NCBI GenBank assembly: GCA_905182525.1
Contig: CAJJBV010000003.1
Span: forward strand, 124,001-188,000
Direction: 5' to 3'
Source: Cryomorphaceae bacterium
Lineage (GTDB): Bacteria > Bacteroidota > Bacteroidia > Flavobacteriales_D > Parvicellaceae
Length of the DNA stretch: 64,000 nt
Positions 1 to 64,000 of this stretch are shown piece after piece. The first letter of the stretch is position 1; each line of letters begins with the position of its first letter. The notes beneath the pieces were generated by a model, which worked only from the letters and a program-made list of their open reading frames with translations, made no database searches and was not told the origin of the DNA. A program made the translations under genes and the position numbers.

Positions 1-85
1 GTATCAACATAATAAGAAAAGTTTGGTTTTTGACCAGAAAAGTGAATTGATATAAAAAGAAAAGGAAGAAGAAGATACTTACTCA

Positions 86-703
86 TTAATTATGATATCT
101 TCTTTGAACTAAGATATTTAATCTTTTGAAATGATTTGATTTTGAATTCCAGCTGTACTTTTTAAGTAATATTTTATTTAAATAATTATTTGCTTGGTCT
201 ATATTTTCAAAATCATTTAATTCATTTATTGATTCTAAATAAGCATCATTATCGCCTGAAAACAAATTTTCGGTTATTAAATACTTTTCATTAATACCAA
301 TTTCTTTGGTTAAATCTAATATCGGCTGTTGCCCAAATTGATCCGCTAATGAGGTCTGAGGACTAGTAGAGTGAATATCATTAATAGATTTTAAGTTTTT
401 CTGATCAATGACATCAACTTTTTCAGTTTTGGCCTCTTCCTCTACTATAACATCAATTAAATTGATTTGGTTTTTTTCAACTTTATTAGTTTCATCATTT
501 AAAACATCAGGACTTGTGTTATTCTTTAAAGTATGCTTCTCTGCAAGATATTGAAGTACGGCAAGTCTTTCGTGAAGTTGCCTTGATGAATCCAAAAGAT
601 ATTGAATATCATCAGTTTTTAAATCTCCACTATTTAATTTAAGGACTCCATCTTTTAACTCATTTGCTAAACTTTCTAACGATTTAAAATTAAACTCATC
701 CAT
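86..703 (-). CDS. Conserved hypothetical protein, Bacteroidota type
   Basis: This acidic, soluble protein of about 205 residues has no signal peptide or membrane segment. The N-terminal 60 residues look helical, with a RLAVLQYLAEKH stretch. A low-complexity acidic linker follows, and then a C-terminal block (ILDLTKEIGINEKYLI, LFSGDNDAYLESINELN) with the rhythm of a conserved Bacteroidota family whose function I do not know. I chose the ATG at 703 (MDEFNF) over the upstream in-frame ATG at 724 because the intervening residues do not fit the family pattern. It diverges from murF-alr, and the shared intergenic region carries a perfect inverted repeat. Confidence 0.7.
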   Translation of the reverse strand: MDEFNFKSLESLANELKDGVLKLNSGDLKTDDIQYLLDSSRQLHERLAVLQYLAEKHTLKNNTSPDVLNDETNKVEKNQINLIDVIVEEEAKTEKVDVIDQKNLKSINDIHSTSPQTSLADQFGQQPILDLTKEIGINEKYLITENLFSGDNDAYLESINELNDFENIDQANNYLNKILLKKYSWNSKSNHFKRLNILVQRRYHN

Positions 704-763
704 AATATTAAGATTACAATGCAAAATTCAATATTTTTACATCATTGTGAATGTTATTATTTG

Positions 764-783
764 AATGTTATCAACATAACATT
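764..783. promoter_or_regulatory. Perfect inverted repeat between divergent genes
   Basis: The sequence AATGTTAT-CAAC-ATAACATT has two perfect 8-bp arms and a 4-bp spacer. The left arm is also repeated directly: GAATGTTAT occurs at 749-757 and 763-771. It sits about 41 bp before the murF-alr start and 60 bp before the divergent gene's start, so it could be an operator or an RNA hairpin in the 5' leader. The function is inferred from position only. Confidence 0.4.
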
Positions 784-824
784 TTGATTAATTTTCTCGT
801 TAACTATAATTAAAGCAAAATAAA

Positions 825-3191
825 TTGCAAATTAACAACTCGTATACTTTAAGAAAAATTGCTGAAATAACAGGTGGGAAATGCATTGGAAATGTAGATT
901 CAACTATAAATAATATTCATTTTGATAGTAGAAGATTTGTAAAAAATAATAAGCATTTATTTATAGCATTTAATACAAATTTTAACGATGGACATCTTTA
1001 TATTAATGAAGTTTACAAAAGTGGAATTAAACAATTTATTACTCATACAAAACCAGATGATTTAAAGAGTGACGCTGGGTATTTAATAGTTAATAATACA
1101 TTAATTGCATTGCAAAAATGGGCGTCTTTTCATAGAGGAAAATTTAATTTTCCTGTGCTTTCAATTTCTGGTAGTTATGGAAAAACTGTGATAAAAGAAT
1201 GGATCAATTTTATTGCAGAAGAAAAATTAAATATAATTAGAAGTCCTAAAAGCTATAATTCACAATTTGGAGCAGCATTAACTCTACTATCAATTAAAGA
1301 AAATCACCAATTAGCAATTGTAGAGACTGGTATTTCCAAGCCTGGTGAAATGAGTTTGATGAAGAAAATGATTCAGCCATCACATGTTATATTGTCTAAT
1401 ATCGGTAATGAGCATCTAGAAAACTTTAATTCAATTGATGAACTTCGATTAGAAAAAGAAAAAATTTTAGAAAAAACATGTTTTACTTATTTTAAGGACT
1501 ACAAACAACTAGATTCAAACCGAAGTATTAAGGAAAATGGACAAGAAATAAGTTGGATTTATAATCAAAAGAAAGAAACCTTTTTTCTTAGGCAAAAAGA
1601 TGAATTCTCAGCTAAAAATTTTATTTGCTGTTTAAGTTTCTTAAATCAGATTGGTTTTGACGTTCAAGAAATTAAAAAACTCTCTCCTTTTCTTCCAGAA
1701 ATTGCACTTCGTTTTGAAAAAAAAGCTGGAATAAATCAATCAACAATTTTTAATGACTCCTATCAAAATAATATTCAGTCTTTAAAAATTGCACTAGAAA
1801 CTTTAAAATCTGAATCTGGAAGTTCTAAATCAACTTTAATACTGGGAGACTTAGATGAGAAAAATATTAATTATAATGATTTAGTTGATTTAATTAAATC
1901 TTATAAATTATATCGATTTGTAGGAATAGGAAAAGAAATTTACAAAAATCGAAAATCCTTTATTGGTGAATCATCTTTTTTTGAGGACGAAAGTTCATTT
2001 TTTGAGAAATTTAATTCTTTTAAATTCGACAATGAATTTATTTTAATTAAGGGTAAAAAAGCAACTGATTTTCAAAAAATATCATTGAGACTGGAAGAAA
2101 AAAAACACAATACGGTTCTTGAAATTAATCTAAGTAATTTAATTAAAAATTTAAATTACTACAGAAATATAGTTCCAAACAAGACCAAACTATTAGTGAT
2201 GATTAAAGCTGCAGGATATGGAACTGGACTAATAGAATCTGCAAAAATCTTAGAAAAAAATCATATTGACTACTTAGGAGTTGCTTATACAGACGAAGGT
2301 GTAGAGTTAAGAAAAAAAGGATTAAAGTCTCCCATTTTAATTATGAATGTCGAGCAGAAATCTATGGATAATCTTATAGAAAATAATTTAACTCCTTCAA
2401 TACATGACATTAGTCAACTGGATGATCTTACTAAAAAACTTATAACACTTGGAATTAAAAATTTCCCAATTCATATAAAATTAAATACTGGTATGAATAG
2501 AATGGGATTTGACCCAAATGAAATTAAAAAGTTATGCAGCTTTTTACTCTGTCAACCTGAGATTAAAGTGGAAGGGATTTTCAGTCATTTAGCTGCTAGT
2601 GACCTTGAAAATGGTAAAAAACTAACACAAAAACAGTTTAAATTATTCCACGAATTATCATCTGAAATTGAATCAAAATTAGGCGTTAATTCAATAAAAC
2701 ATATTTTAAATACTTCCGGGATTGAAAACTATATAGACCACAGTTTGGACATGGTTAGATTGGGAATTGGACTCTATGGTGTGTCTAAAAATGAAAGGCT
2801 TTCTAATGTTGCTTCTTTGGTTTCTAAGATCTCTAAAATAAGAAATATTGTTAAAGGAGATTATATAGGGTATGGAATAAATAATATTGCTAAAAAAAAT
2901 ATCACAATTGCAATTATTCCAATTGGTTATGCGGATGGATTTTCAAGATTATTAGGAAATGGTAACGGACATGTTTGGATAAATAATAGTTTACATTCAA
3001 CTGTTGGAAATATTTGTATGGATATGATGTTTATAGATGTCACAAATAAAAAAGTAAAAATAAACGATCGAGTAGAAATTTTTGGAAATAATTACTCTAT
3101 TATAGAAATGGCAAAATCAATAAATACAATTCCTTACGAAATTATTAGTACTATTTCGAACAGAGTAGTCCGGGTTTACCAAAAAGATTAA
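825..3191 (+). CDS. murF-alr: Bifunctional MurF ligase / alanine racemase
   Basis: This is a fusion of two peptidoglycan precursor enzymes. Residues 1 to about 425 are a Mur ligase that adds D-Ala-D-Ala to UDP-MurNAc-tripeptide: the ATP loop is GSYGKT at 116-121, followed by PKSYNSQFG and ETGISKPGEM. Residues about 428-788 are a PLP-dependent alanine racemase, with MIKAAGYGTG holding the Schiff-base Lys461, then GMNRMGFDP, and the catalytic Tyr683 in IGYGINN. The racemase makes the D-Ala that supplies the ligase's substrate, and the fusion is common in Bacteroidota. The start is a TTG with no better in-frame option. The stop overlaps the next start by one base (TAATG), so the flippase gene is probably cotranscribed. 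Confidence 0.93.
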   Translation: MQINNSYTLRKIAEITGGKCIGNVDSTINNIHFDSRRFVKNNKHLFIAFNTNFNDGHLYINEVYKSGIKQFITHTKPDDLKSDAGYLIVNNTLIALQKWASFHRGKFNFPVLSISGSYGKTVIKEWINFIAEEKLNIIRSPKSYNSQFGAALTLLSIKENHQLAIVETGISKPGEMSLMKKMIQPSHVILSNIGNEHLENFNSIDELRLEKEKILEKTCFTYFKDYKQLDSNRSIKENGQEISWIYNQKKETFFLRQKDEFSAKNFICCLSFLNQIGFDVQEIKKLSPFLPEIALRFEKKAGINQSTIFNDSYQNNIQSLKIALETLKSESGSSKSTLILGDLDEKNINYNDLVDLIKSYKLYRFVGIGKEIYKNRKSFIGESSFFEDESSFFEKFNSFKFDNEFILIKGKKATDFQKISLRLEEKKHNTVLEINLSNLIKNLNYYRNIVPNKTKLLVMIKAAGYGTGLIESAKILEKNHIDYLGVAYTDEGVELRKKGLKSPILIMNVEQKSMDNLIENNLTPSIHDISQLDDLTKKLITLGIKNFPIHIKLNTGMNRMGFDPNEIKKLCSFLLCQPEIKVEGIFSHLAASDLENGKKLTQKQFKLFHELSSEIESKLGVNSIKHILNTSGIENYIDHSLDMVRLGIGLYGVSKNERLSNVASLVSKISKIRNIVKGDYIGYGINNIAKKNITIAIIPIGYADGFSRLLGNGNGHVWINNSLHSTVGNICMDMMFIDVTNKKVKINDRVEIFGNNYSIIEMAKSINTIPYEIISTISNRVVRVYQKD

Positions 3192-4651
3192 TGAAAAAGA
3201 AATTTCTTTCAAATTTATTACTTGTTCTTATATTAAATGTTGTTATAAAACCTTTATATATACTAGGTATTGATGCTGAAATATTAAAAATTACTGAGCA
3301 AAATGACCCTGGTTCTTACGGAACTTATTTTTCGCTTTTGAGCTTATCATTTATTTTTAATATTATACTTGATTTGGGAGTTAATAGCTTCAACACTAGA
3401 AATATTGCTCAAAACAATCAATTATTAGAAAAGCATTTTTCAAGAATTTTCTCACTAAAATTAATTCTTTGTTTGTTATACATTATAGTACTAATTTCAG
3501 TGGGTTTTATTTTTGACTTTTCATCTTTAGAAATGAAATGGTTGGCTGTCATAGGTTTCAATCAAATTTTAATTGCTTTAATTCTATTTATAAGATCTAA
3601 TTTATCTGCATTATTATTATTTAAAAAGGATAGTATATTATCAATTATAGATAGGCTAATATTAATTTTATTTTGCGGTTATTTTCTTTGGGCAAAAAAA
3701 ACAAATGAAATAGTAACTGTAGAGTTTTTTATTTTATCTCAAACTCTTGCCTATTTAGGAACAGTAATCATCGGATTTATTTTATTGATTAAGTATTCAA
3801 AGATTCCTAGAATTAAATGGGATACCATTTTTTTCTCTATTATAATAAAAAAGAGTTTTCCTTATGCATTGTTAATTTTTTTAATGTCCGTTTATTATTA
3901 CTCTGATGTAATTATGGTGGAAAGGCTAAGAGGAAATATTGAAGTAGCTAGTTATGCTCATGGATATAGGTTTTTTATGGCATTTAATATGTTAGGAGTT
4001 TTATTTGCCGGATTACTTTTACCAATATTTTCCAAGCTAATTAATGAGAAAAAAAATATTGTACCAGTAACTTGGTTGTCTTTTAAACTAATCTACTTTT
4101 TTGCACTGATTATTTGCGTTTCTATATGGAACTACAAATCCCAAATTATTAATTGGAGATATGAAATTAATGGGTCATCGTTAGTGCATTCAAGTGAAAC
4201 TTTTGGATGGTTAATGGTTTCTTTTTTAGCCATCTCTTGTAACTATATATTTGGCACATTATTGACTGCAAATGGAAGTTTAAAACAATTAAATGTATTA
4301 GCTGTTTTTGGTATAATAATAAACATTTCTCTTAACCTGATATTAATTCCAATAAAAGGTTCGGAGGGAGCTGCCTTTGCTAGTGCCTTTACACAGTTTT
4401 TTATTCTATTTTTTCAAGTAGGCTTATGTTTCAAATTTTTTAACTTTAGTTTTAAACTAAATTCTTTTATTCAAATTTTATTATTTACTGTTTTCTTTAC
4501 GACAATTATTTTTGTCTTAGAAAAATATTTTAATATTGTTTGGAACGATAAGCTATTGATAAGCTTATTTACAGGTATATTATTAGGCCTTTCATTAAAA
4601 CTAATTAGTTGGAAGCAATTCTATCAGCTTCTAAAAACCTCAAAATCGTGA
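3191..4651 (+). CDS. Polysaccharide flippase, Wzx/MATE-like
   Basis: A 486-residue integral membrane protein with about 12-14 hydrophobic helices spread over its whole length and short charged loops, as in the MOP-superfamily oligosaccharide flippases that move lipid-linked glycan units across the inner membrane. Family membership is judged from topology and residues such as GSYGTYFSLLSLSFIFNIIL near the N-terminus; there is no diagnostic catalytic motif. It overlaps the murF-alr stop by one base and precedes Wzz-like and O-antigen-ligase-like genes, so a role in exporting a surface glycan is likely. A lipid II flippase role cannot be excluded from sequence alone. Its own ligase and chain-length partners follow immediately. 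Confidence 0.8.
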   Translation: MKKKFLSNLLLVLILNVVIKPLYILGIDAEILKITEQNDPGSYGTYFSLLSLSFIFNIILDLGVNSFNTRNIAQNNQLLEKHFSRIFSLKLILCLLYIIVLISVGFIFDFSSLEMKWLAVIGFNQILIALILFIRSNLSALLLFKKDSILSIIDRLILILFCGYFLWAKKTNEIVTVEFFILSQTLAYLGTVIIGFILLIKYSKIPRIKWDTIFFSIIIKKSFPYALLIFLMSVYYYSDVIMVERLRGNIEVASYAHGYRFFMAFNMLGVLFAGLLLPIFSKLINEKKNIVPVTWLSFKLIYFFALIICVSIWNYKSQIINWRYEINGSSLVHSSETFGWLMVSFLAISCNYIFGTLLTANGSLKQLNVLAVFGIIINISLNLILIPIKGSEGAAFASAFTQFFILFFQVGLCFKFFNFSFKLNSFIQILLFTVFFTTIIFVLEKYFNIVWNDKLLISLFTGILLGLSLKLISWKQFYQLLKTSKS

Positions 4652-4714
4652 CTAAGGCTGTTAATTTGTTGGGCAGAATACTATAACTTACATTTGTAAA
4701 TGAAAAATAAAAAA

Positions 4715-5691
4715 ATGGATTCATCACAAAATCAATCGTACGACTTAATATCTTTTTTATGGAAAATAAGATGCCTTTAATAATTGTAACTATTGTTTCA
4801 ATTTTAACTTCTGCAACTGTTTCTTTATTAATTGAGGAAAAATTTGAATCTACCGTTACACTATATCCTACAAAAACAAGCTCAGTTACTTTTAATAATA
4901 TTATAACGCAAGATCAGAGTGTATCTAAGTTCGGAGAAGATGAAGAAGCTGAGCAAATGCTTCAAATTCTTGAATCAACTAGCATTAGATCGGAAATTAT
5001 TGAAAAATTTAATCTTTTAAAACATTACAAAATTGACTTAGATTCAAAGTATTTAAAAACTAAATTGGTAAAAACATACAAGGAAAATATAAATTTTAAA
5101 AGAAACCATAATGGCGCAGTTTTAATTTCTGTTTTAGACAAGAGTCCTGATACTGCTGCATTAATCGCCAACGAGATTGCTTCACTTTTTGATAAAATTA
5201 AAAATACTATGATTCATGAAAGAGCAATGACAGATTTTATAATTAAAAAAAACAAACTAAATAAAATTACTTCTCAAATGCAGAATTTAAGAGATACCTT
5301 ATCTGGGTTAACTAAATTAGGTGTAGTAACTGAAGATGCATACAGGGCTTTAACTGAAGGGTATGTTAATTCTAGAGATCTAGAAATTAAAAAATCATTT
5401 AAAAAGAAAATGGATATGACTGAAAAATATGGTTCTATTCTTAGATCTTTACAGATTGAACTACAATTATTATCTGAAAGACTTGCAATTATAGAATCAT
5501 CATATGAACAATCAGAAAGTGATTCAAACAGCAATTTATCTCATAAATTTATTGTTGAAAAAGCATATCCAGCTGATAAAAAAACATATCCTATTAGGTG
5601 GCTAATTGTTATATTATCAACTTTTTCTTCAATTTTACTTGCAATTGCAGTAATACTAATAAATAATAAAATTGCACTTTTAAAAGATTAA
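4715..5691 (+). CDS. Wzz-like chain-length determinant (frameshifted start)
   Basis: An inner-membrane polysaccharide chain-length protein. One transmembrane helix lies near the N-terminus (PLIIVTIVSILTSATVSLLI) and one near the C-terminus (WLIVILSTFSSILLAIAVIL), with a long periplasmic helical region between, and a YPADKKTYPIRW segment before the second helix. An ATG at 4759 gives an intact 310-residue frame but removes the usual cytoplasmic leader. That leader (MDSSQNQSYDLISFLWK) is readable from 4715 in another frame. One extra A in the A4 run near 4762-4765 would join the two frames, so a lost base is likely. It ends in an ATG overlap with the O-antigen ligase gene. Confidence 0.8.
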
Positions 5692-7139
5692 TGATTGCCG
5701 AATTTCTTAGCAAAAGAATTTCTTATGGCTTGATGTTTTTATTCATCTTGTTAAATTCTATATTGCTTTATAATGACATATATTATTTATTAGCATTCCC
5801 ACTAATAATTTTAATTATTTACCTCTTTATTTTTAGCTTAGACATTGTTTTCTTAGTCATTGTGTTTTGTACTCCTTTGTCTTTTAATTTTGAGAATTTA
5901 GACTTATTAGGAATTGGTTTTTATTTCCCAACAGAACCATTATTACTTATTTTTACTACCGTTTTCATATTTAAATCTTTACATAAAAGAAGTTTTAATA
6001 AAGATCTTTTACATTACAAAGATCCGCTTATTATAATAGTTATTGTTCAATTAATATGGATTTTTACTTCTTCAATTGTTAGTGAAATTCCAGTAGTTTC
6101 ATTTAAATTTTTTTTAGCAAGAAGCTGGTTTATGGTTCCAATGATATTTTACGGAATTCATTTCTTCAAAGGTGGTGAGAGACCCATAAAACAATTTTTT
6201 ATAGTATTCTTATCTTCAATTGTAATTGTCACTCTCTATACATTAATAAATCATTCAATGAATAGTTTTAGTGAAGAATCAGGTCATTGGGTAATGTGGC
6301 CTTTTTTCAAAGATCATACTTCATATGGAGCCATTTTAGCATTGAGTATTCCTATCAACATATGGTTGTTATATGAATCGAAAAAAAATCTTCTGCGTTA
6401 TTTTTTATTAACCAGCTTAATTATTCTTTTCGTTGGACTATACTTTAGCTACACAAGAGCTGCATGGTTAAGTATTATCTTAACATTTGGAGTGTTTTTA
6501 CTTTATTATTTTAGAATAAAGTTGAAGTTTCTTATCATTCTGTTTATTATACCATTATTATTTATAATAATTAACTTGACTGATATTTCTTACTTAATTC
6601 AAAAAAATGATGCAGAACATACTACAGAAAATTTTTCTGAAAGAATAGAATCTATGTCTAATATCTCATCTGACGCATCAAACTTAGAGCGGCTAAATAG
6701 ATGGAATTGTGCAATCAAATTATTTTATGAAAAACCATTTTTTGGTTGGGGACCTGGAACTTATAGTTTTGTATATGCACCCTTTCAAAGTTCAAAAGAT
6801 TTAACAATTATAAGCACTAATTTTGGAGACGGAGGAAATGCCCATAGCGAATACCTAGGGCCACTTGCTGAACAAGGATTTATAGGGTTTATAATTAACT
6901 TGGTTTTGATAGGTTTAATTTTTACATCAACTGGATTTTTCTATATAAATTGTGAAAATCAATTCTACAAAAACTTAACATTGATGATAATCTTATCATT
7001 AACTACATATTTCACACATGGAGTTTTGAATAACTATTTAGATACTGATAAAGCTGCTATTCCAGTTTGGGGGTTAGTAGCTCTTTTCGTAGCAATAAAA
7101 ACTTATTTAATTTCAAATAGTGAGCAGACAACGTATTAA
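5691..7139 (+). CDS. O-antigen ligase family protein
   Basis: A 482-residue polytopic membrane protein with about 10-12 helices and one large loop. The signature region includes YFSYTRAAWLSIIL, followed by a periplasmic-loop segment (NRWNCAIKLFYEKPFFGWG, then GNAHSEYLGPLAEQGF) typical of WaaL/Wzy_C proteins. Members either ligate undecaprenyl-linked glycans onto lipid A core or polymerise glycan units, and sequence alone does not separate the two. The start codon overlaps the stop of the Wzz-like gene (TAATG), so flippase, chain-length protein and ligase/polymerase form a compact transport-and-assembly set. Confidence 0.85.
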   Translation: MIAEFLSKRISYGLMFLFILLNSILLYNDIYYLLAFPLIILIIYLFIFSLDIVFLVIVFCTPLSFNFENLDLLGIGFYFPTEPLLLIFTTVFIFKSLHKRSFNKDLLHYKDPLIIIVIVQLIWIFTSSIVSEIPVVSFKFFLARSWFMVPMIFYGIHFFKGGERPIKQFFIVFLSSIVIVTLYTLINHSMNSFSEESGHWVMWPFFKDHTSYGAILALSIPINIWLLYESKKNLLRYFLLTSLIILFVGLYFSYTRAAWLSIILTFGVFLLYYFRIKLKFLIILFIIPLLFIIINLTDISYLIQKNDAEHTTENFSERIESMSNISSDASNLERLNRWNCAIKLFYEKPFFGWGPGTYSFVYAPFQSSKDLTIISTNFGDGGNAHSEYLGPLAEQGFIGFIINLVLIGLIFTSTGFFYINCENQFYKNLTLMIILSLTTYFTHGVLNNYLDTDKAAIPVWGLVALFVAIKTYLISNSEQTTY

Positions 7140-7168
7140 TTATATGTTGTAAATATTTAATATTGTTA

Positions 7169-8515
7169 ATGGTAAAATCAAAAAAAATATTTCAGTGTAT
7201 TAGCTGTGATAATGAAAGTAGTAAATGGACTGGCAAATGTGTTAATTGTGGAGAATGGAATACAGTTTCAGAAAGAACTGTTGCTAAATCTTCGAAAAAC
7301 TATATTTCAAATAGTATTAAAACACCTCAATTAATTGGTGAGATTTCCGGGAGCAAAGCGGAAAGAATTCATATAAATGATCAAGAGTTTAATAGAGTAA
7401 TTGGGAATGGGTTAGTTAAAGGGTCCGTCATTTTACTTGGGGGAGAACCTGGTATTGGCAAATCAACTTTAACGTTAAAAATAGCTTTAACTCTTAATGA
7501 AAAAGTTCTTTATATTTCTGGTGAAGAAAGTAATGAACAAATTAAATTAAGAGCTACTCGAATAGATTTAAATAATGAAAAATGTTATATATATAATGAA
7601 ACTGAGGTCAATACTATACTTAAAACTAGTGATGAAGTTAAACCAGAACTAATTATTATTGATTCCATACAAACTATTCATACTCAAGATATTGATGCAA
7701 TTCCTGGAAGTGTTTCTCAAATTAAACATTGCGCTGAGCAACTAATTAAATATGCAAAAGATAGATTAATCCCAATAATAATAATTGGCCACATAACAAA
7801 AGATGGTGCTATTGCTGGACCAAAAGTTCTCGAACATATGGTTGATACAGTTCTTCAATTTGAAGGTGACAAAAATCATCTTTACAGATTGGTAAGGAGC
7901 ATTAAAAACAGATTTGGAAGTACTAACGAGCTTGGAATTTACGAAATGAACGAAAATGGATTACAAGAAGTAAATTCTCCAAGTAAAATGCTAATCTCTA
8001 CCAATCAAGAAAAATTAAGTGGTATTGCATTAGGTTGTAGTTTAGAAGGAATAAGACCAATAATGATAGAATCGCAAGCTCTTACATCAGCTGCTACATA
8101 TGGCAATCCTCAACGTTCGGCTAATGGCATTGATATTAAAAGACTTAATATGTTACTGGCAGTAATTGAAAAAAGAGGAGGAATGAAATTAAGTCAAAAA
8201 GATGTTTTTTTAAATATTACTGGAGGCTTGAAAATTCAAGACCCAGCAATAGATTTATCCATGGTTTGTGCAATTTTATCATCGTTTTTTGACTTTTATA
8301 TAGATCATAAAATTTGTTTTATTGGCGAAGTTGGATTGAGTGGAGAAATTAGACCAGTTAGTAGAATTGAACAACGAATAAAAGAGGTTACAAAAATGGG
8401 GATCAAAACAATTTATTTAAGTAAATATTCTAAAATTAATGACTTAAAAATACAAGATTATACTTTAAAAAAAGTAGGTAAGCTGCAAGAAATTATTCAA
8501 CATTTATTTAAATAA
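7169..8515 (+). CDS. radA: DNA repair protein RadA
   Basis: RadA/Sms is a RecA-like ATPase that drives branch migration during recombinational repair. In order, from the ATG at 7169: a four-cysteine zinc finger (Cys10, Cys13, Cys24, Cys27), Walker A GGEPGIGKST at 91-100, Walker B around LIIIDSIQT, the RadA-specific KNRFG motif at 246-250, and a C-terminal Lon-protease-like domain without obvious proteolytic residues. The length of about 448 residues is normal. A TTG at 7163 is also in frame, but the ATG two codons later is preferred. It lies just after the glycan genes on the same strand with no functional link to them. Confidence 0.95.
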   Translation: MVKSKKIFQCISCDNESSKWTGKCVNCGEWNTVSERTVAKSSKNYISNSIKTPQLIGEISGSKAERIHINDQEFNRVIGNGLVKGSVILLGGEPGIGKSTLTLKIALTLNEKVLYISGEESNEQIKLRATRIDLNNEKCYIYNETEVNTILKTSDEVKPELIIIDSIQTIHTQDIDAIPGSVSQIKHCAEQLIKYAKDRLIPIIIIGHITKDGAIAGPKVLEHMVDTVLQFEGDKNHLYRLVRSIKNRFGSTNELGIYEMNENGLQEVNSPSKMLISTNQEKLSGIALGCSLEGIRPIMIESQALTSAATYGNPQRSANGIDIKRLNMLLAVIEKRGGMKLSQKDVFLNITGGLKIQDPAIDLSMVCAILSSFFDFYIDHKICFIGEVGLSGEIRPVSRIEQRIKEVTKMGIKTIYLSKYSKINDLKIQDYTLKKVGKLQEIIQHLFK

Positions 8516-8573
8516 TTCGTTCATTAGTCAAAGTAATAAATAGATTAATTTATATTTATTGAAAAAATATTAA

Positions 8574-9008
8574 ATGCCAGTTTTAGAACTTGAAAAAGAA
8601 ATTATAGATGAGTTTGAAATGTTTGACAACTGGATGGAAAAGTACGAGCATCTTATTGAGCTAGGTAAAGATCTTCCTTTGATATCAACTAAACATAAAA
8701 TCGAAAATAATTTAATAAAAGGTTGTCAATCAAAAGTATGGCTTCATGCTGATTCTAACAAAAATGTAGTTTCTTTTTATGCCGATAGTGAGGCAATTAT
8801 AACTAAGGGTATTATTGCTCTTCTTATCAGAGTACTGAATAATCAAACTCCGGAAAATATTCTTCAGGCAGAGTTGAATTTTATTAATGAAATTGGACTG
8901 ACAAATCATCTTTCACCCACTAGAGCAAACGGGTTATTAGAGATGGTAAAACAAATGAAGAATTATGCATATACGTTAAAGATTAAAAATAACTTATTAA
9001 AAAAATAA
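8574..9008 (+). CDS. sufE: Cysteine desulfuration protein SufE
   Basis: SufE accepts persulfide sulfur from the SufS cysteine desulfurase and passes it to the SufBCD scaffold. The 144-residue length is typical. The acceptor cysteine is Cys51 in LIKGCQSKVW, followed by the usual GIIALLIRVLNNQTPE region and a C-terminal LSPTRANGLLEMV block. It is first in a tight run with a SufT/MIP18-like gene 3 bp downstream, then an HMG-CoA synthase homologue and a DUF2480 gene. The core sufBCDS genes are not in this window. Confidence 0.93.
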   Translation: MPVLELEKEIIDEFEMFDNWMEKYEHLIELGKDLPLISTKHKIENNLIKGCQSKVWLHADSNKNVVSFYADSEAIITKGIIALLIRVLNNQTPENILQAELNFINEIGLTNHLSPTRANGLLEMVKQMKNYAYTLKIKNNLLKK

Positions 9009-9011
9009 AAA

Positions 9012-9347
9012 ATGAGTGAAGCGATGGATTCAGTTGCAAACAAAAAAAAAATTGAAGGTAAAATCATTAATGTTCTTAAAGCAATTTTTGATCCTGAAAT
9101 ACCTGTAGATGTTTATGAGCTTGGTCTTATTTATGAAATTAAAATTGATAACGATTTTAATACTGAGATAATAATGACTCTTACCTCTCCAAATTGTCCA
9201 GTTGCTGAATCAATGCCTAAAGAAGTAGAAGATAAAGTTGGTGAAGTTCATGGTGTTAAAACTTCAAAAGTAAATATTGTTTTTGACCCACCATGGGATA
9301 AGGAAATGATGAGTGAAGAAGCTAAACTAGACTTGGGTATGATTTAA
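9012..9347 (+). CDS. MIP18/DUF59-family Fe-S assembly protein, SufT-like
   Basis: A 111-residue single-domain protein of the MIP18 (DUF59) family. It shows the conserved FDPEIPVDVYELGLIYEI segment, the TSPNCPVAESMP motif with the conserved Cys, and VFDPPWDKEMMSEEAK at the C-terminus. Bacterial members (SufT, PaaD-like) help mature iron-sulfur proteins. A role in SUF maturation is supported by sufE immediately upstream, rather than the phenylacetate-oxygenase context of PaaD. The start is the ATG at 9012, directly after the sufE stop. Confidence 0.9.
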   Translation: MSEAMDSVANKKKIEGKIINVLKAIFDPEIPVDVYELGLIYEIKIDNDFNTEIIMTLTSPNCPVAESMPKEVEDKVGEVHGVKTSKVNIVFDPPWDKEMMSEEAKLDLGMI

Positions 9348-9357
9348 ATTAATCGAA

Positions 9358-10740
9358 ATGGAATTTGGAATAGATGCAATTGATTACTACCTGCCGAAAA
9401 TTGCTTTAAAAATTAGCAGCTTGGCAGAAAGAAGGAATATTATACCGGCTAAATTAGAAAAAGGGTTGGGATTAAAATTTATGTCACTTCCTGATGTTAA
9501 TGAAGATACTGCATCAATGGCAGCAAATGCACTTTTAAAACTAATTGACAATAACAAAATAGATCCAACAACAATTGGCAGAATATACATGGGGACCGAG
9601 AGTGCCTTAGATGCTTCAAAACCTACTGCTACGTATGCATTAGCACCTGTGGAAAAAATTTTAGCTACTAGTTATGGTGAACGATGTTTTAAAAACTGTG
9701 ATGTTTTAGATATGACATTTGCTTGTATAGGTGCTGTAGATGCCCTTGAAAACTGTTTGGATTGGGTAAGGTGTAGTCCTAGTAGAAAGGCAATTGTTAT
9801 AGCCTCTGACACTGCTAAATACGAACTCGAATCTCCTGGTGAGTATACTCAAGGCGCGGGAGCTGTTGCAATGCTAATAGGTTCTGATCCAAGTATTATT
9901 TCATTCAAAAGTTCTATTGGAATAAGTATGAAACATGTTAGTGACTTTTTTAAACCGAGGAGAAGATTAAACAATACTTTTCTAAAAACTAAAAATACTT
10001 CTATTCAGGATTTAACTAATAGTAACAAAGAAAAATTAGAACTTTATTTTGAAGAGCCTGTTTTTGATGGGCAATACTCAAATGAATGTTATCAAAATAG
10101 AATTACAGAAGCATTAGATCATTTCAAAAAACAAGAGGAAATAGATTTTATAGAAGATTGGAATCATTTAATATTTCACCTTCCTTATTCCTTTCAAGGT
10201 AGACGTATGATGGTAGATATATGGATAAATTGGATGAAAGAAAAAAATATTATTAATGTGCTTGAGAGTGAAATTGGGTCTTTAGAAAGTATGGAATTTA
10301 AGGATTGGAGAAAAGCAGCTTCAAAGTCAAATCTTTATAAAAAATTTGTACAAAATAAAATTCAAGATGGAGAAATTGCATCTGGGTATATTGGAAATAT
10401 GTATACAGCTTCTATTTTTATGTCACTTATAAGTTTACTTTACTCAAACTTTAAAAAAGAAAAAGATATTGCTAATCAAAATATTGGGTTTATAAGCTAT
10501 GGAAGTGGTTCCAAATCTAAAATTTTTGAAGGTAAAATATGCAAAAATTGGAAATCAAAAATTAGTCATCTAAACATATTTGAAAATCTAGAAGAACGAA
10601 AAATAATTGACTTTAAAACTTATGAAAAACTACATAATGGAGGTATTAATAAATCAATTTATAACCATAATAATATCGTATTAGATAAAATTGACAATCG
10701 AGAAAACAAAATTGGATTTAGACATTATAAAAGAAATTGA
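9358..10740 (+). CDS. Hydroxymethylglutaryl-CoA synthase family protein
   Basis: A thiolase-fold condensing enzyme of 460 residues. The three HMG-CoA synthase catalytic positions are visible: Glu81 (GTESALDASKP), nucleophile Cys123 (DMTFACIGAVDA) and His274 (LIFHLPYSFQGRR). The GEYTQGAGAVAML motif near 160-172 is also typical. The canonical reaction condenses acetyl-CoA with acetoacetyl-CoA at the entrance of the mevalonate pathway. No other mevalonate gene is nearby, so pathway assignment rests on the active site only; a polyketide beta-branching role is possible but no ACP or PKS gene is present. It is placed between SUF genes and DUF2480, with a 4-base overlap to the latter. Confidence 0.88.
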   Translation: MEFGIDAIDYYLPKIALKISSLAERRNIIPAKLEKGLGLKFMSLPDVNEDTASMAANALLKLIDNNKIDPTTIGRIYMGTESALDASKPTATYALAPVEKILATSYGERCFKNCDVLDMTFACIGAVDALENCLDWVRCSPSRKAIVIASDTAKYELESPGEYTQGAGAVAMLIGSDPSIISFKSSIGISMKHVSDFFKPRRRLNNTFLKTKNTSIQDLTNSNKEKLELYFEEPVFDGQYSNECYQNRITEALDHFKKQEEIDFIEDWNHLIFHLPYSFQGRRMMVDIWINWMKEKNIINVLESEIGSLESMEFKDWRKAASKSNLYKKFVQNKIQDGEIASGYIGNMYTASIFMSLISLLYSNFKKEKDIANQNIGFISYGSGSKSKIFEGKICKNWKSKISHLNIFENLEERKIIDFKTYEKLHNGGINKSIYNHNNIVLDKIDNRENKIGFRHYKRN

Positions 10741-11237
10741 GCGAAATAAGAAATAAAATTGCAGAGAGTGGTCTAATAACTCTAGATATGAGGTCTTTTA
10801 AAGGAAGTCAAAAGCGTATAGTAATTGATATTAAAAACTGGCTATTTGAAGGAATGGTATTGAAAGAAAAGATGTTTAGAGAATATTTAAAAAATGAGAA
10901 CTGGTCTCAATATGAAAATTCTTTTGTAGCACTAAATTGTTCAGCTGATACGATAGTTCCAATTTGGGCTTATATGTTAATTACTAAATATCTTAAGCCT
11001 TATCCTAAAAGTATTGTATTTGGAGACTGGAAAAGCCTTGAAAAGAAGATATTTGAAGTTAACATTGACAACCTTAATTTAGCAGAATTCAAAAATAAAA
11101 GAGTTTTGCTAAAAGGGTGTACTGATATATATATTCCAGATGAAAGTTATGTCCAAATAAGTAATAAATTAATGAGCACTGTTAAATCATTAATGTTTGG
11201 AGAAGCTTGTTCTAATGTGCCAATTTTTAAGGCTTAA
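10737..11237 (+). CDS. DUF2480 family protein
   Basis: A soluble 166-residue protein that matches my memory of DUF2480, a Bacteroidota family often found with SUF genes. Recognisable blocks are VIDIKNWLFEGMVLKEK, NWSQYENSFVALNCSAD, IVPIWAYMLI and the C-terminal SLMFGEACSNVPIFK. Its function is unknown to me; the neighbourhood suggests iron-sulfur metabolism. The start is a TTG overlapping the TGA of the preceding gene (TTGA), which indicates translational coupling. It is convergent with the next gene, with only 7 bp between stops. Confidence 0.88.
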   Translation: MSEIRNKIAESGLITLDMRSFKGSQKRIVIDIKNWLFEGMVLKEKMFREYLKNENWSQYENSFVALNCSADTIVPIWAYMLITKYLKPYPKSIVFGDWKSLEKKIFEVNIDNLNLAEFKNKRVLLKGCTDIYIPDESYVQISNKLMSTVKSLMFGEACSNVPIFKA

Positions 11238-11244
11238 GAAACTA

Positions 11245-12735
11245 CTAAAATTTAAGTATCTGATTAAATCTCGTTATCATTTTTGAAAATTTCTTGTTAA
11301 GATCTGTTGACATATTTGTTTTTAAAATAATGGTCCAGTAAATAGCTATTATAAACGTCATCATTAAAATTAAATTAATTGCAGGTAGAAATAAAATAAA
11401 TTTTTTTACAACTAAAGCAATTGTATAGACTAAACCTAATAGAATAAAAACTTTAAAATTCTTTTTAGTAAAAGGCTGCATCTTAAATTTAAACCAAATG
11501 AAAAAAGTTCTAATAATATTAATGGAAGACCAAGAAATCATAGTTGAAATAGCTGCGCCTTTCATCCCATAAGTTGGTATCAAAATAAAATTTAAAAGAA
11601 TTACAATACCAGCCATTAAAAAAACAAAATAAGTTTGGAACTTGTAATAAATAGAAGACATTAAAATATCTGTATTAACAGATGTGAGTGCGTCAATAAA
11701 TTGAGCAAATCCAATGTATATAATAATGTTTATACCCAACGAATATTCTGGTTTCATCATAGTAAATAAATAAGGAGAACAAATTAAAATTGAGAGAAAA
11801 ATAAATCCGGAAATAATTTGAAGATTTAAAGTTGCCTTTTTATAAATTTTTTTAATATTATTTAAGTCATTGTTTTTCCAAGATTCTGAAATAACAGCTG
11901 CAGATATTCCTCTTAATGATCTAGATGGAACATTAACTACAACTCCAAATAAAGCGGCAGTAGCATAAATCCCAACTTCTTTAAACCCCATCATATCTAG
12001 TAACATTATTCTATCAATTTCTAATACCATTACACCACCTATACTTCCAAAAAGACCGAAAATTGATGTTTTAATGATGTCACTTTTTAAATTAAGTTTT
12101 TTAACTCTTTTTGAAAAATCAAAAATATTAGTTCCAAACCCAGGTGAGAAAATTAAATAAAAAAGGCTAATTAGCCCTGGAGAACACAAACCAAATACAA
12201 AAATCATCAAAAGTGTATTAAGTTGAATGAATGAGAAAGCAAAAAGACAAACTGAAATAAGATTAATTATTTTTAAAATAATATTAGAACTTACGACACC
12301 TAAAACTGTATTGTAATTCATTCTTATTAATGAATCAAGGTTAGAAAAAATCAGTCTAAATAAAAAAGCAAAAAACAATAATGAAAAATAAAATGTTGTT
12401 TGATATTCTTGAGAAACTTTTTCATTAAAAATAAATTTTAAAAAGCCAATACCAGCTAAGGCACCAATGATAGTTAGTGAAATAGAAAAGCCTAAAAATC
12501 CATAATTTTTTTTAGAAATATTTCTGAATTTAGGAAAATGTCTTAATGTGACTAATGGTAGACCGATTGAAAAAATAGAACTTAACAGGTATGAAGCTGA
12601 CGTAATTGAATCTAAAATTCCTTTTTTTTCAGCTGGCAAGAAATGAGGAAATAAGATGGTGTTTAAAAACCCAATAATAATTCCTAAAAAAATATATATT
12701 GTCGATTTAGATGCTTGATTTTCTATAACTCCCAT
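11245..12735 (-). CDS. Oligosaccharide flippase / O-antigen transporter
   Basis: A 496-residue membrane protein with about 14 hydrophobic helices, of the polysaccharide-biosynthesis flippase type (MOP superfamily). Features include FPHFLPAEKKGILDSITSAS near the N-terminus and YGMKGAAISTMISWSSINII in the C-terminal half, the latter a typical PSTYGxxGAA-like segment. It is the last gene of a minus-strand glycan set (GT4, methyltransferase, phosphotransferase) and the second flippase in the window, unlike the one at 3191 in sequence. A 103-bp gap separates it from the phosphotransferase gene, so it may have its own promoter. Confidence 0.83.
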   Translation of the reverse strand: MGVIENQASKSTIYIFLGIIIGFLNTILFPHFLPAEKKGILDSITSASYLLSSIFSIGLPLVTLRHFPKFRNISKKNYGFLGFSISLTIIGALAGIGFLKFIFNEKVSQEYQTTFYFSLLFFAFLFRLIFSNLDSLIRMNYNTVLGVVSSNIILKIINLISVCLFAFSFIQLNTLLMIFVFGLCSPGLISLFYLIFSPGFGTNIFDFSKRVKKLNLKSDIIKTSIFGLFGSIGGVMVLEIDRIMLLDMMGFKEVGIYATAALFGVVVNVPSRSLRGISAAVISESWKNNDLNNIKKIYKKATLNLQIISGFIFLSILICSPYLFTMMKPEYSLGINIIIYIGFAQFIDALTSVNTDILMSSIYYKFQTYFVFLMAGIVILLNFILIPTYGMKGAAISTMISWSSINIIRTFFIWFKFKMQPFTKKNFKVFILLGLVYTIALVVKKFILFLPAINLILMMTFIIAIYWTIILKTNMSTDLNKKFSKMITRFNQILKF

Positions 12736-12838
12736 TAAATTGAGACTTTTACTATTTTAAAATAAAAATACATCAAAATTATTGTGTATTTGATAAAGAA
12801 TTTTGTTTTTCTACCAAAAAAAGTTGATTACTAAAATT

Positions 12839-13648
12839 TTAAATTAAAATCAGTAGAATAATAATTAATATAAATTGACTTTGTAAAAGATTCTTGAATT
12901 CTTTTAATCTTTTGGGTAGGCTAACTGAAAAACTGGTGTATCCATCAGGAATATAGAGACTACTTAAATCTTCATCTAATTCTTTTTTATTTCTGTAAGC
13001 GCATACTTTATAAATAATTTCGTTAATAATTTGTTCCAACTTAAGCTTAACTTTTGATGTTAAAACACTATCTCTGGAAATAGAGTTCTTTAAATAAGCA
13101 GAAAAATAAAAAAAATCAAAAAGTGGTGAATTTTCATGGTTCTTAGAATCTATAAATGAAATATTCAAATCGTCATTTATTAGAATATTAAAGTGGGTTA
13201 AATCACCGTGAACCAAAGGTCGACTTTTTTCCAAGTTAGACTTGTGGAGTTTTAAAGCTTTAAGAATTAGAAGCTTTTTAGAATCTAATTCTTTAATAGA
13301 GTATTCGGCTATAAGTTGATGTCCGATAAATAATTCTTTAATCCATTTTGAATTTAATTTTCTCCAAACAAATTTGGGGTACTGCTCATCATTAAGCTCA
13401 AATAAAATAATTTTTCCACTTTTTACGATTCCAATAAAATCTTTTTTCACAATAGGAACTTCTACTGTAATAGTATTAAGATAAGCTAAAGTATCACCAA
13501 TAGGAAGTTTGCTAAATCTATATGCTAAGGAATTCTTAGATGATATCTGAAGAGTTAACTCAGAAAAAAAAATTGATTTAAAAGCCCTGGATGACGAATA
13601 AATCAAATGAATGCCTGGCTTGAAAAAAGGATAGCATTTAAACTTCAT
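12839..13648 (-). CDS. Kinase-fold phosphotransferase in glycan locus
   Basis: A 269-residue protein with the active-site signature of the aminoglycoside/choline phosphotransferase or LPS-kinase superfamily: LVHGDLTHFNILI (catalytic Asp and metal-binding Asn) followed about 15 residues later by ISFIDSKNHENSPLFDFFYF (metal-binding Asp). The N-terminal ATP-binding lobe is divergent and I cannot place a clear glycine-rich loop. Because it lies 6 bp from a methyltransferase and near GT4 and flippase genes, phosphorylation of a sugar or lipid-linked glycan is the best guess. The C-terminus ends in a short hydrophobic run (ILIIILLILI), which could be an anchor or could reflect a frame change near 12840-12870. 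Confidence 0.68.
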   Translation of the reverse strand: MKFKCYPFFKPGIHLIYSSSRAFKSIFFSELTLQISSKNSLAYRFSKLPIGDTLAYLNTITVEVPIVKKDFIGIVKSGKIILFELNDEQYPKFVWRKLNSKWIKELFIGHQLIAEYSIKELDSKKLLILKALKLHKSNLEKSRPLVHGDLTHFNILINDDLNISFIDSKNHENSPLFDFFYFSAYLKNSISRDSVLTSKVKLKLEQIINEIIYKVCAYRNKKELDEDLSSLYIPDGYTSFSVSLPKRLKEFKNLLQSQFILIIILLILI

Positions 13649-13654
13649 TTTAAA

Positions 13655-14371
13655 CTATTTACATAAATATAGTCTTCTATTCTTTTGTGAAGGGTCATCT
13701 TCAGATTTTTCATTAATTAAATCTATTTGAGAGTAAATAGTTTTAAGAAAATCTACTTGCTCATCTTGTCGTTCTGGTTTGCCATTGGATTCAAATATCA
13801 AATGTGTGGAGATTTCTTTCGATAATTTAATAACCTCTTTCCAATTTTCAACCCACATGCAAACGGATAATAGAAAAACAGCATCCACTTTATTATTTGG
13901 CAAAAAATCTTTTATATAATTTAAATTCTCTTTTTCAAGATCAAATACAAAAAAATTGGTGTGATGATTTCCTAGATGAAACTTCATTCTATTTGCTGCA
14001 TTTATCATCCTAGAATCATAATCAATTCCAATACCTGAACTAATTTTATTTGCAATTGCATTTATCATACCTCCTTGATTGCAGCCAATATCTAATACAG
14101 TTTTATCGGTAAAATCAAAAGGAATATTAGCAAATCTTTCAACTGGATTTCGCTGACCCTTAAGTTCAACTCCGTCAATGGTAAATGAATGATAACCAAC
14201 ATCAAAAGAACCTGCTGAGTAGCTAACTGAGCTACGTTTGGTGTAATTCAAAAGATTAATTATTTTTTTTAGATTAATACTTAATTTGCCTTCTGGTTCG
14301 GTAGTTGACATTCTCTCAACCTGAACCTGGTACTCATTACCTTTTATCCTTTTTAAAATTTTTTTAATCAT
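13655..14371 (-). CDS. Class I SAM-dependent methyltransferase
   Basis: A 238-residue Rossmann methyltransferase. Motif I is VLDIGCNQGGMINAI, followed by the acidic loop GIGIDYDSRMI and a later VDAVFLLSVCMWV motif. The 70-residue N-terminal extension contains YHSFTIDGVELKGQRNP, as seen in glycan-locus methyltransferases. The substrate is unknown; O-methylation of a surface sugar is suggested by its place 4 bp after the GT4 gene and 6 bp before the kinase-like gene. All three are closely spaced on the minus strand, so one operon is likely. Confidence 0.82.
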   Translation of the reverse strand: MIKKILKRIKGNEYQVQVERMSTTEPEGKLSINLKKIINLLNYTKRSSVSYSAGSFDVGYHSFTIDGVELKGQRNPVERFANIPFDFTDKTVLDIGCNQGGMINAIANKISSGIGIDYDSRMINAANRMKFHLGNHHTNFFVFDLEKENLNYIKDFLPNNKVDAVFLLSVCMWVENWKEVIKLSKEISTHLIFESNGKPERQDEQVDFLKTIYSQIDLINEKSEDDPSQKNRRLYLCK

Positions 14372-14375
14372 TGAC

Positions 14376-15428
14376 TTATATTATTGCGTTTAATAATCTC
14401 TTCTTTCTAATCTCAAAATCAAAATTTTCTTTAGCTCTATTTCTTGAATCACTAAACCTTACACTTAATTCGTTTTTAGAAGATGTTGTCAAATTTAGAA
14501 TTATTTTATTTAATTCTTTCTGATTTCTTTTATCTAAAACAACTCCAGTATCTCCAATTATATATGGGATTATATTAACCTTTGATCCAACAGGAATGCA
14601 TTTACACATCATTGACTCGACGAGTGAACATCCGAATCCTTCAAAAACTGATAACTGCAAGTGGAATTGGGATTGATTATAATATTCTAATAATTTCTTT
14701 TTTGGAATATGCCCTAGTAAAATTAAGTTGTTTGGCTTTAGATATTGATTTGGGATAGTATCACATCCGGCAATATAAAATGAACAATTTGGAAATTCTT
14801 TTGCCAATCCAATAATTAAATCTCCGCCTTTTAAAAAAAATTGTTGGTTAGAAAAAACAGCAATAAAACTATTTTTTTTTATCTTAATATTGGAGTTAGG
14901 TTTCCAGAAATTTGAATCAATTCCGTTGTAAATAGTTTTAAATTTTAATGTATCTATTTTGAAAAATGAATTTAAACCTTGATTTCGTTCAGCATTATCA
15001 CCATTATATAAATTTTCAATCTTAATTAAAGTCTCACTAACTGGCAAAAGAATTGAAGCATTTTTTATTGATGATTTAATTATTCTTTTTAAAATAGGTT
15101 TCCTCAAATCTCCATAATTTAGAGATGGTATAGAGGCGCAATCTGTTCCATGCAAAATAATTGCTACAGGAATATTAAACAGTCTTCCAATTATAGATGG
15201 AAAGTATGACCAATGACTTGCAAATGAAATTATAATTTTAGAAACTTTATTTCTTAAAGTAAATAGCTTAATGATTAATAAAATATGATTGATAATTACA
15301 GAAAAACTATTTGTCCAAAGTTTTGAAAATAAAACAACCTCAAATTCAGATTTTAAAATATCAATGTCAATTTTAGTAAAACTTGGAATCCCATTGGAAA
15401 TAAATAATAATTTTGATTTTTCATCCAT
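14376..15428 (-). CDS. Glycosyltransferase family 4 (GT-B fold)
   Basis: A 350-residue GT-B glycosyltransferase. The N-terminal half has FISNGIPSFTK and IAIILHGTDCASIPSL, the acceptor domain. The C-terminal half has KGGDLIIGLAKEFPNC and the GT4 EX7E motif within FEGFGCSLVESMMCKCIPVG, which binds the nucleotide-sugar donor. The sugar and acceptor cannot be deduced. It is the first gene of the minus-strand glycan set. The 115-bp gap to the purF homologue upstream may hold the promoter; I saw no convincing consensus there. Confidence 0.85.
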   Translation of the reverse strand: MDEKSKLLFISNGIPSFTKIDIDILKSEFEVVLFSKLWTNSFSVIINHILLIIKLFTLRNKVSKIIISFASHWSYFPSIIGRLFNIPVAIILHGTDCASIPSLNYGDLRKPILKRIIKSSIKNASILLPVSETLIKIENLYNGDNAERNQGLNSFFKIDTLKFKTIYNGIDSNFWKPNSNIKIKKNSFIAVFSNQQFFLKGGDLIIGLAKEFPNCSFYIAGCDTIPNQYLKPNNLILLGHIPKKKLLEYYNQSQFHLQLSVFEGFGCSLVESMMCKCIPVGSKVNIIPYIIGDTGVVLDKRNQKELNKIILNLTTSSKNELSVRFSDSRNRAKENFDFEIRKKRLLNAII

Positions 15429-15543
15429 TTAAGTTCAATTTATCAAATTATTTAATCAATTTTATTATGGTGAATTTAATTATTGTTCAAAACAGTTAGT
15501 ACGAGTCATTAGCTCAAAACTTTAATTACTTACTAAAGTATTT

Positions 15544-17451
15544 TTAATATGCTCTTTTATTTATCCCCTCAACATAATTTATAAAAGACCTATTTACCAC
15601 TTTATTTCCACCAGGGGTAGGATAATCACCTGTGAAATACCAGTCACCTGTATGGCCAGGACATGCAATATGTAAATTTTCTACGGTCTGAAAAATAATC
15701 TTTACTTCAGCATTAATATTTTCATGTTTTAATAAAGTAGCTATTTTATCTGATATTTCTTGATCATTAAAAGATTGATAAATAAGTTTGACATGATTTT
15801 CATCTTTAATTGTATTAGCTTCTTCTGAGCTTTTACATTTATTATAAACTTGTTCAATAATGTTTTCCATTCCTCTATCCTTCAATAGTGCAATTGCAGA
15901 CTGGAAAGCAATAAAATCGCCAATTTTAGCCATGTCAATTCCATAACAATCTGGATATCTAATTTGGGGAGCAGAAGATACTATAACTATTTTTTTTGGC
16001 TCTAGTCTATCTAAAATTCTTATGACACTTTGCTTTAAGGTAGTTCCTCTTACTATAGAGTCGTCAATAACAACTACTGTGTCTTCATTTCTTCTTAAAG
16101 AGCCATAAGTAATATCATAAACATGAGCAACCATTTCGTCTCTAGAATCATCTTGGGTAATAAAGGTTCTTAGCTTAGCGTCTTTCACCATTATTTTTTC
16201 AGCTCTAGTTCTAAATGCTAATATTTTGTCTAACTTTTCATCGTAGTTTTTTGCTTTTGGATCTAATGCTTTTATTTCCACTTTCTTCATTACGGATAAG
16301 TGATTTTCAAGTTCTTTTATCATTCCATAATAAGACATTTCAGCAGTATTTGGAATAAAAGAAAATACAGTATTTCTTAAATCATTATCAATAGCTACTA
16401 AAATTTGACTAACAACTAACCTTCCTAATTTCAATCGCTCTTTATAAATATCCTTATCAGTGCCTCTTGAAAAATAAATTCTCTCAAAAGAACATTTTTT
16501 AATTTCTTTAGGGGTGTTTATTTCTACTTCTTGATTTAAATTATTTTTCTTGATAATTAAAGCATTACCGGGCTTAAGCTCTTTTATTTCTTCCCATTTA
16601 ACGTTAAAAGCAGTTTGTATAACTGGTCTTTCAGACGTTACAACGAAAACCTCATCATCTTCATACCAAAAAGCAGGTCTTATTCCGTTAGGATCTCTAA
16701 TAACAAAAGCATCACCATGGCCCATTAAACCCGCCATTGTGTAACCACCATCCCAATTAGTAGACGCATTTTTAAGAATATTTTGAATATTTAAATTTTC
16801 AGCAATTAAAGATGAAATTTCTTTATTGCTAACTCCTTTAGCGATATATTCTCTAAATAATTTAGTATTCTCTTGATCTAAAAAATGACCAATTTTTTCA
16901 ATAATTGTTACAGCATCAGAAACTTCTTTAGGGTGCTGACCAATATTGACTAAAATATCGAATAATTCGTCAACGTTAGTAAGATTAAAATTTCCAGCAA
17001 CAACTAAATTTCTGGTCATCCAGTTATTCTGTCGTAAAAAAGGGTGACAGTTTTCTACTTTATTTCCTCCAAAAGTACCATACCTCAAATGACCTAAAAA
17101 TAGTTCCCCAGTAAATGCTTCATTTGCTTTTAAATAGTCAACATCAGTTAACTTTTCTGGATGGTTTGTATGTAGGTTCTCAAATCTTTTGTTAATGTGA
17201 GAAAAAATATCTTTAATAGGTTGATTTTTTACACTTCTGTATCGACTTATATATCTTGTTCCCGGAGCTACGTCAAATTTGATATTTGCCAATCCAGCAC
17301 CATCTTGACCTCTATTATGCTGTTTCTCCATGAGTAAATACATTTTATTTAAGCCATATAGAGCAGTTCCATATTTCTTCAAATAAAACTCCAAAGGTTT
17401 TTTTAACCTTAAAAGAGCAATTCCACACTCATGTTTTATAGCATCACTCAT
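15544..17451 (-). CDS. Amidophosphoribosyltransferase (PurF-like, long form)
   Basis: A glutamine amidotransferase fused to a PRPP transferase, the first committed step of purine synthesis (PRPP plus glutamine to phosphoribosylamine). The N-terminal nucleophile is Cys9 (KHECGIALL), so an 8-residue propeptide would have to be cleaved. Class II features follow: NRGQDGAG at 46-53 and the HLRYGTFGG loop at 121-129. The PRPP-binding loop is VVVIDDSIVRGTT at 459-471. At 635 residues it is longer than the usual 470-510, with an extra C-terminal region (CPGHTGDWYFTGDYPTPGG). Many Bacteroidota carry this long form beside a canonical PurF, so true activity is likely but not certain. Confidence 0.85.
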   Translation of the reverse strand: MSDAIKHECGIALLRLKKPLEFYLKKYGTALYGLNKMYLLMEKQHNRGQDGAGLANIKFDVAPGTRYISRYRSVKNQPIKDIFSHINKRFENLHTNHPEKLTDVDYLKANEAFTGELFLGHLRYGTFGGNKVENCHPFLRQNNWMTRNLVVAGNFNLTNVDELFDILVNIGQHPKEVSDAVTIIEKIGHFLDQENTKLFREYIAKGVSNKEISSLIAENLNIQNILKNASTNWDGGYTMAGLMGHGDAFVIRDPNGIRPAFWYEDDEVFVVTSERPVIQTAFNVKWEEIKELKPGNALIIKKNNLNQEVEINTPKEIKKCSFERIYFSRGTDKDIYKERLKLGRLVVSQILVAIDNDLRNTVFSFIPNTAEMSYYGMIKELENHLSVMKKVEIKALDPKAKNYDEKLDKILAFRTRAEKIMVKDAKLRTFITQDDSRDEMVAHVYDITYGSLRRNEDTVVVIDDSIVRGTTLKQSVIRILDRLEPKKIVIVSSAPQIRYPDCYGIDMAKIGDFIAFQSAIALLKDRGMENIIEQVYNKCKSSEEANTIKDENHVKLIYQSFNDQEISDKIATLLKHENINAEVKIIFQTVENLHIACPGHTGDWYFTGDYPTPGGNKVVNRSFINYVEGINKRAY

Positions 17452-17535
17452 TAGTATTTTTTAACTTTACAAGTGTACAATCTTTCATTTAATAATAACT
17501 TAGTTTGGAAAGATAAATATAATCAGTTGTTTAAT

Positions 17536-20500
17536 TTGAAAAAACTCTTTAAAAATAAAATCTTAATTAAATATATTACTGTCGTATTCAGTGTTGTTAT
17601 TTTATCTAACATAAAAGCCAACAATAACCCAAGGTTTATCGCTAATCAAGGCCAATTTAACAAAGGCGTTAAGTTTAAGCTGGAGCACAGAGCTGGGAAT
17701 ATCTATTTTGAAAATAATAATGTGAAATTTGATTTGTTTCAAAAAGATAAAATCAACGCTTTAAAACATGGTGATATTTCAGTTGGTAATATATTGGGCC
17801 ACGTTTATGAAAGTAATTTTATAGGTTATAATAAAGAAGTAAAAATTCTTGGCCATAAAAAAACCAATAATTTTTGTAATTACTTTATTGGAAAAGACAC
17901 CAGTAAATGGAAATCAAATATTCCAATTTATAATGAGTTATTATATGAAAATTTATATCCTGGAATTGACTTATCTTACTTTAAAAGCGGTGGAAAACTA
18001 AAATATGACTTTATAGTCCATCCAAAGGCTGATCCAGAAAATATAAAAGTTCAATACAAAGGGTTAGATAGTATCTACTTAAAATCTGGACATCTTATTC
18101 TTAAAACATCTATAGGAAATGTAATTGAGCAAGCTCCATTGAGTTATCAAATTATAAATGGAATTAAAAAAATTATTGCTTGTAAATTTCAACTTGAAAA
18201 GAATATTCTCACTTTTAAAATTATAGGTAATTACAACAAAAACTACAAATTAATTATCGATCCTGTTCTAATTTTTTCTACCTACTCAGGTTCATCAGCT
18301 AATAATTGGGGAGAAACTGCAACTTATGACAATTTAGGATGTTTATATGCTGGAAGTATTTCTTTTGACAATGGATACCCAGTCACATTGGGAGCTTATG
18401 ATATTTTTCATAATGGCGGGGTTGGGATTAACGGTACTGGAACAGATATTTGTATTAGTAAATTTTCACCCAATGGAGATTCCTTAAAGTACAGCACTTA
18501 TCTAGGAGGAACAGGTAACGAAAATCCTCATAGCTTGGTTGTTAATAATAATAATGAATTATTTGTTTTAGGAAGTACAGGATCTTCTGATTATCCAACA
18601 ACTTCAGGTGCTTACGATACATCTTTTAATAGCGGTGATTTTTTTGGATTTATAAATTATTTGACACCTTCAACAACTCATTTCTTAGAGTATCCAAATG
18701 GTACTGATATTATTATTTCTAAATTCTCAAGTGATGGAAGTAATTTATTAGGTTCTACTTTTATTGGTGGAAGTAAAAATGATGGTATAAATGAATCTGG
18801 TGCAAATAACTATAATGGAAATAAGCTATGTCATTTTTATGCAGACGAGTATAGAGGAGAAATCACCCTAGATAATCAAGGAAATTGTTACGTTGCTTCA
18901 AGTACTTCATCTTTAGATTTTCCTTTACTAAATCCTGCCCAAAATAATTTAGGTGGACAACAAGATGCAGTAGGTTTTAAGCTGAGTTTTGATTTATCAA
19001 ATATATTATGGAGTACCTATTACGGAGGATCAAATGATGAAGCGGGTTATTCTATTCAACTAAATAATCAAAACCAGCCTTACATTACTGGGGGAACAAT
19101 TAGTAATGATTTATTTACTTCTACAGATGCATTAAACTCAAATTACCTAGGAAATATTGATGGTTTTGTAGCAAATTATAATACGCAAAACGGTAATATT
19201 TTAGCATCTTCTTATATTGGAGATAGTGGTTTTAACCAATGTTATTTTGTTCAAATAGACTTAAATAATGACATTTATTTATTTGGACTATCTGATTCTT
19301 TATACAGTGTTTTTCCGCCAAACATTTATAATTCAGTTGGTTCTCAATTCATTCATAAATTAGATTCTAATCTTTCAAATACATTAATTTCTACCAGTTT
19401 TGGAAATGGAAGTTTGTCTAGAAACATTACTCCATCTGCATTTTTAGTTTCAAACTGTGGACTCATTTACATTTCAGGATGGGGAGGTCTCTCTGGAATT
19501 GGTGGAAATACTAATAATATGCCATTAGTTAATGCATATCAAACCAATACTGATGGAGCTGATTTTTATTTAGCAGTTTTTAATAAAGATATGCAATCCA
19601 TGCTTTATGGAAGTTTTTTTGGAGGGAATCAAAGCAAAGAACATGTTGATGGAGGAACTAGTAGATTTGATAAAAATGGTAAAATATATCAAGCTGTTTG
19701 CGCAGGTTGTCAAGGAAATGACGATTTTCCTAGTACACCAAACGTAGTATCTGACACAAATGGTGGTCAGTATTGTAATTTAGGTGCTTTTAAATTTGAT
19801 TTGGAAAGCATAAGTTCTTCAATAAGTATACCTAGTTATTTTGCATGTTTACCAAATTCGTACCAATTTACTAGTCTTTCTCAGGGAGGAAATCAATATT
19901 TATGGGATTTTGGAGATGGAAATAATTCAACTGCGCCTAATCCCAATCATAATTATAGTGATACAGGAGTTTACAATATAAATCTAATAGTTTCAGATTC
20001 TAGTGGTTGCATACTTGCAGATACTGCAAATATTCAAATTGCTGTTTATTCAATAAATAATGCTCAAGTTATTGGAGATAGTGTTCTTTGCCCTGGGACA
20101 GTTGCTACTTTAAACGGTTATGGGGGTTCCCAATTTATTTGGAGTCCAATTAATTCTCTTTCAAGTACTTTTAATCAACAAGTTACTGCTAATCCGACTG
20201 TAAATACAACTTACATGTTAGTTGCTATAGATAGTTGCGGTATAGACACTGCGTTTTTCGATGTAATAATTCCAAATGATAGTTATCAAATTCTTAATGA
20301 CACTGTAATTTGTAGAGATGATAGTTTATTTCTTTTTGCAGATGGTGGAGTAGCTTACAAGTGGTCTGGCAATAATATTTTGAATATGGATAGTGCAAAC
20401 CCAATTGTAAAACCTTTTCAAAGCAGCACATATTATTTAGAAATTACAGTTCCAAGCGGCTGTGTTTACTACGACTCTGTGTTTGTAAATGTTGAATCTT

Positions 20501-21454
20501 CATTACCAAACATTATTTTACAAGACACACTAGATGTATGTTTTGGAGACTCTACATTTCTAACACCAAATAATATTAACAATGCTATTTGGTCCCCTAT
20601 ATTCAATTCAAACGATACTATTTTAACTAGCATTTGGATAAAAACTGACTCCAATATGACCTTTTTTATAAGTTCTAAAAATTCTTGTGGAAGATCAACA
20701 GACTCTGTTAAAGTCCTTGTATTTGGATATTCAGGCAGTGCATTTGGAGACACTACAATTTGCAAAGGTGACTCTGCTGAAATATATGCTAATGATGGAA
20801 TTGAATACTTATGGAATCCTGTAAACAGTTTATCAAATGCAGATAGTAATTGGACCTATGCATACCCTTTACAAAACACCAATTATAAAGTTATTATTAA
20901 AAATATGTACGGCTGTGAAGATACTTTTGGTGTTGCTGTAAATGTTTCTCCAATTCCAATTGTAAATGCAGGATTAGATTTTTGGATGGAATATGGGGAA
21001 TCTATAAACTTAAATGGCTCAACAAACGTAAGTAACTTCTATTGGGAATCTAACTCTTGGATTTCTTGTAATACTTGTCTAAATCCTCAAATAAATCCTG
21101 AAGAAACTACTTTATATGTTTTAAATGTTGTCGATTCTGTTGGTTGTAAAAACTCAGATACTGTAGAAATTAACATTGAAGGAAGTATTTTTGTTCCTAA
21201 TACTTTTACGCCAAATGGATGATGGTAACAACGATAAATTTGAAATAAAAGGAGAAAATATCAAGACTTTTGAATTATGGATTTATAATAGATGGGGAGA
21301 GGAAATATACAGAGCATCAGAAATAAATGCTTTTTGGGATGGGAAATATGCTGGTAATAAATGTAAAATTGACAGCTATGTTTGGGTCATAGAATTTCTA
21401 GACTTTAATAATAATTTTAAGTCTATTAATGGGCATGTCAATTTAATAGAATAA
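17536..21454 (+). CDS. Secreted SBBP/PKD-repeat protein, type B T9SS tail (frameshifted)
   Basis: A secreted protein of about 1,305 residues. I prefer the TTG at 17536 over the GTG at 17473 because it starts a clean signal peptide (MKKLFKNKILIKYITVVFSV...) and leaves room for a promoter beside the divergent purF-like gene. A DUF7948-like N-terminal domain follows the signal. SBBP-type propeller repeats come next (DICISKFSPNGDSLKYSTYL, DIIISKFSSDGSNLLGSTFI), then a PKD domain (YLWDFGDGNNSTAPNPNHNY) and several Ig-like/PKD-like units. The frame stops at 21222 right after FVPNTFTPNG, but GNNDKFEIKG continues in another frame to 21454. One inserted base at about 21215-21219 explains it. The tail is the gliding-motility/type B sorting domain used for T9SS export. 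Confidence 0.82.
21170..21454 (+). other. Type B T9SS sorting domain (TIGR04131-like), split by indel
   Basis: The sequence encodes FVPNTFTPNG, then GNNDKFEIKGEN, FELWIYNRWGEEIYRAS, FWDGKYAGNK and SYVWVIEFLD. This is the full order of conserved blocks in the gliding-motility-associated C-terminal domain. The switch of frame falls at the NG/DG junction. Removing one base there restores the consensus TPNGDGNND. Confidence 0.85.
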
Positions 21455-21990
21455 TTAACTTGTAAATCTTTTATCTGCCTGCATTTCAGTTCCGCACTTT
21501 TTGCAAGTTCTCAAATTCTTGTCATTATAAAATCGTTTTAAAAACACTTAAAAAATCTTTTTCAATATCTAACAAGAGGAAAAAACGATTCAAATAAAGG
21601 GTGATTACAGGAATCACAAAACCACATTAATCCATCTTTCATATCGCTTCCTTTTCTAACTCTTTCAATTACCAGTCCAATAGAATTTTCTGACCTAGAG
21701 GGAGAATGCGGTATTTTTGCAGGAAGTAGAAACATTTCACCCGCTTTTATTGGAATCTCAACACATTTATTATTTTGTTGTGTTTTTACAATAATTTCGC
21801 CTTCTAATTGAAAAAATAATTCTTCTGTTTCATTATAGTGATAATCTTTTCTAGCATTGGGTCCTGCAACAATCATCACAATGTAATCTCCAGCGTCAAC
21901 ATAGAGATTCTTATTTCCCACTGGGGGTTTTAATAAATGACGATTTTTCTCAATCCACTGAAATAAATTAAAAGGTTGTTTAATATCCAT
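21455..21990 (-). CDS. nbaC: 3-hydroxyanthranilate 3,4-dioxygenase (two frameshifts)
   Basis: A cupin Fe(II) dioxygenase that opens the 3-hydroxyanthranilate ring in the kynurenine route to quinolinate. The iron ligands are His51, Glu57 and His95 (HYNETEELF and AKIPHSPSR), at the same numbers as in characterised bacterial enzymes. A CDSC pair at 125-128 is half of the structural zinc/iron site. The open frame stops early at 21562. Reading on with one base removed at about 21570 and one from the T4 run at 21536-21539 (plus strand) gives [20 protein letters not shown] and then [10 protein letters not shown], the second CxxC pair. The restored stop at 21455-21457 abuts the convergent gene's stop. 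The restored length of about 178 residues matches the family. Confidence 0.88.
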
Positions 21991-22008
21991 CTTTAAAATT
22001 TTAGAATA

Positions 22009-22590
22009 TTAATCTACAAAAAAAGAAGAAGTTTTTTCTTTTATTTCATCAAAAAATAATTCAAACTCTAATTCAAAATCTAAAATAGATGCATTCAATA
22101 TTTCAAAACTTTTTTCTAAATCATTAGAATAATTTATCCTTTTACCAATTCCATGAAGCGCTTTTTTAATTCCAATTTCATGTTTATAATTATTAAGCCA
22201 ATCGTCTTTTTTCATATAGCCATACATATATCTAATATTTTTAGGCATATCATTTTCAAAACTATCTAAAATAGAATAATAGCGATTAATTTCATTATCT
22301 AAATTTAGCTTTAAGTGTTTCAGCTCGTATTTCCATAATAAATAATCATATAGAATATCTGTAATTACACCACCCATTTTAGGGAATTCCTTGTAAAACC
22401 TTCTTTTACCTTTTAAATAGTGAATATTAGTATCTGTGAAGTCGTCAATAAAACGATGAAGTAATATTCCTTTTTGAATCTTTTTTGGCCAGTTCAAATA
22501 TGATTTACCCTTAATAGAATCAGCAATAAAATTTCCAAAAAGTATCTGTGGGTCACTTCCTGACAAAACCAAATGTCCTAAATAATTCAA
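22009..22590 (-). CDS. ACP phosphodiesterase family protein (AcpH-like)
   Basis: A 193-residue helical protein that begins MNYLGHLVLSG and carries GNFIADSIKG, GILLHRFIDDFTD and DILYDYLLWKYE. These are the conserved His/Asp segments of the AcpH/HD-like acyl-carrier-protein phosphodiesterase family (DUF479). E. coli AcpH removes 4'-phosphopantetheine from ACP, but activity in Bacteroidota members is mostly inferred. It lies 4 bp after the hemD end and 18 bp before the 3-hydroxyanthranilate dioxygenase gene, so it is probably the third gene of a minus-strand hem operon. Confidence 0.83.
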   Translation of the reverse strand: MNYLGHLVLSGSDPQILFGNFIADSIKGKSYLNWPKKIQKGILLHRFIDDFTDTNIHYLKGKRRFYKEFPKMGGVITDILYDYLLWKYELKHLKLNLDNEINRYYSILDSFENDMPKNIRYMYGYMKKDDWLNNYKHEIGIKKALHGIGKRINYSNDLEKSFEILNASILDFELEFELFFDEIKEKTSSFFVD

Positions 22591-22594
22591 ACTA

Positions 22595-24141
22595 TTATGT
22601 TAATGATAAAACAGTATCTGCGAGAGCTAATTCAGAACTTTCAAAAGATTCAAATACATTAATAATTCCAGCATTTTTAAGTGCTCTAGTAGTACTTGGT
22701 CCGATACTAATCACTTTTTGATCACTAATTTTATTTGACTTTAAAAACGCCTCTACATTACTAGGGCTTGTAAACACTAATAAATCATGATATTTTAACT
22801 TTTTGTCAATCAATATTGTTGTGTAAGTTTCTAATACTTTTTATTACTTTCTTTTAAAATCCCTTGAACTGTCCCTAAAGATTTATTAGAAGAGGGTATA
22901 AAAACAATTTCTTTTGAGCTAATTATAGAATCAAATTGTTCTGCTACTTCTACAGGTGTACCTAATCCTATGAAATCCACATTAAGACCATTTTTTTGAA
23001 TATGTTTTGCTGTTGCAGGGCCAAAAGCAGCAATTTTCTTCATATTAAAATCAGTTTTTAAATGTAAAATAGAATCTAAAGCAAAAGCAGAATTTAAGAA
23101 AATCCAGTCACAATCTGGGAGTGAATTTATATTTTTCGAATCCAGTTTAATTAAGGATTCGTCTGTTATTTTATGATTATTTTTTTTAATTACTTTTCTA
23201 AAAATACTATCTTTTTTAAGGTCTCTAGATATCCATATTGAAGATGGTATAATTTTAGATTGAACCTTTTTTACTATTGATTCAAAATTGTTTGATTTGC
23301 TTATAAATCTTATAGGTATTTGATTTGCATTTTCTGCAAAACTAATCCATGTATTTCTTGTGCCATCTTGTGAAATTTTTGAAAAAGCTCCAAAGGGCGA
23401 ATGACACCCTCCTCCAATACCTTTTAGAATTTTTCTCTCAAAATCAACATTTTCAAAGCTGTTATTGTCATTTATTTTTAAAAGTAATTCTTTAAGTTTT
23501 GTGTCCTCTTCTCTTATTTGAATCCCTAAAGCTCCTTGAGCTGGAGCAGGAATAAAATAATTAGTAGGAAGGTCGATTGCGTAAAATTCTGAAAGATCTA
23601 TTTCAAGCCTGTTTAAACCGGCTCTAGCCAAAACAATTGCATCGTAATCACCTTTTCTTAACTTATTTATTCTTGTTGGTACGTTTCCTCTTAAATCTTT
23701 AATTGTTACATCCTCTCTAAATAAAAGCAACTGGTTTTTTCTTCTAGCTGATGAAGTTCCAATTATTGAGTTTTTAGCAACCTCTAAAAGTCTAGATTTA
23801 TCAACCGATTTCAAATTAATTAAAAGTGTGTCTGCGGGATCTTCTCTTTTTGGGACTGCTGCTATACAAAGTCCTTTTGGCTGCTCTGTTTCAAGATCTT
23901 TTAGAGAGTGAACCGCTAAATCAATATTTTTGTTGAGAAGAGAATTTTCAATTTCTTTGGTAAAAAATCCTTTTCCTTCAATTTTATCAAAACTTAAATC
24001 CTGGAATTTATCTCCTTTAGTTTTAATGACTTTTATTACTGGGTCTAATCCAAGTTTAAGCAATTTAGATTTAATATGATTCGCTTGCCAAAGCGCGAGC
24101 TCGCTTCCTCTCGATCCTATTATTGTTTGTTTGACTTGCAA
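22595..24141 (-). CDS. hemC-hemD: Porphobilinogen deaminase / uroporphyrinogen-III synthase fusion (frameshifted)
   Basis: Residues 1 to about 300 are HemC, which polymerises four porphobilinogens into hydroxymethylbilane. It has GSRGSELALWQAN, KDLETEQP, LRGNVPTRI and the dipyrromethane-binding Cys246 in GIGGGCHSPFGAF. From about residue 300 the chain continues as HemD, which cyclises the product: IWISRDLKKDS, DWIFLNSAFAL, IAAFGPATAKHI. The frame stops at 22831, while the remaining HemD half (DLLVFTSPSNVEAFL, VISIGPSTTRALKNAG) lies in another frame down to 22595. Restoring one A to the A5 run (plus-strand T5 at 22838-22842) joins them as NKKVLETYTTILIDKK. The lesion is probably a sequencing deletion, because HemD is needed for heme synthesis. 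Confidence 0.9.
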
Positions 24142-24144
24142 AAA

Positions 24145-25380
24145 TTACTTAGTTGTTTCTTTAAGAAGAATTTCTCTTGCCATTTTCATTGGAACACTTA
24201 TGTATTTTTTCTCCATATAATCTACTAAACTGTTCACAACTTCAATAGCTCCCGGGTCTAGGGCTTCCAACTCTTTAGCAAAAACTTCTCTAAAGGCTTT
24301 TTGTCTTATTCCTTTTATACTTTTGGGTACAGAGCTCAGCGCTCTTTCGAGTTTTCTTTCCTTCTCAGAAATATAATATTTAATAATTTGTTTTTCAATA
24401 ATATCTAAACATCTTTTAACCTCTTCGCCTCTAGCCTTTAAATTTTCCTCGGCCCTCACTTTAAGCTGATCGACATTAATAAGTTTAACACTAGGGTTTT
24501 TTGTTATTTTAATATCACAATCTTTAGGTACAGCAAGGTCTACGATAATAGATTTTTTGTTATTTGGATTAATTTTATTGAACTTTTCTTCTGTTAATAT
24601 TATTTCTTTAGACCCTGTACAACTTATTATAAAATCAAAGTCTATTGGTTTATTATCAAGTTGGTCAAGGGAATAAGCTTTAGCATCTAAACTTAATTGG
24701 TGAATTAATTTTTCAGCTTTTTCTTTTGATCTATTGTAAATCATGTATTGATGATGTTGATTTTTACTAATAAATTTCAACATTGATGCGATAGTTTTTC
24801 CAGCGCCAATGACTAGAATTTTCTTTGGTCTTTTTGAAATGAATTTTTTTAGCTCTAAAAAAGCTAAAGAAACAATTGATACTGGCCTAGTTCCAATATC
24901 ACTTTCTGTATATACTTTTTTGGCTGTTGAGATTGTCATTTGAACTAAGACTCTCACCAAATCTCCACATAAATTATTATCTCTACATTCCTCAAAAGCT
25001 TTTCTAACTTGAGTAATTATTTCTCTTTCTCCTACGACTAAGGAATCAATAGATGATGCTACAGAAAACATATGATGAATGGCTTTTTTGTTACTAAAAA
25101 CCTCAGCTTTATTCACAAAATCTTTTGATAAATTTATGTCCTCTTTTTTTAAAAAATTACTTACTAATCTTTTAATAAATGGCTTGTCAATTTTTTTTTC
25201 TTTACTAATGATAAATTCTACTCTATTACATGTAGAGAGATACATTAATTCATCAATTTTTAAAGTTGTTTTTAATTGTGCAAGCTTTTCTATCCTTTGA
25301 TTATCATCTAAATGAAAAAGGCCAATTTCTTCAAAATTAAATTGACGGTGTGTAAAGGCTATGATTTGGATAGAATTCAA
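24145..25380 (-). CDS. hemA: Glutamyl-tRNA reductase
   Basis: HemA reduces glutamyl-tRNA to glutamate-1-semialdehyde, the entry to C5-pathway tetrapyrrole synthesis. The catalytic nucleophile is Cys51 in YLSTCNRVEF. Next come VVGEREIITQVRKAF, the NADPH-binding region ILVIGAGKTIASML, and the C-terminal dimerisation helix. The length of 411 residues is normal. It is the first gene of the hem set, with only 3 bp to hemC-hemD. The 172-bp AT-rich region upstream is shared with the divergent aminopeptidase gene and must hold promoters for both. Confidence 0.95.
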   Translation of the reverse strand: MNSIQIIAFTHRQFNFEEIGLFHLDDNQRIEKLAQLKTTLKIDELMYLSTCNRVEFIISKEKKIDKPFIKRLVSNFLKKEDINLSKDFVNKAEVFSNKKAIHHMFSVASSIDSLVVGEREIITQVRKAFEECRDNNLCGDLVRVLVQMTISTAKKVYTESDIGTRPVSIVSLAFLELKKFISKRPKKILVIGAGKTIASMLKFISKNQHHQYMIYNRSKEKAEKLIHQLSLDAKAYSLDQLDNKPIDFDFIISCTGSKEIILTEEKFNKINPNNKKSIIVDLAVPKDCDIKITKNPSVKLINVDQLKVRAEENLKARGEEVKRCLDIIEKQIIKYYISEKERKLERALSSVPKSIKGIRQKAFREVFAKELEALDPGAIEVVNSLVDYMEKKYISVPMKMAREILLKETTK

Positions 25381-25552
25381 TAAGTTTTATTATTTACAAA
25401 AATCAGTAATTATGAGCAAATTATTTGTCATCATTTTGTCATTGCTTTAAACTATTTTAAAAAAAATCTTCGTTCAATAGTCCAAATTTATTTTTACGTT
25501 AAACAATCCCTTAATTATTGCTATTTTTACTTTCAAAATATATTATTAAAAT

Positions 25553-26842
25553 ATGAAATATCATTCTATTAATTGTCAATTGTTTATCAATAATCGGTCG
25601 AGATTTACAAAATTATTAAACAAGAATAGTTTAGCTATTTTTAACTCTAACGACATTTTCAATACAGGTGCCGATAGTACACTGCCTTTTGTTCAGCACC
25701 GAGATATTTTTCACCTTTCTGGCGTTGACCAGGAGGAAAGTATATTAGTCCTATTTCCAGATTGCAAGAAAAAATCTCACAGAGAAATTTTATTTCTTAA
25801 AGAAACTAATGAACATATAGCAGTTTGGGAGGGTGAAAAATTAACTAAAGAAAGAGCTGCTGAAGTTTCTGGAATTCAAACTATATATTGGCTGGACCAG
25901 TTTGATACTATTTTCAGAGAGCTGGTAATGGAAAGCAATCACGTTTATTTAAATAGCAACGAACACTTAAGAAAAAGTGGTGAAATGGAAACTCGAGAAG
26001 ATCGTTTTGTAAAAAAATTCAAAGAAGATTTTTCTAATCATTCCATTTTACGCTCTGCTCCAATTATGCATAAGGTTCGTTCTGTTAAGGATTCTATTGA
26101 ATTAGATCTTATGCAAAAAGCATGTGATATTACAGAAAAAGGATTTAGAAGAATTTTAGGCTTTATAAAAAAAGGTAAAATGGAATTTGAAATTGAGGCA
26201 GAATTAATGCACGAATTTTTATCTAATCGATCTAAGGGTTTTGCTTATACTCCAATAATAGCATCGGGAAGTTCTGCATGTGTACTACATTACATAGAAA
26301 ATAATAAACCCTGCAATGATGGAGATGTAATTTTAATGGATTTTGGTGCAGAATATGCTAATTACTCATCAGATTTAACAAGGTGTGTTCCAGTTAATGG
26401 ACGATTTAGTAAAAGACAAAAAGAGGTTTACAATTCTGTTTTACATGTTAAGAATGAAGCTACAAAACTTTTAGTTCCAGGAATATTATTAGATGACTAC
26501 CATAAAAATGTTGGAGAATTAATGCAAGAGCAATTAATAAAGCTTAAACTTATTTCTTTAAATGATGTAAAGAAACAAGATAAGAACTGGCCTGCTTACA
26601 AAAAATATTTTATGCATGGCACATCACATTACATTGGTTTAGATACCCATGATGTTGGTTCATGGACAAAGCCAATTGAACAAAATATGGTTTTCACTGT
26701 AGAACCGGGGATTTACATTCCAAAAGAAGGGTTAGGAATTCGAATTGAAGACGATGTGGTTGTTCAAAAAAGTGGATCACCTAAAAACTTAATGGAAAAT
26801 ATTCCAATTAAGGCAGAAGAAATTGAAGATTTAATGAATTAG
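25553..26842 (+). CDS. pepP: Xaa-Pro aminopeptidase (M24B)
   Basis: A dimetal aminopeptidase P that removes N-terminal residues preceding proline. The N-terminal creatinase-like domain contains STLPFVQHRDIFHLSG. The pita-bread C-terminal domain has all five metal-ligand segments: MDFGAEY, SDLTRCVP, the His in HGTSHYIGLDTHD, VEPGIYIP, and RIEDDVVV. The length of 429 residues matches the family. The stop and the next gene's ATG are separated by one base, so it is cotranscribed with the acyl-CoA carboxylase gene, although no metabolic link is evident. Confidence 0.93.
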   Translation: MKYHSINCQLFINNRSRFTKLLNKNSLAIFNSNDIFNTGADSTLPFVQHRDIFHLSGVDQEESILVLFPDCKKKSHREILFLKETNEHIAVWEGEKLTKERAAEVSGIQTIYWLDQFDTIFRELVMESNHVYLNSNEHLRKSGEMETREDRFVKKFKEDFSNHSILRSAPIMHKVRSVKDSIELDLMQKACDITEKGFRRILGFIKKGKMEFEIEAELMHEFLSNRSKGFAYTPIIASGSSACVLHYIENNKPCNDGDVILMDFGAEYANYSSDLTRCVPVNGRFSKRQKEVYNSVLHVKNEATKLLVPGILLDDYHKNVGELMQEQLIKLKLISLNDVKKQDKNWPAYKKYFMHGTSHYIGLDTHDVGSWTKPIEQNMVFTVEPGIYIPKEGLGIRIEDDVVVQKSGSPKNLMENIPIKAEEIEDLMN

Positions 26843-26843
26843 T

Positions 26844-28379
26844 ATGAGCAATAAAGAATTAGAAAACAAAATAGCTGAATCTAAGTTAGGCGGCGGAAAA
26901 AAAAGAATAGATGCTCAGCATAATAAAGGAAAATTAACTGCTAGGGAAAGGCTAGAGATTTTATTAGACACCAATAGTTTTGAAGAAATTGGCGGTTTGG
27001 TAACCCACAGATCTACCAATTTTGGACTTGATAAAACAAAATTTTTGGGAGACGGTGTAGTTACTGGCTACGGCACTGTAAATGGAAGATTAATTTATGT
27101 CTATTCTCAAGATTTTACAGTTTTAGGTGGTTCATTAGCAGAAGCTCATGCTGAAAAAATCTGTAAAATAATGGAGCTAGCCATGAAAAACGGAGTTCCT
27201 ATCATAGGCTTAAACGATTCTGGAGGTGCACGAATTCAAGAAGGGGTCGTTTCATTGGGAGGTTATGCCGATATATTTTATAATAACACCAAAGCATCGG
27301 GATTAGTTCCTCAGCTATCTGCCATTATGGGCCCTTGTGCTGGAGGAGCTGTATATTCCCCAGCTCTTACAGATTTTATATTAATGACCAAAAACACTTC
27401 TTACATGTTTGTTACTGGTCCAAATGTTGTAAAAACTGTCACTAACGAAGAGGTTTCCGCAGAAGAATTAGGGGGAGCAGACACCCATATGATTAAATCG
27501 GGGGTTACTCATTTTGCTTGTGAAAACGAATTAGAAACAATTAAAAATTTAAAAAAACTAATTTCTTACATTCCACAAAATTGCGAAGAAATTCCAGAAA
27601 ATTTACATTATGAGTTTAAAGACGAAAAGAGGTTAAAATTAAATTCTGTAGTCCCCAAAAACCCCAATCAACCTTATGAAATAAGAGAGGTTATTAATCA
27701 ACTCTCCGATCCAGATAGTTTTTTTGAAGTTCATAAGGAGTTTGCTGAAAATATTGTGGTTGGATTCTCGCGATTAGCTGGTAGATCTATTGGAGTTGTT
27801 GCCAATCAACCCTCTGTAATGGCCGGAGTTTTAGATGTAGATGCATCTGTGAAAGGAGCAAGATTTGTAAGGTTTTGTGATGCTTTCAATATTCCTTTAC
27901 TTGTTTTGGAAGATGTTCCAGGATTTCTTCCAGGAACGGATCAAGAATGGAACGGAATTATTTCCAATGGAGCCAAATTATTATATGCATTTTGCGAAGC
28001 TACTGTTCCCAGAATTACAGTAATAACTCGAAAAGCATATGGGGGTGCGTATGATGTAATGAATTCTAAACATATCGGGGCAGATATGAATTTCGCTTGG
28101 CCAACTGCAGAAATTGCAGTGATGGGTGCAAAAGGTGCTGCAGAAATAATATTTAAAAAAGAAATCAGCAGTGCTAAAGATCCGGTCAAAAAACTCAAGG
28201 AAAAACAAGAGGAGTATGCAACAATGTTTGCCAATCCATACAATGCAGCATCTAGGGGATATGTCGACGAAGTAATTTTACCTTCAGACACTCGCGAAAA
28301 ACTAATAAAAGCATTTAAAATTTCCGAAAATAAAAAAGTATCTCCCATTAAGAAAAAACATGGTAATATTCCATTGTAG
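26844..28379 (+). CDS. Acyl-CoA carboxylase beta subunit (propionyl-CoA type)
   Basis: The carboxyltransferase subunit that moves CO2 from carboxybiotin to an acyl-CoA. It starts with the family pattern KRIDAQHNKGKLTARERLE. The N-terminal crotonase-fold oxyanion region is GPCAGGAVYSPALTDFI; the C-terminal one includes VPGFLPGTDQEWNGII and KAYGGAYDVMNSKHIGAD. The length of 511 residues is normal for PccB/MmdA-type proteins. No biotin-carboxylase or biotin-carrier gene is adjacent, so propionyl-CoA carboxylase and methylmalonyl-CoA decarboxylase roles cannot be separated. The sequence is intact. Confidence 0.9.
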   Translation: MSNKELENKIAESKLGGGKKRIDAQHNKGKLTARERLEILLDTNSFEEIGGLVTHRSTNFGLDKTKFLGDGVVTGYGTVNGRLIYVYSQDFTVLGGSLAEAHAEKICKIMELAMKNGVPIIGLNDSGGARIQEGVVSLGGYADIFYNNTKASGLVPQLSAIMGPCAGGAVYSPALTDFILMTKNTSYMFVTGPNVVKTVTNEEVSAEELGGADTHMIKSGVTHFACENELETIKNLKKLISYIPQNCEEIPENLHYEFKDEKRLKLNSVVPKNPNQPYEIREVINQLSDPDSFFEVHKEFAENIVVGFSRLAGRSIGVVANQPSVMAGVLDVDASVKGARFVRFCDAFNIPLLVLEDVPGFLPGTDQEWNGIISNGAKLLYAFCEATVPRITVITRKAYGGAYDVMNSKHIGADMNFAWPTAEIAVMGAKGAAEIIFKKEISSAKDPVKKLKEKQEEYATMFANPYNAASRGYVDEVILPSDTREKLIKAFKISENKKVSPIKKKHGNIPL

Positions 28380-28392
28380 GTAAAGTCAAATA

Positions 28393-29832
28393 TTGAAAAA
28401 AGACAATAGATATATTCAAATAATTATTTTTCTAAGCAGTTTTGCTCTTTTAGGGTTTTTAGTCGTTCAATTGTATTGGGCTAAAAACACATTTGATGAA
28501 AAAAAAAACAACTTTCATAATTTATTTGAAATTTGTGTTAAAGAAATTGGAGATGAGCTTCGAGAAAAAATATTAAATGAATCGGATTATTTTAATCCTA
28601 ATTTGGGGAGTTCTGGCGTTTTATCAATTCAAAAAAACTCTATAAATAGAACTCAAATTTTAGACAGTCTAAAAAAGGAAATAAATTCAATTTCTAATAA
28701 ATCTATTTCTCAAAAAAGAAAAGAAATTTTGGGAATCATCAATAAGCATTTTGCTTTAAATATTAACATCAATGTAGACAAAGTAATAAAAGAAAAAGAA
28801 GTTTTATTAACTATTAAAAATTCTTTAGATAAGCATGGAATTAAAAACGAATTTCACTATAGTATTACAGGGGAAGACGGATTATTATTTCTCTCTAATT
28901 TTGAAAATATAGACAACTCTATTTTAGAAAAATCAAGTAGTTACTCCGTTGAATTTTTAAATGACGAATTGTTTACCGAAAAGAGAATTTTCACACTCTA
29001 TATTTTAAAGTTAGAACGATCAATCACCAAATCTTTCAGTCATATTTTCATTATATCTATAATTTTAATACTAATTATTTTGGGAACCTTTATTTACAGT
29101 ATAAAGATTATTCAAAACCAAAAGAAAAATACTCGAATTAAAACAGATTTTATTAATAATATGACTCATGAGCTTAAAACTCCTATTGCAACTATTGGTC
29201 TTGCGTGTGAAGCTTTGGTAGATAAAAATATAAAATTAGAAAAGTCGAGTAAGGACAAGTTTTTAAAAACCATTAAATCTGAAAATGAAAGACTTGGAAA
29301 ATTAGTAGAAAACGTCTTAGAAAGTTCTGTTTCCCAAAAGGGCAATCCTGTATTAAAGTTAGAAATTTTTAATATTGAAGATGTGATTAACAAGGCCATA
29401 AAATCTATTGAAATATCTTTTAATAATAGAAGTGGTATAATAAAAGCTGACTTTTTGGCTCAAAATAAAATTATTGAAGCCGATAAACTTCACATTACAA
29501 ACTTAATTCATAATTTATTAGACAACTCATTAAAATATACTTTAAAATCTCCCGTTGTTACTATATCAACTAGAGATGTTATTGGTGGAATAGTTATTAG
29601 GGTCAATGACAATGGCATAGGAATTGCAAAGGATAACCATAAAAGAATATTTGAAAAATTATTTAGAGTTCCTACTGGTGACGTTCATAATGTAAAGGGG
29701 TTTGGTTTAGGCCTTAGTTATGTAAAATCAATTATTGCTTTGCACGATGGGAAAATAATGGTAGAAAGCAAATTAGGTTCGGGCAGTACTTTTATAATAA
29801 ATTTAAAATCTTCTAAAATACTATCATCATGA
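28393..29832 (+). CDS. Sensor histidine kinase (RprX-like)
   Basis: An inner-membrane histidine kinase. The first transmembrane helix spans about residues 8-30. A periplasmic sensor region of about 185 residues follows, with no family I recognise, then a second helix at about 217-240. The H-box is FINNMTHELKTPIAT with phospho-accepting His259. The ATPase domain shows NLIHNLLDNSLKYT (N-box), NDNGIGI (G1) and GFGLGLSYV (G2). There is no visible HAMP domain. The start is a TTG 13 bp after the carboxylase stop. It overlaps the response-regulator start (ATGA). This arrangement resembles the RprX/RprY pair of Bacteroides; the signal sensed is unknown. Confidence 0.9.
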   Translation: MKKDNRYIQIIIFLSSFALLGFLVVQLYWAKNTFDEKKNNFHNLFEICVKEIGDELREKILNESDYFNPNLGSSGVLSIQKNSINRTQILDSLKKEINSISNKSISQKRKEILGIINKHFALNININVDKVIKEKEVLLTIKNSLDKHGIKNEFHYSITGEDGLLFLSNFENIDNSILEKSSSYSVEFLNDELFTEKRIFTLYILKLERSITKSFSHIFIISIILILIILGTFIYSIKIIQNQKKNTRIKTDFINNMTHELKTPIATIGLACEALVDKNIKLEKSSKDKFLKTIKSENERLGKLVENVLESSVSQKGNPVLKLEIFNIEDVINKAIKSIEISFNNRSGIIKADFLAQNKIIEADKLHITNLIHNLLDNSLKYTLKSPVVTISTRDVIGGIVIRVNDNGIGIAKDNHKRIFEKLFRVPTGDVHNVKGFGLGLSYVKSIIALHDGKIMVESKLGSGSTFIINLKSSKILSS

Positions 29833-30515
29833 ATAAAGAGATAAAAATTTTGTTGGTGGAGGATGATGCTAATCTTGGATCAATAACCTCACAATATTTA
29901 ATGGCTAAAGGTTTTAATTGTCATTGGGAAGAAAATGGAGAATTGGGTTACCAGTCGTTTGTGAAAAACGAATATGATCTTGTTATTTTAGATGTTATGA
30001 TGCCCGTTAAAGATGGTTTTAGTACTGCTAAAGATATAAGGGGAATAGATAAAAACATTCCAATTATTTTTCTTACGGCAAAATCTATGAAAGAAGATAC
30101 TTTAAAAGGTTTTGAAATTGGTGGGGATGACTATATAACAAAACCATTTAATATGGATGAATTAGTCGCTCGTATAAATGCAATATTAAAACGGGTAACT
30201 ACCGATTCCGATTCTTATTTTGACGATTTAGAAATTGGCAAACTTACTTTTAATCCAAAAATGCAAATTCTTTCAATGGGAGATTTTTCTGTCACTCTAA
30301 CTACTAAAGAGTCAGACTTACTAACCTTATTATATAAGAATAAAAATAATATTTTAGATCGAAACCATGCTTTAAAGGCTATTTGGGGAGATGATAATTA
30401 TTTTAATGGCAGAAGTATGGATGTATATATAGCTAAGCTTCGAAAATATTTAAAGCAAGACGATCAAATTCAAATCATCAATGTTCACGGTAGGGGGTTT
30501 AAGCTATTGTTATAA
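29829..30515 (+). CDS. OmpR-family response regulator (RprY-like)
   Basis: The partner of the preceding kinase. The receiver domain has the acidic pocket EDD at 11-13, phospho-acceptor Asp55 (LVILDVMMP), a conserved Thr in IIFLTAKS and Lys in DYITKPF. The C-terminal winged-helix DNA-binding domain includes LTTKESDLLTLLY and GRSMDVYIAKLRKYL. The length of 228 residues is standard. It is translationally coupled to the kinase gene (ATGA overlap). Its stop at 30515 abuts the reconstructed stop of the convergent SDR gene. Confidence 0.93.
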   Translation: MNKEIKILLVEDDANLGSITSQYLMAKGFNCHWEENGELGYQSFVKNEYDLVILDVMMPVKDGFSTAKDIRGIDKNIPIIFLTAKSMKEDTLKGFEIGGDDYITKPFNMDELVARINAILKRVTTDSDSYFDDLEIGKLTFNPKMQILSMGDFSVTLTTKESDLLTLLYKNKNNILDRNHALKAIWGDDNYFNGRSMDVYIAKLRKYLKQDDQIQIINVHGRGFKLLL

Positions 30516-31314
30516 TTATAAGCTTTTAGTTCTTCCACCATCTACTGGTAAATTTACTCCACTTATATAGCTTGCTTTATTAGATGCAAGAAATACTACT
30601 GCGTTAGCTACTTCAATAGGTTCTGCAATTCTTTTTAGATGGAACTTGGCTAGCCATTTGATTTTCAATTTCCTTTTCACTAAGGTTAAGCTTAGTAGCT
30701 TTATTTTTTATTATTTCTTGTAATCTTCCTGTGTTGGTTGCTCCTGGAAGAACATTATTTACAGTAATATTATATGGTCCTAATTCGTTAGCTAAAGTTT
30801 TTGCCCAATTGGCAACTGCACCTCTTATGGTATTGGAAACTCCAAGTCCATTGAGTGGTTGTTTTACCGAAGTGGATATAATATTAATTATTCTACCGCT
30901 TTCTTTATTTTTCATTCCAGCTAGCAGAACTCCAAGTATTTTATGGTAAGAAATTAGGTGTAGGTTAAAGGCGCTTAATAAATCTTCGGTTGTTGCTTTT
31001 GCCAATTCTCCGGAGGGTGGGCCACCAGTATTGTTTATAATTACATCATATTCAATAGAATTTTTTATTACAAAATTTTTTAATTGTTGTTCTAGTTCAT
31101 TTGGATTACTAAAATCGGCTATAATATAGTTATGTAGTTGTTCTCCATTATTGTCTAATTCTGCCAAACGGTCAATTGCTAGGTCTTCATTTCTTGCAAT
31201 TAGGGTAATATTTCCACCATTTTTAGAAAATAATTGAGCCGATGCCCAGCCAATTCCGTTGGTAGAGCCTCCAATTAAAATATTTTTATTTTTAAAATCT
31301 AAAGAATTATTCAT
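30516..31314 (-). CDS. SDR-family oxidoreductase with atypical active site (frameshifted)
   Basis: An NAD(P)-dependent short-chain dehydrogenase fold: cofactor loop GGSTNGIG at the N-terminus, [11 protein letters not shown], and IINIISTSV before the active site. Where classical members have YxxxK, this protein reads VSNTIRGAV, so the catalytic Tyr and Lys are replaced by Ser and Arg. A related subgroup of SDRs shows this pattern and its chemistry is unclear to me. The frame stops at 30613, but removing one T from the T5 run at 30632-30636 (plus strand) continues it as [19 protein letters not shown] and then [13 protein letters not shown], the standard SDR C-terminus. It would end at 30516, exactly against the response-regulator stop. 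Confidence 0.85.
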
Positions 31315-31465
31315 AAGTATTTCAATTAATGTAAGAATTTTATTCTAAAAAAAAGAGCTATGTAGTAATTAAATTGTAAATACTGTTTCTTGAGAACAAA
31401 TATCTAAATGCCAAAAATCTGTTAATTTTTACTATAAATTACTTTTATTTTAATTTTTTATAACG

Positions 31466-31473
31466 TATGTTTG
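31466..31473 (+). promoter_or_regulatory. Candidate Bacteroidota -7 promoter element
   Basis: TATGTTTG matches the TAnnTTTG -7 element used by the Bacteroidota primary sigma factor and lies about 70 bp before the start of the first giant secreted-protein gene. No clean TTG is seen at the expected -33 spacing (TTT is there instead), so support is only partial. Confidence 0.35.
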
Positions 31474-31540
31474 AACATTACAGTGTTAATAACACCATAA
31501 ATTTTAATCAGAGACCTTACAAAACAATAAAATACAAACT

Positions 31541-34500
31541 ATGAAAAAATTATACTCTTTAATTATCCTTTTTATTTCATCAATAACTTTTTTTAGTGCA
31601 CAATTAGCTACAATTAATATAACTACTTCTGGCGGGTCGTACCCTCTGAAAAGTGGGTTAGTATTACTGATGGTATTGATGGTGCCGGAAATCTAATTTG
31701 GGCGCAAGGCAATAGTACTCCAGGTGTTTTTGCTGGGAGTGGTTTAATTAATCAAGATATTCAAATTGCTGCTGGAACTTATTATGTTAATTGCTATGAT
31801 ACATATGGTGATGGTTGGGACGGAACTAGTATTTCTGTTACTTCTTATGGAGCTGTTTTAGCAAGTGGAACACCTGGAAATCCACGGTACAGCTGTTAAA
31901 CTTGAAGCATCTTACCAAATTGTAGTGGCTGCTCCTCCTTCTTGTTTACCTGTAACTGGTTTAACTGCTTCAAATTTGACATCAACTTCCGCAAATATTT
32001 CTTGGACCGCTGGCGGAACTGAAACTGCTTGGAATTTTGAATACGGTTCTGTTGGCTTTACTCAAGGTACTGGTACTCTTTCTGCCCTTACTTCAGCAAA
32101 TACTTCATTGACAGGTTTGACAGCACAAACACAGTACGATGTTTATGTACAAGCAGATTGTGGTGGTTCAACTAGTTCTTGGAATGGACCTTTTACTTTT
32201 ACCACTCTTTGTTCAGCAGCAGCTTCACCATATTTAGAAGATTTTGATGCTGGATTTCCTGTTTGTTGGTCTCAACCTACAACAGATGATTTTAACTGGA
32301 CCTTAGACGCTAATGGTACGGGGTCTTTTGGAACAGGACCATCAGATGATATTTCAGGTGGAGGAAATTATATGTATATTGAAGCGTCTGGAGGAACAAA
32401 TGGAAACGAAGCTGTATTATTATCACAAGAAATTGATTTGTCAACTTTAGCTAATGGTCAGTTAAGATTTTTCTCTCACATGTATGGTTCAGCAATTAAT
32501 ACTTTAACGGTTGATATTTCTTTAGATGCAGGTGCTACTTTTACCCAAGTATTTACTAAAACTGGAGATCAAGGAAACCAATGGAATGAAGAGTTAGTCA
32601 ATATTTCAAGCTACACTGGAAATGCTATCTTTAAGATAACCGCTTCTCAAGGATCTGCTTTCGCGGGTGATATTGCAATTGATGATTTTGAAATTAGAAA
32701 TAATACTGTTTGTTCTCAAACTACTGCACTTGTAGCTTCTAATTTATCAGCTAATACAGCTGATATTTCATGGATTGCAGGCGGTTCAGAACCTTCCTGG
32801 AATTTTGAATTTGGTGCAAATGGTTATACTCAAGGTACTGGCGGAACTGCTTCAACAGTATCTTCTTCTGCAACAATTGCGGATAATCCAAACTCATTAT
32901 TTGCTAACGGTCCTGCTACTTGGCCACATGTATTAACTGCTTGTTTAGCAAATCAAGGTGCTTCTTCCCAACTTGCTCAAACTGTTACTATAAATGTTAC
33001 TAGTCTTCCTTCGGGAGGAACTAATTACCAAAAATACAAGACTTTAGCTACTGGAAACAATCTTAGCGGTGCTATTCCGCTAACACTTGGTCTTAATACT
33101 CTGTCTGTTACTGCTGTTACATATGATAGAACTGTGAAATTTAGATTTGATAACGATGGTTTTTCATTTGACGAAATTACATTAAATGGAGTTTCAGTTT
33201 ACTCATCTGCATTCACTTCTTTATCAGGCCTAACTCCTAATACATCTTACGATGTTTATGTTCAAGCAGATTGTGGAACTACTGGATCAATTACTGGACA
33301 AAGTAATTGGACTGGACCAGTGACTTTTTTAACTAGTTGTAACCCAGTTTCTGCCCCTTTTAGTGAGGACTTTTTAAGTGGAGCACTTCCAACATGTTGG
33401 CTTCAAAGTACACAAACTCCAGCATGGTTATTTTCATCAACCTCTGCAATTTCTCCTGGATACGATGCTGCATCTAATGGTAGAACTCCAGGAACTTACG
33501 CATGGATAGATTTCAATAACGGTATAGGTCCAGCAGGTGATTTACGATTACCAGATATTGATGTATCTACACTTACTTCTACAGAGCTTTCTTTTGATTA
33601 TTTTAGTGATCTGACAACTCTCCGCAGTTTTGGCGGTGCAAACGCAAATGCACAGCCTGCTAGACTTATTGTTGAATATAAAGGGTCAAATGGCACATGG
33701 ACATCATCCGATACACTTCAAGTTTCTGTTAGCGGTTGGAATAACTACGCTTTTGATTTAACAGGGTTAGATAATAATAACATACTATCTATTAGACTTA
33801 GAGCTGAGAAAATGGATTATTTTGCTAATTATGGTGATATTTTACTTGACGATATTTTAGTTAGAGAAACACCAAGTTGTTTTAATTCTACCTCATTATC
33901 TGCTTCAAATATATCTGCAACAACTGCAGATATTTCTTGGACAGGAAATGGTTCAAGTTTTAATATTGAATATGGCACACTTGGTTTCGTACAAGGAACT
34001 GGTAACACTGTTGTAGTTAATTCAGCAACCATAGCTACCCAAAGTTCATTATTTACTTCAGGTTCTGCTGCATGGCCACATGTCTATGCTCTAACACTAA
34101 CTTCGGATGGTGTTTCTAGTCAGTCTGCTCAAACTATTTCAATAAATGTTACTAGTTTACCATCAGGAGGGGCTAATTGGAGGCTAATTAAACAAAATCA
34201 AACCACTGGAGCTAGTTTTGTCCCTAACAGTAATGGACAAGCGCTAGTATTAGGTCTTAACACACTTACTGCTCCTGCATCTACATGGACAAGGTATGTT
34301 AAAGCTCAATTTGATACGGATAACGTTGGAATTAGTTTGATTAGTGTAAATGGCAATTCTAATTATACTTATTCTGGTTCGTACTCAATTAGTGGTTTAA
34401 GTGCTTCAACTGATTACGATTTTATAGTACAAACTGATTGTGGTGCTCAAGGAACTTCTGGATGGTCTTCTCCTTTTACTTTTACAACAGCTTGTGCAGC

Positions 34501-37500
34501 AGCATCTTCACCATATTTAGAAAATTTTGATGCAGCAGTATTTCCTGTTTGTTGGACTCAATCTACAGCAGATGATTTTAACTGGACATTAGACGCTAGT
34601 GGTACTCCATCTGGTTCTACTGGTCCATCAGATGATATTACTGTTGGTGGAAATTATATGTATATTGAAACTTCTTCTTCAAATTCAAATGGCGATTCAG
34701 CTGTGCTATTATCACAAGCAATTGATTTGTCAGCTTTAACAATTCCAGAACTAAGATTTTACTCTCACATGTATGGTGCAACAATTAATACTTTAACTGT
34801 TGATATTTCTACAGATGCGGGTACAACTTTCACCCAAGTATTTACTAAAACTGGAGATCAAGGAAACCAATGGAACGAAGAACTTGTAGGTCTTTCCAAC
34901 TACAGTGGAACTGTTTTATTTAGGATAACCGCTTCTAAAGGATCTTCTTACACTGGAGATATTGCAATTGATGATTTTGAAATTAGAGAAGCTCCTCTTT
35001 GCTCAGCTCCTACTTCGCTTTCAGCTTCTAATTTAACAACTAATTCTGCTGATCTTTCTTGGACTGCTGGTGGAACTGAAACTGCTTGGAATTTTGAATA
35101 TGGTCCTGTAAACTTTTCTCAAGGTTCTGGTACTTCATTTGCACTTACTTCGGCCAATACTTCGTTAACTGGTTTAGCTGTAGACACTCAATATGATGCT
35201 TACGTACAAGCAGATTGCGGAAGAGGAAATACATCTATTTGGGTTGGCCCTTATACATTTAGTACCCTACCAAATCCTGTTTGTTATTATACCTTAAATA
35301 TGATTGACTCATATGGTGACAGTTGGAATGGTGGTTCTATTGATGTTTCGATAAATGGTGCTTACGCTGCAAGTTTTTCAAACCCTTCGTCAGCTGGAGC
35401 CGGTCAAATTTATACGGATTCAATTGGTGCATTTACCGGTGATTCTGTTAGTTTTTCTTGGACTTCTGGTAGTTATGACAGTGAAGTTTCATTTGAAATT
35501 TTAGATCCTAATTTTACTTCTTTAACAGCAGGCTATATTCCTGCTCCGTCTGCAGGCTTTTTCTTAGCTGACGCAAACTCTCCATCAATTTGCGCTCCTC
35601 CTTCATGCCCAGATCCAGTTTTATTAACTACTTCTAATTTAACAAATAACTCAACCGATATTTCTTGGACCGCTGGTGGAACGGAAACAGCTTGGAATTT
35701 TGAGTACGGTCTTGTTGGATTTACTCAAGGAACTGGTACTACTTCAGCCCTTACATCAGCAAATACTTCTTTGACTGGTTTAACTGGGAACACTGGATAT
35801 GATGTTTATGTTCAAGCCGACTGTGGAAGCGGTGATGTTAGTGGATGGACTGGTCCTTTTAACTTTACTACAGAATGTGATATAGTTACAACATTCCCAT
35901 ACACAATGGATTTTGAAAATGGATTTGATTGTTGGGATGTTCTAGATTTAGCTAGTGCGAATACTTGGCAGCTTAATTCAGGTTCTGGTGTTAATGCTAG
36001 TGTATCTGCACGAATCCAATATTCATTTGGTGCTCACGACGATCATTTAATATCTCCTAATTTTTCAGTAACCGCTAATTCTTCAAGATTTAGTTTTAAT
36101 GCAAGGAATTTTAATTTAAGTTATCCAGAAAAATTTGATGTCTTAGTTTCTACCACTGGAAAAGCTGCTGCGGATTTTACAGACACTTTAGCTACTGGAG
36201 TTATTCCTCCTACTTCTTATGATTATTATCAATATGATTTATCATCATACATTGGTCAAGATGTTTATGTTTCTATTCATGCAACTGAAAATAACCAGTA
36301 CTATCTCTACGTAGACGATGTAACTATCGATGAATATGTAAGTAAAACAATTATTCAAAGTGAAACTTCGTGTGACACCTATACTTGGTCAGTTAATGGA
36401 ACTTCTTACACATCTGATACAAACTTGACTGTATTTAGCCCTGCTGTTGATGTTGCAGATGCTGATAGTACATTCATTTTAAATCTAATGGTTAATTATA
36501 GTACATCTTTTACTGAAACAATTACAGCTTGTGATAGTTTATCTTGGAATGGAAATACATATTTCGCTAGTGATTCTACAGCAACCGCATCATTACTAAC
36601 TTCTAGCGGATGTGATAGTATAGTTACTCTTAATTTAACTATTAACAACAGTTCTCTGACATCAGAAACAGTTACCGTTTGTGATACATATGATTGGCAA
36701 GGTAATACTTACACTACATCTGGAAACTATTCTTACTCTGATACAACTTTCAATGGGTGTGATAGTACTATAAACCTTGTTTTAACAGTGAATTACTCAA
36801 GTAGCTCGTTAACTACAACTACTGCATGTAATTCTTATAGTTGGAAAGGAACTGTTTTTGATACTTCAGGAATACAAGTAGCTCCTGCATCAACTAATTT
36901 TGCTGGATGTCCGCAAGTCGATTCATTGGATTTAACAATTACCACAATTGCAACTTCTAGATACTCAAACTGCTTGTGATTCTTACAGTTGGAATGGAAA
37001 TCCTTACACAACTAGTGGAACTTATTATTCTAGTAGTGCATGTGTAGATACACTATATCTTACCGTTAATGCATCAAGTTCTAGCAGTTCTACCGTAGCG
37101 GCATGTGATTCTTCCGTTTGGAATACAATAACATATTTCACATCTGGAACCTACAATGTATTTACAACAAATGCTGCAGGTTGCGATAGTATAGCAACCT
37201 TGAATTTAATTGTGGGTAATTCTGCAACGAATTCAGTAACAGTTTCTGAATGTGATTCATATAACTGGAATGGAAATACTTACACATCAAGTGGTGTTTA
37301 CTCTGGTGTATTCCAAACTAGTACTGGATGTGATAGTACTGTGAATCTTGTATTAACTATCAATTCTTCAAGCAACCAGTCAGTTACTGTATTTAGTTGT
37401 GATGAGTACGTATGGGATGGTGTTAGTTACACTGCAAGTGGAGATTACACAAATAATTACACAACAGCAAGTGGCTGCGATAGTACAGTTACACTAGTTC

Positions 37501-39442
37501 TTACTCTAGGAACAACTGCTGCTCCATTTACTGAGGGATTTGATATTAATTTCCCTAATTGTTGGTCACAGCCTGATTCTGCTGACGGTGAAGATGCTTT
37601 AGATTGGACAAGAAATAGTTTTGCAACTCCATCTCAAGGAACTGGTCCTTCAGATGATGTAATTGGTGGTGGTCACTATATGTATATTGAATCTTCTCTA
37701 CCTGCACAACATGGTGATAATGCAGTAATGTATACAAATTTAATTGACATAAGTTCATTAACATTTCCTGAATTAAGGTTCTTTACCCATATGTATGGTG
37801 AGTCAACAGGTTCTTTAACCGTTGAAATACAAGGTGAAAATGATACAGTACCTACATCTATTTTCACAAAATCTGGAGATCATGGTGACTTATGGGTTCA
37901 AGAAAGAGTATCATTTACTTCTACTTCAAACCTTGTTAGATTCAAAATTACTGGAACATTAGATTCTAACGCTATTGGCGCGGTATGGGCTGGTGATATG
38001 GCAATTGATCAGTTTGGTGTCAGAGAAGCTGTCCCTAATGATCTTGCAATAATTGCTGCTGATGTTAATTCAGATTGTGAATTAACTACTACAGAACCAA
38101 TTGAATTATGGGTTGTAAATAATGGTTTAGTTGATCAAGGTAATTTTAAACTTAGCTATTCTATAAATGGTGGCGCACCAGTTCTTGACTCTATTAACCA
38201 ATTGATAAATATTGGCGATACCTTAAGACACATCTTTAATGCAACTGCGGATATGAGCACAGATGGTATTTATGATATTGACTTTGCATGTCTATTAGCT
38301 GTAGATGCTGATGTAACTGACAATGTTCTGAATTTCGTTGCTGAAAATTATACAACACCTGAAGATGCTGTTACCTTAGGTGACACTATTTGCTTCGTTG
38401 GTGATGTTGGTCAGATTTCTGCAATTAGTGATGGATGGATATATTGGTATGATTCACTTGTTGGCGGTAGTTTAGTTGGTGAAGATGACACACTATATGT
38501 TACGCCATCAGCAACAACTTCTTACTTTGCAGAAGTTTCTGCCTATGATGGTTTTGAAGAAGATTTTGAATCTTACAGTCCTGGTGATTTAATTGCTCAA
38601 TCATCTAATGATTGGAACACATGGTCTGATCCTAATGGTGGAGCAGATGATGACGCAGAAGTAACAGATTTTGTATCTGCTGGAGGTTCCAATTCACTTC
38701 ACTTAGATGATGATAATGGTGATGATATAGTTCTTCCACTAGGAAATTCATATTCAACTGGAAATTTCTATTTTGAAACTGATATGTATATAGAAGCAGA
38801 AGCATATTTTAATTTCCAAGAGGATGTTGTTAATGGAGATGCATGGGCGTTTGATTTATACTTTACTGAAACTGAAATTAAGGTAGAAATTGATGACTCA
38901 ACTGTTTTAACGGTAGCATATAGTCCAAATAATCCTCTAGGTGCACCAGTCTGGTTTAACTTTAGGTTGGAAGCTGACTTGGAATTATGGACAATGGAAG
39001 ATGCTTAAAGATGCGTGTCTCAATAGGTGCTTTCTCTATGAGTGATCCAATATCTTCTGTCAACTTTTGGGCCAGCCTTGGAAACAACTATTATATTGAT
39101 AATGTTGAATGGGGTGCTTGGGGAGGCGATGCTTGTAGATCACTTTCTAGAACTGAAGCAGTTGTTGTATTAGACAGTTGTAACACGACCACTGTTAGTG
39201 AAGTATCTTTTGAAAACTTAAAGATATATCCTAACCCAAATAATGGATCATTTACAATAGCTAATTCAGAGCTTATTAATAGCGTTGTAATTATGGATTT
39301 ACAAGGGAAAGTTGTTTATAGAAATGATAATTTAAATCTATATAACTTAAATGTTAATTTAGAGAACCTTGATAGAGGAATGTATATGATTAATATTATT
39401 TCTGAAAATGAAATAACAACAAAATCAATAATTATAAACTAA
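31541..39442 (+). CDS. Giant T9SS-secreted Fn3/MAM-repeat protein A (frameshifted)
   Basis: A surface or secreted protein of about 2,630 residues reconstructed from several frames. The signal peptide is MKKLYSLIILFISSITFFSA. A YGDGW-type module follows, and then alternating Fn3-like units (SWTAGGTETAWNFEYG) and MAM/choice-of-anchor-J-like units (GPSDDISGGGNYMYIEAS). Two of the Fn3 units carry a nested module. After these come CDSYxW repeats (36360-37512), a CARDB-like domain, a LamG-like domain and a type A T9SS tail. Long open segments are 31865-36979, 36948-39008 and 38987-39442. Indels are inferred near 31643 (lost C), 31882 (extra C), 36959 (extra base) and 38990-39025. Homologous repeats resume in the new frame each time. 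An adhesin or matrix role is inferred from architecture. Confidence 0.82.
32841..33210 (+). repeat. Nested module inside Fn3, copy 1
   Basis: An Fn3 unit starts (SWIAGGSEPSWNFEFG) and ends normally (LSGLTPNTSYDVYVQADCG). Between these halves, about 120 residues are inserted, including SLFANGPATWPHVL, TVTINVTSLPSGG and LGLNTLSV. The insertion keeps the frame of the host domain. The module family is not one I recognise. Confidence 0.65.
34002..34375 (+). repeat. Nested module inside Fn3, copy 2
   Basis: A second, diverged copy of the same insertion in the next Fn3 unit of the same protein. It shares SLFTSGSAAWPHVY, TISINVTSLPSGG and LGLNTLTA with copy 1 and lies at the same place in the Fn3 fold, before LSASTDYDFIVQTDCG. 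The two copies differ at many positions, so the insertion is old relative to the near-identical repeats elsewhere in the array. Confidence 0.65.
36360..37512 (+). repeat. Tandem CDSYxWNGxxYxxSG repeats
   Basis: About eight consecutive units of some 45-50 residues, each with a C-D-S-Y/L-x-W-N/K-G motif, a Tyr/Ser-rich middle, and GCDSxxxLxLT(V/I)N at the end. Examples are SCDTYTWSVNGTSYTSD, TACDSLSWNGNTYFAS and VCDTYDWQGNTYTTSG. Two cysteines per unit suggest a disulfide-linked strand repeat. This repeat type is common in large Bacteroidota secreted proteins. The indel at about 36959 falls inside it. Confidence 0.75.
39215..39442 (+). other. Type A T9SS sorting domain of protein A
   Basis: The C-terminal 75 residues contain LKIYPNPNNGSFTI, VVIMDLQGKVVY and LDRGMYMINII, ending in KSIIIN. 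This is the TIGR04183-type sorting domain recognised by the type IX system in the outer membrane and usually cleaved on export. Confidence 0.9.
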
Positions 39443-39470
39443 ATCCTCAAGATTTCAAATATATATTACA

Positions 39471-39500
39471 ACGGGGGTCATTTGATCCCCGTTTTTTTTT
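39471..39500 (+). terminator. Rho-independent terminator after protein A gene
   Basis: A GC-rich hairpin ACGGGGGTC-ATTT-GATCCCCGT (one G-T pair) is followed by nine T residues at 39492-39500. It lies 28 bp after the stop of protein A and separates it from protein B. It is the clearest intrinsic terminator in the window. Confidence 0.85.
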
Positions 39501-39518
39501 CAATTATATAGTCCTCTA

Positions 39519-39556
39519 AAAAACCTTTATTTTTTATTTGGATAATAAAGGTTTTT
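39519..39556. terminator. Second perfect hairpin downstream of protein A
   Basis: AAAAACCTTTATT at 39519-39531 pairs perfectly with AATAAAGGTTTTT at 39544-39556 across a 12-nt loop. The T-rich right arm would act as a U tract on the plus strand, and the A-rich left arm gives a U tract on the opposite strand. It may be a second or bidirectional terminator just before the protein B start at 39597. Confidence 0.5.
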
Positions 39557-39596
39557 CAAATATTTATCGTCCAAATGAATAAACAAAAAAATACTG

Positions 39597-42500
39597 ATGA
39601 AAAAAATTTTAATCTTATTAACGTTAATTAGTTTATTTAACCGTGGCAAGAGCCAGTACTGTATCAATGGGGGGCCTACAGATGATCAGGACTCTAATGT
39701 TGAAAGCGTAGAAATTATTGGTGAAAATAATACAAGTATAAATTATGTTGGTTGTCCTGCTGTACTTGGAATTGAAGATCAAACATCTCTTTATGTTGAT
39801 TTAAATTCAGGATCTTCATACACCTTAGATGTTCTGTTTGGAACTTGTGATGATAATTTCGCTAGCGTTGGAGAAGTATGGATAGATTTTAATCAAGATG
39901 CAATTTTTGATACTTCAGAATCTATCGGCTCATGGGCTGGAACTCCACCTGTTTCAATATCTAACTTTACTTTTACAGTTCCTCCAAACTCTGTTAGTGG
40001 ATATTCTCGTATTAGAGTCATTCAACTCGAAGGAGGGTCTTTACCTATAGACCCATGTGCATCATTTCAATATGGATCAGTTGTTGATTTCACTGTTGGT
40101 ATAAATACTTCTTGCTCGAGTATTTCTGCACCATTTATTGAAAATTTTAATAATTTTTTTCCTGTTTGCTGGGTGCAAGATTCAACAGATGAATTTGATT
40201 GGACATTAAATAATGGAGGAACCAACTCGGCAAACACTGGACCAAGTGATGATGTTTCTGGTTTGGGTAATTATATTTACACTGAAGCCTCTAATCCAAG
40301 AGATGATGGAGATAAAGCTATTGTATATTCTGGTTCTATTGATGTTAGTAATTTAGCAAATCCAGAATTAGTTTTTTATTATCACATGTATGGATCTGCA
40401 ATAGGTGATTTAGATATCGATTTATATAATGGAAATAATTATTCCAATATTTTTAGTTTAAGTGGAGACCAAGGGAATCAGTGGATTCAAAAACGAATCT
40501 CTTTTGGTACTGGAGGCTTGTCCTTAACAATTATAAAATTTAGAATTACTGTAACTTTAAGTGAGGATTCAAATGGAGATACGTGGCCAGGTGACATTGC
40601 AATTGATAATTTTGAAGTAAGAGAAAGTCCTTCTTGCCCGGAAGTTCTTTATCATACTGTTAATACTTCTAACTCAACAATATCTAGTACTGAAATTGAT
40701 TGGACAGCTGGAGGAAATGAAACTGCTTGGAATATTGAATACGGACCATTAGGATTCACTCAAGGAACAGGGACAACAGTTTTTTCTTTAACAAGTAATC
40801 CGTATACATTAAATGGACTTAATTCATCATCAAGCTATGACTTCTATATACAAGCTCTTTGTAGTGTTGGTGATCTTAGTTTATGGTCCGGACCTTACTC
40901 TTTTTCAACTTCATGTGGTGCAATTTCTGCTCCATATCTTCAAAATTTTGATAATTCTTTTCCTGTCTGTTGGATACAAGATTCAACAGATGAATTTGAT
41001 TGGACGATAAATTCAGGGGCAACTCCATCAAACCAATTTGGAACAGGCCCAACTGATGATATAACTGGTGGTGGAAATTATATATATACAGAAGCCTCTG
41101 ACCCAAGAGATCAAGGTGATGAAGCGATGATATATTCGGATTCGATTGATATTAGCAGTTTAACCAACCCAGAACTAAATTTTTATTATCACATGTATGG
41201 TGATGATATGGGAGATTTAGATATTGAAATATTTGATGGAACTAGTTACGCTAATATATTTACTTTAAGTGGGGACCAAGGAGATCAGTGGTATGAACAA
41301 AATATTTCTATAAATAACACATCGAACGTAGTGATTTTTAGATTAACAGGAACAATTGGTGGTGATTATTCAGGGGATATTGCCATTGATAATTTTGAAG
41401 TTAGAGAAGCACTTTCATGTCCTAAAATTCTACTTTCTTCTGTAAACGCATCAAATATTAGTTCTTCAGGTGTAGAACTTTCATGGACTGCAGGGGGGAA
41501 TGAAACTGCTTGGAATATTGAATATGGTCCTTCTGGGTTTACCCAAAATACAGGAACTATGATCTCAGTTTCTTCTAATCCCTATACGATAAATGGATTA
41601 AGCTCTTCAACGACTTATGATGTTTATATTCAAGCTGTTTGTAGCGCGAATGATTCAAGTTTCTGGTCTGCTCCTTATACATTTTCAACAATTTGTGATG
41701 TAAATACAGCACCCTATTTTGAAAATTTTGATTCAGCTTTCCCTATATGCTGGGTGCAAGAAATAAACGATGAATTTGATTGGTCACTAAATTCTGGTCC
41801 TCCCCCAACACTTCAAAATGGATTTCAAACTGGACCAACTGATGATATAACTGGTGGAGGAAGTTATATTTACACTGAAGCCTCTAATCCTAGAAACCTA
41901 GGAGATGAAGCAATTTTATTTACCAATTCAATTGATATAAGTAGTTTAACTAATCCTGAACTTAATTTTTATTATCATATGTATGGCGACGAAATGGGAG
42001 ATTTAGATATCGAGCTTTTTGATGGAGCTAATTACGCTAATATATTTACTTTAAGTGGAGACCAAGGAAATCAATGGTTTCAAGTTAGTATTCCTATTAC
42101 AACTTCATCAACCATAATTAAATTTAGAATAACTGGAACCATTGGGGATGGCTGGTCAAGTGATATGGCTATTGATAACTTTGAAGTTCGAGAAGCTCCC
42201 ACATGTCCTACTCCTACAAGCTTATCATTTAATAATTTAACTTCAACATCAGTAGAAATATCTTGGAATTCAAGCGTAAATGCAAATTCATGGATAATAA
42301 ACTACAACGGGAATATCATCAATACTAATTCTAACCCTACAGTAGTTAATAATCTAACTCCAAGTACTAATTATAGTGTTTTTGTCACTTCTATATGTCC
42401 TAACAATGATACTAGTTATAATTCAGCTCCAATAACTTTTACAACTGGTTGTCCAGCTAGAATTGCTCCGTTTTTAGAAACTTTTGACACTATTTTTCCT

Positions 42501-44348
42501 GTTTGCTGGTCTCAGGAAGATGTGTCGGATGATTTTGACTGGACTTTAAATGATGGTGGAACTAATTCAGCTGATACTGGCCCATCTGATGACGTAACTG
42601 GTGGTGGAAATTATCTTTACACTGAAGCTTCTAACCCAAGAGTAGATGGCGATTTTGCAATTATGTACAGTGAAAATATTGATTTAACAAATTTAACTAA
42701 TCCAATGCTTCAATTTCATACACATATGTACGGGTCGGCAATTGGTGAATTACAAATTGATGTTTTTGATGGAAATAATTATGTGCCTATTTTTAACAAA
42801 ATTGGAGAAAAAGGAGATTTTTGGGAGGAAGAAAATATTCTAATTGATCCTACTTTGTCTTCTGCTAAATTTAGAATAACTGGAATCTTGAGTGTTGACT
42901 CAGCTGGAGATACTTGGCCGGGTGATATTGCGATTGATGAATTTCGTGTTTTTGAAGCTATTGCGTCAGATTTGGAGCTTTATAAAGGTTACTCTAAGTT
43001 CTGGATGTAGTTTGTCGTCTAGCGAGCAAGTATCGATAGTAATTGTAAATAAAGGAATTAATCCTCAAAGTAATTTTAACGTAAGCTATAAATTAAATGG
43101 TGGAGCTCCAGTTTCTGAAATAGTAACTACAACTATTAGCTTTGGAGACACTCTAAATTATACTTTTAATACAACAGCTGATTTGAGTGTAGATGGTGTT
43201 TACAATTTTGAATTTGAGACACAACTAAATAATGATCAAGTTCCATCCAACAATATATTTACTAAAGATGAAGAAAATTTCACAAGTCCTGCTGCTGCAC
43301 TTACTGTCAACGATACTATTTGTAAAGGTGAACCTTTAACTCTTCAAGCAACATCTAACCAAGGATTAATCAATTGGTATAGCGATGCTGCTGGGACGAT
43401 TCCTTTGAATGGAAATATCGTAATCACCTCCACCTACTACTACTACTACTTATTATGCAGAAGTACAAGGTTCTGAATTTTATAAAGATGACTTTGAAAG
43501 TTACAATTTTGGTGATTTCATTGCCCAGTCTTCATCTTATTGGACTACAATTTCCGGAAATGGAGGTATTCAAGACCAGGATGATGCAAGAATTTCTAGT
43601 TCTCAAAGCTCTTCTGGAATTAACTCTGTCTATTTAAATGAGATAAATGATGACAACTTATTTTTACTTTTTAATCAAGATATAAATGAGGGCATAGTTG
43701 AAATTAATATGAATTTAAGGGTAGAAACTAGTGCTAATATTAATTTTCAAAACTCTACAACACCTGGTTCTACAGAAATTTTTGAATTAAGAATGAATTC
43801 GGGAATTCTGGAATTCGACATAGGAACTAATGTTCTGACTGCTTCATATCCTGGAAATAATACCTGGTTTAATCTAAAAATAGTAGGGAATCTGAATTCA
43901 TTATTTTGGGTAATTTATATCGATGGTATTCAAATTTCGGGAGCTAATATTCCAGGAGCTAACCAAATTGGATTGGTAAACTTTACCACTAACTCCCGGG
44001 GATGCTTACTATATTGATGATGTTGAGTGGTATGTAATTTCGGATGATGATTGTTATAGTTCATTAACAGCACTAACTGTTTTTGTGGAGCCTTGTCTTT
44101 CAATTTCTGAAAAAATAAATTCTGATATTCAGCTATTCCCTAATCCAACCAGCGGTATAATTAATTTTATATCAAGTTCTGAAATAAAAAATATAGAAAT
44201 TGTAGATTTTCAAGGTAAAATAGTAATTAAAGAAAACTTTAATTCTTTAAATGCTGAAATGGATTTAGAAATGCTTCAAAAAGGAATTTACTTTTGTAAT
44301 ATTTTAACTTCCGAAGGTTCTAATTATAAAAAAGTAATTATTCATTAA
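39597..44348 (+). CDS. Giant T9SS-secreted GEVED/MAM/Fn3 protein B (frameshifted)
   Basis: A secreted protein of about 1,580 residues. A signal peptide (MKKILILLTLISLF) is followed by a GEVED-type domain (VWIDFNQDAIFDTSE). Four MAM/choice-of-anchor-J-like units then alternate with three Fn3-like units, from about 40110 to 42965. A CARDB-like domain (NKGINPQSNFNVSYKLNGG), an Ig-like strand, a LamG-like domain and a type A T9SS tail follow. The first open segment stops at 43010. The right frame then resumes after inferred single-base insertions near 42980, 43427 and 43995-44001. The frame open from 43451 onward is the coding one; the frame opening at 43455 is spurious. It follows the terminator after protein A. 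Confidence 0.82.
44121..44348 (+). other. Type A T9SS sorting domain of protein B
   Basis: The C-terminal segment IQLFPNPTSGIINFIS, IEIVDFQGKIVI and LQKGIYFCNIL, ending VIIH, is a TIGR04183-type sorting domain. It lies only 8 bp before the start of protein C, so proteins B and C are probably cotranscribed. Confidence 0.9.
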
Positions 44349-44356
44349 TTTTAAAT

Positions 44357-47300
44357 ATGAAAAATATTATTTCACTTATTCTTACTTTTTTAGTGGTGAG
44401 CTTGAACTATGGTCAATGTCCTGCTGTTAATTCTCCCTATGGAGAAAATTTTGGTTCCGGAGTTCTTCCAAATTGTTGGTCTCAAAGTGTAATAACTGGT
44501 GATGGATGGCAATTTACAGGAACTCCAGGATATGATGCCGCTAATAATGGTCGTGTCGCTGGAACTTATGCTTGGATAGATTTTTCATCTGATGATCAAG
44601 GAGTCATAATGGAATTAATTGATGTAGACGTATCTTCTATAACAGCTCCTCAAATAGAATTTGATTATTTCTGCTACAATACAACTAATCCAACACCAGC
44701 AAACATACTTAATGTGGAGGCTTTTGATGGAACTAATTGGGTTTTAATAAGTTCTATCCAAATAAACACTCTTCAAGGTTGGAACCCATACTATTTTTCT
44801 TTAGTGGGTTACGACGTTTCAGGAATTGTAAGTCCTAAGATTAAGAGCAGAATCTGGTGGAGCAACTAATGACTTTTATAACGATATATTGGTAGATAAT
44901 TTATTTATTAGACAAGCTCCTACTTGTCCTAGCCCTTTGAGTTCTTCATTTGGTGTTGCAAACTTAACTGCAGATAGTGCTGAAATTTCTTGGCTTGCAG
45001 GCGGTAAGTGAGCTTTTGTGGGGAATTGAATGGGGTGTTTCTGGATTTAATTTAGGCTCTGGAAGTTACGATACTACAAGTAATTTTTTTGCCTATCCAG
45101 TTACTGGATTATCTCCAATAACGTCCTATGATTTTTATGTTAAAGCCATTTGTGGTGCAGGTGACTCCAGTTATTGGGCTGGTCCGTTCACATTTGTAAC
45201 TCCTTGTGCAACTTTAATCCCTCCGCAATTAGAAGACTTTACTAATGCATTTCCCCCTAACACTTGTTGGGATCAAGCTGGAGATGGAGATCAATTTAGT
45301 GGCCCAACTAATATTGGAACTAGTTCTTGGTTTACAGATGGATTTGCAAATGTTGGAACTACTGGTGCGGTTCGATGTTACTTAGCTAACACTTTAAATA
45401 AGGAATGGGTGCTTAGTCCTCAATATGATTTTAGTAATGGAGGCCCATTTCAAATAGAATTTGATTTCGGAATATTTACAGCATTTTCTTCTAACCCAGG
45501 TACGCTAGGCTCTGATGATTACGTTTCGGTATTAATTTCTGATGATGGCGGGACCTCATGGGAACAAATTGTCAAATATGATAATAATTATGTTACAAAT
45601 ACTAATGGAAATTATGAGATAATTGCCCTAACTAATTCTTTTCTAAGTACTTTAAACATTGACACTAATAATTTCAATATAAACGGTACTATTCAGTTTG
45701 CTTTTTGGGCAACCGACGGAAGAACAAATGACCTTCAAAGTAATGATGTAATGTTTGATAATTTTAGAGTTATCCCTGTCCCAAGTTGTCCTCAACCACA
45801 AGCTATAAGTTCTTTTGGAATAACATCTGATAGTGCGTCTTTAACTTGGGCTTCATTTGCATCTGATTCCATTTGGATGGTTTATTTAACACCAGCTGGT
45901 ATAACTCCCGATTCAAGCCACCTAACTATTGTAAATAATGATACTGTTACCTTCTCTGGACTAAATTCAAACACTTACTATAACTTTTATGTAAAAGGAG
46001 TCTGTACCATAGGAGACACTAGTTTTTTAAGTGGTCCTTTTTCAGTATTAACCAATTGTTTGCCAATTAGTTCTCCATATTATCAAAGTTTTGATAATAC
46101 TATTGCTCCATCTATTGACCAATGCTGGAGTGTGCTTTCAACTGGAGCTGGAACTATTCAAGCAGATAATAGTGCATTTAATCCACAAAGGTCTGCTCCA
46201 AACTCAATATCAATGTATAATTCTAGTGGTGGTGATCTATATTTTATAAGTCCATTTATTTCCGATTTAGACAGCACCAAAAGAATAAGATTTTATCTTC
46301 AAAATAATGGTAATGCTGGATATTTATCAGACCTAATTCTTGGAACAATCTCAGACCCTAACGATGCAACTACTTTTAGTCCCTATGATACTATTTTGAA
46401 TAGTGAATTTAATTCAGCTAATTGGAACCGGTTAATGGTTAATTTTAATAACTACAGTGGCAATGACAACCATATTGCATTTAAACATGGCCAAAATTTC
46501 ACTTTTGATTATATATGGCTGGATGATTTCTACTATGAAGACATTCCCTCTTGTCTTAGCCCTTTACCTACTACAATTTCATTAAATAGCGTTTCAACTG
46601 ATAGTGCTAATATTAGCTGGACGTCTATTCCTACTCATACTTCATGGCTGGGATATTTAGTTGCTGATAGTAATACATTAGCCGCTACAAATCCAATTGT
46701 TTTAAATAGTGATTCTGTTAATATTTCAGTAAATCATTCAACTATTTACAATTTTTATGTTCAATCTATTTGCGGTGCAGGAGACACTAGTATTATTTCT
46801 GGTCCTATTACTTTCACCACTCCATGTTTATCAACCACAGCACCCTATTTTAATAACTTTGATTCTGTATTTCCAATATGTTGGAGACAAGAAGCTTCCA
46901 CTGATATTTTTGATTGGTCACTCAATAGTGGATCAACATCATCTACTCTTACCGGCCCATCAGATGATGTAACAGGTGGTGGAAACTATATTTTTATTGA
47001 AACCTCTTCTCCTAGAGTTGCGGGTGATCAAGCGGTAATGTATTCTGAAAATATTGATATTAATACAATCTTAGCACCTGAGCTTCGGTTCTTCTCCCAC
47101 ATGTTTGGTGCAACAATTGCAGATTTAACTATTGAAATAAGTGATAATGGAGGCCTTTCCTACAATAATATTTTTACAAAGTCTGGTGACCAAGGAGATG
47201 TTTGGGTGGAAGAAATTGTCCCTATCGCTGGATATTCTGGAACTGTATTTTTTAAAATTACTGGATCTGTTGGAAGTTCTTTTACTGGCGATATTGCCAT

Positions 47301-48618
47301 TGACAACTTTGAAGTAAGAGAAGGCCCTCAAAACGATTTAGGTGTTGTCCTAGCTGACTTGCCATCTGCCTCTACAGGTTGTGAGGGTGATAGCTCATTT
47401 GTTACTGTAACAATTGTTAATTTTGGTTATCAACCTCAATCTGGTTTTACGATTCAATACACACTAAATGGTATTCCGGTTATTGAAACTATTTCTAATA
47501 CTTTACAGCCTGGAGATTCTTTAATTCACATTTTCTCTGTTCCTGTTGATCTTACCCAGGATGGAAGTTATAGCTTTGATTTTACTACCAATTTACCAAA
47601 TGACGATAATACAACTAATGATGCTTTTGGGTCAACTCTTACTTTTGAAAATTATTTTACACCAGCTCCTCCAAACGTCAGTAATGACACTGTATGTGTA
47701 AATTCATTAACTCCTAAGGGAACTTCTGCTAAACTTATAGCATCAGGAAATTCAACTGCAAATTTTGAATGGTTTGATTCAGCTGGAAATTATTTAGCTT
47801 CTGGTGATACTCTTTTTACAGATACCATTAATACTATCACTAGCTATTTTGTATCCTCAAAAGAATTAGCGCCTGGAAATATAGGAGCTCCAACCAATAA
47901 CTTTGGAGCTGGAAGCGGTGGTTTTGACAACTTATTTCCTAATGGTTTAGTCTTTAATGTTTACAGTGACCTAACTATAGATTCTGTTACGATTTATCCT
48001 GACGGACCTGGGACTATACAAATAAAAATTGTTAATATAATTGGGGCAACTATTTACTCCAACTTTTATACAATAGGACAGAATATTAATCCAGGAAGTA
48101 AACTCAAAGTTCCAATAGGACAGAATATTACAGCTGGAAATGGATATATAATAGAAGTTTCGTTTGTCAACTCAGGTAATTTATCCTTGTACAGAAATAC
48201 TTTAAACGCTTCTTACCCTTATAATTACAGTAATATTGCATCTATTATAAGCTCAACTAATGGATCAACAGACTCCTATTTCTATTTCTACAACTGGGAT
48301 ATTTCAACCATAAGTTGTAGCAGTGAAAAAAGCGAAGCTGTGGTTTATATTGACCAATGTGTTGGTATAGAAAAAATTAATTATTCTAGTTTTAATATTT
48401 ATCCAAATCCTAATAATGGATGCTTTGAAATTAATTTTACTAACCCATCTTTAAATACAAAAATTGAAATATTTGATCTTGCAGGGAAAAAAATCTATAA
48501 AAAAATGATTATAATGAGGAATTATATAAATCTTAATAAATTTAACAGTGGATTTTATTTAGTTAATGCCATTCAAAATGGAAAACTAACCACAAAAAAA
48601 TTACAAATTTTAAAATAG
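44357..48618 (+). CDS. Giant T9SS-secreted MAM/Fn3 protein C (frameshifted)
   Basis: A secreted protein of about 1,420 residues. A signal peptide (MKNIISLILTFLVVSLNYGQ) is followed by a choice-of-anchor-J-like unit (GDGWQFTGTPGYDAANNGR). Alternating Fn3-like and MAM-like units run to about 47325, then a CARDB-like domain (VNFGYQPQSGFTIQYTLNG), an Ig-like segment, an unrecognised region of about 150 residues, and a type A T9SS tail. The frame breaks at 44869 and resumes at 44977. An extra C near 44834 and an extra A near 45006 explain both; the corrected reading VSLRLRAESGGATNDFYND matches protein D at the same place. From 44977 to the end the frame is intact for 1,213 residues. Confidence 0.83.
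48391..48618 (+). other. Type A T9SS sorting domain of protein C
   Basis: FNIYPNPNNGCFEINF, KIEIFDLAGKKIY and FNSGFYLVNAIQNGKL form a TIGR04183-type sorting domain ending KKLQILK. Only 4 bp separate its stop from the start of protein D. Confidence 0.88.
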
Positions 48619-48622
48619 AACT

Positions 48623-51600
48623 ATGAAAAAACTGTTTTTATCCTTTCTTTCACTTGCATTTACCATTACTTCGTATAGTCAACTACCTGAATTAATTTAT
48701 TACCAGTTTGAAAATTCTCCCGGAGTTATTAACTATGCGAGTGCGCCAGTAGGGTTGAATCCTGCAACAATTACAGGACAAACTGTTGGAACTGGTGGAT
48801 TTTTGGGTTCAAATGGTCTTATTGGATTAGGAACTCCTTCTGCAAATAATAATGTGAATACTGGATGGAATACCAGAATTAATGGCAGTTTTACCCTTGC
48901 CTTCTGGGTGAATAATAGTGGTCCCGGGACTACACTATATTATATTTTTGGTGATGGAGGTGCTTCTAACTTTAGGTGTTTTACAAACGGAGTTGCAGGT
49001 GCAAATAATTGGATGCTTAGAGGCGCTGGATTGCCTGATTTATTAGTTTCTGGGGGGGCAAGCTCTGGTGGAAAAATGATACATGCTGTATACGATGCAA
49101 GTTCAGGAACCTATACTTCCTACATAGATGGTGTTCAAAATACACAAGTAACAGTTCCTACAACCCCTAATCAAACTGGTACAGGACTTACCATCGGAGG
49201 GTATAACAACAGTTCTGGATTGAGTGGAATGATAGATGAGTTTCGTTGGTACAATAGAGCTTTAACTCAAACAGAAATTACAGCAACATATGATATTGAT
49301 CTTAATTTCTCTGGAAATTGTACTAAATGCATTTACAAATCTCAATGTTAATAATATTTTAGCAACGACTGCTCAAGTTAATTGGACACCTGGAAGTGGG
49401 AACTCTTCTTTTTGGTTAGAATATGGTTTAGCTGGTTTTACACCTGGAAATGGAACAATGATTTCTGGAACTTACCCCGGTACTCAGCCCCCAGTAAATT
49501 TAACTGGATTAGCAGTTAATACAAATTATGATTATTATATTGGTGAAATTTGCAACTCTGGAGCAGACTCAATTTATTCGGCAAGCCCTTACCAGTTTAG
49601 TACAACTAGACTTTGTGCTCCACCAACAAATTTAGCTGTTTCTAATGTTCTTACTACATCAGCCGATATTACTTGGAGTCATGCAGGTGGAGCAAATAGC
49701 TTTACAATATTTTATGGTGCAGGACTCAGTCAAACTGCAACAAGCTCACCTTTCACGCTAACAGGGTTAAGTCCAGCTGCATCTTATGATATATATGTTC
49801 AAGCTGATTGTGGAAATACAAATGGTGTAAGTGATTCACTTGGACCAATTAATTTAACAACTGCTTGTGGAATTGCAGTAGCTCCATACAGTCAGAATTT
49901 TAATACTGGTGCTTTGCCAAACTGTTGGTCGATTAATGCAACATCTGGTGATGGGTGGCTTTTCGTCGGAACTCCGGGTTACGATGCTGCAAATAATGGT
50001 CGTCCAGCAGGGTCTTATGCTTGGATAGATTTTTCTGGAACTGACCAAGGAACTATAATGGAATTAATTCCTGTAGACGTTTCATCTTTATCAACTGCTC
50101 AAATAGAATTTGATTATTTCTGTTTCAATACAACCAATCCCTCACCTACTAATATTTTATATGTAGAGGCTTTTGATGGAACTAATTGGGTTACGGTTAA
50201 CTCTATTCAAGTAAATACTATTCCAGGATGGAACTCCTACAATTTCTCATTGGCTGGTTATGACGTTGCTGGTGTTGTTTCTGTAAGGTTAAGAGGAGAA
50301 TCTGGTGGAGCGACTAATGATTTTTATAATGATATTTTGGTAGATGACTTGTTCATTAGAGAAGCTCCGAGTTGCCCAAGACCACCAACTGCATCGTTTG
50401 GGGTTTCAAATCTTTTGGCAACTAGTGCCGATTTAAATTGGTTAGCAGGTGGGAATGAATTGTTTTGGGGTGTCGAATGGGGGCCAGCAGGATTTACTTT
50501 AGGAAGTGGCACTTTCAACACAACCAATTTATTTTTTGCCTATCCCATTTCTGGTCTTACTGCAACAACAACGTATGAATTTTATATTCAAGCTATTTGC
50601 GCACCCGGAGATACTAGTGTATGGTCAGGGCCTTTTACTTTCACGACCCCTTGCGGGGCATTAATACCACCACAATTAGAAGATTTTTCTAGGCCATTTC
50701 CTCCAAATGTATGTTGGGATCAAGCAGGTAATGGAAATCCATCAATTGGACCATCTGGGATTGGAAACAGTTTATGGAGTTCAGATGGTTTTGGAAATGT
50801 AGGTACAACTGGAGCTGTAAGATGTAACTTGAATATTACAGGCGATAATGAATGGATTCTAACACCTCAGTATGATTTTAGTAGCGGAGGTCCATTCCAA
50901 GTAGAATTTGATTTTGGCGTATTTACACAAAATTCTTCAAATCCAGGAACACTAGGTTCGGATGATAGAGTTGAAGTGTTGATTTCAAGAGATGGTGGTG
51001 GATCGTGGTCTGTTTTAAAGAATTTTAATAATAATTACACCACTAATCCTAATGGAAATCATGAGATAGTCGGATTACCTAACGATAGTACAGTTGTACA
51101 GTTTGCTTTTTGGGCTTCTGAAGGCACAGTAAATGACCCAGTTAGTAACGATGTAATGTTTGATAATTTTGAAATTATTCCAATGCCTGCATGTCCTGAA
51201 CCAACCAGTTTAATTGCCTCAGCTGTAACTGCAAATAACGCTAATATATCTTGGACACCAGGCGGAAGCGAAACTTCATGGTATATTGAGTGGGGAGTAT
51301 CTGGTTTTGTACAAGGAACAGGGACTAATGATAGTGTAACAACAAACTCTTATTCTTTAACTGGTCTGTCTTCTTCAACAACATATGATGTTTATATTCA
51401 ATCTTTTTGCTCTACAAATAATCTTAGCTTTTGGGCTGGCCCATTATCATTTAGCACCCCTATTCAGGGCCCTGTAGGTGTTAATTGTGTTTCTGGTGGA
51501 AATCCTGGTATAATTTATTCTGATGACTTAGAAACCTCTAATGGTTGGACTGGTTCTTTTGGAACTGGTACAACAGCTGGTTCTTGGAATGTAAGAACTG

Positions 51601-54600
51601 GACCAACTGGTTCAACTGGAACTGGACCTTCTGGTGCCCATAGTGGAAATAATTATTTCTATTATGAAACCAGTGGTGTTAACCCCTCCAATAATAGTAT
51701 TACATCTCCCCTAATTGATTTAAGTTCTGGTACTGATGAAGCTGAATTATCCTTCTGGATTCATGCTTATGGAGCTACTATGGGGACTTTAAATATAGGT
51801 GTTGGAAATACCTCTACTGGCCCTTTTACAACAATATTTACCAATACAGGTCAAATCCAAACTGGTAACAACGACCCGTACCAAAATGTTGGAATTAATT
51901 TGTCTAGTTACTTGGGACAACAAATTTATTTGCAACTTGATTACACTAGTGGAACTTCTTTCACAGGTGATATTGCCATTGATTTAATCGAGGTTAGTTC
52001 ATGTATCTCTTGCCCATCTCCATCTGCATTATCTGCTTCCAATATTACTGCAAATTCTGCTGACCTTTCTTGGGTTGCTGGTGGAACAGAAACTGCTTGG
52101 GACATACAATATGGTACTTCGGGATTTGCTCCTGGTAGTGGAACCACAGTTGGTGTAACTACTAACCCTTATTCATTAACTGGTTTATCTGCTTCAACAA
52201 CTTATGACTATTACATAAAAGCAATTTGTGCACCTGGAGATTCTAGCTCTTGGACTGGCCCTTTTACTTTTACCACAGCATTCCAATGTCCTCCAAATGC
52301 TATTTGTGCAGGACCATATAATACTGGTGACATTCCATCTGATCGTGATTTTGTATTAAACGGACAAACTTCTACTTGCCCTGGAACTTTACAAGTTGTT
52401 ATACCTGCTGGTTTTGTTATTGATAGTATTGCAACAATGTATGACTTTACAGCTCAAGGTGGTGCGTGGATGAGTGAACAAAGATCATTACTATATTTAC
52501 CTTCAATAGGAATTGGAGAACCTAACGCAGCCGCAGGAACAGGAGGAACTTCAGCTGGCACAGAAAGTTATGCGAGAACAACAAGTTTTCCAATTGGCTT
52601 AAATGTAAATGGAACTGTTGATATTGAAATCCATGCAGGTAGGACTTGGGGAGGTACAGGTTGTAATACCCAATACAATAAAATTGATGATGGAACATGG
52701 ATGGTTATTGCATATTACGGTGTTGCGGCAACTTGTCCTCCACCTTCCAATTTGACTGTATCAAATATTACTGTAAACTCTGCTGATCTTTCTTGGACTG
52801 CTGGAGGAACGGAAACTGCTTGGGACATACAATATGGTACTTCGGGATTTGCTCCTGGTAGTGGAACGACAGTTGGTGTAACTACTAACCCTTATTCATT
52901 AACTGGTTTATCTGCTTCAACAACTTATGATTATTACATAAAAGCAATTTGTGCACCTGGAGATTCTAGCTCTTGGACTGGCCCTTTTACTTTTACAACT
53001 CCATGTTTAACTGCTGTAGCTCCTTATAGTCAGAATTTTAATAATGGTGCTTTACCACTCTGCTGGAATCAAAGTGCAATAGGTGGAGATGGATGGCGAT
53101 TTATAGGAACCCCTGGTTACAGTGCAGGAACCAATGGTAGAACTGCTGGAACTTATGCTTGGATAGATTTCTCTGGAACCGATCAAGGTACTGTTATGGA
53201 AGTTGTACCAGTAGATGTTTCTTCTTTAAGTGCTGCTTTAATAGAATTTGATTACTTCTGTTATCATACTGTGAACGTATCTCCTACAAATTTTTTATAC
53301 ATTGAGGCTTTTGATGGAACTAATTGGGTGACGGTTAACTCAATTCAAATAAATACTTTATTTGGTTGGAATTCTTAAGCTTCTCTTTAGTTGGATTTGA
53401 TGTAAATGGAGTTGTTTCTGTAAGATTAAGAGGAGAGTCTGGTGGTTCTACTCAAGATTTTTATAATGATATTTTAGTTGATGATTTATTTATAGGTGAG
53501 GCGCCAAATTGCTTAGCTCCTACTTCACTATCTGCATCTAATATTACTGCAAATTCTGCTGACCTTTCTTGGGCTGCTGGTGGAACAGAAACTGCTTGGG
53601 ACATACAATATGGTACTTCGGGATTTGCTCCTGGTAGTGGAACCACAGTTGGTGTAACTACTAACCCTTATTCATTAACTGGTTTATCTGCTTCAACAAC
53701 TTATGACTATTACATAAAAGCAATTTGTGCACCTGGAGATTCTAGCTCTTGGACTGGCCCTTTTACTTTTACCACAGCATTCCAATGTCCTCCAAATGCT
53801 ATTTGTGCAGGACCATATAATACTGGTGACATTCCATCTGATCGTGATTTTGTATTAAACGGACAAACTTCTACTTGCCCTGGAAGTTTACAAGTTGTTA
53901 TACCTGCTGGTTTTGTTATTGATAGTATTGCAACAATGTATGACTTTACAGCTCAAGGTGGTGCGTGGATGAGTGAACAAAGATCATTACTATATTTACC
54001 TTCAATAGGAATTGGAGAACCTAACGCAGCCGCAGGAACAGGAGGAACTTCAGCTGGCACAGAAAGTTATGCGAGAACAACAAGTTTTCCAATTGGCTTA
54101 AATGTAAATGGAACTGTTGATATTGAAATCCATGCAGGTAGGACTTGGGGAGGTACAGGTTGTAATACCCAATACAATAAAATTGATGATGGAACATGGA
54201 TGGTTATTGCATATTACGGTGTTGCGGCAACTTGTCCTCCACCTTCCAATTTGACTGTATCAAATATTACTGTAAACTCTGCTGATCTTTCTTGGACTGC
54301 TGGAGGAACGGAAACTGCTTGGGACATACAATATGGTACTTCGGGATTTGCTCCTGGTAGTGGAACCACAGTTGGTGTAACTACTAACCCTTATTCATTA
54401 ACTGGTTTATCTGCTTCAACAACTTATGACTATTACATAAAAGCAATTTGTGCACCTGGAGATTCTAGCTCTTGGACTGGCCCTTTTACTTTTAGTACTA
54501 TTTCAAATCCTAGTTGTGATTATACCATAAATATGGTTGACTCATTCGGAGATGGTTGGAATAACGCATCAATAGACGTTTCAATAAATGGAGCATTTAT

Positions 54601-57600
54601 TGCTAGTTTTGCAAATACTAATACAACTGCTGCAAATGCGATTCAAACTGCAACATTTAGTGCTTTTACTGGCGACTCTGTAAGTTTTTCTTTCACCAGT
54701 GGCAGTTGGGATTCTGAAATTACATTTGAAATTTTAGATCCTACTTTAAACTCTCTAACATCAGGTTATATACCCGCTCCAACCCCAGGTTTTTTCTTAG
54801 CTGATGCTTCATCAACATCAATTTGTCAACCACCTAGTTGCCCTCAGCCTTCTGCTCTAATTGCTTCAAATATAACAGCAAATTCTGCTGACCTTTCTTG
54901 GACTGCTGGCGGAACAGAAACTGCTTGGGACATACAATATGGTACTTCGGGATTCGCTCCTGGTAGTGGAACAACAGTTGGTGTAACTACTAACCCTTAT
55001 TCATTAACTGGTTTATCTGCATCTACAACTATGATTATTATGTGAAAGCGATTTGTGCACCTGGAGATTCTAGCTCTTGGGCTGGGCCTTTTACTTTTAC
55101 TACTCCTATTCAAGGCCCTGTAGGTGTTAATTGTGTTTCAGGTGGAATTCCTAGTATTGTTTTTCTGACGACTTAGAGCTTCAGGCAGTTGGACAGGATT
55201 AGGTACTGGAAATAGCACATGGACTATTGGTACGGGAGGAACTTCCTCTTTCAATACTGGCCCAAGCTCTTCACATACGGAACTAGTTATTTTTATTTTG
55301 AGACTTCTGGATCTATTTGGCCAATGAGTGGAGCTATTGTTTCTCCAATAATTGATTTATCTAACGCAAATGATGATGCAGAGCTCTCTTTTTGGATTCA
55401 TGCTTATGGAGCTACTATGGGGAACTTGAACTCTAGGTATTGGAAATAGCTCTACTGGCCCTTTTACAACATGTGTTTTCCAATTCAGGACAATTACAAA
55501 CTGGTAGCAACGACCCATACCAAAATGTTGGAATTAATTTATCTAGTTACTTGGGACAACAAATTTATTTGCAACTTGATTACACTAGTGGGACTTCTTA
55601 CACAGGTGATATTGCCATTGATTTAATCGAAGTTAGTTCATGTATATCTTGCCCATCTCCTAGCTCTTTATCCGCATCAAATATTACTGCAAATTCTGCT
55701 GATCTTTCTTGGACTGCTGGCGGAACTGAAACTGCTTGGGATATACAATATGGTACTTCGGGATTCGCTCCTGGTAGTGGAACAACAGTTGGTGTAACTT
55801 CTAATCCTTATTCATTAACTGGTTTATCTGCTTCAACAACTTATGATTATTACATAAAAGCGATTTGTGCACCTGGAGATTCTAGCTCTTGGACTGGCCC
55901 TTATACTTTTACAACTCCATGTGCTGCCTTAATACCACCACAATTAGAAGACTTTACTTCAGGATTTCCTCCAAATACATGCTGGGATCAAGCTGATGAT
56001 GGAACTCCACTAACTGGTCCAACTAGTTTTGGAACTAGCTCATGGACAACCGATGGGTTTGGCAATGTTGGGACAACTGGAGCAGTTAAAGTCAACCTTT
56101 TCACTACAGGTATTAATGACTGGATTTTAACACCTCAGTATGATCTTTCAACGGGAGGTCCATACCAAATAGAATTTGACTTTGGAGTATTTCAATATAC
56201 AACAAACAATAATGGTTCTTTGCCTAAAACTTTAGGTCCTGATGATGTAGTTGAAGTATTGATATCTAGAGATAATGGTTCATCATGGAACGTGTTAAAG
56301 GTATATGATAGTAGTTACGTAACTGCTGTTGGAGGGAACCATGAAACAATTACTTTAACTAACGATACTGGAATTGTTCAATTTGCAATTTGGGCATCAG
56401 AAGGAACACAAGCTTCTACTATACAAGATGTTGATGTGATGATAGACAATTTTGAAATTGTGATTATTCCATGCCAACAGCCTACTGCTTTAGGTGCTTC
56501 AAACATAACTGCAAGCTCTGCCGACTTGTCTTGGACTGCTGGTGGAAATGAAACTGCTTGGGATATACAATACGGTAGTTCAGGTTTTTCACTTGGTAAT
56601 GGAACTGTAGATTCAGTAAACTCTAACCCTTATTCTTTAACTGGGCTCTCTGGGTCTTCAACTTATGATTATTATGTAAAAGCTATTTGCGCACCTGGAG
56701 ATTCTAGCTCTTGGGCTGGCCCTTTCTCATTCACAACTTTGATAAGTTGCCCTGAACCTAACGGATTAATTGCTACAACTACAAGTGCTAGTTCTGCTGA
56801 CTTATCATGGACTGCTGGAGGGACTGAAACTGCTTGGAATCTACAATATGGCAATTTAGGATTTATTCTTGGAGCTGGAAATACAGATTCGGTAAGTTCT
56901 AATCCTTATTCTTTAACTGGACTATCTCCTTCAACATCTTATGATGTATATATTAAAGGTATTTGTGCACCTGGAGATTCAAGTTCTTGGGCTGGTCCTT
57001 TCACATTTGTAACTTCGTGTGCACCTGGAACTTCTCAATCAGTTCAAGTTGTAATACATATTTATGGAATAATAATGTATATGACTCTAGTGGTGTTTAT
57101 ATAGATACACTTCAAGCAAATAATGGTTGCGACAGTGTAGTAACATTAGCTTTAACTATAAACAACCCTGTAATCATTCAAGATGTTGAGATTTCTTGTG
57201 ATAGTGTATTTATCTGGAATGGTAATCCATTATATTCTTCAGGATTATACCTAGACACATTACAGGCGGTTAATAGTTGTGACAGTGTTGTTAAACTTAG
57301 TCTTACTTTAAACTATACACCATCAAGTTTGACCTCACAAATAATTTGTGAAGGTGATAGTATAAAATTTGGTTCTGGCACCTATTCAATAGCAGGATTA
57401 TATCCAGACACATTACAATCAGGCATAGGTTGTGATAGTATATCTACACTTGATCTTACAGTAACAGACATAACTGTTTCAATAGACACATCACAATTAA
57501 ATTTAGTTGCTAATATATCTGGTGGCACGGGACCATTTAATTATTTTTGGAGTAATGGCACCACTAGCAACAGTATAACACCAATTAGTAACGGCTTATA

Positions 57601-57925
57601 CTCATTGTTTATAAACGATGCTAATGGGTGTGTATCAAATACTGCTACTTATAATTTTATCTTTAATACCACTGGTGTAATTAGTAATATAAAGGATATA
57701 TTAAATATATATCCAAACCCAAATAATGGACAATTTATTATTGCCAATTCTGAACCAATAAATGAAATTTTTATTACAGACCTTCAAGGAAAGAGTGTTT
57801 ATACTAATAAAAATTTAAATGTAAATAGTTTAGATATTAAATTACATAATCTTGAAAAGGGAATGTATTTAGTGAATATTCTTACTAATAATGGAATGAA
57901 TATTAAAACAGTTGTTATCCATTAA
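48623..57925 (+). CDS. Giant T9SS-secreted LamG/Fn3/MAM protein D (many frameshifts)
   Basis: The largest gene of the array, about 3,100 residues. A signal peptide (MKKLFLSFLSLAFTITSYSQ) is followed by a LamG-like domain (to about 49310), eleven or more Fn3-like units and several MAM/choice-of-anchor-J-like units. There are also two copies of an unrecognised module (52288-52735, 53787-54234), a YGDGW-type module at about 54510, CDSVxxW repeats, an SprB-like repeat (ISGGTGPFNYFWSNGTT) and a type A T9SS tail. Open segments are 48623-49351, 49290-53378, 53366-55045, 55440-57104 and 56963-57925. Single-base indels are inferred near 49326, 53377, 55030, 55162, 55180, 55279, 55432, 55472 and 57046. 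Several Fn3 copies are almost identical at the DNA level. Confidence 0.8.
52041..52995 (+). repeat. 955-bp duplicated block, copy 1 (protein D)
   Basis: This block reappears 1,499 bp downstream at 53540-54494. By eye I found four substitutions and no gaps: positions 52075, 52387, 52868 and 52931. It covers one Fn3 unit, the unrecognised Cys module and a second Fn3 unit. The near-identity points to a recent in-frame tandem duplication or to gene conversion. Confidence 0.88.
52288..52735 (+). repeat. Unrecognised Cys-containing module, copy 1
   Basis: About 150 residues between two Fn3 units, starting QCPPNAICAGPYNTGDIPS. It contains LQVVIPAGFVIDSIATMYDF, GGAWMSEQRSLLYLPS, VDIEIHAGRTWGGTGC and DDGTWMVIAYYG. 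It looks like a beta-sandwich, with the Cys in WGGTGC possibly paired with an N-terminal Cys. I cannot name the family. A second copy lies at 53787-54234. Confidence 0.6.
53540..54494 (+). repeat. 955-bp duplicated block, copy 2 (protein D)
   Basis: The second copy of the block at 52041-52995, with the same order of Fn3, Cys module and Fn3. The copies diverge at the edges: copy 1 leads into a choice-of-anchor-J-like unit and copy 2 into a YGDGW-type module. Such repeats are prone to misassembly with short reads. Confidence 0.88.
53787..54234 (+). repeat. Unrecognised Cys-containing module, copy 2
   Basis: Nearly identical to the module at 52288-52735; one visible replacement changes Thr to Ser (CPGTLQ to CPGSLQ). 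It is part of the 955-bp duplicated block. Confidence 0.6.
57050..57470 (+). repeat. CDSVxxW-type repeats near the C-terminus of protein D
   Basis: Three units of about 45 residues with the pattern CNTYLWNNNVYDSSGVYIDT, GCDSVVTLALTIN, then CDSVFIWNGNPLYSSGLYLD. They are the same repeat type as in protein A, here ahead of the SprB-like repeat and the sorting domain. The first unit is broken by an inferred one-base deletion at 57046-57047. Confidence 0.7.
57681..57925 (+). other. Type A T9SS sorting domain of protein D
   Basis: LNIYPNPNNGQFIIANSEP, IFITDLQGKSVYTN and LEKGMYLVNIL, ending TVVIH, form a TIGR04183-type sorting domain. It is closest in sequence to the tail of protein A (KIYPNPNNGSFTIANSE), so the two ends of the array share a recent common tail. 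Confidence 0.9.
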
Positions 57926-57931
57926 TAATCG

Positions 57932-57966
57932 ACATCATTTTATAATTAAGCTTTTAATTATGATGT
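57932..57966. terminator. Hairpin between convergent genes
   Basis: ACATCAT at 57932-57938 pairs with ATGATGT at 57960-57966, with an inner AATTAA/TTAATT stem after a 5-nt bulge. It sits between the convergent stops of protein D and the MBL-fold gene. It is AT-rich and has no strong T run, so terminator function is only suggested by position. Confidence 0.35.
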
Positions 57967-57983
57967 GATATTGTCTTACATTA

Positions 57984-58625
57984 TTAACGTAAAAAAGGAT
58001 TCTCAGATTTTTCTTTTTCAATAGTTGTTTCATTTCCATGGCCACAATAAACTAAAGTATTTTCTGGTAATTGAAAGAGCTTTTCTTTTATGGATTTGAT
58101 TAATGAACCATGATCTCCTCCGGGTAAATCAGTTCTCCCTATGCTGTTTTCAAATAAACAATCACCATTTATTACAAAATTATTTTCCTTATTATAAAAT
58201 GCAACATGGCCAGGTGAGTGCCCAGGGACAAATAAAATTTTAAAATTTATATCTCCATATTGAAAAGTATCATTTAAACTAAAATATTTAGGATTTGGAT
58301 TAGATCTATTAGAAATTGGAATACTATACAAATCACAAACTTTTTGAAAAGAATCATATGTAATTTTATCTTCACTATGAATCCAAACATTAATATTATA
58401 CTTTTTTGAAATATAACTCGTTCCAAACATATGATCTAAATGGCTGTGAGTGTGTAAAACACATTTTAACTGTAAATTATTATTACTAATATATGTGTCT
58501 AGTTCCTTTTTTTCATGATCATAGAAACAACCTGGATCAATTATCACAGAATCTTTTGACTCACCGGAAATTATGTAAGTATTTTCAGAAAAAGGGTTAA
58601 AAGTGAACTTTTTTACTGTTAACAT
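57984..58625 (-). CDS. MBL-fold metallo-hydrolase (glyoxalase II-like)
   Basis: A 213-residue metallo-beta-lactamase-fold hydrolase. The metal motif HTHSHLDH is preceded by SVIIDPGCF and followed by a third ligand in FVPGHSPGHVAFY, then GDCLFENSIGRTDLPGG and CGHGNETTIEKEK. The GRTDLPGGD segment is typical of the hydroxyacylglutathione-hydrolase/YcbL-like subgroup. Thioester hydrolysis is likely but the substrate is unknown. The start is the ATG at 58625, 32 bp from the divergent outer-membrane protein gene. Confidence 0.88.
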   Translation of the reverse strand: MLTVKKFTFNPFSENTYIISGESKDSVIIDPGCFYDHEKKELDTYISNNNLQLKCVLHTHSHLDHMFGTSYISKKYNINVWIHSEDKITYDSFQKVCDLYSIPISNRSNPNPKYFSLNDTFQYGDINFKILFVPGHSPGHVAFYNKENNFVINGDCLFENSIGRTDLPGGDHGSLIKSIKEKLFQLPENTLVYCGHGNETTIEKEKSENPFLR

Positions 58626-58657
58626 GTTGAAGTTTTAAAGTAAAATTAAACTATGGC

Positions 58658-61600
58658 ATGAAATTAGCTATCTTTAAATTGAAAAAATTGAGAAAGTTAT
58701 TAGTCATATTAATTTTAATAAATAATTCCTCTGTCATATCTCAGTACTACACAGGATCTAACATTCCTTTTGGACAAAACAGAGTTCAGTACAACACTTT
58801 TTTTTGGCAATCTTTTGATTTTCAAAGATCTAAAATTTATTTTTCCAAAGGAGGAAGAGAACATGCAAAATATGCTGCAAAAATAGCTTATGAATTTCAA
58901 AATGAAACCGAAAAATTTTTAGACTTTTCTAACGAAGAAAAGATACATCTATTAGTTTATAACAGTCAAGGTAAATATAGACAAAGTAATATTGGATTAA
59001 ATAATAACCTTTCTTCTAATATTGGAGGGACTTCGAATATTGATGGGCAAAAAATATTTCTATACTTCAATGGAAATCATGATAATTTTAAAAGTCAAAT
59101 AAAACAAGGAGTGGCTGAAATTTTAGTAAATAAAATTCTTTATGGAACTGATTGGAAACAAACCATTAAAAATACAGCATTTATAAATTTACCTTATTGG
59201 TTAAAACAGGGGCTTATAAATTATCTTTCTATTGATTGGAATACTACTCTTGACTCACGTTTAAAAGATTTAATTCTTAGTGGAAAAACTAATCGTTTTC
59301 AGTCTTTATCTAAGGAAGAGTCCGCTCTTTACGGACATGGACTTTGGCGGTATATAGATTTGGTTTTCGGGAAAAATATGATTCCTAATCTTATGTACAT
59401 GATGAAAGTTAGTAAAAGTGTTGAAAGTGGATTTACGTATGTACTTGGATTAACTTCAGAAGTTATTCAAAAAGATTTTACAGACCACTTCAAAATTCAA
59501 TACGCTAATGACATCTTAAATACTTTAAATCCAAATGAAAATAAAGTAAATATTAGGTCAAAAAAACATAGAATATATAGACAATCTAAAATAAATCCTG
59601 AAGGAACAAAAATTGCATATTGTGAACATTACTTAGGTCAATACAAAGTGAAAATATTTGATACTGAAAAAAATGAATACAAAACTATTATAAAAGGTGA
59701 TCATAAATTAAATCGAATTCCAGATTTATCTCATCCTATTTTAGCTTGGCATCCTAATGGGAATGTGTTGGCTATATTTGAAGAAAAAAAAGGCGACATA
59801 GTGCTAAATCTTTATGATATTAAGAACAAGCAGAAAAACATAAAAAATTTAATGGGGCTAGAAAAAATACTTAGTGCTTCTTACAATAATAAAGGAAACA
59901 GAATAGTTTTATCTGCAGTTAAAAATAGTTACACTGATATATTTCAATATTCAGTATTGGGTAATAGTAATAAGCAATTAACCAATGATATTTACGATGA
60001 TTTAGACCCTAATTATATCCCAAACTCTGATGAAATTATTTTTAGCTCTAACAGGCCTTCAAATTCAAAAAATAAAATCTTTATAGAATCTAAATTTGAT
60101 TTATTTAAAATAAATACAAGCAATAAAAAATTACTTCAATTAACATTTACTGAAAATTATAGCGAAATAAAACCACAATCCACTAGTAAATATGATTATC
60201 ATTTTTTAAGTGATAAGAACGGGGTCTTCAATCATTATCGAACAACTGTAGACAGTACAATAAGTTATATTGATACCATTATTCACTACCGATATATCAG
60301 TAATACTCATCAGCTTTCAAATTGTAGCAGGAATTATTTAGAACTTGATTTTAGTTCCAACTTATCTCACTACAATTTGCTAGGTTATATTAATAATAAA
60401 TACGTGTTTTATCAAGGCGAAAACAACAATTTTACAATGTTTGAAAATGAAAGTGATAATACATATTTCAAAAACATTAGTAATAAAAACCTTGGTAATA
60501 AAAAAACAAGTCAAGAAATCTTATATGACAGTCAAATAAATATTCATAATTATAAATTTGAAGACGAAATATCTCAAATTTTAAAGACTAGTTCGAAAAA
60601 ACAAATAAATGAAAAAAATTCTAAAATAAAATTGCCTACGCAAAAAGTTTATGATGTGAATTTTACAATTGGGGAGTTTATTATGCAGTTAAATCCAACC
60701 TTTAATAACCAAGCATATCAACGTTACAGTGGAACTGGATTTAAAAATGCGGGATTTGACGGTTTTACTTTAATTGAAGCTAAAGATGTTTTTGAAGATT
60801 ATAAAATCAGTGGTGGTATTAAAGGCCCTGTTCAATTAAATAATATTGGCATGATAGGAATCTATGAAAATTTAAAAAGCAGAATAGACAAAAAAATACA
60901 ATTGTCACGACAATCCTTTGAAGATGTATTTAGTGAAAATACAATTAAAAAAACAATAGTAAATGATATTAAACACCAATTTTCATATCCTTTCAGCGAG
61001 GTAAGTAGCTTGAGATTTACCTCTAACTTAAGATTTGATAAGGTGTCAACATTAAGCACTTCTCCAACATCATTAGAAGTGCCTGATGAAAATTTTATTC
61101 TTTCTGGGGGATTGTTAGAATATGTATTTGATATTTCAAGACCTGTGGCTATTAATATAAATAATGGTTTTAAGTTTAAAGTCTGGGTTGAGGGTTATAA
61201 TGAGTTATTTAAGTCTAATACAGATTTTTTTGTTTTAGGTCTTGATTTTAGAAATTATCAAAAGGTTCATAGAAATATTGTCTTTGCGTCAAGATTTGCT
61301 GCTAGTACTTCGCTAGGCTCTCAAAGGTTACTATATTATTTAGGTGGGGTAGATGGTTACCTTTGGGCAAAGTTCGACCCTACTATTTTACCTGATCCAG
61401 ATGTTAATTTTCAATATCAGACGATTGCGACTCCAATAAGAGGATTCTTTCAAAATGCTAGAAATGGAAATTCTTTTGTTGCAATTAGTAATGAGCTAAG
61501 AATTCCTTTATTTAGTTATTGGTCTAAAAAACCACTAAGTTCTGATTTTTTGGAAAATTTTATGATCATTGGATTTAGTGATATAGGAGCTTCTTGGACA

Positions 61601-61828
61601 GGAAAAACTCCATATTCTGCTGAAAACTCTTTTAATAGTTCTTTAATTAATGGACATAATTATAATATTAATCTAAAAAGTCAAAAAGAACCAATCATAT
61701 ATAGCTATGGATTTGGTATAAGAACAAGAGTTTTTGGATATTATGTCCGCTTAGACTGGGGTTACGGAGTAGATGACAAGATTTTAATGCCTTCAATTAA
61801 ACAATTATCTTTATCCTTAGATTTTTAG
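58658..61828 (+). CDS. Outer-membrane protein: pseudo-peptidase, TolB-like propeller, barrel
   Basis: A 1,056-residue exported protein with a signal peptide ending near SSVISQ. Residues about 40-290 resemble the Peptidase_MA-like domain (KIHLLVYNSQGKYRQ, LPYWLKQGLINYLS), but the usual HExxH helix reads GVAEILVNK, so no zinc protease site is visible. Residues about 300-560 have WD40/TolB-like propeller strands (KTSYNNKGNRIVLS-like blocks, PNSDEIIFSSNRPS). The C-terminal third resembles an outer-membrane beta-barrel, with alternating aromatic strands and a terminal Phe (LSLSLDF). It belongs to a large Bacteroidota family often labelled TolB-like; its role is unknown to me. Confidence 0.75.
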   Translation: MKLAIFKLKKLRKLLVILILINNSSVISQYYTGSNIPFGQNRVQYNTFFWQSFDFQRSKIYFSKGGREHAKYAAKIAYEFQNETEKFLDFSNEEKIHLLVYNSQGKYRQSNIGLNNNLSSNIGGTSNIDGQKIFLYFNGNHDNFKSQIKQGVAEILVNKILYGTDWKQTIKNTAFINLPYWLKQGLINYLSIDWNTTLDSRLKDLILSGKTNRFQSLSKEESALYGHGLWRYIDLVFGKNMIPNLMYMMKVSKSVESGFTYVLGLTSEVIQKDFTDHFKIQYANDILNTLNPNENKVNIRSKKHRIYRQSKINPEGTKIAYCEHYLGQYKVKIFDTEKNEYKTIIKGDHKLNRIPDLSHPILAWHPNGNVLAIFEEKKGDIVLNLYDIKNKQKNIKNLMGLEKILSASYNNKGNRIVLSAVKNSYTDIFQYSVLGNSNKQLTNDIYDDLDPNYIPNSDEIIFSSNRPSNSKNKIFIESKFDLFKINTSNKKLLQLTFTENYSEIKPQSTSKYDYHFLSDKNGVFNHYRTTVDSTISYIDTIIHYRYISNTHQLSNCSRNYLELDFSSNLSHYNLLGYINNKYVFYQGENNNFTMFENESDNTYFKNISNKNLGNKKTSQEILYDSQINIHNYKFEDEISQILKTSSKKQINEKNSKIKLPTQKVYDVNFTIGEFIMQLNPTFNNQAYQRYSGTGFKNAGFDGFTLIEAKDVFEDYKISGGIKGPVQLNNIGMIGIYENLKSRIDKKIQLSRQSFEDVFSENTIKKTIVNDIKHQFSYPFSEVSSLRFTSNLRFDKVSTLSTSPTSLEVPDENFILSGGLLEYVFDISRPVAININNGFKFKVWVEGYNELFKSNTDFFVLGLDFRNYQKVHRNIVFASRFAASTSLGSQRLLYYLGGVDGYLWAKFDPTILPDPDVNFQYQTIATPIRGFFQNARNGNSFVAISNELRIPLFSYWSKKPLSSDFLENFMIIGFSDIGASWTGKTPYSAENSFNSSLINGHNYNINLKSQKEPIIYSYGFGIRTRVFGYYVRLDWGYGVDDKILMPSIKQLSLSLDF

Positions 61829-61834
61829 ATTATT

Positions 61835-62257
61835 ATGGATGTTTCAACCTTTATTACCCTTTTACTAATTGGTTTAACAGCTGGAATTGCTAGTGGATAC
61901 ATAGGTATTGGTGGTGGGATAATTATAATTCCAGCTCTGATTTATTTTTTAAAATTAGACCAATACCAAGCTCAAGGGGTTTCTCTTGCTTTAATGCTGC
62001 CTCCAATAGGAATTCTAGCATTTTATAGCTATTTCCAAGCTGGAGCATTTAATTTAGTAATTGAAGGTGTTGATCATAAGAATCTATTAATATATTATGC
62101 ACTAGTTATGGCATTTTTCTTTGTTTTTGGTGGGTGGATTGGTGCGAAATTTGCATTTAAAACTCCTATTCATATTGTTCAATTACTTTTCGGTCTGTTT
62201 ATGCTTTACGCATCGATTAAAATGATAATTAACGGAGTTCAGTATTATATTAAATGA
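61835..62257 (+). CDS. TSUP (TauE/SafE) family permease, half-length
   Basis: A 140-residue membrane protein with four hydrophobic helices and the TSUP signature GLTAGIASGYIGIGGGIIII, then QAQGVSLALMLPP and a second GGWIGAKFAF. Full-length TSUP proteins have about 250 residues with two such halves. Single-half forms are common in Bacteroidota and presumably work as dimers. The substrate is unknown (sulfite, sulfonates or other anions are known for the family). The gene overlaps the M20 amidohydrolase start by four bases. Confidence 0.85.
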   Translation: MDVSTFITLLLIGLTAGIASGYIGIGGGIIIIPALIYFLKLDQYQAQGVSLALMLPPIGILAFYSYFQAGAFNLVIEGVDHKNLLIYYALVMAFFFVFGGWIGAKFAFKTPIHIVQLLFGLFMLYASIKMIINGVQYYIK

Positions 62258-63429
62258 TAAATAAAGTTAAAAATATTGCTAAAAAACATGTTGAAAAAGT
62301 AATTAACGTGAGAAGGTATTTGCATGCTAATCCAGAACTTTCTTTTAAAGAATACCAAACATCAAAATTTATTCAGTCCATTCTTAAAGAGAATAAAATT
62401 CCATTTACTAATAACCATGTTAAAACTGGAATTATTGCTACAATTAAGGGTAATAACCCTAGCATAAAAGAAATTATCCTAAGGGCAGATATGGATGCTC
62501 TCCCAATTCAAGAAGAAAATAATTTAGACTATAAATCTAAAAATGATGGATTAATGCATGCATGTGGGCATGACGTTCATAGTGCATCACTTATAGGAAC
62601 GGCATTAATTTTAAATGAATTAAAAGACGAATTTGAAGGAACTATTAAATTAGTTTTTCAGCCTGGAGAAGAAAAACTTCCTGGCGGTGCAAAATTAATG
62701 ATTGAAGATGGGCTCTTGAAAAACAAGCCCATAGCATGTATTGCTCAGCATGTTTATCCAGAACTTCCTGTTGGAAAAGTTGGCTTTAGATCTGGTTTAT
62801 ATATGGCTTCTGCCGATGAATTACATGTGACCATAAAAGGGAAAGGTGGTCACGCAGCATTACCACATCTATTAAATGATCCTGTTTTAATGTGTTCTCA
62901 AATAATAACAAGTCTTCAACAAATTATAAGCAGAAATAATAAACCAAATAATCCATCAGTTCTTTCATTTGGATATGTAAATGCAGCTGGAGAAACCAAT
63001 ATAATTCCAGATTTTGTAAAGCTTAGAGGTACTTTTAGAACATTTGATGAAAAATGGAGATTTACTGCACATGAAAAAATGAAAAAAATTGCTAATGCAA
63101 TATGCGAAAGTGCTGGAGGATCGTGTGAATTTGATATTAAAGTAGGTTATCCTTCCTTAATTAACAATAATAAAGTTACAGAAGATGCAAAGGCATCAGC
63201 TGAAAGGTATTTAGGGGGGGAGAATATAATTAACCTTGATCTTAGAATGACTTCTGAAGATTTTGCATACGTTAGTCAAGCTAGTCCGTCTTGTTTTTAT
63301 AGAATTGGGACTGGTGATGGCGATTCAATTAAAAGACTTCATACATCTAAATTTAACATTGATGAAAAAATATTTACAATTTCATCTGGTTTAATGGCCT
63401 ATATTGCTCTTGAAAAAATTAGTAAATAA
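62254..63429 (+). CDS. M20-family amidohydrolase
   Basis: A 391-residue dimetal amidohydrolase of the N-acyl-amino-acid/hippurate hydrolase group. Metal and catalytic segments are HACGHDVHSASL, FQPGEEKLPGGAKLMIEDG and AQHVYPELPVGKVG; the dimerisation domain has KGGHAALPHLLNDPV; a C-terminal ligand lies in LRMTSEDFAYVSQ. It likely cleaves acyl or peptide bonds of small N-acylated amino acids. Its start overlaps the permease stop (ATGA), so the two are coexpressed, and the permease could handle a product or substrate. Confidence 0.9.
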   Translation: MINKVKNIAKKHVEKVINVRRYLHANPELSFKEYQTSKFIQSILKENKIPFTNNHVKTGIIATIKGNNPSIKEIILRADMDALPIQEENNLDYKSKNDGLMHACGHDVHSASLIGTALILNELKDEFEGTIKLVFQPGEEKLPGGAKLMIEDGLLKNKPIACIAQHVYPELPVGKVGFRSGLYMASADELHVTIKGKGGHAALPHLLNDPVLMCSQIITSLQQIISRNNKPNNPSVLSFGYVNAAGETNIIPDFVKLRGTFRTFDEKWRFTAHEKMKKIANAICESAGGSCEFDIKVGYPSLINNNKVTEDAKASAERYLGGENIINLDLRMTSEDFAYVSQASPSCFYRIGTGDGDSIKRLHTSKFNIDEKIFTISSGLMAYIALEKISK

Positions 63430-63495
63430 TTAACATAAACTAGAGTGAATAATAAATTTAAATGCTCTATATTAGAATAATAGATTATTTAAAAA

Positions 63496-64000
63496 ATGAA
63501 TAGGGTTCAAACTGATTTAAAAGCTTCATTATTAAAGTACTTTGGATTTGATTCTTTCAAGGGCGAACAGGAGGAAGTCATTTCAAATCTTCTCTCAGGT
63601 AATAATACATTTGTAATAATGCCAACTGGCGGAGGAAAGTCACTTTGTTACCAGCTTCCTGCTTTAATTTGCGATGGTACAGCTATTGTAGTTTCTCCTC
63701 TTATTGCTTTAATGAAAAATCAAGTTGATGCTATCAGACAAGTAAGTGATAATGATGGAATTGCCCATTTTTTAAATTCCTCTTTGAATAAAGGTGAAGT
63801 CAAAAAAGTTAAAAGTGATGTGTCAGATGGCACTACTAAGCTATTATATGTAGCTCCTGAGTCACTTACTAAAAAAGAAAATATTGATTTTTTAAAAACT
63901 ATTACTATTTCTTTTTTTGCAATTGATGAAGCTCATTGCATTTCAGAATGGGGGCATGATTTTAGACCTGAATATAGAAGACTAAAACCAATAATAAAAT
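63496..64000 (+). CDS. recQ: ATP-dependent DNA helicase RecQ (partial, runs off window)
   Basis: An open frame from the ATG at 63496 to the window edge (168 codons) with no stop. It encodes the superfamily 2 helicase core of RecQ: the Q-motif region [16 protein letters not shown], Walker [17 protein letters not shown], motif Ia [15 protein letters not shown], and motif [22 protein letters not shown] with the RecQ-specific aromatic-rich loop. The C-terminal zinc-binding and HRDC regions lie outside the window. RecQ unwinds DNA for recombination and replication-fork repair. Confidence 0.95.

Follow-up and report, generated by a model that had tools for sequence, protein, structure and literature searches.

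A beta-sandwich module nested in Fn3 domains and other host folds of Flavobacteriales and phages

INTRODUCTION

Domain insertion is usually regarded as an old, fixed architecture. It has been described as common, with small guests (median 115 residues) in larger hosts and 169 families that occur only as inserts (PMC13114784). The module described here differs from such A1-B-A2 insertions in that one narrow family serves both as a stand-alone tandem unit and as an insert in several folds, and in that occupied and empty sites are visible among the relatives of its hosts.

Phage Ig-like domains are small beta-sandwiches that occur singly or in tandem and are thought to bind carbohydrates. BACON domains, small beta-sandwich domains of Bacteroidota surface proteins and of phages, are also thought to be carbohydrate-binding, according to a paper on their occurrence in phages (PMC6949934). 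Like both, the module is a small beta-sandwich, single or in tandem, of Bacteroidota surface proteins and phages; however, it is repeatedly nested in unrelated domains, it gave no BACON match in Pfam among 16 family members, and in viruses it sits in a tail nozzle and in a small protein whose gene, by our reading, lies near capsid-like and portal-like genes. The jelly rolls CBM35, CBM6 and CBM22 are likewise beta-sandwiches, and CBMs are among the weak structural matches of the module, but none of these matches, in sequence or in structure, was significant. The nozzle concerned is the T7-like tail tubular protein B (loci L040-L047); for a Vibrio phage, tail tubular proteins have been reported to bind a host receptor (PMC7241545).

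The stretch of DNA analysed here (the window) comprises 64,000 nucleotides from a Cryomorphaceae bacterium (GCA_905182525.1, contig CAJJBV010000003.1, positions 124,001 to 188,000). An earlier note on this DNA had proposed that two Fn3 units of one protein are split at the same site by an insertion of about 120 residues, which shares motifs between the two copies, belongs to a family that it did not recognise and could be a ligand-binding head.

RESULTS

Two Fn3 units of one protein are interrupted by a nested module

The profile PF00041 matched the whole ORF at 31865-36979 with E 1.5e-22. Fn3 units 1, 4 and 5 of this ORF are plain, and units 2 and 3 are split after the third strand (Table 1). 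The proposed splitting was thus borne out for both units by sequence, and for unit 2 also by a structural model, with the same loop interrupted in each. The interrupting stretch measures approximately 115-120 residues with its linkers, in agreement with the proposed length, and the profile-matched domain within it measures 103 and 107 residues. The motifs were found in both inserts, namely WPHV 5-mers (32918 and 34070), INVTSLPSGG (32990 and 34142) and LGLNTL (33086 and 34250), and the two copies are 45% identical.

We aligned each split unit with the three uninterrupted Fn3 units of this protein and compared the scores with those of shuffled sequences. Split unit 2 scored 236-273, compared with 71-84.3 for the best of 100 shuffles; two of the three alignments placed a single 115-residue gap with zero host residues lost, and the largest gap in the third was 59 residues. 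For split unit 3, the scores were 202-230 (shuffles, 75-89), and the gap, of 77-92 residues at a cheap gap cost, was inconsistently placed. With the insert left in place, PF00041 gave 18.9 bits for split unit 2, under the 25-bit cut-off, and 25.7 bits for split unit 3.

AlphaFold2 prediction of positions 32702-33340, from 72 rows, which was one of the checks that the earlier note had suggested, gave one Fn3 made from both halves around a nested domain (mean pLDDT 77.2). The insert was mostly above 90, and the Fn3 halves ranged from approximately 47 to 70 per ten-residue block. When the model was compared with solved Fn3 structures using VIA-align, the alignment extended over residues 3-213 with only approximately 87 residues paired (3tes, Z 9.7, rmsd 2.3), and six strands were visible, three on either side of the insert. 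Both halves of unit 2, although of low confidence, are predicted to build one Fn3 from which the insert bulges out. Two consecutive complete domains at unit 2 were rejected on the basis of this model, and no match was obtained to any known Fn3 subtype with a long loop.

The host gene is not intact in the assembly. By our reading, a signal-peptide-like start lies at approximately 31541 in a different frame, and the two ORFs that continue the protein (36948-39442) contain a MAM domain (profile match, E 2.3e-16) and, both recognised by eye, further CDxYxW repeats followed by a type IX sorting-tail-like stretch. The frame breaks across 31541-39442 were taken as indel error or decay. The neighbouring gene at 39597-43476 is likewise split over frames, which suggests indel errors in the assembly. 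The host is probably a secreted adhesin exported by the type IX route. A run of CDxYxW...GCDS repeats at 36365-39008 belongs to the same protein; this repeat type hosts the module in L050, L051 and L060, and on inspection none of the window's own repeats was seen to be interrupted by it.

Table 1. Features of the host protein in the window, and settings of the module at other loci
Feature	Window positions or loci	Strand	Basis and remarks
ORF, 1704 aa: five Fn3 units, MAM / choice-of-anchor J domains, two nested modules, CDxYxW-like repeats	31865..36979	+	
Fn3 unit 1, uninterrupted	31943..32215	+	Comparison copy
Fn3 unit 2, first half	32717..32854	+	Three strands ahead of the insert
Nested module copy 1 with linkers	32855..33211	+	Profile-matched domain 32897-33205; edges +/- ~10 residues
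Fn3 unit 2, second half	33212..33340	+	
Fn3 unit 3, first half	33884..34009	+	
Nested module copy 2 with linkers	34010..34378	+	Profile-matched domain 34049-34369; edges uncertain
Fn3 unit 3, second half	34379..34495	+	
Fn3 unit 4, uninterrupted	35000..35275	+	
Fn3 unit 5, uninterrupted	35606..35881	+	
Two more ORFs in other frames	36948..39442	+	36948-39008 and 38987-39442; by reading, the remainder of this protein
Tandem stand-alone copies behind stretches reading as signal peptides			By reading
Fn3 hosts	Window, L012, L054		By reading; Fn3 above Pfam cut-off in L054
CDSYTW repeat hosts	L050, L051, L060		By reading
Lamin-tail domain, two sites	L048/L049; L072		By reading; Pfam under cut-off (L048, L072)
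Beta-helix protein, two sites	L052/L053/L055/L058; L073		By reading; Pfam above cut-off in L073
HYR-type domains, three sites	L061; L069/L089; L093/L100/L104		By reading; Pfam above cut-off in L061
T7-like phage nozzle	L040-L047		By reading and structure-sequence match
Small phage protein	L034-L039		By reading
Unnamed host	L097		By reading

The module is a beta-sandwich without a name in the libraries searched

Insert 1 alone was predicted by AlphaFold2, with 82 family rows, as a beta-sandwich with a mean pLDDT of 94.3. The family has no name in Pfam or NCBIfam: profile searches with the inserts alone yielded zero matches in Pfam for either one, and the single NCBIfam match fell far under the cut-off (11.6 of 931 bits). 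When 16 family members were submitted to Pfam, the matches were scattered and weak (best E 0.0045, in one member); they included CBM_35_2 in two of the 16 (best E 0.023) and Ig-like families in single members (Ig_VWA7, E 0.0045; Big_13, E 0.037). The PDB sequence searches returned one chance-level match each (E 1.3 and 1.7). Foldseek gave a best E of 0.017 on PDB, with none below 0.001, and of 0.0046 on BFVD. The best VIA-align Z was 6.0, with unrelated folds tied; CBM structures reached Z of approximately 5-6, and the Eph receptor, MAM, PirA, GOLD and others scored like them. The predicted fold may thus be called jelly-roll- or CBM-like in a broad, vague and unspecific sense, and we claim neither a named fold nor a new one.

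In our best reading, the insert is an extracellular module with a beta-sandwich fold, approximately 105 residues long (about 115-118 with linkers) and unnamed in the libraries searched. An intein was also considered; neither insert had a Pfam match, and the stand-alone tandem copies count against this reading. No description of the module was found in open-licence papers, which is weak evidence of absence.

Relatives occur in Flavobacteriales and on viral contigs

A profile search yielded 204 copies in 122 six-frame ORFs, a redundant set in which some loci overlap; 141 copies of at least 86 residues were distinct. The source sequences were mostly MAG contigs, and the sample series behind the loci is presumably of marine origin. 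Within the window's order, 32 of 399 sampled genomes had relatives, and these came from 9 of 70 genera. The phylum and class samples contained one positive genome each (1/395 and 1/295), each time the window's own, and no spread beyond the order was found in them. At E < 1e-20, the window's own genome contains the two window copies only, with one further weak match (E 0.064).

Scanning the GTDB collection with a pattern returned 68 loci. Of these, 63 were titled Flavobacteriales, Bacteroidetes or families thereof, two bacterium only, and three Euryarchaeota. The supposed archaeal members (L057, L070 and L106) are doubted, as they look mislabelled or misbinned: L057 has an ORF length, domain positions and E-values identical to those of L021, from a genome of the window's order, and in the tree L106 falls with rows of Flavobacteriales and Crocinitomicaceae. 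L007 belongs to a genome of the window's family, and its module is identical in sequence to that of L054, a Crocinitomicaceae record, which suggests that the window's order is Flavobacteriales. On viral contigs, IMG/VR contributed 14 loci with the module. The plasmids searched gave no match, nor did 50,697 phage records at E 0.01 or better with two queries; 2,527 of these records hold a nozzle match.

The module occurs in several unrelated hosts

Fn3 is only one setting of the module, which elsewhere occurs by itself in tandem or nested in other folds, including those of phages (Table 1). We assigned the host labels in the tree, and most of the sites, by our own reading, and several were compared with profiles or alignments. 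The type IX sorting tail exceeded its cut-off in three of eight host proteins scanned (L051, L054 and L072) and fell under it in L052. In L072, the Pfam lamin-tail match lies far from the insert, and of the three HYR sites the alignments bore out only that of L061. The nozzle of L043 matches the solved P-SCSP1u nozzle in two parts, residues 3-68 and residue 275 onward; the module occupies 121-215 between them. Against HTVC041P, the left nozzle flank aligned well (223-234; shuffles, at most 55), and the right flank scored barely above its shuffles or not at all (81 vs 76, 65 vs 55 and 63 vs 64); the nozzle site accordingly rests on matches of the L043/P-SCSP1u type and on reading. Taken as a group, the hosts look secreted or virion-borne.

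The small phage protein, for example that of L036 (4297-5127), is encoded between genes that we read as capsid-like and portal-like. Despite its 273 relatives in IMG/VR, it had no match in the 50,697 phage records.

Related hosts show occupied and empty sites

Two homologous beta-helix proteins are each intact at the other's site. L053 and L073 align over residues 34-688 of L053 with a score of 1701 (best of 50 shuffles, 101); apart from small gaps close to the beginning, the alignment has two large ones. Residues 156-270 of L053 (115 residues) are extra between residues 147 and 148 of L073, and residues 222-339 of L073 (118 residues) are extra between residues 344 and 345 of L053; the module lies inside each extra stretch.

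Among the best 80 of the 273 relatives of the small phage protein (L119-L198), the module was present in six, on the contigs of L034-L039, and absent in 74. Both flanks were recognised in 76 of these 80, and their spacing was 139 residues in the six occupied proteins and 23 (68 proteins) or 24 (two proteins) in the empty ones, a difference of 116 or 115 residues. We also aligned the DNA of 10 of the 74 empty relatives; in eight of these alignments the occupied sequence had exactly 348 bp extra and was missing none of the host's bases, and in the other two the gap was placed differently (largest pieces, 282 and 176 bp).

A two-module cassette in HYR-type hosts shows its edges in DNA. L061 and L069 are 88.6% identical over 656 bp and at background level outside, so that the DNA likeness of the cassette, which lies in two gene contexts, stops at its edges; L061 and L067, on contigs of one MAG, are 95.1% identical over 551 bp, where the contig end stops the comparison. 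The occupied and empty HYR forms (HYRa) differ by one 231-residue gap holding two modules, and L072 and L078 by one 111-residue gap. Of the further empty-site alignments, only these two were used: for the CDSYTW, L108 and nozzle sites the gaps were scattered, and HYRb and HYRc aligned with empty copies of their own.

A lamin-tail query without the module matched 58 of 199 genomes, many over the whole length. In the window's own genome one such match runs unbroken from end to end, whereas G045 and G114 matched in two pieces. A two-piece match in the window's own genome was rejected as an insert, as the 19 bases between the pieces represent a frame break. Both lamin-tail comparisons with the own-genome locus scored under shuffles, the ORF having possibly been wrongly chosen. 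Several lamin-tail-like matches lie near each other in that genome (G000:C1:198849-204686).

Nested copies of different hosts group together

The tree comprised 83 modules and 103 columns, so that many of its branching points lack resolution; its bootstrap had not converged. One starred clade of 12 rows (99/98) contains nested copies only, from Fn3, CDSYTW, lamin-tail and beta-helix hosts. The nested copy of L073 groups with the tandem copies of the adjoining gene (98/97) on a long branch. The nested or linear label was found to change at least 10 times on the tree, and at least six times when trust is limited to starred branches; such counts cannot tell gain from loss. L054 lies apart from the window copies, and the four Fn3-hosted copies as a single clade were not rejected (p-AU 0.263), so repeated or independent entry into Fn3 is not established.

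Cysteines just before and just after the domain were both present in 93 of the 141 distinct copies, both absent in 41 and single in only seven. From sequence, the pair probably forms a disulfide closing adjacent module ends. Both window copies lack the pair. By our reading, a linker near TTIxAQTPxLF occurs in 10 of the 12 rows of the starred clade, the exceptions being the lamin-tail rows L048 and L049, and it may serve the same end.

DISCUSSION

Nesting of the module is observed in sequence and in the model of Fn3 unit 2, as are several host folds, occupied and empty sites and cassette edges in the DNA of the relatives. We consider it rather probable that it is an extracellular CBM-like module that has spread as in-frame DNA and that acts as a displayed ligand- or glycan-binding head. 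Because the flanking cysteines occur jointly, the module ends are likely close together, which would probably give the module an in-frame seat in a surface loop and leave the host fold unbroken. In the window protein, two Fn3 units carry it between the third strand and the next; in Flavobacteriales and in phages, the same module sits in several unrelated loops or forms tandem arrays by itself. Its spread may be due to illegitimate recombination, or to copies taken out of tandem arrays within the same genome. The spread itself is well supported; its direction, gain or loss, is unproved at most sites. A broader claim, which we would sooner doubt than assert, is that of a universal plug-in: a cassette of approximately 348 bp that enters surface loops of folded extracellular proteins in frame without deleting host residues, that is mobile among genes, bacterial lineages and phages, and whose ends are closed by a disulfide or a common linker, which would make it acceptable to many loops.

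Binding of a ligand or glycan is the likeliest role, at about an even chance, judging from fold and setting. Residues Q37, G74, R87 and N106 are kept in 82 of 82 module rows, and T58 (81/82), N61 (77/82), K57 (75/82) and W64 (57/82) in most. This conservation of polar and aromatic positions across hosts goes beyond what a passive spacer would need, although folding could account for part of it. A mere structural spacer or stabiliser, bulking loops and shielding surface proteins with no specific ligand, is therefore unlikely in our estimation. It would fit the variety of settings, for which a single ligand is not obvious, and also copy 1 of the window, which carries Q, T and N in place of the family-typical R54, N61 and W64; these departures, together with the absence of the cysteine pair from both window copies, count against a binding head.

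The in-frame differences without loss of host residues, the presence and absence of the module among related phage proteins, and the similar cassettes found in two gene contexts within a single MAG would suit a near-selfish domain that spreads since many loops tolerate it, not for the benefit of the host protein. However, its residues remain conserved after insertion, the hosts read as extracellular or virion-borne, which suggests selection for display, and the three cassettes checked had no conspicuous terminal repeats or further end signals, only short scattered repeats, which counts against our own reading as well. We accordingly regard this explanation as quite improbable. An origin in situ as an elaborated Fn3 loop, with later exchange out of Fn3, would accord with the single Fn3 clade that the tree did not reject, but it is barely credible for a module that stands alone in tandem behind signal-peptide-like stretches, is nested in unrelated folds and is predicted by itself as a confident fold.

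The family provides a traceable case of a surface module common to Flavobacteriales and viruses. Occupied and empty sites of one narrow family make the entry of a domain into a domain directly open to study, with such pairs found twice in one host family at different loops and also among related phage proteins. The hosts furthermore amount to a natural catalogue of loops able to take in a guest of approximately 116 residues, drawn from Fn3, beta-helix, lamin-tail, HYR and phage nozzle folds. At L053 (1-7319), two genes carrying tandem modules of another subtype flank the beta-helix gene that holds the nested module, and at L073 (1562-5655) a four-module array adjoins the interrupted beta-helix gene.
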